DNA of 64,000 bases. It comes from Paramacrobiotus metropolitanus. Its lineage: Eukaryota; Tardigrada; Eutardigrada; Parachela; Macrobiotidae. The translations under genes were made by a program, and so were the position numbers. The DNA lies in contig NW_026570390.1 in the NCBI RefSeq assembly GCF_019649055.1, positions 62,001 through 126,000 on the forward strand, written 5' to 3'. The notes beneath the pieces are model-generated. The model did no database searches. It was given only the letters and a program-made list of their open reading frames with translations, and had not been told where the DNA came from. Of this stretch, positions 1-64,000 are shown piece by piece (the stretch's first letter is position 1; the number at the start of each line of letters is the position of its first letter).

Positions 1-2788
1 CTCTTCTTCCAATGATCATATTGGTTTTGAATTTTTTTAAAAGTTAAAAGTTTCGGAGAAGATTCCGTACAGTAATGCGGTGGAAAATTGAGAGTAACCT
101 TATTAGTAATTTTAATGATGGGCTTAAAGCTGTTGATTGGACAAACCTGTTCGCTAACCTTAATGCTAACCAGCGTGCGGAAAAATTCGAAAAACCTTTC
201 TTGAGATTGCTAGATCGTTTTTACATATGCCGAAGTAAAAATACGTAAAGGATCTATGAAATATCCCAGAAACATTAAAAAAATAATTAATTCGAGAGAT
301 CGTGCTTTTAGATTGTACCGTGAAAACATAAAGTCGGCTGACGAAAAAATAAAATGGAAAAATCTTTCTAAAAAATGTACCTCTCTTATCAGGAAGTTCG
401 GCCAGCATAAGCTTAGTGATGTATCTACGGCTTATAGAAATAATCCTTCGAAATTTTGGCGGTACATGAAGTCGTTAAATGGCCGAATCGGTATGCCACC
501 GCTCAACGTTGGCGATGGCAAACTAGTAACTACGGACAGGGATAAGGCAGATACTCTGAACTCTTTATACCGTGATTCTCAGTCTCCGTGCGATGGGCAC
601 TGTAGTGGCTCGAACTTAAATTTAATTTGTAATAACAATGAAATTTGGGAAATCTCAGAACTTTTAATTTTCGAACAATTAGCAAAAATTTCTGTTACAA
701 CATCTAGCGGAAAATTCGAAATAACAAACAAGCTTCTTAAAATTGCTGCGCCGTCAATCATCGCTCCGCTTAAATTGGTATTCAGTGCTGCTATTAACGA
801 GGGTCAGTTTCCTGCAAGATGGAAGCAATCTTACATCACCCCGGTGCCGAAGGTTGCAACAGATCACAGAAAACCGGGCAGTTACAGACCAGTGTCGATG
901 TTGAACCCTGTTTCGAAAATTTTGAGCGATGTCTTGACCAACTAATTCGTGATCACTTAAATAAAAATAAAATTCTTTTCGACCATCAGTTTGCTTACCG
1001 GCATAAAAGATCAACTGAATTACAGCTCTTTCTTTTGTTAAAACTGTTAACGATTTTATTAATAACGGTATTGCTGTAGACGCCGTATTTTTGGACTGTT
1101 CTAAAGCTTTCGATAAGCTTTCTCACGAATCAATAATCAGTGCGTTAACCGAAATGAATCTCCCTAGTCAGATTGTGCACCTAATTTCTGACTATTTGAA
1201 AACCGCCTGCAACGTGTCGTTGTTGATAACGAAATCTCCGATGAACTACCAGTGTACAGCGGCGTACCTCAGGGTTCTGTGTTGGGACCTTTACTGTTCA
1301 TATGCGTCCTAAATTTCATTATTCGTGCACTGAAAAACGGAAGCGCTGTGTACGTTTTCGCGGACGACATTGTTCTGCTACGTCCTGTTACCAACACTAC
1401 AGATAGCCAGTTGCTGCAGGGAGACCTGAAAAATTTGAATGAATGGCTTAACACCAAGCAGCTGATTCTCAATCCCAGTAAATCTGCCCATGTTCATTTC
1501 TCGAAGAAAAAAGATAAGATCTCACCATTCCAGTACAGTATAAATGACGTTCCCGTTCCGAAATGTGATCATGTTAAGCACCTTGGAGTGTCTGTTGATC
1601 GAAAACTTAATTTTAAAGTTAACAGTGAAAATGTAGCAAAAATGTAACCAAAGAATTGGCTACATTAATCATGTTTTTCGATACACGGACTACGGGGCTC
1701 GCATTCGGCTTTTCGAATCACTCGTCCTCTCAGTTCTCGATTACTGCTGCTCCCTAACGCATCCGGTGCTGAAACAGTCAAGAAAAATAATCGAACGTTG
1801 TCAAAGAAGATTTACCAAAACCCTACGCTTAGGCAACGGTGTCCTGAATTACAACAAACGGCTAAAAGAGCTAAAATGGGACGATCTAAGCATACGTCGT
1901 TTGAAAAAAGCCTTGTTGTTTATTTACAAATTGGTGTTCCAAGTAATTCCGTTGGGTGACCAAATCGTATCACCGCTCACGCTCTCGGCTGCTGTGCTTG
2001 AGTCTGTTGCAGGTAACACCAGAACATCTGACCGTCTCCTGAAGCATCCATGTCCTATCAAACCGGCTCCAACAACCATTTGTGGTAGAACAGTTCCAGT
2101 CACCCATGAATCATATCTCAACAGACTCGTGTCCGTCTGGAATGACCTTCCGCTACAATCCATTGCGTATGTAACGCTGGCCACCTTTACCGAAGCCCTG
2201 AATACCGTGAAACTGAACAATTTGCCATCAGTAAAGATCTTGAAAGAAAGTGTTAAAAGTGAAAACTCTTGTTTAAATGTTTTTTACTCGAATATTTATT
2301 GTTTGTGAAGTTACTTAATGTTTGGTGTCAACTTCTCTTTCTTTCCTGCAATTATTTCACGGTTGCGATATAGTTGACAACGATAGTACAAGGCGATTAC
2401 GTGCGTAAGTGTCGGTGCTTTCCTTTTCCCCACGGTTTTCTTTTGAAAATTTTGAGAAACTTAATAATTACTTTGTACATTTCGTGGGTTTCGGTTTTAC
2501 GCATCGACCCCAGCGCGATCGTCTCCCTCCCTTTTTCCACATTGGTAAAAACGACTTTTCGCAACCGCAGTAAAAGTACTCACTTCCTTTCTGCCTATTC
2601 ATGTGCTAATGGCCAACGCGTGTTACTTTGCTTGTTTTGTTTCCTGCTTGTTTTAAAAGACCTTCATGTTTTCATGTTTATATTTCTGGATATTGTTTCT
2701 ACACTCTGTTTTCTTTCTGCTGTCTGAAGCCTAGAGGGGGCAATCGCCTCGTTGCAAGGACAATAAACTTCACTTCACTTCACTTCAC
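1..2788 (+). mobile_element. Degenerate non-LTR retrotransposon (CR1/L2/Jockey-like), 3' part
   Basis: A LINE-type element enters from the left edge, so its endonuclease domain lies outside the window. Reverse transcriptase motifs run in order but in different frames: a linker region at about 256-480, SYRPVSMLNPVSKIL near 880-930, LDCSKAFDKLSHES near 1090, GVPQGSVLGPLLF near 1260 and FADDIVLL near 1355. A C-terminal region with CQRRFTKTLRLGN lies near 1800. The frame changes between 945 and 1252 and again after 1647, so it cannot encode a full protein. The 3' end has AATAAA at 2762-2767 followed by about four copies of a TTCAC-type pentamer, the short tandem tail seen in several LINE clades. 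After the tail the sequence resumes as coding exon of F-box copy A. The clade is inferred from motif style only. Confidence 0.9.
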
Positions 2789-5700
2789 GATACTAACGGA
2801 ATCCAACGAAAAATCATCGTGCCTCGTAATCATTGCACCGATGAGCTGCCAATGCCGGATGATGGGGAAAGTTTCTTCGAGCGAACGACGGGGTACCTGT
2901 ACAAGAAGCACGTTATCAGTTTTCCTGAAGCACGTCTGTTGCCGGACGTCGATTTCATCCCGATCTTTATGGCCCGCACCTGTCGGTTTGTTGTGCGCCG
3001 CAGCAACCATGGTTGTGATTCCAACTGTGGCTTTAAACGGCGGGTTTGGCTAGACCGCTTGCAGGTCACTTGTCGTGAGCGAGAAGAACATGACGGTGTT
3101 TTTTATTGCTTCGGTTTCAAGAGTCGCATGTTCGTGCGAGCGGGATGTGACACGGTCACTTTCATCTGTTTGGAAAAACACGGTGAGCATCCATCGCGGC
3201 GCCCCAATTTTGACTACAGCGTGTTCTGGGACGAAGATTCTTTGAAGACAGCTTGCGAAGACTATCTCAGGGAGAAACTAACCGAAGGACCTGTATCACT
3301 AGGTACGGCCCCATGGCGCGCGCCCATCCAGCATGGTGAGTGACTGAGCGTTACCCTATTTCCATAATTCTCTTCTCTTGGCGTCTACTGAACCGCATAA
3401 TTTTCACTCTGCAGAAATTGGAGAAATGCCCATAAGCGATCTTCTGCCACCGATCCTCGTAGACGTACTACTCTATTTCGATGCGGAGTACCAGTTGCGA
3501 ATGAGCAGGCAAGTTGGCGGAGTACGGTGCCGTTCGTAATTTCGGCCTGCGTTCAGCGTCTGTAGAAAACGATAGCGCAAATTCCGCATTTGCCAGCAGT
3601 AAAAATTAAAAAAAAAACCTTATTGGCTCCCGACGCATACCACGCGTTCAGGCAGTTAACCAAAGGCTAACCAAAACCCTTGTCCCTGGGTTTGTACCTT
3701 TTCAACAGCCACTTTAAGTATACGGTACCATATTTCGGTCACCGGTAACTTTTTTATGTCTTTCTCACTGGTCTGTAGTCATCGAAACAAAATTGAAAAT
3801 GTTAGAATTTTAAATTTCTGAAGTTGTAAACTCAGAAGAGCGGTTCTTTTACCTTGCACGGTTGCACAAGGCCCAGTTCCTGTTCTTCCTTTTATGGAAG
3901 TTAGTTTGTGAATTCATGCTTCGAAATTCATGAGAGAAATTTTTACTGTGAAATTGTGATTACTATTTATTTCTGCTATTTTTGTTTATCCGAAAATGTT
4001 GACACCAGCCACCAGGTGACCGAAATATGAAACCGTTATCGTTATTATGGTGGTTTAATAGTCTCATTCTCATACAGACCTTTAATTGCGGTGTGCATTA
4101 AAATAAGTAATGAGAATGCATTAAATAGTGAGAATGCTGTTAGTGTTTTGCCGACAAGACTGCGGCAGACGAGCGTGATCAAGTCTCCGCATGTGACAAA
4201 AGATGGGGATGTTTTGCATTTAAGTGAAGCGACTCCGTGCTTTTCACCGCATGCATGAACGAAAACTTTCGCGCACGCTCAAGCATTTTGCTTTGCTTTA
4301 GGACAAGTATGGCCAGATGATTAGTATAATTATAGTAGCATGAAAACCGTTTGTGCGCGTAACTTCCGGTTCGGGATGTATGGCTGTAAGAAAATTCCAT
4401 AAAGTTTCAACGCATTTACTGTTAGGTGTAATAAAAGTTTCATTAGGTACGATTCTTCGCACTTCGCACATAAATGCACATAAGTATTAGGATCGTTTTT
4501 TCACCGATTCAGAATTGAATTTTTTTTCCAGTTCTAAAAAAACTTTCAAAAACTTGAAAATTCATGGTCAAAAAGTGAAAAATGATTCGTCGTATAAATG
4601 ATCTCTGTGCATAAGTGTGTTCAGGTGCAAAAATTTTAAGCAGAAACAATAGGTTGATAATGAAATCGTATTTTAAATAGATCCATAATCAGACTTTTGT
4701 TACACTTCAGTTGCATTTAACCTATTGGAACTTCCTTACCGTCATGAATCCCAACCGGATGTTGCGTGCACAAACGGTATGCACGTCAATGTAAATGAAT
4801 CAGCTGTCTGTAAAGTGTCATAAAACACTGCAAAAAAACGTTTGGATATTTGGTCGTGCGCTAAAGAGAAACTTTTCATGCATGCACAGTACACGAATTT
4901 CATACCACATGCTCGGTCATTTCCCTTAACACATAAGTTCAAAGATGTCAAAATATGTTCAGGGTTTGCGCCCTATGGAGCCTGCTGCTTCGCCAGTACT
5001 CCAAGAACCGGGACATCATATTCGACCTCTGCGCCGCATGTGTTAAAAAGCACAATGATTTTTCGAAAAAAAACCCTGAGATCGACGGTTCTAACGTAAA
5101 TCAGGAATTTGAACAATATCACACATACCAATTAGCAATCACACTGGATCGCGTAGTTAATGTGGGTACGCAAACATTGGCGCTGACGGAAGACGGCAGC
5201 CACTCTCACACTGACATCAGTCTCGCCACTAGAATGGCAACGACCGCAACCGTATTAGCTAGTAAAGACGTCCGTCTCTTGGTTATCGTTATAAAAAAAC
5301 AGCCGATCAGGTTCCTTCCTGGCCGTTAGTCGAAATTCTGACAGTGGATCATGGGAATGCGACGGATTGTTTGGACTGATGACAGTGTGTGCGAAATTAT
5401 TACTGGTCAATTTTGCGGCGATGCCGGTAATTATCGAATTCACTTGCAAGTTATTGCGCTACTACGGCTCTGGATCGCCTTTGCCCAGGTCGGAGAGAGC
5501 GCTGGTGCGCCGCGATATCATGGACAATGTTCATTTCCCCGTAACTATTCCGTATCTGTGCTTTTGCCCCGGGGAAACGGCTGCTGAACAGATACGCTTT
5601 CTCCTAGCCGCGGTCAACGACCAGTGTCCGACAGTCAGTGAGCGAGTCTGTGATAAGGTCGCAGCGATGCATGCGCGGTGGGTGCGAACTTTGGAATATC

Positions 5701-6099
5701 CGGATCAGTGGAACGGCATTCGTATTTTTCTGCAGCTGTACGTAGTGTCTGGAAGCCTTTCACCGATTCATAATTTCGGTTATTTTATAGAACTTGGATT
5801 TATTGCAACTGCAGTTTACAGAAGCTTTTCTCCAAACGAGTACCTTTTATTTCAATAAGACTAACTTCGCTGTACCTGAATGAGATTAACTGCGTTATAA
5901 TTCTAGACAGGTATCTCTGCTTTTCAGTTCATCTGGATAATTTATTTCAGGCATTGTAATTACATTGATTATCAGGTTTAATTCCCTGCGCCCGGATGAC
6001 CCACCACAGCGCTGGAGTACGATGGATCTTCGCCAACTGGACATCGCTGTCCTGTCGCGTGTTACCTTTGCGGCACTGGATGGATGCTATAACGACTGA
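2789..6099 (+). pseudogene. F-box family copy A, interrupted pseudogene
   Basis: This is the first of four copies of a four-exon family (see the entry at 22852). The 5' half of exon 1 is missing because the LINE is inserted in it. Remaining exon 1 runs from about 2789 to 3335, the F-box exon 3415-3508, exon 3 4963-5737 and the last exon 5976-6099. Cysteines and the CRMFVR-like motif (SRMFVRAG) of exon 1 are kept, as is MPISDLLPPILVDVLLY of the F-box. Exon 3 has a deletion plus frameshift near 5300-5325, which puts a TAG in the original frame; the paralogous sequence resumes in another frame. The second intron starts with GCAAGT, a GC donor, where the other copies have GT. The intron borders and the last exon (ending CYND) otherwise match the paralogues. 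It is unlikely to make a full protein. Confidence 0.85.
3728..4032. repeat. Short-TIR foldback/MITE-like insertion in intron 2 of F-box copy A
   Basis: A 15-bp segment, CATATTTCGGTCACC, at about 3728-3745 recurs inverted at about 4015-4032, with weaker similarity beyond it. The spacing of about 300 bp inside an intron that is longer than in copy B fits a small inverted-repeat element. No target duplication was identified. Confidence 0.45.
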
Positions 6100-8374
6100 A
6101 GCCGGCATTGGTTAATCAGTCGCAATATTCGACCTTGAAAATGACAGCTATAATGACGGCATTTGCAATTTACATGATTTTTGGTTGAGTTTGCCTGTAG
6201 AAGAATATGCATTGCTTTTGTACGTGATACATGTGTTTATACGAGATGCGAGGAAATTGTCATTACCTATTTACGTTTTCGCGCGACTGAGCCAACTTAA
6301 GCAAATAAGTATTATTAATACTCATTTAAAAACGGTTGGACTTGAGTTGTTTTTTGAAAGCTCCTAAGTTTCCGAAATTGTATTGTATTTGTATTGTATT
6401 CGTATTCTGAGTGTTGAACGTTATTGTATTCTGTGTGTTGGTCTGCCGAAGTTTGATATCAAGGAATTATTAAATTTGCGACCAACTTCGTGCAACCCAG
6501 CACAGTTTTACGTGTGTGTATTGTATTTAGCATTATTTAGTATGGGAAATGAATAATATAAACTAGGGTCACAGAGCTTTCTGGACTTCCGTTCAGTTCT
6601 GACCGGAACTTTTCTTATTTCTTGAGATTCTAGGGGCCTATCATGATTATTAAAGTAAAAAAATAGTAGCCACAGATGCAGGATCACAAGCAGATAAAAG
6701 ACTATTTGCAGACACTTTTCTCAGTATCTCTACCTTCGCCTCGGTCTTTCAGTGTTAGCGAACAGCGGTGCACTTCCCTAGTTCCAAGACTTGTACGAGT
6801 AAGAGCACACTCTTTTATTGGACAACGTTCCTCAATGCACAGTTTTGCGATATTGTTGCTAGAATTCAAGGGTGTTCATAAACAGCCGCTCTTACAAATT
6901 CTTATCCATGGGGTACATGATACCGAATCGAATACCGTTACCACCGAATTTTTACCTGCCCCTCAAGAAAATCCTACCCCGTAATATGGCACCCTCTTCC
7001 ATTCTGTTGCCAAATTATTACCACCTCCAAAAAATCGCAGCTGATGGCTGTTATAAAAATGAATGACAAATGAAGCAGAACTATCTAACAAATTGTCCAT
7101 TTATCCTCAAATTCATAGGATATCTTATACTGTATATACCTATCTTAATAAACGTTTGTTTACATCAAAAACGGCACCGGAGTTTTTTTGCCACGAGTTT
7201 CCAACTGCATAAACCAGCCGCTTCACCAAAAGTATCAATCCCCAATTTTTTGAACGTTTGTTTTTTCTCTCGGAAACCTGAATAAGTTTATCACACAATG
7301 TTTTATTTATTCCTATAGCCCATACAACCTCTTAAAATTACCAAACTAATTTGACAAAGAAAATGTTTGTTTTATTTATTAATCGCTAACAAATTTATTA
7401 ACAAAAGCATAAATCTTCGCCAGTCGCGGACACTTGCCGCCCTGTCGCAGTGATGTCCTGTTGCGCATAATCCTCATGAAAGGTTTTTTCTCCGTTCATA
7501 AAAACGCTAAGGCACAAAAATGAAACATTGGATCGGAGAGAACTTGAGTCGAGAAACAACAAAGAATTTTCTACTGACCCTGATATCCATAATGGTAGCT
7601 GCCTGCATATTAGGCACTTTATTAGATTAACTTATATCATTTACGAACGACAAGTGTATGCTTAGTTAAAACAGCAGGCGCAGGCGGTCTAGTTCGCTTC
7701 TCGTTCGAGCGTTGGCTTTTTTCCGCTTATCATATTGCAGAAGATTCAAAGTAAAAACTGGTTCTACCTCCAATCCACCCCACGTTTTCATGCGGGAAAG
7801 CCGACATACTGTAGATAAGCCCATAAAAGGAAGCCGACATAGTACATGAGCGTAAAGTACTGTACATAAAATACTGCATATAAAAAGCTTTAAAAAAGTA
7901 CTGTATACTGCAGTGATACGAATTTAAATTATGGTGACCACTCCGTAGACTAGTTTACCGAATGAAATTAAGGTAATGCCCGAAAAGGCAGTGCATTAAA
8001 TGAAAAGTAGCGTAAAAGGGCAACAAACGGAGTGAAATGTTGATGGTAGTTTACGGAGTAGCCACCATCTTAAGTTATTCTGGGCGACAGCGATTGCACA
8101 ATAATTTATCTGTGCCTGACCGACGTGACAGAATGTCCCGTTTTCTTGAACATGGAGGGCCTTCGCTTCGCTTCGGTCGATTAAAAATGGAAACTTAGAA
8201 GGCAACCGTCGACATGTCGAGGCGTGAAGTGCGCGTAAGACATGGAAAACACTTGCACTAACAAGGAGATGCAGTTATTATATCTAAGTCTGGAAAACAA
8301 ACAAATCCAGTATTTTGTCGATAAATGTTTTTGTTGATATCTTTTGCCGGCGACGGCAACAATCGTATAATAGG
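6100..8374. other. Intergenic, no gene seen
   Basis: No coding region with family similarity is visible. There is an imperfect GTATT/TTGTATTC repeat patch at about 6374-6440. A cluster of TACTGTA-type words lies at about 7855-7915. Confidence 0.6.
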
Positions 8375-9501
8375 TTATGCGGCGTCAGATCTGGAAATGG
8401 CGGTGCCCGGTGCTTCCTTACGACTCAGTGCGTAGCTCATGGACGCTCTGGGTTTTGCATTGGGTAATGGCTTACACATTAGGACACTGTTGAACGCCTC
8501 CCGACATTCCCTATTCATCGCGTAAAACAGTACCTGCAACCGTATAATCTTAATTATTGCGACTGACATTTATAAAGGGCTATTCAGTAAGTCGAAACCA
8601 AACCCATTACCGGTGTTGATAAATATCCAGAATACAACAGACCGCGCAGCCACGGCAATGTCATAGTTTGCTGGAGCATCCATAACGGCAGCACCGATTT
8701 AAGCATCGGAAGCGTGGAAAAGCATACACAGTGCACGATCCAGTTGGCGAAGAGCATCTTGGCCAATTGGACGCGTTTCCGGTAGGCACCGCTCGCGGGC
8801 GGTAAGGCGGCTGCGTCTGCGGTAGTGCGATTAGCATGTCGCCGTGAGGCCGCTACCTGCCACAGCACGACGACGTGCATAACACCGGCCAGGGCCAACG
8901 GTAGGTGGACCCTCAATGTCGCCGCAAGATCGAACATCAAACTGCCTTGGCGGGCATAATTGCAGAGTGTCCAAGGAGGTTCCGCGACAAAGCCGTTTGT
9001 ACGCAAGTAGAACGGCAGGTGAACTGCAATTCCCAAAATCCAAAATGCAAGGATTTGCGCCCGGAGAAATCGCTGGCGAGTGAAGCGAGGGTAGAGATGG
9101 GGATAGACGATGGCGATGAAGCGGTTGAACGACAGCGCGCAGAGACCCCATATTGCGGCCATCATATTGATCTCGTAAAAGAAGTAGAAGTGCCGGCAGA
9201 AGGTGTTGCTGGTGAAAATACCGTGGCGCGCCAATAGCAGCTGTAGGAGAAGGAGCGGCCAGTGCACACCGACCATCAGCATCTCTGCCAGGAATTGGTG
9301 GGCCAGCAGGAAACGGGGACCGGATAAGGAGAAACGTCGACGAAATGTCAGCGAGATGAGTAGAAGGTAGACCACAATAGTAAAGAGGCAGGCCAGACTG
9401 GATACCGTCACGTAGGTCGCAAAATGAGCATTGTCATGGACGACAGCGGAGTGGTTTGTGAATAAAGTGTAGTTCCGGCAGGACAGCGATGAGTTGGACA
9501 T
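8375..9501 (-). CDS. Rhodopsin-like seven-transmembrane receptor (family copy 1, intact)
   Basis: There are two exons: 9501-8611 and 8533-8375, joined in phase 0 (donor GTAATG, acceptor TTGCAG), giving 349 residues. The extracellular N-terminus has likely N-glycosylation sites (NSS, NYT, NHS). Seven hydrophobic segments follow. A cysteine before TM3 (NTFCRHF) and one in loop 2 (WTLCNY) can form the class A disulfide. The position of the DRY motif reads FNRFIAIV, so the acidic residue is replaced by Asn. TM7 reads STPVLFYAMN across the splice, a variant of NPxxY, and is followed by a short Ser-rich tail. The family is repeated locally, always near an F-box copy. It is probably an orphan receptor in the plasma membrane; the ligand cannot be read from sequence. 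The ATG at 9501 fits the paralogue N-terminus. Confidence 0.85.
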
Positions 9502-11349
9502 TCTTAAGGTGACAATGTCGGCAAGACGTTTACTACATTACTTCATAAGGACAGCAAGATCGGTCACATTGACACCTAATACGGGGGGTTAGCAAATACG
9601 GGCACTTCGGACATGAAAACATTTAAATTTGAAACATTCCCTTGACACGTGACAGCCGGAACAATGACGGAACTCTTTTTGAGAACATATATAATTAACA
9701 TAGCTGATTCTTAGGCGAAACAGAAAGCGCCTTCTTCTTGTTACCAACAAAAAGAAAAATACCGAAAAGTCGGATAACGACTCGGATAGCAAATAGCAGA
9801 TTGATAAAGGGTAAAGTATAACTCCACAGAATTAGGTCACTTTTCCACGTATGAACAAACTGCGCGTTAACAACCGCACGAACACGACGCAGAACGTCAT
9901 GCGTAATCTTGGTTATGCTGGAAGTAAACCAATGACAAAAATTAAACTTGAAAGTCCAGTAAAATATTGGCAAACTGCGCGGTTTCCTGTGACAATTAAT
10001 CGATAAACATGCTAATGCAGTATTCCATCACGCTGGGTGAATCTGATTAATACCATCAGGTTTAGGATACGGAGTGCACGTCGAATTTCAGTGCTGCAAG
10101 CCTGGGCTCCCGCTGGTCGGTGTATGTATAGATATGTAAGCGTATGCTGTTTTTCCGGTCGGATTATTTTCTGCACAAAATGGCTTTCGGGAAATGTGTA
10201 CGATGCCGGGCGCCTGCTGTTAAAACAAGAAGCCTAGCGTGATTTGCATTGCACCACCCGCAGTGTTCTCCTCGTAGACTCGCAGCGCAGCCATCGCTGC
10301 TCCCCTGGTGTACTGGCAATGTGCCTTTCACTGCCTTTGTGATGCCAGCACGTTTGGTAACTCGAGATTTCTGCTTTTTATTTTATTGTTACGCATACGA
10401 GCACTGTCCAAGCAGGCTAGCACTATAAATGATTAAGGCATGACTGTTTTCGTGTGTGAATTAAACTGAAGGACCTCTGACCATGGGAAAAAAGAGCTAT
10501 TTCTCTGGATGTCTCCTTGTAGGTCGCACTAATCGCCTTGTTTTCACAGCAGTCGCCCACCTTCGGACGTGCGTTACGGATGAATATTTGGCTTAATTGG
10601 TTATTGGGTCGGGCCAGCTTGTTATTAGTATGTGATCAAAGTTTAGTAAATTATTAATTCGCCTAACCTCTAGCGACCTTCAATGAGCCTTCAATGAGCC
10701 GACATTATTCACTTGTCAAGTGAATGTTGTCGTACCTTCAAGTGGTCAGGCATCCATTTCTTTGCTCCAGAACCGAACTATTATCTTCTGGCTTATTGTT
10801 ATAGAATGTTACTGTCACCAATGTGCTGCCAGATTAAACAATATTATGGCGTACTTTCACTGTTTTGGATGGGATGCTGGTGCTTAGCGCGCTGTGTTAT
10901 GCCGAAATTCTCTCAGTTGTTGTTGTCTCTTGGTTTTTCTCTCAGTTGTTTTTCTCTCGGTAAATCTATTCTACGTAGTAGTACTGAACTTGCTGATTGT
11001 GAATAATTTTTCATATTGTGCCATTTACTACGCGACTACGATGGCATTAATACATTAATATTTTGTTAGCCATGAAAAGCGCAATACGTACTACAATCTA
11101 TTTTACCGTTAAGAAAATGTTTTCTATTCTAGCCCTATAAATTTCGTTTTAGATTCGATCGTTACAGTTTCATAACGGTGCGGTATGGAGTGCTTAAGTC
11201 GGGATGGTCAACTTATTGATAACATATCGTATCTCATTGCCGGATTGGATGAAGTTCTAACAAACTGTCTTGAAAATTTGTAAATCTAATTTTGTTGCGC
11301 CGGTGATGGTTCTTTGCCATAAAAAAATGACTGGCTGGTCGCTGTCCTC
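9502..11349. other. Intergenic, no gene seen
   Basis: AT-rich spacer between two receptor copies that point in opposite directions. Open frames here are short, lack family similarity and have no convincing splice context. Confidence 0.5.
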
Positions 11350-11692
11350 ATGGATCTTACGAAATTGATTAACCAGTCCACCGTCAACTTCACAACGTCC
11401 ATTTTGCGACCTACATGACAGTGTTCATTCCGGCTTGCCTGTTCACCATCGTCGTCTATCTCCTTCTCATCACGCTGACCTTCCGCCGGCGTTTCTCCCT
11501 GTCCGGTCCTCGTTTCCTGTTGGCCCACCAATTGCTGGCGGAGCTGCTGAAGGTCGTTGTCCACTGGCGGCTCCTTCTCCTACAGATGCTGTTGGCGTGT
11601 CAAGGAAGTTTCACCAGCAACAGTATCTGCCGGCATTTCTACCTCCTCTACGAGATCAACATGATGGCCGCAATATGGGGTCTCTGCGCTGG
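11350..11692 (+). pseudogene. Receptor family copy 2, truncated after TM3
   Basis: The start (ATG 11350) and glycosylated N-terminus resemble receptor copy 3, including LINQSTVNF. The frame then breaks near 11410-11416, and the TM1-TM3 part (PACLFTIVVYLLLITLTFRR onward to MMAAIWGLCA) continues in another frame to about 11692. There the similarity stops abruptly inside TM3, where the paralogues carry LSFNRF. No TM4-TM7 or last exon follows, so this is a fragment. Confidence 0.85.
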
Positions 11693-11830
11693 AATTATTC
11701 TTATTGATACAGATAAATTCGCATAAGTCATCCTGCTCTTGTCTTAAAAGGTTTAGTAAATCGCTGTTGTATCGGTAAAGGTATTTCCAGTACGGCAGTA
11801 TATCAGGAATTCTCTCAATGTCCTTCGACC
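11690..11830 (-). other. Possible orphan exon fragment abutting receptor copy 2
   Basis: On the minus strand, an acceptor-like TTTTTACAG at about 11838-11830 precedes an open stretch reading DIERIPDILPYWKYLYRY and LLRQEQDDLCEFI. It looks coding, faintly like a cytochrome P450 helix-C/D region, and it ends exactly where the receptor fragment on the other strand breaks off. This may be the far side of a rearrangement. The assignment is weak. Confidence 0.25.
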
Positions 11831-11839
11831 TGTAAAAAG

Positions 11840-14582
11840 CCATGAATTTTTCTTGTACATCGTGTGAAGGATACAGTGTAATGTGTGTATAAATTTCTAT
11901 TTTTTTCGCCTAGCGATGCTAGTTTAATTAGCAAGAATTAATTAGACATTAGCTCATTATTTATGAACTATGAAGGATATATCTTGTGGCATTTCATCCC
12001 TCAAATCGCTTGAAAGGGAAAAGAGAATGAACATGGGACGCCTTCCTTACGCGAGTCACTGTGTCGCATTACAGGAAGCTAGGTTACTCAAACAGGGATA
12101 AATGGCCATTTTCCGAGTAGTCCCGCTAGTGGTAATTAATTTAATTCTAGTATACGGAATCATACTTTCGTAACTACCACATGGCTTTCCGGCACACGTA
12201 TTGCATAATAATTACACCGGAAAAGACAGAACGTGATATCTGCGCAATCCACGAGCAAACGCCAGAAATGTTCATACTGAATACACATGTAACATGGCAA
12301 CTATGCGAACACAGCCACACACAGCATTTCGAAACAAGAACAGAATTTCGGCTATGCTAGGCTTAAGAATACTGACATGATCGGGGCAGTACTGCACTGT
12401 ATTACGTCATCTTCGTACAGCTAGTTGGCTTTGTTGTACGTGCACGGTGCAGCTACGGTGTAGCTGGCACACGTCCATTGAGTGAATTTGCAAATGCAGC
12501 GGTGATTCTGGTCTACAGAATCAGTCTTGACGAGTCTTGGTTCTAGCTTGGTTCTAGATTCTGCGCGCATATTCCATCTTGAATCTAGTTCTGAGTATCC
12601 GGATGTCAGTGCGACCTTCGTTAGGGAGCTAGAGATAGTTCTTTAGCGGAAGTCGTGTGGATCAGCCAGACCATCGGCTGATCGGGATCCCTGTGTGTTC
12701 GTGTGTGTGGTGTTGCGTGTTTGGTCGCGATCGTGTTGTTGGTAATATTAATAAGAGCTTATTAATATTTCCGTGTATCTTCCACAAGTCAGTCCAGATT
12801 CTACTCTGCTGACGTGAGTCAGGTTGGTCGTGTATGCAATATTGTGAGTACAAGTACTGCAGAGCATGTCAATACTTCTAATTGCAAGTTCTCATCAAAA
12901 TTTCTAACGATAGCCGCAACTGATTTTTCAATACTTGTCTGTAGAGTGAAAACGAGATAGTTTATCAACGGCAAACCACAAAAATGTCAGACTGATGCAT
13001 CTGTAAACCGTCCAAAACGCCTGGTGTCACCCTATTTAAAACATCCGCCGTCTAACTATTCTGCAAGCAACTTTGTAGGACTAAAGTTTTTCCTTAGTTA
13101 AAGCACTTCAGAAGATACAGTAATACGAGTATATTACTGATTATAGTACCGTGTCCCTAATTTCATTCAATAAAAAAGAACGCCTTTTGTTGCTTTCAAA
13201 AAAGTTGGTAATTTGAAGTCGGATGGTACTACACAAATCATTAACTGCGCATTTTAAATCCAAGTTTGATGGTAATTTATCACAAATCAATGCATTATGA
13301 TGCAGCCTCATGCAGGTGAGTAGTTCTTTCAACGAAGATGGCTTATTTGTGAAGAATCCACACCGGAAATAACGGATTCTGCTTACATACGGAGAGAAGC
13401 GGAACTGCGCAGCATAAGACCTTCCGTGGCCGAAGGTATTCGCGATACCTTCCGTCACTTCTCAGCACCGACAAATTGCGCAGTTATCCACTGACGCTGT
13501 GATGAAGCTAATCACGTGATTTCCGTCAGCATGTGAATTCACTAAACGCTAAAGCGTATTGCACCGCTGAGCCCGTTTTGCAAAAGACATCTGACAGTCG
13601 GCTCACTCGGCTGTATATAATTCTTTCTGTCACCGAAGATTTTGAGTAAAGCGTAGTTTGCAGTGCAGTATGCATGTACTGCTTTTAACGCATTTGTACA
13701 GATACGAGTATGTTCCACATTCCACACAGATATGTCCCACCAAATGAGCAATCTGTCTCCGTGTCATCGTTTACCATAATTACTCACATGTTATATAACG
13801 AAATATCAATCAGTGAAGTAGCAATCGACCTTGAGATTATCATTGTTGGGGAACCGTGCAAAAGTTCAACTTTTCAATATGGGAAGGTGCGCTATGAAAG
13901 CGGATTTCTTCTGCGCTAGTTTAATCATCCGCTCGACAAATGCAATCATGCAAAGTATGTTTTGTGTCGTCCGATGCCGTACGCTGGGACGCATAGCGTG
14001 ACACGCTGATAGAGTCAACAGTGACCCGCAATACGTCTAAAGCATAACAGACGGTACTGGGAATGCTGCGCCTATGTTACCACACGACTGCGAACATTTA
14101 GGAATTTGCCCATTGTGACAACGACAATGTGCATCTCTTGTACACAGTCTTTTCAAATTTGTAAATATTGTACGTCACTTTACTTTTCAAGATCCTCGGA
14201 AAGTTAAGCTTACCGTCATGCTGTGCTTGTGGTAAGCTGAAACGCAGGATGTCGGAACAATGTTCTGTGACTGGTCATTTAGAATTCATTCCGAATCTTA
14301 CTTGTTAATTTTACTTGTTCTATCATTTTCTTATGTTTGTAAATTTTCGTCTGTTATGGAGCACAGCTACAGGAAGACGCAATATATCAAGATGTTGCTC
14401 GTCTCGATTTTCTACTAAGTAGGAATGCTCCCAGGATAACGATTTGATCACTGGCAGTATAATCACAATCTACGTATCGCAAAGTCCGGAAGAGCGCTCT
14501 TCTGACAAAATCTTGTCACTTTTTTCCGATATTCCTGCTACAGTTTTCCATTACCCGTGCTGACAGTATTACCATACAGATA
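11840..14582. other. Intergenic with a 26-bp near-perfect palindrome
   Basis: Positions 12744-12769 form two 12-bp perfect arms (AATATTAATAAG and its complement) around AG. A TG-rich stretch (12690-12740) and repeated GGTTCTAG words (12537-12560) lie nearby. A 105-codon open frame on the minus strand (13458-13141) has no ATG at its start and no recognisable domain, so I do not call it a gene. Confidence 0.5.
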
Positions 14583-15756
14583 ATGTTCAATTCTTCGCCG
14601 TCTTTCCTGAATCGAACGGTACTGACTAACCAGTCCACCGTAGTCATCGACAACGTCCACTTTGCAGCATACATATGACGATATCCAGTCTAGCCTGCCT
14701 GTTCACCGTTGCGGTCTATGTCCTTCTCGTAGCGCTGACATTCCGACGGCGCTTTTCTCTGACCGGTTCGCGTTTCCTGTTGGCCCATCAATTCCTGGCC
14801 GAACTCCTGATGGTCGGTGTACACTGGCCGATCCTTCTTCTCCAGATGCTTTTGGCACGCCACCGCATTTTTACCAGCAACACCTTCTGCCGGCACTTTT
14901 TCTACTTCTACATGGTCAATATGACGGCCGCTTTGTGGGGTCTCTGCGCGCTGTCGTTTAACCGTTTTATCGCGATCGTTCATCCGCATCTCTACGCTCG
15001 CTTCACTCGCCGGCGTCTCCTCCTAGCGCAAGCGGTGTCCTCTTGGATTTTGGGTATTGGCATTCATCTGCCGTACTATGTAGACGTCAACAGTCTCGTT
15101 GCGGAACCTCCACCATGGACAGTGTGCAATTTCGCCCGTCAAAGCGGTCTGAAGTTCGACATTGTTTCGGCATTTCGTATTTATCTACCGTTGGCTGTGG
15201 CTGGTGTAATGCACATCACCGTGTTATGGCACGTAGCGACCTCCCGACGACAGGTCCATCGCAGTGCTGCGGCATCCGCCGTTGCGCCGGGAAGCGGAAC
15301 CTATCGTAAGCGCGTGCTACTGGCCAGGATGCTGTTTGCAAACTGGATGGTTCACTGTGTGTGTTTCGCCACAATGCCGATGCTGAAGTCGGTGCTGCCG
15401 TTGTGGGTGTTCCGACAGATGATGACGCTACCGTGGCTGCGTGATGTTTTCTATGCCGGATATTTGTCCACGCCGGTAATATGTTTAATTAAACAGTTTT
15501 GTGTGTCAGCTAGGCACCGTAAAACCTGAATCAGAAATACATGGTATGATATTTCGCGCAGGTACTTTTTTATGCGATGAATAAAGAATGCCGGGAATCG
15601 GTTAATAATTTGCTAAAATGCTCACCGTCACCGGCAGCAGAAGCTAAACCCGAGTCAACGATGAGCTATCGACAAAGTCGTAAGGAGCAGCCGGAAATCG
15701 AAATCTCCAATGCTGGTGGTGTATACCATAAGGCCGGCGCCGCGACGACTCACTGA
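14583..15756 (+). CDS. Rhodopsin-like receptor family copy 3 (N-terminal frameshift)
   Basis: The body is complete: exon 1 to 15475 (donor GTAATA after STP) and exon 2 15562-15756, both phase 0 as in copy 1. The ancestral ATG at 14583 starts a glycosylated N-terminus (FNSS, LNRT, TNQS). It runs into a TGA at about 14676 because two bases appear to have been added where copy 1 reads TYVTVSS. An in-frame ATG at 14675 directly before TM1 could restart translation and give 331 residues without the ectodomain. All seven TM segments, the two extracellular cysteines (NTFCRHF, WTVCNF), FNRFIAIV and STPVLFYAMN are kept. It is either a recent pseudogene or a shortened receptor. It lies about 1.1 kb upstream of F-box copy B, the same order as receptor 4 and F-box C. 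Confidence 0.7.
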
Positions 15757-16892
15757 AATTAAAATAGGTAACATGCGTTCTGGTTGCAAAGATGAATCGT
15801 TTTACAATCACTAACCGGTTTGTGTTCATATAATAAAATTATTTCAGTTGTGTTCCATGCACTTCAGGCAACGAAAAAATCAACGAAAGTTGTCGTGTAC
15901 GTTGCTTTCCTAGCAACTACTGTTTTACTTCTTACTTCTTTCTGCTGTACTTTCTGTCATTCTACCTGCTGCGCAGTTGCTGTTCACATCATTAATTATG
16001 TAGTATTAATTAACTATTAAAGTATTACTTATACAATACTTCACATTGGCGTGAAGAATTCGAATTCATGCTTACTAATTTCTCCTACGACTACACTCCA
16101 CGGTCATAATCTGCCATGGGAGGGATCCGATGCCGATTCCGCATGCACTCGCCTGGCAGACTGCCACCGTCCCACACCTTTTCGGCAGCGGATGCTCTGC
16201 CACCCTTTTCCCCACGATGCTGGTGGATATTATTTACTGCTGGTACCGCCCTGCCAGTACCATAGCGCTACCAACGGATATTCGTTCCGTGTAGTTGCCT
16301 GAACGTGCATTGCCAAACTGCTCAACGTAATGCCAATCTTCCTTCTGGATGATCTGGATGGAGCGAATTCTTCGTAACGCCCTGATGACCCTGCAGAGCG
16401 CTGTTTCGCACTACACGTCATTTTCGGGAATTTCCATTCAGTTGCTGTTGGTTGTTGTCATGGCCTGCGTTCACCATTGTTCTATGCAGCGTTTGCTCTG
16501 CAATCCAGTAATTCCGTACGAGTACAGTACGTATCCTTGCTTACCTCCTTCCGCATTCCGCAGAACAACCTGAACGCGTTATGTACGAATGTACAGTACG
16601 TCCTTTCCTGGAGTACAATACACAGTATCGTACAATGTTACACCGTTATTCGAGCCGACTACGCAATGATTAAATCCTTCGTATGGCGCCTTACACTTTG
16701 AAGTTGGATAACCTTGCTACTACGATTCGTATGGTTTACACCGTATTTCTTGCACTTGGATGATGCGATGAATTTCAACTCGCATTCTTGTTGCCGTTCC
16801 AGTTCGGTTGCCTGGATCCGGGATCGTACTCCTACATGCACCTTAAAATGCAGTGCAATACTTTTACTTATACGGATTTTTTTTTGTGATGC
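15757..16892. other. Spacer between receptor copy 3 and F-box copy B
   Basis: This is the place where the 5' part of F-box copy B exon 1 would be expected. Nothing alignable to it is seen. Several GTACAGTAC-type words occur at about 16515-16600. Confidence 0.5.
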
Positions 16893-19040
16893 GCCGCACG
16901 CGCACACGAATGGAACTTATGCCGTGGGTGTTGGTTGTCGAGTGTTCGTGCGAGTGGGATTAGATACGGTTACTTTTATTTGTGCCGAATGGCAAGGCAA
17001 CGAGCATCGTCCCAGCATGTTTTGGAACGAAGAATCCCTTAAGGCAGCTTGCGCAGACTATCTGATGGAAAAACTAACTGAGGAGTCGATCCGTATGGAT
17101 ACGGCCCTGAGGCACGTCCTTCAATATGGTCAGTGCGATTGTAGGTTCGTAGGTAATTTCATCTTTTGATGCATTTTTCACTGAAACGGTTGCAGATGTC
17201 GATGAAATGTCCATAAGTGATCTTCTACATCCAATCCTGATTGACATACTGCTCCATTTGGATGTGCAGTCACAGTTACAGGCGAGCAGGTGTGTGAGTT
17301 TAATGTTTAACTGAGGGGCAATTCGAATCGTGGATACCGATCATTTTAGCCGTTTACACTTGGACTTTGATCATTTTGGCCAAACTATTTCGTTAATTTT
17401 GGCAAACGCTTTTCTTTCACCCATTTTGGGTGAAAGGGGTTTCGGTGCGGTGGGGTGAACCCCACCCCACCGAAACTGCCTTTTTATTTAAACTTCCCTG
17501 CATTGAGGAAAACCGTACTTATGTTTAAGTACCCCATGGTTATCTGAGCTCATGTCTTCCTACCCGCCGGTGCATAAAAAAGTAAACCGAAAACGCGTTT
17601 TTTGTGGAAATGTTTTGTACACGAAGTAAAATGATCGGAAGCGAAATATGATTAACATTAACTAACCTAATACGGAATAAGTCACGAGAAGATAAACTGC
17701 TCTTTCAGCGCAAAAGCTGGCCATGTAATCACTACGCGAGCCGTAGCAAGTAAGTCGCTGCTAAGTCGGCTCTCTGCTAAAAGGCGTTTGTGCGTAACAA
17801 ACCAAAAAGTAGGGGAAAGAACGGTCAACTTAACCTGTCTTTACTTCCCAGAATCAATACAACCTTTTACCCGCCCAACAGCGGCACTGTATGCTCATTC
17901 ATCTTGATGGCGATGTGCTTGCAATCTGCAGTTAACGTGCATTGAAATACCTTTTATATTTATTAGGGTCCGCAAGCTGTGGAGTTTGATCTTCAGCAGC
18001 TACATGACTCACCGACATATCGCGCTTGATATATGCTCAATGTGCGAGAGAAAGCCACGAGAGGGTATTCCAGCGCAGTATGCGGAAAATGTCGAACCGG
18101 ATGACTATGCTGAATATCTCAAGCACAAACTGGTACACACCCTGAGCACTGTAATTCCAAACCGTACGCAGACGCTGGCGCTTATGGAGGAAGGGAACCA
18201 CTCTCACGGGGACTTCAATCTAACCACCACAATGACAACGACCGCAACGGTGTTAGCCGGGAAAGGTTTTCGTCTGCCGGTAATCATTATCAAGAACGGG
18301 TGTGTTACCGCTTCGCCGCTTGGTCCGCCACAAGACTTCCTGTCCATCGTCCGCAATTACAGTGGAGCATGGGAATGCCACGGATTGTCGAAGGTGATGG
18401 CGGTGTGTGACCAGCTGGTGCTGATCAATTTCACGGCAGTAAATTTAATCACCGGATCTGCGCTGCACATATTACGCTACAATAATATGACTTCTCAGCC
18501 CTGCTTTGAAAAAGCGTTTCTTCGGCGGGATAGTATGGACACACGATGTCAGGTGGCAATTCCGTGTCTGTGCTTTCGTCGCGGGGAAACCGCCGCTGAA
18601 AGGGTCCGCATTCTAATGGCGGCGGCCAACGGCCAGTGTCCGGCTGTCGACGAGCGCGTGTATGAAAAGGTCACAAAAATGCATGCGCGCTGGATACGAA
18701 TGCTGGCCTATCCGGGTCAATGGACCGGTATTCGCATTTTCTTGCAACTGTACGTCTGCTTTGAACGTAAAAATAGGTAGTACCACTGGCTAACAAATTG
18801 CAAGTTATCAGGATTTCGGTTAAAGTGTATAGTTATTTTTTATCAAAGCGTTACCTTTACTGTTACATAAACAGTTTATTTCGTTATAAATCTGGGTAAT
18901 CCAAGCTCTTGTTTGTTGGATTCAATACTCTTCGACCTGATGACGCGGTGCAGCGCTGGAATACTTTGGATCTTCGTCAACTGGACATTGCTGCTTTGTC
19001 CCGTGTCACTTTTGCGGCACTGGATGGGTGTTTTGAATAA
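16893..19040 (+). pseudogene. F-box family copy B, 5'-truncated pseudogene
   Basis: Similarity to copy C begins inside exon 1 at about 16893 (GTYAVGVGCRVFVR) and runs to the donor at 17128. The F-box exon 17196-17289 (MSISDLLHPILIDILLHLD) and exon 3 17967-18749 are open and in phase. Exon 3 starts RVRKLW where other copies have RVCALW. The last exon (18921-19040, LRPDDAVQRW to CFE) is open. However, the AG acceptor present in copies A, C and D is gone: copy B reads TTTGTTGGATTC at that place. With about three quarters of exon 1 missing and a lost splice site, it is probably dead. The 3' flank to about 19300 is still alignable to the 3' flank of copy C, so the duplicated unit extends past the stop codon. 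Confidence 0.85.
17414..17476. repeat. Pair of adjacent hairpins in intron 2 of F-box copy B
   Basis: The first hairpin, 17414-17436, has 10-bp perfect arms (CTTTCACCCA) and a 3-nt loop. The second, 17439-17476, has 18-bp arms with one mismatch (GTTTCGGTGcGGTGGGGT) and a 2-nt loop. They are separated by two bases. Confidence 0.85.
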
Positions 19041-19815
19041 TACGACATGCGTAGAAGTCTTGGAGACATGGTTTCGGCAATATTTTTGTGGTAGAGCTCC
19101 TTTGGCTTTAATGGTTTCATTGCTCACTGCACTGCGGCGAGGTAGATCACCACTACACCAGCACGCAAATGAGATTGATATTAATCTGTCTGTTGGGATG
19201 CGAATTCGAGCAAAACATTCTGTGGTTTTTTTAACGAAATGATGTTCATTACCTTCGATGCTCATAACATCCGAATTTGTAACGATTATTTAAAGTTTCT
19301 ACCGTACATAGGTTTTGTATTTCGTAACAAGGTTTTCTCATCAAGAAGCTGAATGATGGTTTCGGGGCAACGGTTTTCATTGGAATTGCAATACTTTGTA
19401 CTGGCATTGTTGCTTGGAAATGAAGTTCCAGCAAAAAAAAAAACAAAATATCCCTGTTATTCTAAAATAAATTTAAGGTTATATTTTTGCACACTTCCAG
19501 AGATATGGATGACCCCTTGGAGTCGGGGGTCTCTTCCTAACCGTTTTCTTTAGTTTGTAACGTTTATTAAATAAAATGTTAAAATAAAAACAGATTCTGC
19601 TAATATAATTCAAATGGTAATCTTGGGCCAGTTTTGCTCTTCTAGGAGTAAAAATTCGAGGTCGAAGCTGTTACATAAACAAGGTCGGTTACGAGTTGAA
19701 TTTAACTTTTCTTATTTTTTTGGTTGGATTTTTTGTTATAAGTTTTAGGGTTTCATTTGGGGTATGAAACTCAATAATTTTTGTTTTATTTAATATTTTA
19801 GTTTGTTTTTTTTTT
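19041..19815. other. 3' flank of F-box copy B and AT-rich spacer
   Basis: Up to about 19300 this matches the 3' flank of copy C (26086-26340) by eye. After about 19690 it becomes T-rich. Positions 19740-19790 on the minus strand contain TTTCATACCCC, reminiscent of a mitochondrial tRNA-Met anticodon arm, so a second small mitochondrial fragment is possible but not established. Confidence 0.4.
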
Positions 19816-20838
19816 AATAGGAGTGTAGAGAGTTAGTTTGGCAGGAATAAAATTTTCTGGGTCTATTAAAATATAAGGATAAAGTAGTGAAATTAAAATA
19901 AATACAAAAATAAAAATAGAAATTCTTAAAATATCTTTTCTTGAAAAATATGGATAAAATGGAATTTTATCAGATGCTATTTGAATTCCTATGGGGTTAG
20001 AAGATTTTTGTTCATGCAAAAAAACTAGATGAAAGATTACTGTTAAAACTAGTATAAATGGAAACAAAAAGTGAAATCTAAAAAAACGAGTTAGAGTTGA
20101 ATTGTTTACTGAAAATCCTCCTCATACCCATTCCACTAAAAGTATTCCTATATATGGGACTGCTGATAAAAGATTGGTAATAACTGTAGCTCCTCAGTAT
20201 GATATTTGGCCTCAAGGAAGAACGTAACCTAAGAATCCTGTTAATATAGATAATAAAAAAATTACTATTCCTATAATTCAAGTTATTGTTAATATGAATG
20301 AATGGAAATATAGTCCGCGTCCGATATGTAAAAATATAACAAAAAAGAATAGGGAGGCTCCATTAGCGTGAATAAGACGAATAAATCATCCGTAATTTAC
20401 ATCTCGTATAATGTGGTCAATACATGAAAAGGCTAAGGAAATATCAGAAGAATAATGTATAGCTAAGAAAACACCTCTCAAGATTTGAATAGTTAAACAA
20501 GTTCCAAGTATTGAACCAAAGTTTCAAAAATGTGTAATATTAGAAGGAGCTGGTAAATCAATTAAAGAAGCATTTAAAGTTTTTAGAATTGGGGTAGTTT
20601 TTAATTTTCTCATTAGTTTAGTTCTTGTTTTAGTGGAGTTTTTATATTTCTTCTGATTAACACTGACAAACATATAGCAACTAATAAATAAATTAACAAA
20701 AGGCTAAATAATCTTGACGTATTGTTTATGGTCACGGTTAAAATGTTTATATAATTTATTAAAGGTATTTTAAAAAAGGGAAGCATTATTAGTATAAAAA
20801 AAAAAGTTGTTAGAGCTATAGCAGTTTTTGTATAGGAA
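19816..20838 (-). pseudogene. NUMT: nuclear copy of mitochondrial ND6-CytB
   Basis: On the minus strand, the 3' part of ND6 (about 20838-20613) is followed by the start of cytochrome b at 20613. The TAA of ND6 overlaps the ATG as TAATG. CytB reads in one frame for about 265 codons under the invertebrate mitochondrial code. Codons TGA (Trp) and ATA (Met) are frequent, and TGA would stop a nuclear gene. Motifs include [42 protein letters not shown] and [10 protein letters not shown]. It breaks off after ENFIPA...YTPI, so the last third of CytB is absent. The lack of frameshifts suggests a fairly recent transfer. It is not expected to be expressed. Confidence 0.93.
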
Positions 20839-21032
20839 TTCGAAGGTCGAAGGAGCGCGCGCGCTAGCTTCTGCATCATGCAAAAGCAAGTACAACAAGA
20901 CTGAACAAGTACTGTATTACATAGTGCATTTTTCACTTTAAAGTTTTGTACTTTATATAACTGGGGAGAGCTGCTTCTTGTATGTTGCACAATACTGCTT
21001 CGTGTATATTGCATACATTGGTAGAGTCAATT

Positions 21033-21504
21033 ACATTTGGGTAATCGAAGCGCGTCGGGTAACGGAGAAACGCGTAAAAAACTATCCATGACTCAGCGAA
21101 AAAATTATCGTCCAATCGTAAGTCGAGTACGCTTCCGTGCCAAGAAAGAAATTGAACACCGGCGTGGAACTGAAAAACTCATTTTTAATGCTGTAATGTG
21201 GTAAATGTGGTATTACGTCAAAAAAGTTAATTAAGAGTTTTGGAATGTGACTCTGGGTTGTTGGATTTAATTTTGGTCCAAACACACAAATTTTGTTGAT
21301 CTGTGCAGGAGAGTTATGAGTTACGCGTCGTTTGGGTAATGGTTGCGCTTCGACGTCGAAGCGCAACGCTTACGCGGACAAGTAAGCTGAAAACCCATCC
21401 CAGACTTTGTGACTGCGAATCAGAATGTTTACTTGTTTACGCGCTGTTACGCCCCTTTTTTACGCGTTTCCCCGTTACCTGACGCGCAACGCTTACCCAA
21501 ATGT
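21033..21504. mobile_element. 472-bp MITE with ~50-bp terminal inverted repeats and AATT target duplications
   Basis: The left end (ACATTTGGGTAA..., through CGGAGAAACGCGTAAAAAA at about 21085) recurs inverted at the right end (about 21452-21504) with only a few differences. The tetranucleotide AATT flanks both ends (21029-21032 and 21505-21508). The centre holds a perfect 26-bp palindrome at 21342-21367 (half-site GTTGCGCTTCGAC). There is no open frame for a transposase, so it is non-autonomous. Confidence 0.88.
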
Positions 21505-21548
21505 AATTTACCTCCGCCATTATTATTATAGTGACTAATAATAATTAT

Positions 21549-22045
21549 ACCATCCTGGATTTTGGGTATTGCGATTCGTCTGCCGTACTACTCAGACGCC
21601 AACAGTCACGTAGCGGAGCCTCCACCATGGACAGTGTGCAATTTCGCCTGCCAGGGTGGTTCGCTGTTCGACATTGTTTCAGCATTTCACATTTCGCATT
21701 GTTTTCTATGCCGGATATTTGTCCACACACGTTTTGACTACGGCTGTTCAGTCCGGCAACTGCAAATTAGCATAACTGTGGTTAAAAATGCAAATATTAC
21801 TAATAATAAAACAAAAGTTCACCGTTTTAAATTTTGCACAGGTGCTGTTTTACGCGATGAATAAGGAATGCCGGGATGCAGTAAACAGTATGTTAAAGTG
21901 TACATCGCCATCGGCTACAGAAGCAAAGCCCGAGTCCACGATGAGCTATCAACACAGCCGTAAGGAACATCGGAAATCGAGATTTCCAACACCGGTGGTG
22001 TGTACCATAAGGCGGATGCCGCGGCGGCCAGTAGAATTCAAAATA
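21549..22045 (+). pseudogene. Receptor family copy 4, internally deleted
   Basis: TM4 and loop 2 (WILGIAIRLPYYSDANSH, PPPWTVCNFACQG) are recognisable from about 21551. TM1-TM3 are missing, and the MITE end lies just 45 bp upstream. After FDIVSAF the sequence jumps to the TM7 coding stretch in another frame at about 21700, so TM5-TM6 are deleted. The last exon (about 21842 onward, VLFYAMNKECRDAVNSMLKC) is present with its CACAG acceptor. It cannot encode a receptor. It stands upstream of F-box copy C as copy 3 stands upstream of copy B. Confidence 0.85.
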
Positions 22046-22851
22046 ATTAAAACCATCTTCCGGTTGCCGTTGCCAGAACTGAATTGGACCAATATCGTAG
22101 CCAATTCGTATTCACATAGTTTCGTTCCTGTTAATTTTCTTGCATGCATCCTGTGCAATGAAATTACCAAGACTCAGGGCATGTTTTTGAACCGGGTCCG
22201 ACTATAAGAGCCGATGTGCCATAGTTTGTGTAAGTTTGTGCTATGAACTCAGGACTGCGATAAAATCCATTGATTTCCATTTCTAGAACTGATTCATTTT
22301 GCGAGGGAAACATTTCGACATTAATGCTACGAATTATGGAGTACCATCACCGAGAAACCAGAACGAGATCTATAAAGTGGCGCCCGATAAAAACGTCATA
22401 CGAAACCGAACTGGGCAAACTGTAACGCGTGACGCCCTCGTTAGCGTAATGCGTCATCATTACTGATTCAGAATCTTTGAGTCAGAGCACACGTATGCTG
22501 TTGTGCATTGTGGTAGGGTGCGCTGTGATGCATCCGGCGATGTGCCTGACTGGAACTCATTGTACAGTACGAGCATACAGTACGTGTTTGGCCATTGTGT
22601 CCGTTGCCCTGTTTGGCAGCAGCCGATTTTTTGTCACAGCAGCATTTGGCAGTGCTGAATCGCAGTTGCCAACAATCTGCGAGCATGCGCGTTCATGTTT
22701 TCCGTTTTGAGAATTAATTAAGTATTTGCTATTTTGTCACACGATGGCAATGAGACGCCAATGAGTTCTAGTTTTTCGATCGGAAATCTTTCGTCTTATC
22801 TCAAAACTTTGAGCGTGTACTGAAAATTAGTCATTCTGGCTTTTCTGCATC
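22046..22851. other. 5' flank of F-box copy C
   Basis: No gene is seen. It may contain the promoter of copy C. A TATAAAG word occurs at about 22371, roughly 480 bp before the ATG, and TACAGTACG words occur at about 22560-22585. Confidence 0.4.
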
Positions 22852-25800
22852 ATGAACGCGACATCGCTGTACTTTCGCAAGTTGTTCTCCGGTTCGCGTG
22901 AGCTGAACTACGGGAACACGGTGCTGGTGCAGCGTGATAACGGCCAGTGGTGGTTAGGATACGTTCAAGACATCGATGGTCCTAACTTCTTCGTGGACTT
23001 CGATGCCAGCAGCATCAGTGCCCAATGGATTCATTCTAGCCGTCTCTGGCCGCACCGTTTCATCGACCCCGCTCAACCACTGCAGCTTGAGGGCTCGCCA
23101 GTACATGTAGCGCTGCGGGATACCCATACGGATCCGATGGTTTTTCGGCAAGGTACCATCGCGGACGCTACTCACAGCAGTCCGTTCTACGTTGTAAATG
23201 ATGACAGTCCAGATGGGGTAAAACGGCAGCATATCGTACATCGAAATCATTGCACCCGTGAGCTGCCCGTGCCGGATGATATGGAAAGTTTCTTCGCGCG
23301 AACTACGGGGTTCCAGTACACGAAGCATGTCATCAGTTTTCCCGAAGCGCAGTTCCTGCCAGACGTGGATTTCATCCCTGCGTTTTTGGCCCGAACATGT
23401 CGATTTGTATTGGGGAAGAATAGCCTTTGTGGTGCTGAGTGCCACTTTGATAGAGACATTTGGGTGGACGAAATACATATCTTTTGTACTGCCCAACACA
23501 GGCACGCGGGTGGAACTTTTTCCGTGGGTGTTGGTTGTCGAATGTTTGTGCGGATGGGAGTGGATACGGTCACCTTTATCTGTGCCGAATGGCGTGGCAA
23601 CGAGCACAGTCCCAGCCTGTTCTGGAACAGAGTTTCCCTGGAGACAGCTTGCGCAGACTATCTGAACCGGAAAGTAACAGCAGAGCCGATTCGCAAGGAT
23701 ACGATTTCATGGCACGTGCTGCAGCATGGTCAGTGTTCTTGCATATTTCCTTCTTTTGGTATATTTTATACTGAACCGTGTATAGATGTGGAGGAAATGT
23801 CCATAAGCGATCTTGCACATCCAATCCTGACTGACATACTGCTTCATCTGGATGGAGAATCTCAGTTGCGGGCGAGCAGGTATGTTACGTTATCTATTTT
23901 ATTCTTTAGCTTTTGAAACGTTGGGAGCTTTTAGCGAATTTGTACATTTTATGGATCGTAAAATTCGGGATTTACCAGAAGGGCGGTTAACTGTCTTGGA
24001 AGCAGCGTTTCAGTCTTGCTGTTGTCAAAGAAAATGCTATAACTGTTTTGCCTTTTAACCGAAAGAAGATAGGGATTTTGGTTGTTTTTTTAATGTTTAA
24101 ACTATAACTATGACGTTCTGTACCTGCGCTCGCAGCTATTGTTATTCGGGTGGCTGCTGGCTATTGCTTTAAAGAAGGGCCGGCATAGCGTGTATCTGCA
24201 TAATAACTGTTAGTTTACATGTTTAATTTGTAATTGAGCTTGTACAGTAAAACCTATACACCGACGGTACACCGACACCGATACACCGACGGTTTCGCAA
24301 ATCCCGTATTTATTATCCAGGTGTATTTAATTTACAGAACTGCCCCCAGGGGTAGTAAAAATTTTCGCCCCCCTCCCCAGTTAATACGTATAGCAGAACT
24401 GTTACATATGTGCAGTATGTTAGCTTATTGCTTCAGTACAATAATGTTAGAAGTTAGAACATGCACTGTGCACTTAGCTTACAATTGAACAAAAAATTAC
24501 AGTTTAACAAAAAAAGAATCTAGGAACTGTTGCTTTGCTTTCGCTGTATTAGCCAGATTTTTCTCCAAAGTCAAATCATTACGCTTTCGTTTGTCTACGA
24601 TGGTTAACTTTTTACGGTATTAAACTCAAAGACTGGCTACACACTGTTTTTCATCTGCTTGACGTAGCCCAGTTCTGCATGCCACTTACAACTGATTTCA
24701 AGTTTTTAACGCGGATGATTCGTTGTAATTTGTTTGTCTTTACAGACTGTACTTTGTATGTAGCCAGCAGGTTCTTACATATGGGTATTTCGCATCCGGT
24801 TAAGACCAAAAGTGTATGTAAGCCTATTATACAGGTGTATGCACTGTACAGGATCCCCCCTATGTTATAGTCTACGGGATGCGCCGGTTCCTGTTTCAGT
24901 GTATTTACCTTCCAGGTGTATTTGTTTACCAGGTGTATGTAGAGACAGGTTTTACTGTACACTCAAATTAGATTGTTTATTAGGGTCTGCGCGCTGTGGA
25001 GATTGATCTTCAGCAACTACGTAAACCACCGGCACATCACGCTTAATATCTGTTTAATGTGTGAGGGAGAACCATGGAACGGCGTGTCAACACCAGGAGC
25101 CTCAGGACAGTATGCTGATGAATTTGAATCTGACGATTATGCTGAATATCTCAAGTACAAAATGTTTGTCACGCTGTGCAGCCTAATTCCAAACCGCACG
25201 GAGGCGCTTGAGCTTATAGAGCATGCGAACCACTTCCACTATGACTTCGATCTCACCACAAGAATGACAATGATGACAACCGTATTAGCCGCCAAAGGTG
25301 TTCGTCTGCCTGTAGTCAGTATCAGGAACGGGAGTGCTATCGCTACGCCTCTTGGGCCGCCACATGACTTCCTGGCCGTCGTCCGTAATGATCAGAGTGG
25401 AGTATGGGAATGTCACGGGTTGTCGGAGGTTATGACGGTTTGTGACCAGTTGGTGTTGATTAATTTCACAGCAGTGAATTTCATTACCGGAGCAGCGCTG
25501 CAGATATTCACCTACGATACTGTAACCTCCTTGCCCTGGTTCGAAAGAGCGTTTCTGCGCCGGGATACTTACAACAGACCATTTCAAGTGACCATTCCGC
25601 GTCTACGTTTCCGCTACGGAGAAGCAGCCGCGGAAGGAGTCCGAATTCTATTGGCAGCGGCCAATGACCAGTGTCCGGCCGTCAGTCAGCGGGTGTTGGA
25701 CAAGGTCACCGCCATGCATGCGCGCTGGGTGTTGACGTTGGCCTATCCGGATCAATGGACCGAGATTCGCACCTTTTTGCAGATGTACGTCTGTTTTGCA

Positions 25801-26085
25801 TGTAAAATTGTAATTTACCATTCGCGTTAACTCCAAGTGATCCGATATGTAACCACAGATTCACCTGGTTGAGTATCAATCGTAATATTCGGTGCAAAGA
25901 GAACGTGTTATAAATTGTTCCGTATTTGACGGCATAGGGTGACCATGCTCTTGTTTACCAGGTTCAGTTCTCTTCGCCCTGATGACGCACCACAGCGCTG
26001 GACCACGATGGACCTTCGCCACCTGGACATTGCTGCTTTGTCTCGTGTCACTTTTGCTGCACTGGATGGATGCTTCGAAGACTAA
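22852..26085 (+). CDS. F-box family copy C, intact four-exon gene
   Basis: Exons 22852-23728, 23786-23879, 24984-25784 and 25962-26085 (phases 1, 2, 2) give exactly 632 codons. Residues about 15-70 (GNTVLVQRDNGQWWLGYVQD, then FFVDFDA and ISAQWIHSSRLWP) look like a Tudor/Agenet-type small barrel, and about 80-115 may be a second one. Next comes a Cys-rich segment (TCRFVL, GVGCRMFVR). The short second exon plus the start of the third form an F-box (SISDLAHPILTDILLHLD, then SRVCALWRLIF), the motif that binds Skp1 in SCF ubiquitin ligases. The remaining 300 residues are a family-specific domain with TLAYPDQWTEIRTFLQM near the end. By family logic it would be a substrate adaptor; the substrate is unknown. 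I do not recognise a named orthologue. Alternative: a Skp1-free F-box protein. Confidence 0.82.
24245..24957. mobile_element. Pogo/Tc1-like MITE inside intron 2 of F-box copy C
   Basis: The left end CAGTAAAACCT and right end AGGTTTTACTG are perfect 11-bp inverted repeats, each flanked by TA, the target duplication of Tc1/mariner/pogo elements. The 713-bp interior has repeats near the left end (ACACCGACGGT, 24258-24295) and several CCAGGTGTAT words (24318, 24911, 24928), with no transposase frame. It ends 26 bp before the exon 3 acceptor, so it now supplies the 3' part of the intron. Confidence 0.8.
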
Positions 26086-27125
26086 ACAAGACATTATAAA
26101 AAAAGGCATTTCAGCCATTGTTTCGAAATTATTTTCTGGCAGTGTTTTCTTCTGTTTCAATGGTTGCAATGATCGTTTTACAGCGGCTGGACAGATAATA
26201 GCTACACCAGTATGACAACGGTGGCACTCTCCTTCTGTTTGTTGGAATGGGATTTCGAGCGAAAAGTGTTGTGGTTCATGTCGAACGAAATGATGTTTAT
26301 TAGCGTCAATGCTCATAACACGAAATTTTGTAACGACGATGTACTGTTACAATGATTGCGTGGTTCTTATATTCTGTAAATCTTCTTATTAAGACGCAGA
26401 ATGAAGTGCAGCTGGTTGATGGCTGTTTTTCCGTTTTGTTGCTGGCTGTTTTTCCGTTTTGATGCATTCTCTGCGTCTAGCAATAACTGCTTGGGCTTGT
26501 TTGCTGAATAAGTGGAAGACCAACACCGAACACAACATTCCATTACTAAACATGTGGAGTTGCGATCAGGCTCATCGATGACGTTCGAACCACTTGCTTC
26601 TCCGTGTAGGCATGAATACATGTATTCGTAATAAACGCAGGTAACATTTAAGGAAGAACGTAGCCGTTGAATGCGGTGCAGCGGTTCACCATTGGACACG
26701 CCTAATGTACTGAAGTTCGAGGCAGAGTGCCGCCGTTCCCTGACGGGGATCGGGAAGCAACTGGCTTGGAAGTTCGTGTACGGATACATAAGTGCAGTCG
26801 TCTTTAACAGCATCTCTGAGGAGGATGGAAACAGCTGTCAAGCTCACCCAGAGAATGACAAGATTTCCTGCGAAGTTCCTGGGCAACCGATACAAGGGAG
26901 CCACAATCAATATTGCTGCTGGCAGCGGTCATGAGAATCAGCAATAATATTGCCTTATTTCCTAATTTTTATATCGCCTGCTTCATTTTCTGATTAAACT
27001 TCCAACTTATTCAGCTCCAGTTTTAAACTTATTGAGCGAGCGAGCGAAGCGAGTTCTATTCTTCAACTACGGGGCCAAAAACAACTTGTACGTAACCAGA
27101 GTGGAAAGAAAACGGCTCATTAGAC
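26086..27125. other. 3' flank of F-box copy C and spacer
   Basis: The first 250 bp match the 3' flank of copy B. No intact gene is seen beyond. A short stretch near 26690-26900 is loosely coding-like but unassigned. Confidence 0.45.
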
Positions 27126-27590
27126 TTGCATGCGGTTTTTCACTGTCTTCTTGAAATGAGCCGCCGAAAAACGGCAGAAGTCGCCTGGCAGAGAGGGCCT
27201 GGCAGAGAGGGATATCGCCTGGCAGAGAGGGATGTCCTTGGCATGGGACGTCACTCGTGTAGACACGGTTGCGCCATCCCACGTCAGGTCTACGGCAGCA
27301 AACGCAGGTGCAGCGGCATTGGAAGCGGAAGAGAAGAAGTCCCGGCTTTATTTGTATCTAAATGGCAGATACATCTTCGCACCGATAGCTTTCGGAACCC
27401 TGGGCCTTTGGGACCGTCCGCTGTCGCCAATATCAAAGCACTGGGTAAACGACTCGAGCAACACACAAGCGAAGCCCGTTCCCATGAATTTTTACGCCAA
27501 AGATTGTCACTGGAGATACAGCGCGGCAGCGCGGCTTCGGTTATGGGAACGATGAAGGAGCAGAACAGTTTAATGAAATTTTGATGTTAT
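27126..27590 (+). mobile_element. Retroelement-like pol fragment, frameshifted
   Basis: Two frames together show the pattern AWDVTRVDTVAPSHVRST, then AFGTLGLW, then FLRQRLSLEIQRGSAASVMG. From memory this is the common C-terminal block found next to reverse transcriptases in many invertebrate genomes. The switch of frame near 27415 shows it is dead. Upstream, at 27181-27235, the unit CGCCTGGCAGAGAGGGAT is repeated about three times. Confidence 0.6.
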
Positions 27591-27599
27591 AAGGAAATG

Positions 27600-28482
27600 T
27601 CGATGTTTTCAGTTATTCTAAAATTACGTTGTACCACAGGTGAAATAAAATCATTCTGAGAGGTCCGGAAACGGAAGACGGTGGTTGACATTGGGGTCAA
27701 CGGGAAATGCGCTTGAACGATCGGCTACCCATAAGTTGATGGTTAGCCGCTTTGAACAATACTAAATTTTTTGTAACATCCACCGAAGGCGGAGCCGCGG
27801 GCGACGCGAAGCTGCGGCGTGTTCAGAGCCCGCGAAGCAGCAAGTGAGATGAGATATGGCACTGATTGTTTAGGTTGAAAACGCGCGACAGTTTATAGTT
27901 ACTGTAACTGACGGAACTGTACGGAATCTGACGGAACCTAATGGAACTCTAGGGAACTTGAAAGAACGGTACCGTATAGCCGGATAAAATAATTTTAGTG
28001 TTCAGGCTGTACGCTGCACTGGCTGCAAACCGTGTGCTTGAATCGTGAATGCGCTCGTACAATACAAGTGCGCATGGTAGCACTGTAGTACTGTACAAAT
28101 TTCCTTCGACTGCAAGCATAGAGTACAGGTACAGTACGAGTCTGTACGACTGTACGAGTACATGCTTAAGGCCCACCAGACCGGAACGCATATTCCGCGC
28201 CGCATTCGCTGCTGTAGTTTACATTCGTTCTAAAAGCTAAAAGCGCCAGTGACTGCGCAGTGCGCATTATTTGTTTCGGTCCGATTACCATTACTGTACT
28301 CAAAACGGCACATTAAGGCCTAAGAATGAATATCAGCAGAAAGGACTTCGATTCGAAGTAGTGTTATTCGTTACAGTCTTTGAACGGACGGCTGCAAACA
28401 AGATCGGTGGTTAAAACCAACCTGCACGGCGACACGGACACACCGTCGGCTTGCGTAACTGATCCGATCCGCAGTCCCTACC
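27600..28482. other. 5' flank of F-box copy D with short repeats
   Basis: Degenerate ~10-bp repeats of the type CTGACGGAAC lie at about 27905-27970. A dense cluster of GTACAGTAC/TGTACGAG words lies at about 28060-28165. No gene is seen. Confidence 0.5.
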
Positions 28483-30897
28483 ATGAACGCCACATCGTTT
28501 TACCTTCGTCAACTGTATTCGGGTCGCCGCGAAGTGAACTACGGGAACACGGTGTTAGTGCGGCGTAGCAACGGCAAATGGTGGCTGGGGTACGTACAGG
28601 ACATCGATGGCGATCAGTTCTTCGTTGACTTTGACGCCAGCACCATCAGCGCCCAATGGATTCACTCCCGGGCAATCTGGCCCCACTATTTCCTTGGTAA
28701 CGTGCGCCCATATTATGGTTCTTCCGTGCAGGTGGCGGTGCGGGATGTCGAGAATGGCCCGCTGGTCTTCCGCAGTGGAACAATCATCGAAGGTGTCTGT
28801 AGCGGGACATTCGTGGCTGTGCGCCTGATGAATCGCAATCCGAGGAGTGTAGAGAGTCCTTGTTTTGTACATTCGTCTCAGCTAGTCAGCAAACTGCCGG
28901 TGCCCGACAAAGACCCGAACTTCTTCGGAAAATGCAAGGGATTCGTCTACCGTAAGCATGTCATCGGTTTTGAACAAGCGCATTTATTGCGTGATGTGCG
29001 TTTTCTGCCCAAGTATTTGTTGCGCACGTGCCGCTTAAAGCTGGACAACTTTGATCGCGGGTGCAACGCCAGTTGTCGGTTGAAACGGTGCGATATCACG
29101 GAATCGTACACCATTCGGTTCCAGTGTTTAGTGCACCAGCGGGATCATGAGCTGGATGTTAGCTGCCGAATGTTCGCAAAACTGGGGACGGACTCGGTGA
29201 AATTCGTCTGCGGCGAACTGCACGGCGACGCCGCCGGGTGCAGCATGATCTGGAATACTTGGACCCTGACAGAAGCATGTCGAACCTGTCTTTCTGAGCA
29301 ACAACTGGGGATGGCCGGCCAGATCATTCCCGTAAATTGTGGAATCACCACTTCTCAGCTTGGTATGTAAAGCAAGACACGCCAGTTACAGTGGCATTAG
29401 CAGCGGGCATATCTGAGGAAGTTTACTAGGATTTTCTTTTTTTTCTGGAAGCCGGGAAGTATTCTTAGGATTTTTTTCGGGAAGTATTATTAGGATTTTC
29501 ATTATTATCAAGTTTCAGTAGTCTGTACTGCCCCGACTCAGTATTCAGCTTGTTAATTTTTGCAAGCTACAGTATTACAGAAGAGTTACCGTTCTGGACC
29601 GGCCCCGATCAAGTGATGATCGCATTTATTTTGCAGATGAGGGAGAGATTAACATCACGGATTTTCCCCATCCGATTGTGTCCCAGATTTTGTACAATCT
29701 GGATATTGTTACTCGCTACGTATCGATGCGCCGGTAAGACAACTAGCGACCTCTGTACTGCTTTATTTTAATTTTCAAAGGCGTAGCGTGTAACACTCAC
29801 GAATCTTAGCGCCTAAAACATCCGGCATGGATAGACGATGTTTCTTAATGAATACAGTTGGACGACTACAGTTTTAGACGAATGTTTTAAATCGTTTTCC
29901 ATTTTCTGGGCCGCTATAAACGGCTTGACGTATATTTCTTATTTGTACAGGGTTTGTGCGCTGTGGAGGATCTTGCTGCAGGAACACGCAGCTGACCACG
30001 ATATCGTCTTCGACGTCCATTCTCTGTGCTTTAAAAGACCATCCGATCGCGAATTCTCCGTTGAATATGTCTATTTCGCGCACAAAATAGTAGTGTTGCT
30101 GAAGGACTTCATATCGCCGTACACTCGCACCTTGATTTTTACGGATGACAGCCAGCAACACCATCATTACACGAACCGATGTAACTTCCAGCAGGCCTTA
30201 TACGAGAGCACGCAGATACTGAAACTCAAGGCCGTTCGCCTGCCGCTGCTAATCGTCAAGAATGGTGGAGATGTCGCGGAGGATAGGACGCAGTGCTTTC
30301 TCTCCATCACCCGCAATGCGCAGGGACAGTTCGGATGTCAGCAGTTGGCGTGGCTCGGATCCGTGTGTGACGAACTGCTGCTCATCAACTACACCGCATC
30401 CATTCCCTCCGCCTGTAATTCTCTACTCACGACGTTGTTCTACCACGTTGACCACACCTGGCTGGACGACGGGCATATGATGAGACGACAGGACGAAAGT
30501 GCGCACCTCAACGTGGTTATTCCGTTCCTGCGCTTCCGTCGCACGGAGACGCCTGCGGAACAGTGCCGACGCTTCGTCGCCTCCGTTAACGAGCGCTGCC
30601 CGGCCGTTAGTCCCGAGGTCTACGCAAAGGTCAAGGGAGTGCATGCGCGCTGGGTGCAGACGCTGTGTTATCCCTTCCAATGGACGGGCATCCGCATGTT
30701 CCTTGATCTGTGCGTAAGACGCAAAAGAGCATTTTTTCGTCCATGTATAAATTGACGGTGAATTTTTTCACAGGTTCAGTTGTGCCCGCCCTGGCAGCCA
30801 TCCACAGCGGTGGACCGGAGTGGATCTGCGGCAGCTGGATGTCACGATGTTGAGTCCACTGGCCTTGCACATTCTGGACGGATACTTTGCCGACTGA
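28483..30897 (+). CDS. F-box family copy D, intact four-exon gene
   Basis: Exons 28483-29362, 29637-29733, 29951-30709 and 30774-30897, in the same phases as copy C, give exactly 620 codons (619 residues). The Tudor-like start (GNTVLVRRSNGKWWLGYVQD) and the Cys-rich part (CNASCRL, DVSCRMFAK) are conserved. The F-box exon is more divergent (NITDFPHPIVSQILYNLD, then RRVCALWRILL), one codon longer than in the other copies. The end of exon 3 keeps MFLDL with the donor GTGCGT. The last exon reads FSCARPGSHPQRW and ends YFAD. It is the most diverged copy and probably the oldest split. The role is inferred as for copy C. Conservation of all splice sites and frames over 620 codons argues that it is under selection. 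Confidence 0.82.
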
Positions 30898-32247
30898 GGT
30901 CAAGTTAACGATGCAGCGCAATACTTAATAATTATCTCCATTATTCAGCAGCCGATGTATGCTTGTCAATTCAAGTATAGCCGAAGAGGTGCTTTTTGCT
31001 ATTGGTAATTAATACGCTCCCCCGTTATACACATGGCTTCACTGCTCAGTGACTGCTGGATCTGTCGATGCGGTAATACAGTCTAGTGGATAATTTAGGC
31101 GAACTACTGACCACGTTGTACTCTGGATTTGATACAAGTTATGTAACCAATCTGCATCGAGAAAATTCGTTAAACAATAAGACAAACACAGCGCTTATTG
31201 CACAATCACGTAAAGTGATGATAAATCACATAAAATATGACTGTGATGCTCCCTACCGAGTAGAAGAAGTATAAAGTGCAGTTCTGCTCGTTGGATACGT
31301 GTCGAAACTGAGGTCAGTCTTAGTGCACGCTTTTAAAGCGGTATCTGTTTTGCGGTTTTTGTGTTCTTGGCTCTTATATGTTACAACATGCCGCCGCTGG
31401 TTTTTTCAGCTGCCCGTCACTTTTATTTGTGTCACGGCGCTACGATTTGCCGATTAGGTAGACGCGCTAAAAGCATTCGAGCGCGCAAATGTCAGTAATT
31501 TCCCAGCCTTTTGGAATGTTGATCATGAGGTTTTACCCAGATGCAAACGAAAGAAAAAGACTACAGTTTAACACAGGAGTTAACGAAGCCAGGCGGCTTA
31601 ACCAGCGAGCTGTCTAGCTGATTGGCAACGTGATTGACACGCATCTCGTCACCTCTGTGTTCCATTAATATTTGCAACTTGAAGAATTTAATGGGAAGAT
31701 GAAAAAAGAGTCGGAAGACATTCTGGTTGGGTGATAAACATATCTGCATAATTGCACTGACCTTTCTGCCGGAGCTTTGACGGCCTGCATTAACTCTCGA
31801 AAGGGGTCTGAATGCATTGGTTGTTATGTAGATCAACCGACGCCGATAAGTTGGCTCTGCACAGTGGTGGATGAATCATCCACCAGTTTCCCGGATTTCG
31901 GCAGGAAGGTGGATGCGATTTCACTGAACGTCCACCATCCACCTTCTCGCCAGTTACAAGCTTCGATGCGCTGCGATCCCGCAAGTCGAAGGCATTCTAG
32001 CACACTGCCCTATCAGTTGCGCTAAAAATTCTTTGATGATTTTCTTGAAAACCTTTGTGGAGCCTCCATTGTGATCGTGTCCCCTGTCTTCTGCGCTGGT
32101 ACAGGCGGGATAAAAATGTTTTTCATGGGCGTAATTAGTATTTTTCCTTTATACAGACGTAAATATTTTACTTCGCAGTAATCATACTTCGTGCATTCCG
32201 CTATTTACTGTATAATCAGCCCAAAAAGATGGAGGCTATGACTTTGT
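30898..32247. other. Intergenic, no gene seen
   Basis: No coding region or known RNA is recognised. A 19-bp near-palindrome (GGTGGATGA and its complement around one base) lies at about 31866-31886. Confidence 0.5.
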
Positions 32248-32256
32248 AAAAAAAAA
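32248..32256 (-). terminator. Pol III T-run terminator of tRNA-Glu
   Basis: Nine consecutive T on the minus strand start five bases after the tRNA 3' end. Confidence 0.85.
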
Positions 32257-32261
32257 TTATT

Positions 32262-32333
32262 TTCCCACGCGGGGAATTGAACCCCGGCCTCCGCCGTGAG
32301 AGGGCGGAATCCTAACCACTAGACTACATGGGA
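32262..32333 (-). tRNA. tRNA-Glu, anticodon CUC
   Basis: The 72-nt cloverleaf has a 7-bp acceptor stem (TCCCATG with CGTGGGA, one G-T pair), discriminator A, and a D arm with TAGTCTAGTGG (A box). The anticodon stem CCGCC/GGCGG carries loop CTCTCAC, and the T arm contains GGTTCAATTCC (B box). It closely resembles animal tRNA-Glu apart from the GC-rich anticodon stem. It is intronless, CCA is not encoded, and a T-run follows. Confidence 0.96.
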
Positions 32334-32532
32334 CACCCGGCACTGTTTCTGGTGAACTATGAGAAGCTTGCCAATGATAGCGGTCGGCATATTCGCACAT
32401 ATTAGCCATGATTATCTAATCAGGACTTGGTGAGTTTTGCGCTCGATTTATCTACACTGGCTGCGTAACGGCTATGATGAGCTTCGGCTTTATTTGACTC
32501 GTACAGTCGTACCCCGTGCGTACTACCCTAGT

Positions 32533-32708
32533 ACTACATTTAGGCCTCGTCCCGAATTCAAAGCGAATCTCGTTGCGATACAGCAACTCCACCTCGCGAG
32601 GTGGCTTCGCGTACCGTATCTGTAGGCGTGGCCACTGCATACAGCCACCTCGTGCGGTTGAGCAACCGTACCATAGCGAGATTCGCTTCGAATTCGGGAC
32701 AAGGCCTT
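32533..32708. mobile_element. Foldback (long imperfect inverted repeat) element
   Basis: The outer arms GTCCCGAATTC-AAGCGAATCTCG (left, about 32545-32570) and their complement (right, about 32678-32703) match almost perfectly, ending at AGGCCT-like tips. The inner part also folds, with CCACCTCGCGAGGTGG as a 16-bp perfect palindrome at about 32590-32605. There is no coding capacity. It lies 200 bp upstream of the tRNA-Glu gene. Confidence 0.75.
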
Positions 32709-33123
32709 AGAGATTCGAGGCGAAAGATTAAACATGTTTTGAAACAGGACTTCGAGAGCCACGATCATCTCGATCAGCGATCAGCTATACCTTTCCAATC
32801 TCGATCAGCAAGTCCGTATGTTTTAAGCGAGAAGTGCGGCGCTCTTCACTGACTTTCCTCGGTAACAGCTTAGTGCAGGAGGTTTATGCAAACTTCTTTT
32901 TTACACATATTATTGACTAAATTTCTGGACCCTGACTGACCAGCTGGTATCCAATTTTTTTTGAATGTTTTATGCACAATAACCATTGTCAAACCTGAGG
33001 TATTCTATTGTTTTCGTAACACCATTTATAGTTATCAATAAGCGAACCGTACCAGTCAAAAATATAAGCTTGCCCGCTGGGTTGCTAGAGTAATATCTGG
33101 CCCTGTCCGAACGTTAATCTGGT

Positions 33124-33994
33124 TCACTGGTCGTTCGCCGTACGCATACGCTTGGAGCAGTGCTCCAAAATCAGCTTCACGACATCCGGATGCGACTGCA
33201 GCAACTGCCCCAGGATTTTCGTCGTCACAACATCTTTCATATTCCTGGGAATTGCACGCAGCGCCGCCTCCTTCAGCAAGCCCAGCCCGCGCTGATGCGC
33301 GAACAGCAATTAGCCCATTGCGGTCTCCGTGTTCACACTGTCCAACAGGATCTCTTCACAAGTGCGTGGCAGATCAGAAACCTAATACAACGGATATCTG
33401 TACTTTTGCAGCGTAAGACACGGATAATTATGCTAGACACTGTTTTTTCACATAAAACTGAAATCGCGATTCTGCTTTAAAGTAGCTCCAGTTTGATGTC
33501 AGACTCTAAAATTTTTTGAAGTGACATGAAACCGCATCTCTCACATTTACAAGTAAAGTGACAAGTAAAGTGACGACATCTACAATCAGCCTCTACTTTA
33601 CTTGTCGGTTTTTTTATTTCTGTTGCATGTTTGGATGTGACATTATTACCAGTTTTATTGCTTACCGATACTGAAACTTAAATTCAGCGCTGATTTCCTG
33701 CTGCTCTGTGAACTTTGTGCTGTTCACATCTTCATCCGTCAGGTACAAGAACAAGGCCAGGGAATTGACTTCTTCGTTCATTTGAATTTCGCGGAAACAG
33801 GGCTTGACGGCGATACGCCAGCGCCCTGGACTACCTCTCTCCATTCCCACTTCCTTCAGCGTGATCCCGTCATTGTACATGCAATTCGTTTTATTCCGCA
33901 GCAAACTGAATTTCTCAATCGTCCACTGTAGCATGAAGCGTACCGTTTCGCGTCTGATGATCTCTTGAACGATTATGTCAGGCTGATTGTCCAT
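33124..33994 (-). pseudogene. MATH-BTB (SPOP-like) pseudogene lacking the BTB domain
   Basis: The first exon (33994-33669) encodes a MATH domain: FMLQWTIEKFSLL, then RWRIAVKPCF and ALFLYLTDEDV, to AEFKFQY, with an intact GTAAGC donor. The next recognisable part, about 33379-33124, is the C-terminal tail of such proteins (TCEEILLDSVNTETAMG, LLKEAALRAIPRNM, QSHPDVVKLILEHC). It contains an in-frame TAA at about 33310. In the family a BTB domain of about 110 residues lies between these parts. The 290 bp left here cannot hold it and shows no trace, so it has been deleted. In the intact family, MATH binds substrates and BTB binds Cullin-3. Confidence 0.8.
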
Positions 33995-35785
33995 TTCACA
34001 GCAGATTAACAGTTAACTCACCAAAATGTAGTACTGTGGTAAAAAAATTATTATTATTGGCTTTCTGGTGTAGTCAAAGATACTGCTGTTTAATATCAAC
34101 CCAAATTTGTTTATACAACAACAAATAAAGCAAAAACCTTTTCCACGGTGCCAGCATAAGACAAACTAGATTTATTGCCAGATTACATATTTATTGTGAA
34201 AAGCCGAACAACAGTCGCGCATCGGGCCTAAATTCAGAATTGACTAAACAATCTCACGATAACCAACGGCTCAGTCTGAAAACAGTAAAAAAAGAGAACA
34301 GACACGTACATTCATTATCTGTACACTGTACTCATGTCATGTAGCAAGCATGATTTAATCATGTTGTGATCACGCAATATTGGCATAACTACCAGTACGA
34401 GTCTGCGACCAACGTCTGTACGCTCCAGGATACCCTAAAGGTATTCATGAGTCTGGTCTGGTACTATTTGTAGGTACAAGCCGGTCCGGACGATGAGCAC
34501 GATAAAATACAGCGAAAATGTTAATTAATGGATTTACGCCAAAACATGGTGTAGTGGCCATAGTGCTAAAAGCGCGTTCAATATGCATTAGCTGTAACTT
34601 TACGTGTTCATTATCCGGGCCGACTTATACGCGTACTATACGTAGAGTATATAAGAGTGCGTGAGAAAAAACAAAACAACTGAAAGATCGGAAGAAATAG
34701 TTTATACAACCGCCAGCAATATAACCTGTGCGCTTCGACTGTGATTTCTAGATTACCATAGCAAGTTGCACCTTCCGCATAATGCCTGATTAATACCAAG
34801 GAACACAACGAACATTACAGAATATTTTTATATTAAATAATCACATGGAACGCGGAAATGGCAGCCGAAGCCTTTTTTGTTGTTAATTTATTGCAGTGCT
34901 GGGTACGTGCAGACGGTACAGGCATCCTGCGCAAATGCTCAACTACCATAGAGTCTGTGTTATATTTGACAACATTACCGATCCTGCAGCCTGGATTCTA
35001 CCGGCAGAATACTCGCAAACAGCATACTCGCAGAGCGTGTAATCCATGGAGCACTCAATCCGTCGCCCATGGCGACCATCGCCGAGGGCCGTCGTAAAGG
35101 AGCTGGGAAAGAGATTACAGCAGCCGTACAAGTACGTTCACACAAATGACTGCGTCAGCGCCTGTCGTTAGAAATTCAAGGTAAAATGTAGCAACCGTTC
35201 TCTGAAGTCGGAAGTAAGGAACGCGCTGAAACACCCAACTTAATATTGTTGCTGAAACATGATTGCTGCTAGGCATATGTGTATGTAAGCGAAGTTACCA
35301 ATTAAACCTATGCACTATGCAGGTTACAAACGAATGGAAGGTCGCTAATGCCGGACCATTGCCGGTACGTAGGTTACATGCTATGCAAACACACCGAAGC
35401 CGTCAGTATTTGTTTTAATTTTTCCTATGCAACATTTATTCTTCCTACTCTTTGCTTCCTAACAACAAAAGAATTAACGCACATTGTCTGCAAACGAAAA
35501 AGGTTCAAAATCCCTGTACGTAAACGTACTCAGTATCAGTGCAGGTAAGCGCATTCGATACCAATGGAAATAAGTAGTTGTGTACGAATTTAAAAATTTG
35601 GTAACGGAGGCACGATATCCGAAAGTCATAGAAACGACAGTGATGCATGCATGTAACTACTTTGTCCGGAAGCTAGAGGGTGCGGGTTCGGAAACGTTCG
35701 GATCGGCAGAATTGGTACTGCCGTTGATGCTGTGTACAGTGGTTTAACCATCTTTCGCTTGCCACCCTGAAGAAACTCTGCTGAC
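33995..35785. other. Intergenic with a possible pol-fragment remnant
   Basis: At about 34985-35180 short stretches (VVKELGKRLQQPY and LRQRLSLEIQG in different frames) resemble the retroelement fragment at 27126-27590, so it may be a second, more decayed copy. Nothing else is recognised. Confidence 0.4.
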
Positions 35786-38700
35786 TTAACTGTCAAAAGT
35801 AACTTTGTGCAGTTCTTCCACCAAACTGGCAGCTGCGATGCGCTCATCGCTGCTTTCCTGCAGGCACATCTTGATAATATTCGCAATCACTGGGTGTATG
35901 TTGTCGTTGATCAACGGCACAAACCCAGATGCTGTTTTATAAAAAATAAAATTATCGTTTTGATTATTGATTCGGATGGGCTCGTTTGTGCCTTGCACCA
36001 TCCATTTGCCTTGGTTTCCGTAAAAGCAGTCCGCAAGATCCATTAGAATACAGCCTAAGCTCCATACATCGGTTTTTCGCCCTGGTTTTATATCTGCGTT
36101 GACCAAGAACTTGCCTACCATTTCCGGTGACATGTAGCGAGCTGTTCCTCGCATGCGCGTGACATCCTTAGTACCGGTTTGACTGTGCATCAGGGCAATA
36201 TGGTCGTCTAGATCGGCTATAAGCAGGTCGTATCCGTTGGTATCATGGGCTCGTCGAACCAAAATATTTCCTGGTTTTAAATCTCCATGTATTACTTGTC
36301 TACCATGCAAATACGCAACACCCTCCGCGATCTGCTTCCCGAATTTTACCACGTCGTTCAAGGAAATTGTCTCCTTCGCATCTGCAAAGCTGCTAAGCAG
36401 GGCGGCTAAATCTTTCTCTACAAGCATAAAAAAACTAATGATTCCGAGGCTGTTGCTACCGAATAGATTTTTGGTTTAATTTAGAACTGCTGCAAGAGGA
36501 CACAGGATCAACTGGTAGCGCTCTGAAGAAATTGGCTCGGTATATAGCACCAAAGTCGCACCCGGACTTGGGAGTGCACCAAAATCGTGCACTTGCACGG
36601 CAACTATTGCTTTCGCGTATTCCCAAAACCTTTTTTGCTTGAGGTGATGGCATTTGTTTGCAATTATGTCGTACATATGGGAGTGAAAATCATCTGTGCG
36701 CACAAATTCTTTTGGGCGAGTTATAATGGTAAGAAAACCCAAAAACTTTAGACTCATTCAGGTGTTCCAGGAATTTTATTTTGGGCCAATCTTCTTTACA
36801 GTCCGCATGGAAACGCACGTAACCATGAAGATCGTTTTTATGTCCACTGGTTTGTTCCACAACTTGGTTTCAAATTTTAAAAAAATTGTTCCCAATTTTT
36901 GAAATTTTGTTTAAACTTTTAAAAAAATGCTGAAGCAAATTTTCGGTGTAAAAACGAACTTACTGAGACATACATGTGTGCATAACAATTGCGTTGATGT
37001 GCACAGTTTGCAGAAGATCAGTCTGCAATCAGAATTTTGGTACATCTGAGTGCATTTTAGCCTTTTGGAATTTTCTATCTCCAAGCGGAAGTTGCGCGCG
37101 CAGATACTTTTCAATGAAAAGTCTCTGCGCGCGCAACGCCGTTTTCACATCAGCGTATACAAAACGGAATATTATCGTAAGCTGTATCAGTCTGTATGTT
37201 TAAATTTTACACGCTGAGTTCGCTTCCATGTAAACGCAAAAGCAAAATGTTTAAACCGAAATGTAAAGCTTTTTACCATAATAATCCATCAGCAGCTCCA
37301 CGAATGTTCCCGTTCTTGTCTTTTTTATGCTAACTTTATGGTAAACCACCAGCCGCTCATGCTTCAGTGATAATAAACAGTTCCACTTTTCTGCAAGAAC
37401 CTCAAGGTTTTGTGGGTCATCACGGGAAGGAACTCCATACCGAAATTTTTTGACCGCTACAGTATCTGAGCCTTCATAATTGCCGCGTGACACTATGGTA
37501 GCCAGGTATACAAAGCCATAAGAACCGTGCCCCAGTTCAGACTCATATTCAACACGATAGGTGCAAGTAGAACCAAGATGCAGTAGTTGTGCGTCAGCAG
37601 CGTTAGGGAGTATTTCTGCTGGTAGGATGCTGCTTTGTGAGGCTGTGTCTTCGGATTTCAATGATGCCGATGCCGTCGATTTCACTGTCTCATGGATGGG
37701 AGTCGATGGGGAGCGCTGTGGCATATTGGTTTCCTTCTCGGTATGCAGCGCATCCAGTCCTCGGAGAACCAGATCATCAGCAGCGCTGCTAAGCTCAGTA
37801 TTTGGCTCCTGTATTATCTTAGTGATAAGCTCTCTTATCAATGGAATTTTTGATGTTCCTCCGGTTAAGATGAGGTCAAACTTGAGCTTTTTTCGTGCCG
37901 GTAGAGCCAAGCCTTCCGATATTTTACTGTACAGCAAATTCACTACTTGATAGCACAGTTTGTGCAGAAGTCCGTAGAAGTCGGTATGATTTATCTGAAC
38001 GTTCAAATCGAGACCGGCATGAAAATTCGTGACATTGATTGTGGCATAATTGTTATGCGACAAGGCAATTTTGGCTGCCTCACACTCAAGTCGCAGACGG
38101 TGTACGCCATCACGATCAAATTGCACTTTCTCATCCAGATCCAACATTTCCTGAAATCGGTGAGCGCAATAATTCATCAGGAGAAAATCAATCTCATTTC
38201 CACCGTAATCCAATGGAAATGAGTAAATCTTGTCGTAGCCAGTAGAATGGAAAGAGTAAATCGACACACTAGAAAACTGCGCACCCATCCGCACGATAAC
38301 AATATACCGGGAACTTGCCAGCATTTTGGGAAACTGCCTGAGTAAACCATGAATTTGCGTGTCCGAGCGGTCCAAGAATTTGGCTCCCTGGAAAACGGTA
38401 TCTTTAACCACACTGCGTAAATTCTCCCTTAAACGTTCAATATCATGCGCTGCAATGTAGCACTCCCTAATGGAGAAATCCATATCATCTTGTTGTTGAC
38501 ACATGACACTCAAATGCTGCATAAACAATGCATTCAGCCCTTTGGCATCGGTTCCCAAGCCGTGAGTATACTGGCTTTCCCTGTCGATAGCACCCACACC
38601 TTCTTCGGGAGACGCTGTTGAGAGCAGGAGAAGACTGGAGTCCACAGCGTCATAAAACACTTGAAAAGGCTTACCAGCACCCAGGGATTCTCTTATGTGA

Positions 38701-39032
38701 TCAGACGGCCGGCTTCGCAAGAGCAACGATGGTTGGAAAACTATGTAAGAGATGGTTTTCTTCGATAGCTCTCTAGCTTTGCATCCAATTACGGCGTTTT
38801 GATGCAATATGTTATGCTGGGACTCGAAGAAGTCCGGGAATTCCGATCCACCGGGCTTTGCGTGACCACGAACGAACATATATGTCGGAATCTCCTTTTG
38901 GTCACTAAATTCCAGCTGCTTAAACTGCTCATCTGCCAACTTGACGGCTACCCGAATGTACGCCGTCCCAAAGTCCAAGTACAGCTGCACCGGAACCTTG
39001 GGACGTTGAGTGTCAGCCTTGCGCGATGCCAT
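35786..39032 (-). CDS. Hsp70-type ATPase domain fused to a protein kinase domain
   Basis: Exons 39032-37277 and 36417-35786 join in phase 1 (donor GTAAAA, acceptor TTGTAG) to give exactly 796 codons. Residues about 15-430 follow the Hsp70/actin-fold nucleotide-binding domain: LDFGTAYIRVAV at 19-30 (phosphate 1), SFPLDYGGNEIDF at 271-283, RLRLECEAAKIALS at 312-325 and LTGGTSKIPLIREL at 389-402 (adenosine site). The phosphate 2 motif, normally DLGGGT, reads VRMGAQ at about 247-252, so ATP hydrolysis is doubtful. A Ser/Thr-rich linker (431-490) follows where Hsp70 has its peptide-binding domain. The kinase domain (about 497-790) has GHGSYGFVY (501-509), Lys528 in VAVKKF, HGDLKPGN (629-636, catalytic D631), DLD for DFG (654-656) and SPE for APE (682-684). 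It is probably an active cytosolic Ser/Thr kinase; its role is unknown. Confidence 0.85.
36456..36870 (-). other. Coding-like remnant nested in the Hsp70-kinase intron
   Basis: On the same strand as the host gene, an open stretch (KNDLHGYVRFHADCKEDW, KIKFLEHLNESK) breaks near 36690. It continues in another frame as DDFHSHMYDIIANKC, KRFWEYAKAIVAVQVHDFG and LYTEPISSERYQLILC, then a stop at 36478-36476. It does not fit between the two kinase lobes, which join perfectly without it. It looks like a frameshifted pseudogene of a protein I do not recognise. Confidence 0.4.
37091..37137. repeat. Hairpin with 23-bp arms in the Hsp70-kinase intron
   Basis: The arms beginning GTTGCGCGCGCAGA pair along 23 bp with one mismatch around a single central base. 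Confidence 0.85.
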
Positions 39033-41520
39033 GCTTTAGTTTTAAGCAACTAGAAATAAGATGCGACAAACACCTGTACACGATGTATTATCCTTAAAAA
39101 CAAAACAAAATACCGTATATTTCATACAAAATGTACTATGAATAGAAGGAAGGCGAGTAAAGTCAAACAATTCAGAATGGCAGATACCGCGGTATATATA
39201 CTAATTTCAACAAGGAAACGTCAGAACTACTGGCAGCAGCAAGCGGTGCATAATAATCGGAGCTGATTTTTACTGCTGTTGGAATATTATAACAGCCGGC
39301 TTAACATGCTACCACGTTTGAATCCGAGCTATCTACAGAGTAACAGACCATGCAAAGTCCCGATAAAATCGCTAAAGGTGCGGTATTTACGGTTCGTAGT
39401 TCTTCTTACTGCTTGCCGCCGATGCACCCAACGATAAACGCTACTTCAGAATTAAGGAGCACTTGGTTTATTACAAGCAACTAATTATGACGACTGCACA
39501 ACATGCACGTCGGACTGGCTGATACAGCTACTGTTGTAATCGTACGGTCCTTTCGAGTTTCAAACAACAACACGGTACGTAGCTGTTATAGTCCGGTTTG
39601 CTGCCCTGCAGCGGAGTACCGTACTTTGAATCGCGTTGCGATTCAGAGACTAATTTGTCACTATCATTTGATTCATTTCAGATATGTGTTTAAAATCCAT
39701 GTCGGTCAGGTACAAGTCGCCGGCAAGCAAAGCGAGAAGTGCGTAGGGTATAATTCGATGGTTGTAAATATTTGTTCCTTCATAGAAAAAGCAAAAAGGT
39801 ATAGAGGAAACAAAACAGTACCAGTCTGAAAAACATAAAACAAAAAATATTAAGCGTAGATAATATTTCTGGAACGGCTAGTTACAGTTTTATTTTGACC
39901 GATGGTGCACCAAAGCTCAAATGGTATAATTTAATTAAGGTCATTAAGGGTACATATTATTTTTAGAAATACCACGGTAGTGCTTATCTTTTCTGTTGGC
40001 GATTAGAGACTACAGATACAGTTATGCGCAATCTTATGTGCTGTAATAGCCGCTGATTACATACATGTGCCTTTATAATTTTCATGTCCTGCGCTTTTAA
40101 ATCACGTAACAATAACGGATTTTAATATGTAGCACTCACACGGTAAAATAGATAAAGGCAGGATAAAGGCCAACAAGTACTGTACTTATGGAAAAACTTA
40201 CCAAAGTCGGGGGTTGATGTTGCTAGGTATATCATCGTCAGGCTGGCAGTCACTTGTTAGTTGTTACATAGTACCCGTACGACAAATATCGTTATACTTC
40301 ATATAATGCTTTCCCGCTACAATTTGCCCAACCACGCATCGATCCAGCTCCGCATACACTCACACCGAAAGAGAGCGAACAAGACAAGAGAGCGTGTGTG
40401 CGAGATTGATCTCATCAGTCAACTGTAACGTTCCGCCATAAAGCTTCATTTGGATGTGCTTTATGAGTTTTTAATAGGAGAACTCGGCGTTTACATTTCC
40501 CATTCCCGCGGCCGCACATGGCCCATTCTGCCCCACTTTCCCACTTCCGTCCGCACTGCAACCACAACCCCGCGTCTTTCCGCCAACCGTTCCCCCACTC
40601 CAAGCACACAATGACACATGTGACCTTTCTTTACGACGCCGTAATTATAGCCATTTCCTTAATTTCTCCGATAAAAACAACCGACCAATAAGACGACACG
40701 AAGGCGGGTTCATCCCTTGACAAACAGATGGCAAAAACGGTAAAACCGTACAAATGCGATCTAATCCGTTGATGGGACATGTAAATAGGCGCATTTGCAC
40801 GGGGAAGGGATAAATGCCCCGGATTTTCTCCACGTGGAAATTCGAGAGATTTTCTCGACAAGTGTGTGTGTTTTTCCCGCTCGTGCACAGCTGCGCCTTA
40901 TCATCGGCGTTGCGTATGTATGACGTGGACACAATTGTACTGTGTATACAATCAATACCGGCAACACACAATCCAGTGAGTTGCGCGCGCGCACGGAGCG
41001 CTCATAAAGCTGAGCTAACGGAGAGAGATGCGCGTTAATGCGCAGCTGATCGTCGCTGGCGACTTGTCAGGGATGTGAGAGAGGGAGCGCGCGCGAGAGA
41101 GAGAGATACAAGCGGGGCTTTTGTGTTAGAACTTCCGTGCACACGTCGGAAACTGTTGGTTTAACACTCGTGTGCGTCTCTCTCTATCCGCTTATCCCAG
41201 CAATCTTCCGGCGCCGGGATTTTCTGTACTATAGTACCTTCTATTGTTATCCCTGACGAAAAGGTGCTGAATCGGCTCGCAACCCGGCTGGAGACCGGAC
41301 GCCTCAAGTAGAGCCAATAAGAAACGCGCGCCTTGTGTATTACTGTGCTTGCTGTGTGCTGTGTGTGTGTGATGGAGAGGCATTCTTGATTTGTCCTGCT
41401 GGCTGCTGCAGCGGACGCTGCTTTCTCCGGCGCTGCGGCTCAGTCTCGAGAAAAACGGGGGGAGAGGAAGAAGTTGAGGGTAATCGTGTTAAGGCCCAAG
41501 AAAACGTTAAGAGGTTATCG
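39033..41520. other. Intergenic; CpG- and GA-rich promoter-like zone at the right end
   Basis: A TATATATA word at about 39193-39200 lies 160 bp upstream of the Hsp70-kinase ATG and could serve it. From about 40370 to 41450 the base composition changes: GAGAGA/GCGCGC blocks (41076-41107), TG repeats (41350-41372) and GC-rich patches. This is consistent with a promoter and 5' UTR for the gene starting at 41521. No other gene is seen. Confidence 0.45.
41076..41107. repeat. GA/GC simple repeat
   Basis: A run of GAGAG blocks interrupted by GCGCGCGC. GAGA-type runs are common in arthropod promoters, but function here is only inferred. Confidence 0.7.
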
Positions 41521-44500
41521 ATGGGTGGAAGGAACACACACACACGCTGCATGCGCTCGGCATTTCTCCCTCTTCTTGTGCTGCCGTTGGTGTATTGTAA
41601 TGCCAATCTTAACTGGGATGCCTGGTTTGGTTAAAATGCCTGCCTGGATTGCTATACATTACTGGAAATAAATTTTCCCTGGATTATTTTTATTCGCGAT
41701 TATCCCGGTAGATGTGTGTTAGGGATGCGTTTAATGTGATTGCTGTTACCCGGCAGCATCTATACACTATGCAGACCGATATTTAACCGGATATTTTTGG
41801 GATATACCGGATGCTCCCTTTATGGATATTGATTGTGCTGGGCCGGCGTGTGCTGTGTTCCCCTGTGGACGGCGAATAGCACACTTTCTCTGCCAACTAT
41901 CATTCCTAACTTTGGCCGATGCTATCTATACAGCGCCCGTAATAATCAGCAGCAGTGCGCGTATATTTGGCCGGTGATCGATTTTTCCTGATTGTCTCCT
42001 TAACGATCGTGTAATTACCCGAGCATGACATATTAACAGCACCAAACGCCGCTGACCGTTAATTAATCTAGCGGCCGCAATGTAATTTACGCCGGTGTTG
42101 CATTACTTGAAATCGGTGTAAAAACACCACGGTACGTGTCAATCATCAAGGGGGGATTTTTGCGACACTGTGTGTGTGTAATGTTAATCCCCGCTGTCGT
42201 CCGGATATGTCTCCCATTACATCACCCCACTGATTTCCATTCCCGCGCGCGCTCTCGCGCCGTTCAATCAATACACTCTGCGCCGCAGCAAACGGAATTT
42301 TGTTTTCCTGCCCAATGCTGCACCTGTTCCCGCGCGCCATATATCGTTGTTAGAATTAATTGGATTAGTTTGCTGTTTCGTGGGATAGAACGCCACTAAC
42401 TAATGGCCGACCGTCGTGTGGCCATGATTATTCGTCTGCCCTGTCATTATTGTCGTGGAGTGGCTGGCACGATTAAGCCGGTTTAAAGTGTGTGCGCCCG
42501 CACAATGGACATTAGCGCACAGGCAGCGGGTGAGTGTTGAGTGTGTATTTGGGCGCAATGCCAAAAGTACTCCCATATAGAAGCAGCCCAGCGTTGTGAT
42601 TAACGTTATGGCTTCGACTTCCGCTCTATATTCTTCCCTTGTGACCAGTCCCATTAACCGTGTATTGTGCGCGGATTGTATATTTGTCAATTTGCACCGT
42701 CTTTCGTCTTTTCTTCCTAATTCCTGCGGCGTGTACGTTTTCGTTCCGCTCCACTTATTAGGCCAATGAGCTTTAAGAGAGGAATGTGTTCTGGCTCTAT
42801 TTTCTAGTGCTTCCATTGAAATATTACCTAAACTATCATATAAAAATTTCTGCAGCTGTTTATTAAGTTTATTTAATTTAATTTTACTAAAAAAGACTTG
42901 CAGCTTTTTTCCGGGTTTTAACCGCTAGAAATGTACGATTTCAAGTGCTTCGATCGAGAAATATTAGGTAATTTTTTATTTTAAAAAATTTATTTCACAG
43001 TTGTTTAATTTATCATACTTGTTTGTTTTTTAAATTTGCCTTTATTCTCCAATAATCTGCTGAATTACTGTAAATCGAGACGCCATCTGGGCCTCATTAT
43101 TTTTAAATTATTGCGTTCAGTTAATAAAAGATTCGCGAACAGAGAATTTTTCCCTTAGTACTCTAAAAAATAATCGTTCGTAAAAGGATGGATTTTCTCG
43201 TGATGACGCGTGTAATTATAGCAACCGTTTGTACGGAAACGCTTCCGTATTCATTTAATGCAGAGAAGAGAGGGTGGATGTTTTTGCATAAAGATCAGCG
43301 TTTGTGTTTGTAGAGAAATTGGCTATTTTGAGTGTAATGCACTGCTGGGCGCATTATGCCCTTAGCCAGTCTGTACAGCGTGTGCCCCCGATTCGATTTA
43401 GCATTTTATTCATTAATGCAAATTTCTTCCAACTAACTGCGTGCTTACACAACCGGAAATCATTGGTTTGCCGGCAGTTCAACGTTAAGCACGATTGCCG
43501 TCTGGCACGAACGTCCGCTGACTAAGAATCACTGTACAGATAATTTTATAAACGACAGGAATTTTTTTTATGTAAAAAGATATTCAGCATTTTTATCAGC
43601 ATTAAAACTTTTTCTGTAAAAAAGCCAGCGAACCGTTTTTCAAGTGTAATAAAGCTTTTCTGTGTAGAAAAACTTTTAGTGATTCTTACCGGCCAAAATC
43701 AGTGTGTGTTTTTACTGGAGAATGAGTCCTAGATTAGAGTGGAAAAAGACGGCACAGATGCCGGGTTTTTCAAGTGCTACAACTTGTTAGTGTAAGCGCG
43801 GATATGGCAGCAAAAAAAATTAATAAAAGAGACAGCTGCTGCTGCTGTGATGTTCAGTGTGCGGAAAGAGCGGCATATACAGACTGTATACGCGTATGTA
43901 TACACGGTTGATAGTCGATTCATTCATATGGATTGTGATCGATTTTGAGTGGCGTCTAGATTGTTGAATATTTCCGGCGCTGGAGACAGGCTGTAAATGA
44001 CAAGTTATTAATTATTCAAACGGCATGTTTAAAATAGCAAACAATGCTGCCAGCGGACTACGGAACAGCGCCGGGCTTTGGAACATGAATGCTTAAGCAA
44101 GACAAAAAAAAAGCGCGACGATTGACGACACACACTTGTTAGTGTCTCAATACGTTTGACTACAATGCCAGCGATCTGTCTGCAGAACAACGTGACTTGT
44201 ATCGTTTTACATTGAAAGAAAATTTGAGAACAACATTAAATTGCTTCATCCGTTAACAGCTAATTGAAAAAATAATAAAGGTGAAATACTTTCCAAGCAA
44301 AAATGCTGACTGCAAACTGAAAACACTAACTGGAATTGAGGTTACAAAAATTCATATTGTAAACGGCTTCAAATAGCAAACAAATCCCTTCACGCGCTTG
44401 AATAAATATAAAACAATATATTCAAGAAAGTTTTACAAGAAGAGTTATCTGAAAAACCATTGGATGTAGCGCAATCAAATTTGAAAAATTCGAAGCGAAA

Positions 44501-47500
44501 CTTTTTTCCCAGGATTCCGTAAGCATGGGAAAAACTTTTCGCTCGGCTCAGAAAAATATTAAATAGATAATTTGTTTGAGCTTGTCAGTTTTGCCGTTAA
44601 TGTTTTGTGTTTTCGGATTCATCACTGAGAAAGACGCGCAATAACCCAGTTCAAAACTTTTATTGGGAAGCGTTTTTTCCAGTGTTCGTTTCCAGTGGGA
44701 AAGATTCCTCACTCAGCTCATTAAAACATTTAATAAAATTTGATTGAGATTATCAGTTTTACTGTGCATTAAATGTGATAAAACTATTTAAGGGAAACGT
44801 TTTTCCCACGATTCACGGCGCGTGAAAAAAATTTCTCGCTCGGCTAAAAAAATTAAACAGTTAGACTTTTCGCATTTCATTGGGTGTGTTTTCGGCTTTG
44901 TACTGAGAAATACGCGGAAGTCATAATAATCTCCCGTAAGCTCCGCCCCACACCGGCGCCCCATCATCTAATCATTCCAGCGGCGTGTGTTTTAATTACA
45001 GATGGCAATTTAACCACGACGCATGCAACGACACTAACGCACGACCCCATTCACCTGCCGCCCACCTCCTCCCTGGCCCCGTCGACCTCCGCGGGGCTGC
45101 CCTTCGCCGACTTCGACAGCTACTGGCACTTCCACGTCTACATGCTGGCCTTTGCCTTCTTCTCCGTGTCTTTCTGCTCCTTCTTCTCGGCCATCAATAT
45201 CCGCTCGCAATACCCACTGCAGACCCTCATGTTCATGGCCTGCATCTTCATTATGGCCTTCGGATTGGTCCGCAGCGGCTTCCTGCTGCTGGATCCCTAT
45301 CACGCTCAATCACGCCTGCCGGCCTCCTTGTTAACGTTCCTGTATTCGCTCGGTACGGTGTAGAATTGGGGGCTAACAATGCCCGGCTACTTGACAAGGC
45401 ATTGCTTTATTTTCTTCGATTTCATTGATTTACGGTTATTTCATTCGTGCTTTAGCTTTTATATTTACCATGATTTCAATGAGGTTTTCAAGATGTTTGG
45501 TGACTTCGGTGCAATAATCAGGCTTCAGCTGTCAGAAAAAAAATGAATCAAGTAGGCAACTTCTACAGATCGCTTTTGCTGAATTTTTATGCCGTCATAA
45601 AAATGCGATAAAGTATGAAATAAGAACTGTTTATAAAAAAAATTACAAACAAAATAACATTAGAAATTTAGAACTAACAAGCAAGTAAACAGAGAAAATA
45701 ATGAACGGAAATAAAATTAAATGAATATCTTTACATAAATTTGCCGAAAAGTAAAAATTAATAAGGTAATTATTACACCAGCGGCCCGGCCTGAGCAAGG
45801 AAAATATTTTGTACTTTATCAAAACAGCGGAATATAAATTGCTTAAAAGATGTTCTAAAAAATAATTATAGTGTAAATCCAGTTAACCGCGAAATAAATT
45901 GCAGTAATTATCTGCTTTTGTGCAAAAAATTGAGGTGGCAGTTACCTATAACAATGATACGACATTTTTGTCTTGTCATCTTCCGAGTTTGATTTGATTC
46001 AATTTAATTTTCATAGCATTATGGCTTATGCAGTTATAAACGTGTGTGACACGGCCAGCTCCCAGACCAAACAAACGTTTGCCAATAAAATCAATCAGCA
46101 ATAAATCGACTAATTGAATAAGAGAACAATTTATTTATACCGCGCATTCCTTATTGATGACATACCTCCTGCTTATATTATCCACAGGTTTTCCCAGTCT
46201 GACTGCCACCGTGGCCATGACCATCTTCTCCATCGCCAAACACTGTCTCCGCACCGAGCCCAAATCCTTCATCTACCTGATAATTTTATTGCATTTTTGT
46301 TTCTCCATCACAGCGGAAATTATCGCGGTCAACGAGGAATCGTGGCGGTTATTTCTGCAAACCGTAACGACCATCTTTTTATTATGGCCGTTGGGCTTGG
46401 CGCTGCTGTTCGGCAACATCCGGAAATCCCTGCAAAAAATGGACCACCCGGTGCAGCATGCACTAAAAAAGGAGCTTAAACCGGCGGCCTCCGTCGTCGC
46501 GCTACCGCCCAAGAAGAAACGCGCCCCGAAACGCGACCGGCGGAAATTCACTGATTCCGCCGCCCAGACGTCGTTTCTGCAGCGCCGGCCGACACCCAAA
46601 CCGAAATCGAAATCGTGTGGGACGATTAATGAACCGCCCTCCGGGGGTGGTAGCCAGCTGACTATGCCCACCTCCTCGGTGGTCAGTATCGACAGTCTGG
46701 AATCATGGGATCATTTTTCCTTGCAGGTAAAAATTAAATCCGGCTCCGACGAGAATTCTTTTTTAGTTTTTTGTTTTTAAATCTAGACATTCAAAGCCTA
46801 ATTAAATTAAAACAATTTATGAAAAATTACTTTTTATTGAATTAAGCAAATTTGATTTTGTTTTCTTGTCAAACCCAAAAACAGTTCACTTCATTTCAAA
46901 ACCGGCTCAAAAGTGTTAGTTAAAGTTAAATTAAAGTGTTTAATTTTTTCCCACATTTTTTCAGGATTCCCCGCGTGTATCCCCGGTGTTAACGCGGCAC
47001 TTCTCCATGCCGGCCGTCACCCACGGAACGGCCGCCCGGCGTTTCTGGAAGCAGTTTACATTCCGGAAGAATCAGCAGCTGACGAATACGTCGACCGGCT
47101 CATCACCGGTACGCAGTAACAGCAGCAGCGGCGGCCGGAAATTACGCAGCTTTAATTTTCGCTGGAGGAAGCCGGTGTTGGGCGGCAGTATGGCGGCCGC
47201 CGCTGCTCATTACCCGGCGAATCGTGTTGTCGAGCGTGAAGTAATTTCCGCCGCGGACAGCGATCAAGCCATCCACAAGGATCAGGATAGTACGCTGATT
47301 AACTACTTTACATCGCCCGATGTCGAACCGCTCTCCGCCGCCGTCGCCGTCGAGGGCGGTTGCCGGCCGACCGTGCAGACGGCACTGTTGCCGGTGCCGG
47401 TGACCGCCAATAATAACAGCAGCAGCGGAATTAATCTGCGCCGACTATCCAATACGGAGAAATCGCTGTTGAGCGATAAAATGTGGATCTCCATTCGGGC

Positions 47501-49860
47501 GCATTATGTGCTGATTGTTTTGTACTTGACGCTGTGTGGACTGTATTTGTACTCCGTGTTCAAATATCCGGTGGATATTCAGAGTCTGCCGCGGGAGGTC
47601 GTCTGGGATTGGTTTACATTTCACAGCTGCCTCAGGTGCGTCATACGATTACCCACGTCACACTGATCGATGACAACGTAAATTTAAAATAAACATAATT
47701 TTCGCTTTAATTTTGTATGTACACAAATATGCAGGTTATAAAAACTTACAAAATAATAAAAAAATAGATAAAAAAATGCATAGAAGGCTTATATGTATAT
47801 AAAAAATATGTATTTCATGAAAAACTAATATACATATAAATATAAATATTTATAACTCATAAACATAACAAGAAATTAAATTCGCAGTTAGTTGAGCAGC
47901 TTAAGATTGTTATACCAAAAGTATAACGTAAATTTGTTGCGCTTTCATTTAACGAAATTGCTGCTAACCGCTTCTTTGAATTCAAAGTAAATCTATAATA
48001 CTTTCTTAATAATTGTTTCGTACATTCGTAGTTAGTTCAGACATCCTTAAAATATTCTACAGGTATATTTAGTGTACGAGTATTTCTTTAAGCTATTTTC
48101 CTATATATATATATTTTCCTATATATATTTAAGCTATTGTAGAGATAGTTACGCATTGGATCAGTGCTAAAACTTTAAAATATTTTAAATACGTACCCTA
48201 GCTTTTGTCAGCGCAGGGTTATTGTTACTCAAACGGGCTGAACAGCAGGCACAGTTTTAAAATATTTTTTTCAAGTGTAGTGCATTTTCCTAAAGATACA
48301 AAACCCGAATAGTACTATTACTCGAAATTTAATCGGAAAAAAACAATTTTTAGTTTTTGATACTGTGGGGTGGGTTTTTCCCACGGATGTTGCGTTGAGA
48401 ACCGCTTCTCTCCAATCGTTACGCGTTAAACAACAAGCGCCCCATTGATTATGTCACAGTGGCCAGATTGTATCCATTGTACAGCTGCGGCAGAAAAGGC
48501 CCGCACGTCTTCCGATTACGTCCTTATAAGTTGGCCTACATTCGGGTGAAAAGGCCTCTCTGGCAACACTTGAGGAGAGAGAGCGAGAGTTGTGCCGGGA
48601 TAATTTTTACAAGCTGTATTCCGGTTACTTCCCCGACAAGACAAACATATGTATTCCTCTCTTGTTCTTCTGTTAGAGCGTTATGGTTTATTTAATGCCC
48701 GATGGTGGTACAAACGCTTGATGTTTATTCAGTAAATTCCGCTAACAATTCTTGCGGCCGTTTCAAGAGCGTTTAAAACGCTAAACTAACCAACGTGTTT
48801 CATTCTGAAAAAGCTCGGCCGAACGCGTTTAAGAATATACCGGCATTTTTTTCAGCGGAAAGCCGCGCATAACGAGAGCATTATCGTTTCGTATTTCGGC
48901 TCGTAGAAAAAAAGCCGGACGCCGACTTCCGGTGAAATATAATGCGTATGCTAATGGTTAGCCGGCGCTGCACTCCAGCCGCGACAGATTGGCCAATAAT
49001 TGCTGTTTGTTTATTTTAAGGAATATAAGCAATCTCTGCGGTGTTTATCAGCAGAAATCCTGTCTTTCTACGATATACCGAAATAGCTCTTCGTTTAAGC
49101 AGGGCAGGGCAATTTTTTTCACATTTCCGGTGAAGAAATACTACTCCGTTTCCAGGTCATTAGACTGCCGAGTCATCAGTAAACACTTTGTAAAATGATC
49201 AGAAAGCGTAACTAGAGAGACAATATTTTAGCTGTACAGAAATGAACTTTTTATTAATTCCCATGCAAAAAATACTTAAATTGAAATTCGCACGCATATT
49301 ATTACCAGCAGCGACCGAGAATTTTCGGAGACAGCTGTAAAAAAACAAAAATTAAAAGGGACCAATTAGGGTAATTTAAAGAGAGTAATTAAAATATGAA
49401 ACCAGAATGGCAAAACATTTTCTGGAATTTCCTGGTCGCATCTCCAAAGCGCATATTAAAACTGCGTGACCGCGGTAATTAAACGTGAAAAATTATATCT
49501 GTGATGGAATTTTTTGTTTTCGTTCCCCTGATAAAATTCCTAGAACGGCTGTTAACAACAAGCCTATCACATTTCTTTCTCATCGCCTCTTACCGACAAC
49601 TGATATACTCGAACATCGTTAATTATCTCTACCGCCGGTTCCTTATTATTTTTTACCGTAGCCAAGATAATTATAAGCCGAAAATAATTACACAGCAAAA
49701 GCGCCGAATCAGAAACGCAGATATTGACGATTCTAAGAAACTGTGCATATTTTCTAGGACCATGGAACTGCTCGTCAGCGTCTGCCTGGCCTACATCCTG
49801 GACCATGCCGGAGCCCTGGAGAACTGCAACATCCGCCAGAGGGAGCTCTTGCGCATTTAA
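41521..49860 (+). CDS. PRRT3/4-like multi-pass membrane protein
   Basis: Exons 45002-45352, 46188-46726, 46965-47635 and 49758-49860 join in consistent phases. A plausible first exon at 41521-41629 encodes a signal peptide (MRSAFLPLLVLPLVYC from 41551) and joins in the right phase through a weak GTTAAA donor. With it the gene has exactly 591 codons. Five hydrophobic segments come first: YMLAFAFFSVSFCSFF, FMACIFIMAFGLVRSGFLLL, SLTATVAMTIFSIAKH, SFIYLIILLHFCFSIT and TIFLLWPLGLALLFG. After a long basic and Ser/Pro-rich loop come two more (YVLIVLYLTLCGLYLYSVF and ELLVSVCLAYILDH). The order, the FGLVRSGFLLLDP signature and the CLRTMELL junction resemble vertebrate proline-rich transmembrane proteins 3 and 4, proteins of unknown function. 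The start exon is the least certain part; the gene lies in long introns (3.4 and 2.1 kb). Confidence 0.75.
44490..44935. repeat. Degenerate tandem repeat, about three units of 130-170 bp
   Basis: Three blocks share the order TTTTTTCCCA/CCAG-like start, a GTGGGAAAAA-like middle and CTCGCTCGGCTCA-like end, followed by AAAATTAAA. The end blocks lie at about 44540, 44710 and 44842. They sit in the first intron of the PRRT-like gene just before exon 2. Confidence 0.6.
47636..49757. other. Last intron of the PRRT-like gene
   Basis: AT-rich, with TATATATA runs and a duplicated TTTCCTATATATAT block at about 48100-48130. It holds a dispersed repeat at 48957-49150 (listed separately). No nested gene is recognised. 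Confidence 0.6.
48957..49150 (+). repeat. Dispersed repeat, copy 1
   Basis: Aligns by eye with 54718-54860 at roughly 70 percent or more over 140 bp, sharing GGTTGGCCA/GATTGGCCA, TTTGTTTATTTTA and TCTGCGGT-like words. Confidence 0.65.
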
Positions 49861-52561
49861 CACGCAAAAAAATCAGCGGACCCCGCTTCAATCCGATAAG
49901 AACACACTCCTTTCTTCAACCCGCGGCGCACACACCACACCACACAACACGCATTCTTTTCATTCCCTCTCTTCAGAAACTGTGATTACTTTTTTTGTGC
50001 TAGCTGTATCGGGACGCGATGCCAATCGGTGGATGATTAATCAAATGGTGTGTGTGTGTTGAGTGTGTATGCATGTGATAATGGCGTCCGTATTATGTGT
50101 TCAGCTGTCGCGCAATCGACAGTATACGCGTGTGAGTGTGCTCCCTCTCGGTGTGGTATTCTCCTCAACTGCGATTAATGCTCACAAAATGACCCATGGG
50201 GCCAAAGACTCTGCTGGGGCCACTGTTTGTTGCTTCTTACTGTGCCTGAGAATAATAATATTGTGTCTTGATAGATTGGCGACGCCTACAGTCAAAGTAA
50301 AGAAAAACGGCCACAGTCAAAAGGTTTGCTGCTGCGCAAAAGAGGATGACGTCAGTCGTCAGTGCATTTGTACAGTCGCTGCATCGATAAATGCTGCGGC
50401 GAACGGTCTCTGTCGTAAACGGTTTCGGTCGTCAAAGTTTCGGTTTTTCGGTTTTTGAGAAAAGAGGTTACAGTACAAGTTATACTGTTAATTCAGAACG
50501 TATCCGATCGAAGACGGACGTCTCCCTCGCCACTGGTCAGCCCAGTCTGTGCTGCTTGCTACCAAGCGCTGCAGTTGCCTGGACTGTGAAGTTCAGATTC
50601 AGACACCAGCTTCTATGTACGTTTTCACACATAACATAATGCATTTTGCACAATAACTAGATATGGGCGACTTCCTATACGTTAAATTTTTCGGGACATT
50701 TTTCTTTTACTTGTATCCGCAGTATCCCGCCGTATCCCACAGTATCCTCTACGCATCCTTCATGTATCCTCGCAAGTGTTTTAATTTTGTATTCATCTGC
50801 TGAATACAACTATGGGGGTTGCCATGTATTACCCCATAGGTGCATTAATACAAGTATTCGTCACTAATGTTTTGCAATTCTGGGACGGTAGTGCAACGGC
50901 AACTTCTAAGCTGCCATTAGTAGACCGGGTTACACACCCGTACTACGGTGAAAGGAGGTTTGATGGTTTGTCGGCGATCGCCGTCGGTCCACCGGTAACC
51001 TTACCAGTTTGAGGAATTACCCAAAAAAATAATAATTTTGCAACAATCTTCCAGGCTTACACACATATGTACTGAGCTGAAATGTCGTCATGGAAGACCA
51101 AGGGCAAAAGCAAGAGCAACGATGATTTCGGAAGATTCAGACTTTTTCAAAAGTCTGGAAAATACAGGCTAAAACAAGGCAATTCGTACAAGTACCCGAT
51201 CAGACGTTTCCATTTTCAGAGAACGTCAAGCCTTTTGTACTAACTTGACGTATACAAATCTTTTGACTACTGAATGCGGTAAAGCGATACAAGAAAAGTT
51301 CTTGGGAGTGTGCGAAAGTGAAGGTCTTCGTGCATACATCTGTACACAAATTTTTGTGTGATATGTACCGGCTCATGATCATTTATCTTAACAGACCCGA
51401 CTGGCGGACAGTTTTGCCGGCTTACAAGCAAACTTATGTTCTCATTACACTCATTACACTAGAATTTCTAACCAATGGCCTTCCAGTTATATGTAAATAA
51501 CTTGGTTAAATTTTTTTCTACGCCAAACCAAACCGTGCGCATATACATAAACCTTGTCAGTTGAAGCGGTAGCCATAATTCATTGAATTTCAGTACAGAG
51601 TGCAGAGGTTGTTCTGCATGATTGCAACGGCTGGGTTAAAATTTTCGCTTTTGCCCAAGGTGAGAAAAACGTGGGCGGCATTATGCAGTTCAATATTATA
51701 AATTAAACAGTCCTACATTTGCGGGATCATCCCTTTCTTGCATGTGCATCATCCGTCTTTTTACCAGTTCGTCGAATTCATGTAACGTTTTTCGATTAAA
51801 AAGTAAAACGATTTTCTGCGAACAACCGAACGAACCCGGCTGATCATTTCTATTTTGCATGAAATTGCTTTGGTAGGTTTCGGCTGTCAGAAGCCTGTAT
51901 GCATTGAATGTTATAAAATCGTAAATACGTAATGGTCAAATATGTAATGGTGCGGCTTTCTGGGAATTCTTTCTCTGAGGATGCATGTAGATCATTCTTT
52001 CCAGGTGATTGTTTGAAATATGAGGCATGGTTACAACCTTACAGCGAATAAAAAAGCACCGCTTCTATTTTACCTCGGATCTAGAAATCCTATGTGAGCA
52101 CAGTTATTAGGTTTTGCAAAGGGATGGTTCGCTAAATTGTAGTGTATTTATGATACTTCGTACTGGCATACCTACCCTCGACAAACTTTCCCGTACATAG
52201 CTAGTGGAACAAAATACAGATCTTCCTAAAATGGCAGGTCCAGACCCCAAACGCAGCGCGTTACTTCTAAACGCTTTTATCGCAGAAATAGTTAGACAAC
52301 TTAACAAGAAACTAATGTCACTCTAATTTAATTGCATCAGATCAAAGGTCACGCGTATCTCGGGGTTAATTTAAATATTCCAAATTTCCGCTTGAGCAAC
52401 GGGAAGCGGAGTCGTTTAGTATTCAAGCTCGAAATCCGGACTGGATTTATTTTGTGCGACCAAGGTCAGCACTAGCACGCATATCAAAATGCTTGCGGTC
52501 ATTAAAAATAAAATGATCCCAATTTAAACACCGAAAAAATAGGCAATTTGGTTTGTTGACC
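49861..52561. other. Intergenic with repeat pieces, no gene seen
   Basis: GTGTGTGT runs lie at about 50047-50060. The stretch at 51292-51340 (GGGAGTGTGCGAAAGTGAAGG) matches one end of the TIR element at 54884-55145. 51605-51930 is the partner of 53935-54290. Confidence 0.5.
51605..51930 (+). repeat. Direct repeat flanking the receptor gene, copy 1
   Basis: Shares an ordered series of words with 53935-54290: GCTGGGTTA, GAGAAAAACGTGGGCGGCATT, GCGGGATCATC, TTTTCTGCGA, ATGATTTCCAT-like and TTTCGGCTGTCAG. Both copies are in the same orientation on either side of the 52562-53551 gene. Confidence 0.7.
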
Positions 52562-53551
52562 TTAGGATGCGTGTGCAGTGCTCTGGACTTGATTATTATC
52601 CTTTCGTTTCCACAGTCGAAGTGCATAATGTCGCACGTTGCCGAAGGTCAGACAGAAAAACAGCGGATCCAGGATCGGCTGCAGGTTATACAGACTCGAC
52701 GTGACTTGCAATACGACGGGTCCCATTCGTACAGATGGGTAATTGCTGAGGATAGTATAGTAACACATACTCGGCAGCCAGCACACCAGGGTACTGCATG
52801 TGTACAATGTCAGCAGTGTGAAGGAACGGTTGAAAGTTGCCTGCTTAGCTGTAACAGTACCCGGTCGTGTTTGCCGTCGCAATAACATTTTCCACAGTAA
52901 GAACGGATATGCGACGTAAATAACCACAGTAGGTACATCGAACATCCAAATACTCGTGAATTCGGTCAGTGCAAACTGTCTGGCGAGATTCAGTCGGCAG
53001 CCTTGCTCCAGCGGAAGGCGATAGTATACGTGATCCAATATCACTTGCGGCAACAAGAACACATGCGCGTAAACCGCCACCGCGCCGCATAATATGCCGG
53101 CGACAGCGTGGTTATGCCGAGCACGGTAGGAGATGGGCCCGAAGAGTGCCCAGGCGCGATTCAGCGTGATCAGCAGATGGTAGTGATAAATCATGGGGAC
53201 GACGACATATAAGAAATACATGCGAACGGTGCAATGAAAACTGCCTAGCCAGTAAGTCCCATATGCGTCCGCGATTATGATAAGTGTCGAGTTCACACAG
53301 GCATACGCCAAATTGCTACACATTAGGGCTACAACGTACATGTTGAAAGGTGTGCGCAGTGAGGTCTTCGATAGCGTTAAGAGCAGCGCCAAAGAATTGA
53401 ACATTATGGTTAGTATCTCGATGCTAATGCGACTGACTGATACCGACTGCTCAAATGTTGTGATGTTCGGCCGGGAGAAGGATAGCGTAGTGTTGACGAA
53501 GGGCACCGAGAAAGCGGATAGATTTTGCGTTGTTGTCGTGTTTGAATCCAT
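52562..53551 (-). CDS. Rhodopsin-like seven-transmembrane receptor, single exon
   Basis: An intronless 329-residue receptor, unrelated in detail to the receptor family in the left half. The start is the ATG at 53551. The N-terminus has four likely N-glycosylation sites (NTT, NLS, NTT, NIT). Seven hydrophobic segments follow, with a conserved-position cysteine before TM3 (SFHCTVRMYF) and another in loop 2 (EQGCRLN). The DRY position is replaced by NRAWALF, TM6 has CWLP, and TM7 ends LDPLFFCLTF (a DPxxF form of NPxxY). A short basic tail follows. The class A fold is clear. Ligand and subfamily are not; the altered DRY is also found in some invertebrate orphan chemosensory or peptide receptors. 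Confidence 0.85.
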   Translation of the reverse strand: MDSNTTTTQNLSAFSVPFVNTTLSFSRPNITTFEQSVSVSRISIEILTIMFNSLALLLTLSKTSLRTPFNMYVVALMCSNLAYACVNSTLIIIADAYGTYWLGSFHCTVRMYFLYVVVPMIYHYHLLITLNRAWALFGPISYRARHNHAVAGILCGAVAVYAHVFLLPQVILDHVYYRLPLEQGCRLNLARQFALTEFTSIWMFDVPTVVIYVAYPFLLWKMLLRRQTRPGTVTAKQATFNRSFTLLTLYTCSTLVCWLPSMCYYTILSNYPSVRMGPVVLQVTSSLYNLQPILDPLFFCLTFGNVRHYALRLWKRKDNNQVQSTAHAS

Positions 53552-53934
53552 AAGGAGTGATGGCCAAATGTCTGTTACTGAGCTGGCCAATGAAGCTTCC
53601 TGGACTTGTGACGGCTAATACAAAAGCGATCCGCAAAAAAACCTAAGGATCAGCGCGGTGCCATACGACGGTGAAGCACATCAATCACATAATATAAGGA
53701 GGCGAATGAAACGGTCCTTTTTAAGCTACGGATGGTGCCCAACCGAGCTAACGCAGACATGGTCAAATTGAATTCAACAGTTCAGTTCCAGATCGCCGGA
53801 GATAAGCAGCAAGATGCCAGTAGTATCTCACACAGCCTTTTTCGTAAAGTAACAGACCCTCAATCAGATAACTTTTTAGCTCTTCTCTCGGATGTATCAG
53901 AATCCTGTCAGAAATAACGATATTCTTCAGTACA

Positions 53935-54290
53935 GTGAGAGCCGCGCTGCACAACGGCAGTTGCTGGGTTACGTTGTCGCCTTTACAACTGAGAGAAAAG
54001 GTGGGCGGCATTGTATTCTGCAGCGCTATAAATTTACTGCCCTACGGCTGCGGGATGATCTACATACTTTCTTGCGTCGGCGTCACCATCACCATCCTTC
54101 CATTCTTTTATCAATATCTCATTAATTTCGGTAAATTTCAAAAACATGGTCCATTAAATTTGAAACGTTTTCTGCGATCTGTGCAGGGAACCAGGTTTAT
54201 GATTTCCATTGCGTTCAACATATGATTTCCCAGATTTCGGCAGCCAGGAACCCACGTCATAATGTCGTAATGGAGATCTTGCATTCATGT
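53935..54290 (+). repeat. Direct repeat flanking the receptor gene, copy 2
   Basis: Partner of 51605-51930. In this position it overlaps the probable 5' flank of the minus-strand receptor gene. Confidence 0.7.
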
Positions 54291-54717
54291 ATACTTTACG
54301 AGTACCTAAAACAGCTGCTGCACAGCTAATATATTGAGTCAGGTAAAAACCGCAACAGGATCGACTGGTGCAGAGAAGCAGGTTATTCGATGGTACGATG
54401 GGTCATGTGTGTTCGGCCTGCATACTATGGAATAATTTCCGGTTGAGAAATAAAACTGAATACTCAACTGAGTTTTCAAGTTGGTTTCTCCACCGGACGT
54501 TGCTGTGCTCCATTATTTCTTGCAAGAAATGCCCTATCAAGGTTCATGTATCGAAATTCGAAAACCAAATAACGGAATCCACTGTGCGACGGATTACCTA
54601 ATTTTTGAGACACTGTAATACGAATCGTTGAAGGTTGCGCTGCGAATTGCCGTATTTTGACAGAAGAACACTGAAAATAAGAAAACTGAAATAAGCAACA
54701 AAAAATCAGTGATGACC

Positions 54718-54860
54718 TACCGGCGTCGCAGTCCCACCGAGACAGGTTGGCCAGTAATGACTATTTGCTTATTTTGAGGAAAGATAACGAATCGCTGCGG
54801 TTTCACCGGCGAAAATACTTTTTCGGTGATATACAGAATAGTTTTTCGACCCGGTACATG
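54718..54860 (+). repeat. Dispersed repeat, copy 2
   Basis: Partner of 48957-49150. It ends about 25 bp before the TIR element at 54884, so the two may be parts of one larger mobile element. Confidence 0.65.
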
Positions 54861-54883
54861 GTGTCAAAAATGGTATATATACA

Positions 54884-55145
54884 CTAAAATTTTTGTTTTC
54901 GCACACTCCGAATCACGTTTGTAACACTTTATGTCGTTCTAAAGCAAATTTTGTTATACGTACACTGTTATACGTGCACTGTTATACGTAAATTGTTCTG
55001 CAAACCGTTTGAGCGCGCATCATCCGGTTGCCGAAATATGGCGAATTAAAATGGGCGAAAAGTTTAAATGCGTTGTTGTACAAACCATTTAGCTTTAGAA
55101 TGACATAAAAACCCGATTCGGAGTGCGCGAAAGCGAAAGTTTTAG
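54884..55145. mobile_element. 262-bp TIR element (MITE-like)
   Basis: The left end (CTAAAATTTTTGTTTTCGC, then ACACTCCGAATC and ATGTCGTTCTAAAGC, to about 54945) recurs inverted at the right end (about 55090-55145) with around ten differences over 55 bp. Inside, the unit TGTTATACGTRCAC repeats about three times (54952-54990). No coding capacity. Confidence 0.75.
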
Positions 55146-55292
55146 CGTGATATAATAAATCATGTAATATTTAAACAGTGTGATATTAAAACGGTTCATG
55201 TAATATTTAAGCAATGAGGCGTGGCGCGCCGTGATATGGACGACTTGGAGGTTGGTGTAACCCATAAAATTAAATATGCATTCTTCGCTTCT

Positions 55293-55604
55293 TTATTCGA
55301 CCGCAACTTTTCGACAAACTTGTACACATACCGCATGGGGAGAACTAAGGAGGATCCCTAGTTCTTCTCCGATGCGTAAACAAACAATATTGGTAATCGG
55401 CATCGTATACACATACGTCCATGCTTTACGTTCTATTTCCTTGTGAACCAACTCTGCTGCGCAGCTCGTGCCAACGCAGGATATATTATGGATAGATAGT
55501 CCATCCAGTTTAAAATTTCTGTTCAAAAACAAGCGTGCATCGGTACAATTGTTTTGGCTAATGTAGTACGCACTTCCGGATTGTCCATTGCCGCTTTCCT
55601 TCAT
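55293..55604 (-). CDS. Hypothetical small protein or exon (doubtful)
   Basis: A 103-residue frame starts with ATG right after an acceptor-like ACCTAG. It is rich in Cys and has a hydrophobic patch (TYVYTMPITNIVCLRIG, LGILLSSPHAVCVQV). I recognise no domain. It could be a real small gene, an internal exon or chance. Confidence 0.25.
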   Translation of the reverse strand: MKESGNGQSGSAYYISQNNCTDARLFLNRNFKLDGLSIHNISCVGTSCAAELVHKEIERKAWTYVYTMPITNIVCLRIGEELGILLSSPHAVCVQVCRKVAVE

Positions 55605-55644
55605 CTAGGTAATACGAGTTCGGTTTCACACCTATCGCAACCAA

Positions 55645-55770
55645 ATGTCATCCGACGTGCCCGTTGGCGGTGTTAACAAGAACAAGTACAGTATCTACGA
55701 GCTTGTCGAGAAATTATGGGCGCACAAATACAGCGAAGAATGCACGTTTATGGGTTACGCTAAGTGCTAA
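55645..55770 (+). CDS. Short hypothetical frame, 41 residues (doubtful)
   Basis: ATG to TAA frame reading SSDVPVGGVNKNKYSIYELV, then KLWAHKYSEEC and ending YAKC. The composition looks protein-like, but it is short, and it starts 40 bp from the divergent frame on the other strand. It may be an exon or fragment. Confidence 0.2.
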   Translation: MSSDVPVGGVNKNKYSIYELVEKLWAHKYSEECTFMGYAKC

Positions 55771-56917
55771 CATCCATACCATGCATGGCGCCCCATGCCA
55801 CATTGTTTACGCGTTACATGAATAAATTATGGCTGGAGCACATAGTCAGATCTTTGTACAGTACATCCATATTTTTAAATTTTTTTTTGTTGTTTTTACT
55901 CGTAATACACTTACTGCAGAAGTAGAATTTAATATTGCAGGTACTGCATTAAAATATTAATTTTATTATTGCGAAAACTGGAGTACTAGTGCTGTGGCCA
56001 TCGTCACATGCCCATATTGCCCTCAGGGGGCACTTCCTGTAAGCACATTTACGCCCTCCGTTTCTCGACATGATTATACAGAAATGGCAAAAATAAGTGT
56101 TAATTGGGGCTAGTATGTGCCTAATACTGATAACGGTACTCGTACTCATATCCTATTCCTAATTCAGAATTCATACTCATATTGGCTCTCATCATAATCA
56201 CATTCATACTTTCGTTAGTACCGTACGTTTACCAATTAAATGCGCAATAAATGGCTCACCATGCCAGATGCTGCTGTTGTATTTACACGGCTACCATGCT
56301 AGAATTCCTTTCAGTATCGAGCATTAGCGTAACGCTAGGATACATCAGTGTACTACTTATTTTGCGGTTCGGGCGTGTCCGTTACAGTGTTCTATGACCA
56401 ACGCTGGGAGGCGGCTGTGCATTCACTTTGGCGTACCACCGGTAGCCACGTCGCGTACACCTGAATCAGAGGCCCGATGCAGTAACGCAGTACAGCTACA
56501 GTACTGTTAAAACAATGATAATTTCGATAAAGCAGCCAAGGTCGCAGTCTGCTCGTTAATAACGCTTAAGTTTTGCCGTTTAATTTGGAAAAACAATCGA
56601 CGAACATGGGCATTTAATTACGCGTTACGCAAGCGTCCGGTCAATGCACAAGTTAACTGGTAAAAACATCTGTCGAATATTAGCGGATACCCGATCAATT
56701 ATGATTTATATTACCAATACACGAACGCCGTAAATCACCAACAAAACACCGGCTATAACCGCGTTGCATGATTCACGCCGATTATCAGCCCACGCGATCG
56801 CTTTAAACTGAGAAAATGAACAAAAAACTTTCGAAATCCACCCATACGGCATTTTTTTACGATCTGCAACTGCTAATTTTTAAAGTGCAGGAAGCGCCAT
56901 AAAAATTAGCATTGCCG

Positions 56918-56925
56918 TATATATA
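56918..56925 (+). promoter_or_regulatory. TATA box of the small secreted-protein gene
   Basis: TATATATA lies 82 bp upstream of the ATG at 57007, inside a short TA-rich patch. Confidence 0.55.
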
Positions 56926-57006
56926 CATTATACATATATATAACAATATACAATAATTCCGTGTATCCATACGTCAACGCGGAGGATTAATGTGACCCTG
57001 TTAAAA

Positions 57007-57396
57007 ATGTCGCCGAATGTTTTGTTCATTTTTTTCCTGGTACCCTGTATAACGGCGCAGTATGCCGTCCCCGCGGGAGGAGGGCCCGGACTAAGCACAT
57101 ACGGCGGTATTCCGTTGAACGCGCAGACCCTGATCGGTTACCTGGTACAAGTGGGGTATGACCGCGCCGCCTTCGTCCCGGTGATCAACAAGAACTTCCC
57201 CAACAACGCCCACGAGGTCATCGCGCAGTATCTTTACAGTCCCAAGCCGTATCCGCCCACCGCCGTGGATTATAAGCCCCCCGTGGCCATTACCGGCGTC
57301 CTGCCGTACGTGCCCGTCGCCGTGTCCGGTTCCGGCACCGGGACGCCCGGTGGCGCGTCCGGAGTTTACAATGGCGGTTATGTCTCTTTGGTGTAA
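57007..57396 (+). CDS. Small secreted Gly/Pro/Tyr-containing protein
   Basis: Single exon, 129 residues. The N-terminus MSPNVLFIFFLVPCITAQ is a typical signal peptide with likely cleavage near AQ-YA. The mature part starts with a Gly-rich turn (PAGGGPGLSTYGG). It continues with a folded-looking middle (TLIGYLVQVGYDRAAFVPVI, NAHEVIAQYLYSP) and ends in a Pro/Val/Gly/Ser-rich, low-complexity tail with NGGYVSLV. There are no cysteines after the signal. An upstream TATA and AATAAA at 57581-57586 frame a short transcription unit. An in-frame GTG at 56992 is upstream, but the ATG gives a proper signal peptide. I recognise no family. A cuticle or other extracellular structural role is possible but unproven. 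Confidence 0.7.
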   Translation: MSPNVLFIFFLVPCITAQYAVPAGGGPGLSTYGGIPLNAQTLIGYLVQVGYDRAAFVPVINKNFPNNAHEVIAQYLYSPKPYPPTAVDYKPPVAITGVLPYVPVAVSGSGTGTPGGASGVYNGGYVSLV

Positions 57397-57580
57397 TGAT
57401 TTGTACGTGGTCAAAACGGAGATATTAGTTGATGGACATTTATCATTCATTTTTTTTTGTATAAACGCACTACTATTTTCCGTCCTGTCCAACTGGTTAC
57501 ACTGACCATTTGCTGCACAGTTATTTATGCGCAGCTGTGACTGTGAGTATATGTCTGTTGACGGATTGTTGAGATTATTA

Positions 57581-57586
57581 AATAAA
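57581..57586 (+). terminator. Polyadenylation signal AATAAA
   Basis: Canonical hexamer 185 bp after the stop codon of the secreted-protein gene. Confidence 0.6.
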
Positions 57587-58039
57587 TGACTGAAGAGCAA
57601 CATTAAGCAGCTGTAAACTAAAACAACGGTTTAACACCAAAAATACTAATAGAATTGGGAAGGAGATTAGGGGTTCATTCAGGAGGAGCCCGCTCACATG
57701 AATATCTACCACAGCGTTTGTCTCTAGAGACGGTTTAATGAGCTCTTGTTTTTCTAATTGCTTTTGTTTAACACGGGTTGTCGTAATGGTTTGAAATAAA
57801 ATACTGCCACTATATTACGTATGTGCTGTACAGGTACTTATCTTTTACGAACATTTGAGAAGGTTTATGTTACAGTTATGTTACAATAATGCATGTACAG
57901 TACATGTACTGTATATTCACTGTTCATTATCACATATAACAGTACTCTTTTATCCTCTATTGCCAAAACGAACGGAAGTAATTACTGGAAATTAATTTGT
58001 ATTATTACATTAATTTTGTGTGCGTGTATACGCACATGT

Positions 58040-58098
58040 CGCCGCTTTGCATTATTAACTTTATTACGCGTGTAATAAATTACTAATGCAAAGCGGCG
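58040..58098. repeat. 59-bp hairpin
   Basis: The outer arms CGCCGCTTTGCATTA pair perfectly (15 bp) and the inner TTTATTAC arms pair around CGCG/GT. Only a few mismatches interrupt the stem. Confidence 0.85.
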
Positions 58099-58542
58099 TC
58101 AATGTACAGTACTCGTACAACTATGAGTAGCATTTTTCCGCATACATTAACACTGCTACCGTTTTTGTATATTCGCCAATTTAATTATTAGATCTTTCCT
58201 ATCGAAAAATGCCGAAATGCGGTACTTACCGCAAATGTCGCACATAAGCGTAAATTATGAACACAGCTTGTGTATTTATATGTTATTTATTGTTTGTCGT
58301 CGATTAACCTATCGGTTACCGGTAGCGAATACATGTACAATACGGTGCTATACAATATTATATTGTATATGTAAAGAGTACCGGTAGAATACGGACAATA
58401 CTGAATCTAAAAATTACGTCATTTGTGCGCGGCAATGTTTTGTCCCTCAAATACGTCGTGATAATAATAAATTTGTAAATATGTTTTTTTTGGTTCACAA
58501 CCGCACATTTCTTAATCCCACAGAGCCATAAAGAGGACATCA

Positions 58543-61500
58543 TTAGTAGTCAGCATCAACTAAACCACGCGATCTAAGCACAGAGAACATCTGATCTAAA
58601 TCTGCCCCAATCAGTCCCGTTCCCAGGATAGATGCCGCATTGCCGGGTGGGATTCCGATGCTGATCGGCTGGCGTCCCGTGGCCCGCTTTCCACCGGTTT
58701 CCTGGCGTATCTTTTCTTCCTGGTGAATCCTATAATGAATTAGGATTAAATAAATTAGCATGGGATAACAGTTGTCACAATACGCAGTACCAGATCAGCG
58801 GGACCGAGTCGAAAACCCTTATACATTTAGTTTCCACATTTGTTTATATATCGAAAATTGTGAGTTTATCTACTGAATATTGTTTTACTATTTCGTTTTC
58901 CTAGTGTAGTTACAATATTTATTTTGGCAACGCATATTCTGTATTATCTGATTACTCAGTATTTAATTACAAATGTACATATGTATTTAAGCATTTAATT
59001 TTGTTTTTATTAATATGTTATTACGATCTATTCTACGAGAATGACGACAAATTCAACTGTATTTGTTAGTTCAGCAAAAAAAACACACACACACACACAC
59101 TGCAGTTAAAACATAGGAAACAGTATAGTGAGACAGCCACTCGGTCGCGCATGTAAGTGGATCGAATTACGAAAGAAACTATATTATGCCGTTAGGAACA
59201 AATTACTCTGCCAGTAAGCTACTTTAAGCGATGACATGTGTCGACACCGATAAGGAAAACTAGGTAATCCCGACCAAGAAACTGCAATTTCATATTGAAA
59301 AAACAACAACAACAAAATTCCCATTTCTTATATAATCCCCGTTGCGGCATCCGCCTACCAGTCGTGCAGCATGGAGACGCCGGCGATGACGTCGGCCGGA
59401 CGGCGTTTATGCACGAGGAAGACGCCCTGCAGCTGCGCCATGGTGACGCGGCGTCCGTCCGGATGCTCGAAGACGGCGCGGACGAACTGCTGCACCTCCT
59501 CCGCGGTGCAGGCCGGGTAGAAGCGGCGCAGCATCATCTCCACTTGGTACTCGCTGGCGAAGTCGAACAGCTGACGGCGGTCGATGCGGCCGGGACGAAT
59601 CAGTGCCGAATCCAGTCTGCACCGTTTAAGCAATGCCATCAGATGTTGTACAAAATACAAATACACTTCTGTTCCGTTAACAACAAGATAAATCTCTACA
59701 TAAATCATAAAAATTCCAAGCAGTTTAAATACCATGGCAAAACGGCGGTGTACATGTTCTAATAAAAATATGTCCAATATAGCCACATGATACCTCCTTT
59801 AAAAACAGGAATTGTGAAATTACGAGGAAAACGAAAGCCCACTTAAACTGCGTGCGCGTACGTGGCAAAAAAAAAACATTTATCCAAAACACATCAAACA
59901 CTAAAATTAAATAAGCATAAATTCAATTAATATTCATATATATGCATTAATCAGGAAATATATTTTAGTCGTGCAACTATCGATCTGACTCCTGCAGATA
60001 AATAATAAACCATGGGTGGCCAAAGAGGAGTGTTAGTTGCTGAAAACATTTTAATCTTGATCACCAGATTTAACCCCGTTACCCGAATAATTATTTACTA
60101 ATATTCAAACATAAATATCAGTTATTTAGTAGGTAATTTTGCGGAATTTAGATGACGAAATAGAGAGAAAAAAACGGAAATAAGGACCTAGAATGCGCGC
60201 ATGTACACTGTACAGCAATAACGGGATGATTTTCCAATACTTCTGAAGTAGCGATAAACTGGTTACCGTTCAATGTAGTTGGTGGTCATGAAGATAATCC
60301 GTCCTTCCGCCGAACCCACCCCGTCCACCGCGTTCAGCAGCCCACTGAACGTCAGCATCCGGCCGGCCGATCGAATCTTAGCGGCGGCGGGAATCTTCTT
60401 CTCCTCCTCGACACTGGCCGCCCGATCCCCGAATGCCGCGTCCACATCCTCCAACAGGATCACCGCGTTCTCCGGCGCCGAGTACATCAGCCGCAGCAGC
60501 TGCTCATCCGTCATCTGGGCGTCACTCAGGTTCAGCGTGCAGATGGACAGATCAAAGTGGCCGGCCAGCGCCGTGATGAAGCTAGTCTTGCCGGTGCCGG
60601 GCGGGCCGTAGAAGAGGTAGCCGCGGCGGTAGGGGACGCCGTACTTCGTGTACCATTCCGCCGTGTCGAAGAACTCCTGCAGCTCCTCCGTGATGGCCTC
60701 GACCACGCCGGCGTTGAGGATGATGGAGTCCAGGGGGCGCTTGCAGCGGCCGTTGACGTTGGTGGGCATCCACACGCCGTGGCTGACGGTGTACAGGTAG
60801 GTGCGGGCCTGGCGTTTGGCGCGCTGGTACTCCTTGACGGTGGCCAGGATGTGCCGGAAGATGGCCGTGGTGGTGCCCTGGGTGGAGAGGACCAGGCTCT
60901 CCTGCGGCTTCTGCCCGGTGAAGGCGTCCATCTGGCTTTCCTGGCGCCGGCGCTCCAAGGTCATCTTCTTTCCTTGATACCTGTATAATCGACAGCAATT
61001 ACAGGCTTTCCAGCTAAAGTCAGACATCCAGGAATTAAGAGCAGCGTTAAATTAACGTCGCCCGAGTAGTTGTGATTAGTAGTTCAGAACTGAATTCTAA
61101 TTAAGAAACAGCCGTTTTCAAATTTTAATTTGAAACTGAGTTGTTCCTTAAATCAATTTTTTTTTAAATTTTACTTTGAATTATTTCAGTAGTACTTATA
61201 ACATTAAAACTGAGTTATTCTTTAAAACTATTTTTTTAAAATTTTACTTTGAATTATTTCAGCAGTAAAACAGCAATTTTCAAATCACATATTGAGTAGC
61301 GATTTAATTAAATTTAAATTTATAGTTTCTTGAATTCTAAAATTAATTTTTTAACAAATTTATCATAATTACAGATACATACAGATACAGATACGAGGGG
61401 AATTAACAACAAATATTTAATCAGTCAATCAAATTGCATCAATATCAGTCTGTTTATCCGTTAATGTATAGTTGTACACTATCTTTCAGCAAAATCAGAT

Positions 61501-62241
61501 TCCAGGTTTTTAAAAAAAATAAATTATGTAAAATGCGCTGACAGTGCAGGGCTGTCTGACCGCTCGCTGTTGCGAGTCTAGACTGATTTAATCAGCACAG
61601 GCAGTGAGTTGACGTCACATTTTCATGCGAAACTACGCTGGAAAACTCGAAATCAATATTTATTCCTCAGTACATTTAATTTGATTCTAAACAATATTCG
61701 ATAAACAATATATTAAGTATCAAAAAATTCTAAAATATTCTAAATTAACACACTGTATAGCACTACGTACGTGAGGTATGCTCCAGCTGTCTTACCGGAA
61801 TCGATGTACGCCGACACTGGGCACGAACTCATGGGCCGTGTCCCAGCGGCCCTTACTGGCCTGGCGATAGTCGCTCTGCAGACTGACATGCCGCGGCTGC
61901 AGCACCTTGCTGTTGATCCAGTCCAGCATCTGCGCGTACACGGGATCATGGCCGGACACCTCCAGGGACGTGGCGAAGTAGCTGCTGTACAGCGTCCAGG
62001 CGGAGTTCCACAGCTGCTGCAGCGCCGCCACCAGGGCCCCGGCGCCGACGATCCCGAAGGTGGTGCCCAGGATGCTGTTGTGGCCGAAGAGATGGCCGAA
62101 GTAGTCGCTGATGCGGATGTTGAAGAGGTAGGCCAGCAGGCGCTCAAAATACGGGAAGAGGACGGTCAGCAGACCGGCCAATCCCAGACCGCCGCTCAGA
62201 TTCATCCCCGTACCCGGAAGGCCCATCAGGCTCAGCACCAT
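58543..62241 (-). CDS. BCS1L: Mitochondrial chaperone BCS1 (AAA ATPase)
   Basis: Four exons, 62241-61796, 60980-60267, 59616-59359 and 58729-58543, with matching phases (2, 2, 2), give exactly 535 codons. BCS1 is the inner-membrane AAA protein that moves the folded Rieske protein to the intermembrane side during complex III assembly. Exon 1 holds hydrophobic segments and the BCS1-specific part (ITSLEV-like TSLEVSGHDPVY, HEFVPSVGVHRF). Exon 2 continues with RYQGKKMTLERRR and the AAA domain: Walker A GPPGTGKTS, Walker B VILLEDVDAAF and MTTNYIER. Exon 3 gives LDSALIRPGRIDRR and the helical lid. The last exon adds about 60 residues (IHQEEKIRQETGGKR to GLVDADY) beyond the human length of about 419, which together with a longer N-terminus makes 534 residues. 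The ATG at 62241 is the first good in-frame one. Confidence 0.9.
59083..59100. repeat. AC dinucleotide microsatellite
   Basis: Nine AC units in the last intron of BCS1. Confidence 0.9.
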
Positions 62242-62928
62242 GATGGAGAAATTCCCGAAAAAAACACTGATGCAATGTAGGAAGGAGCGTCCAAATTTTG
62301 GCGATATCAGAATGGTCAAAATGCCTACTAAGTATGAGGAAATAAAATCAATACAACTGGAAGCTGGCGATTTTCACGATCTGATTCGTGATTGAACAGG
62401 AAGGGCCACAAAATGTTATTGGCACTGGTGTTCAAGCCACAGTTCTGAATCCGACTCAATCGATCTGATATGTGAGTCGTGAAGCTGACTCAGTCAGTTT
62501 CAACGTTCTGATCAGTGAGTTGTGAGGCGATCAAGCAAACGGTGACGCAGCCACTCAGCCCTTAAAGAGCCTCGGCGCGCTCCGCTCCACTCAGTTCGTT
62601 GGCCTCGGTTTCTCGATAAAATTTCTGTGTTGCACTGTTGCTGTTTATCGGGCATTTGAAATTTCTCACTTTGTCTTTTCCTTTCTTTGTTTTGTAGTCT
62701 CATGACCCGACGGAAATTTATATTTTCCAGTTTTCCTACGGTGTAATAAATTGCTAAAAGTTTTGTAGCGGGAACGGGAGATTATTGTACATATCACAAT
62801 AAGGGACTTCTACGATCTGCGTGGTTTTTGCAGGGACTGTCGCGGGTCCCGAGATTACAGTTGCAAACTGTCAGTATTAGAACAACCTTGAAATTACTTA
62901 TTTCAGTATTCTGTTTTATTGAATAATC
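62242..62928. promoter_or_regulatory. Shared divergent promoter region of BCS1 and LSM14
   Basis: The two start codons are 687 bp apart and point away from each other. A GC-rich patch lies at about 62540-62610. No TATA box is evident. That this region drives both genes is inferred from layout only. Confidence 0.5.
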
Positions 62929-63754
62929 ATGGCTGGCCAACAACCCTCATCGGCACAGAGTTATATTGGATGTAAAATCAGTCTGGTGTCCAAATCGGAT
63001 ATTCGCTATGAAGGCACGCTGATCGATTTGAACGAAGGATCCATTTCCCTTGGCGGAGGTAAGGAGCGCCGTTATCTGCAAATTCCATCTTTCCATTGGC
63101 TATCAACCTCGGTTATTAAGGTTTTTCAAATTTTGAAATTCGTATTTCGCTATTTTGAATGCATGATATGTTGGGAATTCCTTTTGCATCAATTGACCAA
63201 ATCACAGAGAAAATAATGTAAGAAAGAATTATTAATATTTCAAGTAGCTGGTTAAATACGGCGCATCTGATTAGATTAGTGTACCCGTGCATGGTAAACG
63301 TGGTGCCTGTTACAAGTGGTAGCTGTAAACAGCTGCATGCGTGAACTTGACATTCTAATTTCTTGACTTTTCCTGGAAGTGACGAAGCGATTGAGCCCGT
63401 TGTTCTTTGCTTTATCCTCAGTTCCATCTGTGCATAAGGGAATTTCTTGGGAATAAATTATTCTAATTTAAATCGCATCGAAATTCGACAATATAGTTCG
63501 ATTCGACAATATAGTTAATTTTACTCGAAAATTTCAGCAATTTCCGCCTGGTTTATTTTCTAAATTAATTTTCGTCATTTTTTTCCTGTGTAGTTCGCTC
63601 ATTTGGAACGGAGGATCGGCGTGCTGATCAGTTTGTCCCGCCGCGCAACGATGTCTACGAGTATGTTGTATTCAAAACGTCCGACATTAAGGATCTCTTC
63701 GTGTCCAGTGCGCCGCGCCAGCACGAAATGGGCCACGATCCGGCCATCCTCGAG
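62929..63754 (+). CDS. LSM14: LSM14 / Trailer hitch, first two exons (continues past the window)
   Basis: Exon 1 62929-63058 and exon 2 63594-63754 join in phase 1 (donor GTAAGG, acceptor TGTAG; next donor GTACGT). Exon 1 encodes the LSm domain start (SYIGCKISLVSKSDIRYEG, then LIDLNEGSISL). Exon 2 continues with VRSFGTEDR, FVPPRNDVYEY and VVFKTSDIKDLFV, the diagnostic end of the LSM14 N-terminal domain. LSM14/Tral/CAR-1 proteins sit in P-bodies and germ granules, bind DDX6 and 4E-T, and repress translation. The remaining exons (FDF and RGG parts) are outside the window. Confidence 0.95.
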
Positions 63755-64000
63755 GTACGTTAAATTCGTTAAAAATTCCAGTTTTCTCTAAACTACTCAC
63801 CGTAATTTATGCCTTAAAATATTTATCCCTGCGGCAAAATATTTAGCCATGAATTTTATTCAGAAATTTCTCCGTCTAAGTATTCAGTCCGGATCGTAAC
63901 TTGCGTAAACAAATCTGTGTTTATTCGAATTTTCTTGGGTATTTTTTCTGGATTTTTGTTTGGCATTTTGTTTAGGCAAATTATTGGCTTTTTTAATTCT
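63755..64000. other. LSM14: Intron 2 of LSM14 (partial)
   Basis: T-rich intron sequence after a consensus GTACGT donor, running to the window edge. Confidence 0.8.

Follow-up and report, generated by a model that had tools for sequence, protein, structure and literature searches.

Few proteins are as conserved as the Hsp70s, and we know of hardly any report in which one serves as a module of a signaling enzyme. A 64,000-nt stretch of the genome of the tardigrade Paramacrobiotus metropolitanus (contig NW_026570390.1, positions 62,001 to 126,000; hereafter the window, to which all coordinates refer) raises the question of whether an Hsp70-type nucleotide-binding domain (NBD) and a protein kinase have become one protein there, and what such a protein would do.

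The window gene and its domains

In silico splicing of one minus-strand gene, with exons at 39032-37277 and 36417-35786, gave a product of 795 aa in which Pfam and the sequence itself place first a divergent Hsp70 NBD, then a linker, and then a complete kinase domain. Exon 1 (37277..39032; this and all features below are on the minus strand) consists of 585 codons and one further base in a single open frame that holds the NBD, the linker and the kinase N-lobe. Exon 2 (35786..36417) supplies the kinase C-lobe and the stop codon, and the phase 1 GT..AG intron between them (36418..37276) falls at the boundary of the two kinase lobes. Thirty-four donor/acceptor pairs at this gene yield more than 700 aa, and the pair ATG|GTAAAA and TTGTAG|AG was selected on the grounds that the kinase family conserves this donor. 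Among 20 loci examined, a donor was located at 16 (14 by one pattern search and two more by a second; L012, L105, L111, and L042 matched neither pattern), and at all 16, the window included, the donor lies at one and the same position and interrupts a GGT codon (G|GT). The window intron is thus a phase 1 intron of the kinase family. The original prediction had joined the two parts in one gene across a 37276/36418 junction; the splice-site pair at that junction does give the 795-aa protein in silico, and no intron separates the NBD from the kinase N-lobe. An artefact of assembly or of two neighboring genes was ruled out at this locus by the one open frame and the conserved intron, and the predicted NBD-kinase fusion is real, a single gene.

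The NBD spans about aa 16-432 (37737..38987), as judged by Pfam, by a profile of its paralogues compared with Hsp70s in the PDB, and by a model of lobe II. Pfam matched PF00012 (HSP70) at aa 241-414 (3.2e-15; 55.8 bits, the cut-off being 20.6), and the profile, built from five paralogous NBDs, matched solved Hsp70 NBDs with a best value of 5.8e-30, one alignment covering profile positions 17-400. Folded alone, the NBD gave a model with a mean pLDDT of 55 and a pTM of 0.51. Its lobe II was modeled well (block-mean pLDDT 63-92 over aa 221-420) and matched Hsp70 structures with a Z of about 14; the 50 PDB matches listed for the NBD model are all Hsp70-family by title, which says nothing on other folds. 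The model suggests that lobe II keeps the Hsp70 fold; its support is limited to this lobe, and an intact two-lobed NBD is uncertain because lobe I was modeled poorly (pLDDT <50).

In the NBD alignment, the phosphate-1 motif is partly kept, reading DFGTAY (38958..38975) for the DLGTTY of ordinary Hsp70s, and the adenosine motif GGTSKIP (37842..37862) is retained. At the phosphate-2 position, RMGAQFS (38271..38291) replaces DLGGGTF, and R248, M249, A251, and F253 of this stretch are invariant in an alignment of five NBDs. The positions of the Hsp70 catalytic residues Lys71 and Glu175 are changed as well, the aligned stretches being QPSLLLR and DRSDTQI in a lobe I alignment that is weak. From these motifs we infer that the NBD has most likely lost ATP hydrolysis. 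No substrate-binding domain (SBD) or lid was recognized by Pfam in the window protein, in which no HSP70 match extends past profile position 358 of 599 and the kinase comes next. The original description, an Hsp70 NBD with a kinase in place of the peptide-binding domain, DLGGGT gone and GGTSKIP retained, agrees with these results, and the search with HSP70 and Pkinase profiles that it had suggested matched both domains.

A Ser/Thr/Pro-rich linker of ~57 aa, read from the sequence inside exon 1 (37566..37736), leads to the kinase, which Pfam matched to PF00069 (Pkinase) at aa 495-786 (7.6e-32; profile positions 2-259 of 263, a complete domain). The N-lobe (37277..37565) contains a GHGSYG loop and VAVKK, and sequence and family alignment locate the catalytic loop HGDLKPGN at 36266..36289 and a DLD motif at 36206..36214. 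The beta-3 Lys, catalytic Asp, Asn, and metal-binding Asp are all present as K528, D631, N636, and D654, at the very positions of the spliced protein that had been predicted for them. The kinase departs from the canonical pattern by a Lys for the alpha-C Glu, HGD for HRD, and DLD for DFG. Within its family, K or R occupies the alpha-C position in 10 N-lobes located by script (Cys at locus C85, by eye), and 64 of 69 C-lobes have DLD. The nearest solved kinases lie close together (MAP3K2, 4.4e-14; ULK2, 1e-13; MAP3K5, 2.9e-13; DAPK3, 1.7e-12), with no clear lead for the STE11/MAP3K group over the others. The domain is an atypical kinase with putative phosphotransfer activity, and this atypical nature had been missed in the original prediction.

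Recurrence of the joining in the genome

Searches of the same genome found at least eight Hsp70/kinase loci in both orders, three NBD-kinase and five kinase-Hsp70. The count is a lower bound because only part of the candidates was scored (69 of 130 from the Hsp70 search, 75 of 283 from the exon-1 search, and 150 of 596 from the C-lobe search). At five of the eight (window, C32, C85, C150, and C392), a single open frame contains sequence from both domains. C32 has the order of the window gene, with Hsp70 lobe II and the kinase N-lobe inside one 476-aa frame, and this locus makes the window architecture more than chance. The other three have the kinase first: C85 and C150 have open frames of 680 and 450 aa with both domains recognized by Pfam, and C392 has a 475-aa frame with an NBD by Pfam and a kinase tail that was seen by eye and is in the kinase alignment. 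At C96 and two C132 loci, the fusion is a matter of adjacency, or the reading frame shifts between the domains, and the copy at C132:290k appears degenerate, its N-lobe frame being without the VAVK segment. At two loci, C86 and C49, the NBD is joined to a RhoGEF and not to a kinase. The NBDs of the window and C32 share only 31% identity, suggesting that the copies are old or fast-evolving; forty-odd positions are invariant across five divergent NBDs, which argues against pure drift. Neither this recurrence, in both orders, nor the separate joinings had been noticed at the outset.

Descent of all loci from one ancestral fusion was ruled out on both the kinase and the NBD trees. One common origin was rejected by the kinase tree (p = 3e-7; AU test on seven kinases, leaving out the half-length C132b kinase) and by the NBD tree (p = 1e-33; eight NBDs, in a tree that leaves out several multi-exon Hsp70s, C6, C81, C58, C45, and C34 among them), and on these sequence trees at least three joinings are needed. 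Rejection of the kinase-first loci as one clade was not obtained with the kinase tree alone (p = 0.59). Neither tree rejected the window and C32 as sisters (p = 0.57 and 0.365), and the two form a well-supported pair in neither free tree.

The DLGGGT motif is lost in all 15 NBDs of non-chaperone layout vs. two of 18 other Hsp70s (Fisher, 1.5e-7). The 15 comprise eight fused to a kinase, two joined to a RhoGEF, and five whose reading frames, where examined, contain no kinase, RhoGEF, or recognized SBD (two of them checked with Pfam); the C150 row is gapped at the phosphate-2 position, where its open frame reads LELLERQQ. Of the 18 comparison Hsp70s, 16 have an SBD profile match within or next to them, the exceptions being C72:226k and C72:241k. 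A motif ending in T, S, or K was counted as kept; if only T is accepted, the number that keep it is 15 of 18. With kinship considered, fusion and phosphate-loop loss could be compared in three to four independent pairs (sign test, median p = 0.25). The apparent link is strong by count, with few independent events behind it.

The family of the window kinase has very many members in this genome, and the kinase and Hsp70 families are both large and clustered. Partner modules appear to have been exchanged within the kinase family. A second kinase-like domain lies upstream at C240, C97:262k, and C97:308k, all in the window's kinase clade, and a marginal ankyrin match upstream of one family relative; these other upstream neighbors are likewise an addition to the original prediction. 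No Hsp70-like sequence was found upstream of the other nine members of the 11-member clade with the five-NBD profile (678 frames, 2.2-4 kb per locus); at C102, C19, and C113, an N-lobe of the family belonging to the same gene could not be clearly identified in the stretch examined. Nor did any listed Hsp70 match lie within 30 kb of these nine loci, in a comparison of 52 Hsp70 rows (47 of 89 from the Hsp70 search and five from the exon-1 search) with 165 kinase rows (150 from the C-lobe search and 15 of 76 from the exon-1 search). Synteny was dropped as a sign of segmental duplication, since the neighbor family near the window gene and C32 has 133 matches in the genome.

A possible role for the Hsp70-like domain

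The reading that we favor, with about even confidence, is that of a genuine gene for a kinase with an N-terminal degenerate, non-cycling Hsp70 NBD acting as a docking or sensing module. Docking or sensing by the NBD and gating of the kinase are what we infer here: the NBD would lack ATP hydrolysis, would keep the lobe II fold and perhaps nucleotide binding, and would contact a partner, which might be a co-chaperone or exchange factor of Hsp70, a different Hsp70, or the NBD itself. This contact would position or gate the atypical kinase across the flexible linker. That stress state is thereby linked to signaling, as originally proposed, is a reasonable guess.

It is conceivable, if doubtful, that the NBD still binds ATP or ADP and is a true nucleotide switch, the idea first put forward for this gene, with open and closed states that gate the kinase by energy or chaperone state. 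Retention of GGTSKIP and most of DFGTAY would fit such a switch, as would the existence of ATP-binding Hsp70s without an ordinary cycle (an ATP-bound Ssz1 structure is among the PDB matches listed). However, the phosphate-2, Lys71, and Glu175 positions are all changed, and the adenosine motif is also changed at C96 and at four of the five kinase-first fusions (C85 being the exception), so that nucleotide sensing would not be common to the fusions. Functionless shuffling, in which two families recombine often and the fusions are passengers on their way to pseudogenes, seems an unlikely history; the size and clustering of both families and the degenerate look of C132:290k point that way, yet the window and C32 copies, old or fast-evolving as they are, still have open frames along with the kinase motifs and the conserved positions of the NBD, and joining has occurred repeatedly to the same kinase family and also to RhoGEF.

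That we are dealing with adjacent genes, or with errors of assembly or gene model, is scarcely credible when both domains share a stop-free frame at the five loci named above and the published assembly was built from long as well as short reads, even though C96 and two C132 loci are known by adjacency or by frame changes between the domains and the gene models were made from the DNA sequence. Fused decoys have been proposed in plant immune receptors, and by analogy the pseudo-Hsp70 might be a bait for chaperone-targeting molecules of parasites or pathogens, with the kinase firing on contact. The very large clustered kinase family, the several separate joinings, a phosphate loop lost with other positions kept, and the kinase-kinase neighbors in the window's clade would suit an integrated decoy, but we know of no animal precedent for one and consider it very unlikely. 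A wider proposal, which we judge improbable, is that the Hsp70 NBD is a mobile signaling domain in tardigrades: catalytically dead Hsp70s would have become attached on several occasions to kinases, at either end, and to RhoGEFs, serving as a bait or sensor of chaperone-system state or attack, possibly as an animal parallel to integrated-decoy immune receptors, or as a means of wiring desiccation stress to kinase signaling. As for the docking or sensing module that we favor, several separate joinings suggest that a chaperone piece was reused as a sensor or docking part in signaling. Hsp70-kinase and Hsp70-RhoGEF joinings in a desiccation-tolerant animal offer a direct route to ask if signaling proteins read chaperone state, and several separately arisen fusions are available for comparison.

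Comparison with known systems

In the literature searched, with most subscription papers outside its reach, no natural protein joining an Hsp70 NBD to a kinase was found, in keeping with the original statement that no described protein of this architecture was known to its author; in two papers, "kinase-Hsp70" is a superfamily name only and no fusion protein. The nearest described protein is DNAJ-PKAc, a tumor fusion in fibrolamellar carcinoma that is reported to recruit Hsp70 and redirect signaling and that, like the window protein, combines a chaperone-system domain with a kinase, the PKA catalytic subunit (PMC6533061). It differs in having a J-type domain and not an Hsp70 NBD, and in being a somatic cancer fusion, whereas a germline gene family is found here.

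The window NBD resembles that of cytosolic Hsp70s (HSPA1/HSPA8) in the fold and sequence of lobe II and in the adenosine motif; unlike them, the window protein has no recognized SBD, carries a kinase instead, and is changed at the phosphate-2, Lys71, and Glu175 positions. Atypical Hsp70s of the Ssz1 type offer an earlier example of an Hsp70 NBD put to use outside the ordinary ATPase cycle, but Ssz1 acts as part of the ribosome-associated complex and is not known to carry a kinase. The kinase is like MAP3K2, ULK2, and MAP3K5 in overall sequence, glycine loop, Lys, and catalytic Asp and Asn, and unlike them in HGD for HRD, DLD for DFG, and Lys at the alpha-C Glu, the best E-value being only 4.4e-14. 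Finally, the tandem-kinase and kinase-fusion immune proteins of plants come from kinase genes whose partner domains are interchangeable and often degenerate. Although the kingdoms differ and an immune role here would be an analogy only, the C240 and C97 loci, with their kinase-kinase neighbors, resemble these plant tandem-kinase proteins.

Gene structure and domains of the fusion

The minus strand of the window carries an open frame of 594 codons (37251-39035) that encodes an Hsp70-like domain and then, in the same frame and exon, a kinase N-lobe; the kinase C-lobe forms a second open frame (35786-36475). Among 34 listed GT..AG pairs that give an uninterrupted protein longer than 700 aa, we picked 37277/36417, whose donor is the conserved donor of the kinase family. 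The resulting 795-aa protein places K528, D631, N636 and D654 within VAVKK, HGDLKPGN and DLD, and Pfam assigns HSP70 to aa 241-414 (3.2e-15) and Pkinase to aa 495-786 (7.6e-32), both above cut-off. The original prediction of a single gene joining an Hsp70 nucleotide-binding domain (NBD) to a kinase is thereby borne out, junction and residue positions included. The intron site was surveyed at 20 loci of the Paramacrobiotus metropolitanus genome (169,799,020 bases in 533 contigs; the window is C170:62001-126000), four of which gave no match. Since the N-lobe exon runs to a GGT codon in the corresponding position, with a phase-1 G|GT donor, at 16/16 loci with the site located (window included), the intron is evidently that of the kinase family and real in an evolutionary sense.

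The solved kinases nearest to the window kinase are MAP3K2, ULK2 and MAP3K5, with scores close together. Genome-wide, its C-lobe yielded at least 150 matches (150 scored out of 596 candidates) and its first exon at least 76 rows (75 scored out of 283), which places the kinase in a very large family. To judge by its motifs, this family is atypical: among 69 C-lobes, HGD mostly replaces HRD, 59 have G-D-x-K as their catalytic loop (three lack a match and seven have another letter before the Asp), and the metal-binding motif is DLD rather than DFG in 64. The alpha-C Glu position holds K or R in all ten N-lobes located by script, and Cys, read by eye, at the fusion on contig C85. The window kinase retains the catalytic Lys, Asp and Asn and the metal Asp.

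Four divergent NBD paralogues of the window type, one on contig C32 and three on C83, are 31-35% identical to the window NBD. A five-NBD profile matched 125 distinct PDB sequences at E <=0.001 (best 5.8e-30), with one alignment covering profile positions 17-400; 59 of the best 60 of these 125 matches bear Hsp70-family names, and the remaining one is named "putative uncharacterized protein". An AlphaFold2 model based on the window NBD plus 27 prokaryotic DnaKs shows confident prediction of lobe II (residues 221-420, block means 63-92) and not of lobe I (<50), and superposes on Hsp70 structures with Z 13.8-14.3 in the best 50 rows listed. The adenosine motif GGTSKIP is kept and phosphate-1 is kept in part (DFGTAY); phosphate-2, the DLGGGT loop of ordinary Hsp70s, reads RMGAQFS, and QPSLLLR and DRSDTQI occupy the Lys71 and Glu175 stretches (Hsp70 numbering). 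No substrate-binding domain (SBD) was recognised in the window protein. The three C83 paralogues have an NBD of this kind, but their frames neither contain a kinase nor are immediately followed by one, and at two of them a long Ser- and Pro-rich frame follows.

Recurrence and separate joinings

Comparison of Hsp70 and kinase positions, followed by reading of the loci, revealed at least eight Hsp70/kinase fusion loci in the genome, and the window fusion is not a one-off. The NBD comes first in three: the window gene, with NBD and kinase N-lobe in one frame; C32, where a 476-aa single frame spans NBD lobe II and the kinase N-lobe (Pfam reports HSP70 only, the N-lobe being recognised by sequence comparison at 9.4e-21, and the C-lobe matches at 2.4e-43); and C96, where the parts lie in adjacent exons, not a single frame. 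The kinase comes first at C85 (680-aa single frame, Pfam Pkinase and HSP70 1-379), C150 (450-aa single frame, Pkinase and HSP70 1-175, the match continuing in the next frame up to profile position 485), C392 (475-aa frame, NBD by Pfam and kinase tail by eye) and two C132 loci. At the latter the frame changes between the parts, the Hsp70 part was found by Pfam and the kinase parts by tblastn (one locus), by eye and by kinase alignment; the C132:290-294k copy looks degenerate.

In a tree of 69 kinase C-lobes, the window groups with C32 and nine unfused kinases; ultrafast bootstrap support for separating these 11 rows from the remaining 58 is 100%, as it is for a clade of C150, C392 and both C132 loci. 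A single joining for all fused loci is rejected both by this tree (seven fused kinases held together, p 3.4e-7, the half-length second C132 kinase being omitted) and by a 33-row NBD tree (all eight fused NBDs, p 1e-33). Hsp70-first grouping was rejected by kinases (p 7e-4) and NBDs (p 7e-31) alike; kinase-first grouping was rejected by NBDs (p 1.9e-5) and not by kinases (p 0.59). Pairing of the window with C32 was rejected by neither (kinases, p 0.57; NBDs, p 0.365). The C85 and C96 NBDs lie close to the ordinary Hsp70s of C72, yet their domain orders are opposite. The tested groups were set by architecture, though first trees had been seen beforehand, and with the usual long-branch limits the trees point to at least three joinings, or four if C85 is placed correctly in the NBD tree.

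Other partner modules and neighbouring frames

For the nine unfused kinases closest to the window kinase, the 2.2-4 kb read at each locus showed no Hsp70 on the upstream side. At C240, C97:262k and C97:308k (L104, L106, L108), the family kinase is immediately preceded by another kinase-like domain. The catalytic loop of this extra domain is altered at two of the three loci (HGELCPEN at C240, HRDLNGSS at C97:262k), an arrangement reminiscent of pseudokinase-kinase pairs. At C74 there is a borderline ankyrin match (4.4e-6; 27.6 bits, cut-off 27.3), elsewhere in the family L046 and L023 carry a second, partial kinase within the same frame, and further family loci have tails without a Pfam match after the kinase. 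We infer that the window NBD sits in a slot where modules are exchanged. On C83 (L010:2414-4592), near a divergent NBD gene, kinase frames are followed by Kelch motifs (Kelch_1, 7.9e-20).

An Hsp70 NBD also shares a single 616-aa frame with a RhoGEF domain (2.8e-17) on C86 (L020:867-2714, minus strand), and on C49 (L016:1401-4445, plus strand) an NBD is followed, in succeeding frames, by a RhoGEF piece (3.2e-4, below cut-off) and a PH domain (1.9e-12). By their sequences, these joins are a further type of signalling fusion built on Hsp70.

The window also holds members of a family of ~300-aa open frames (NYGNTVLVQRDNGQWWLGYVQDIDG...) at 22831-23913 and 28459-29367 (plus strand), together with similar frames; another, L011:7445-8422, lies beside the C32 fusion, and the genome has at least 133 matches (130 scored out of 801 candidates). 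Neither of the two window frames run against Pfam gave a match; by eye only, the family reads like a Tudor/Agenet-type module. Rhodopsin-type GPCR frames occur at 8587-9537 (PF00001, 2.1e-18) and 52565-53614 (7e-18), both on the minus strand.

Possible role and relation to known systems

The motif D-x-G-G-G-T/S/K is absent from 15/15 NBDs that are fused to a kinase (eight), joined to RhoGEF (two) or without kinase, RhoGEF or recognised SBD (five), and is kept in 16/18 other Hsp70s of the same set (Fisher p 1.5e-7, although the rows are related and amount to only 3-4 independent pairs). This loss fits, and does not prove, an NBD freed from ATP hydrolysis inside a signalling protein. While gene structure, domains, motif changes and recurrence are established, we give about even odds to a working model in which the NBD, without ATPase cycling, would dock to or sense something, most simply a chaperone-system partner, through its retained lobe II, and would bring or gate the kinase across a linker of ~57 residues. 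Its main rivals are that the window NBD is a real nucleotide switch, that the fusions are a neutral by-product of shuffling, or that the fusion serves as an immune decoy.

Our search of the open-access full-text literature turned up no natural protein in which an Hsp70 NBD is fused to a protein kinase. Excerpts of the Hypsibius/Ramazzottius genome paper describe an expansion of HSP70s in H. dujardini as well as kinase clusters restricted to tardigrades, with no fusion mentioned in those excerpts, and PMC8277472 describes P. metropolitanus as desiccation-tolerant. The parts themselves are known; their combination, its recurrence and the occurrence of both orders are new. The nearest known system is DNAJ-PKAc of liver cancer, which, according to PMC6533061, recruits Hsp70; there a J-type chaperone-binding domain is joined to PKA, whereas in the window protein the Hsp70 NBD itself is joined to the kinase.
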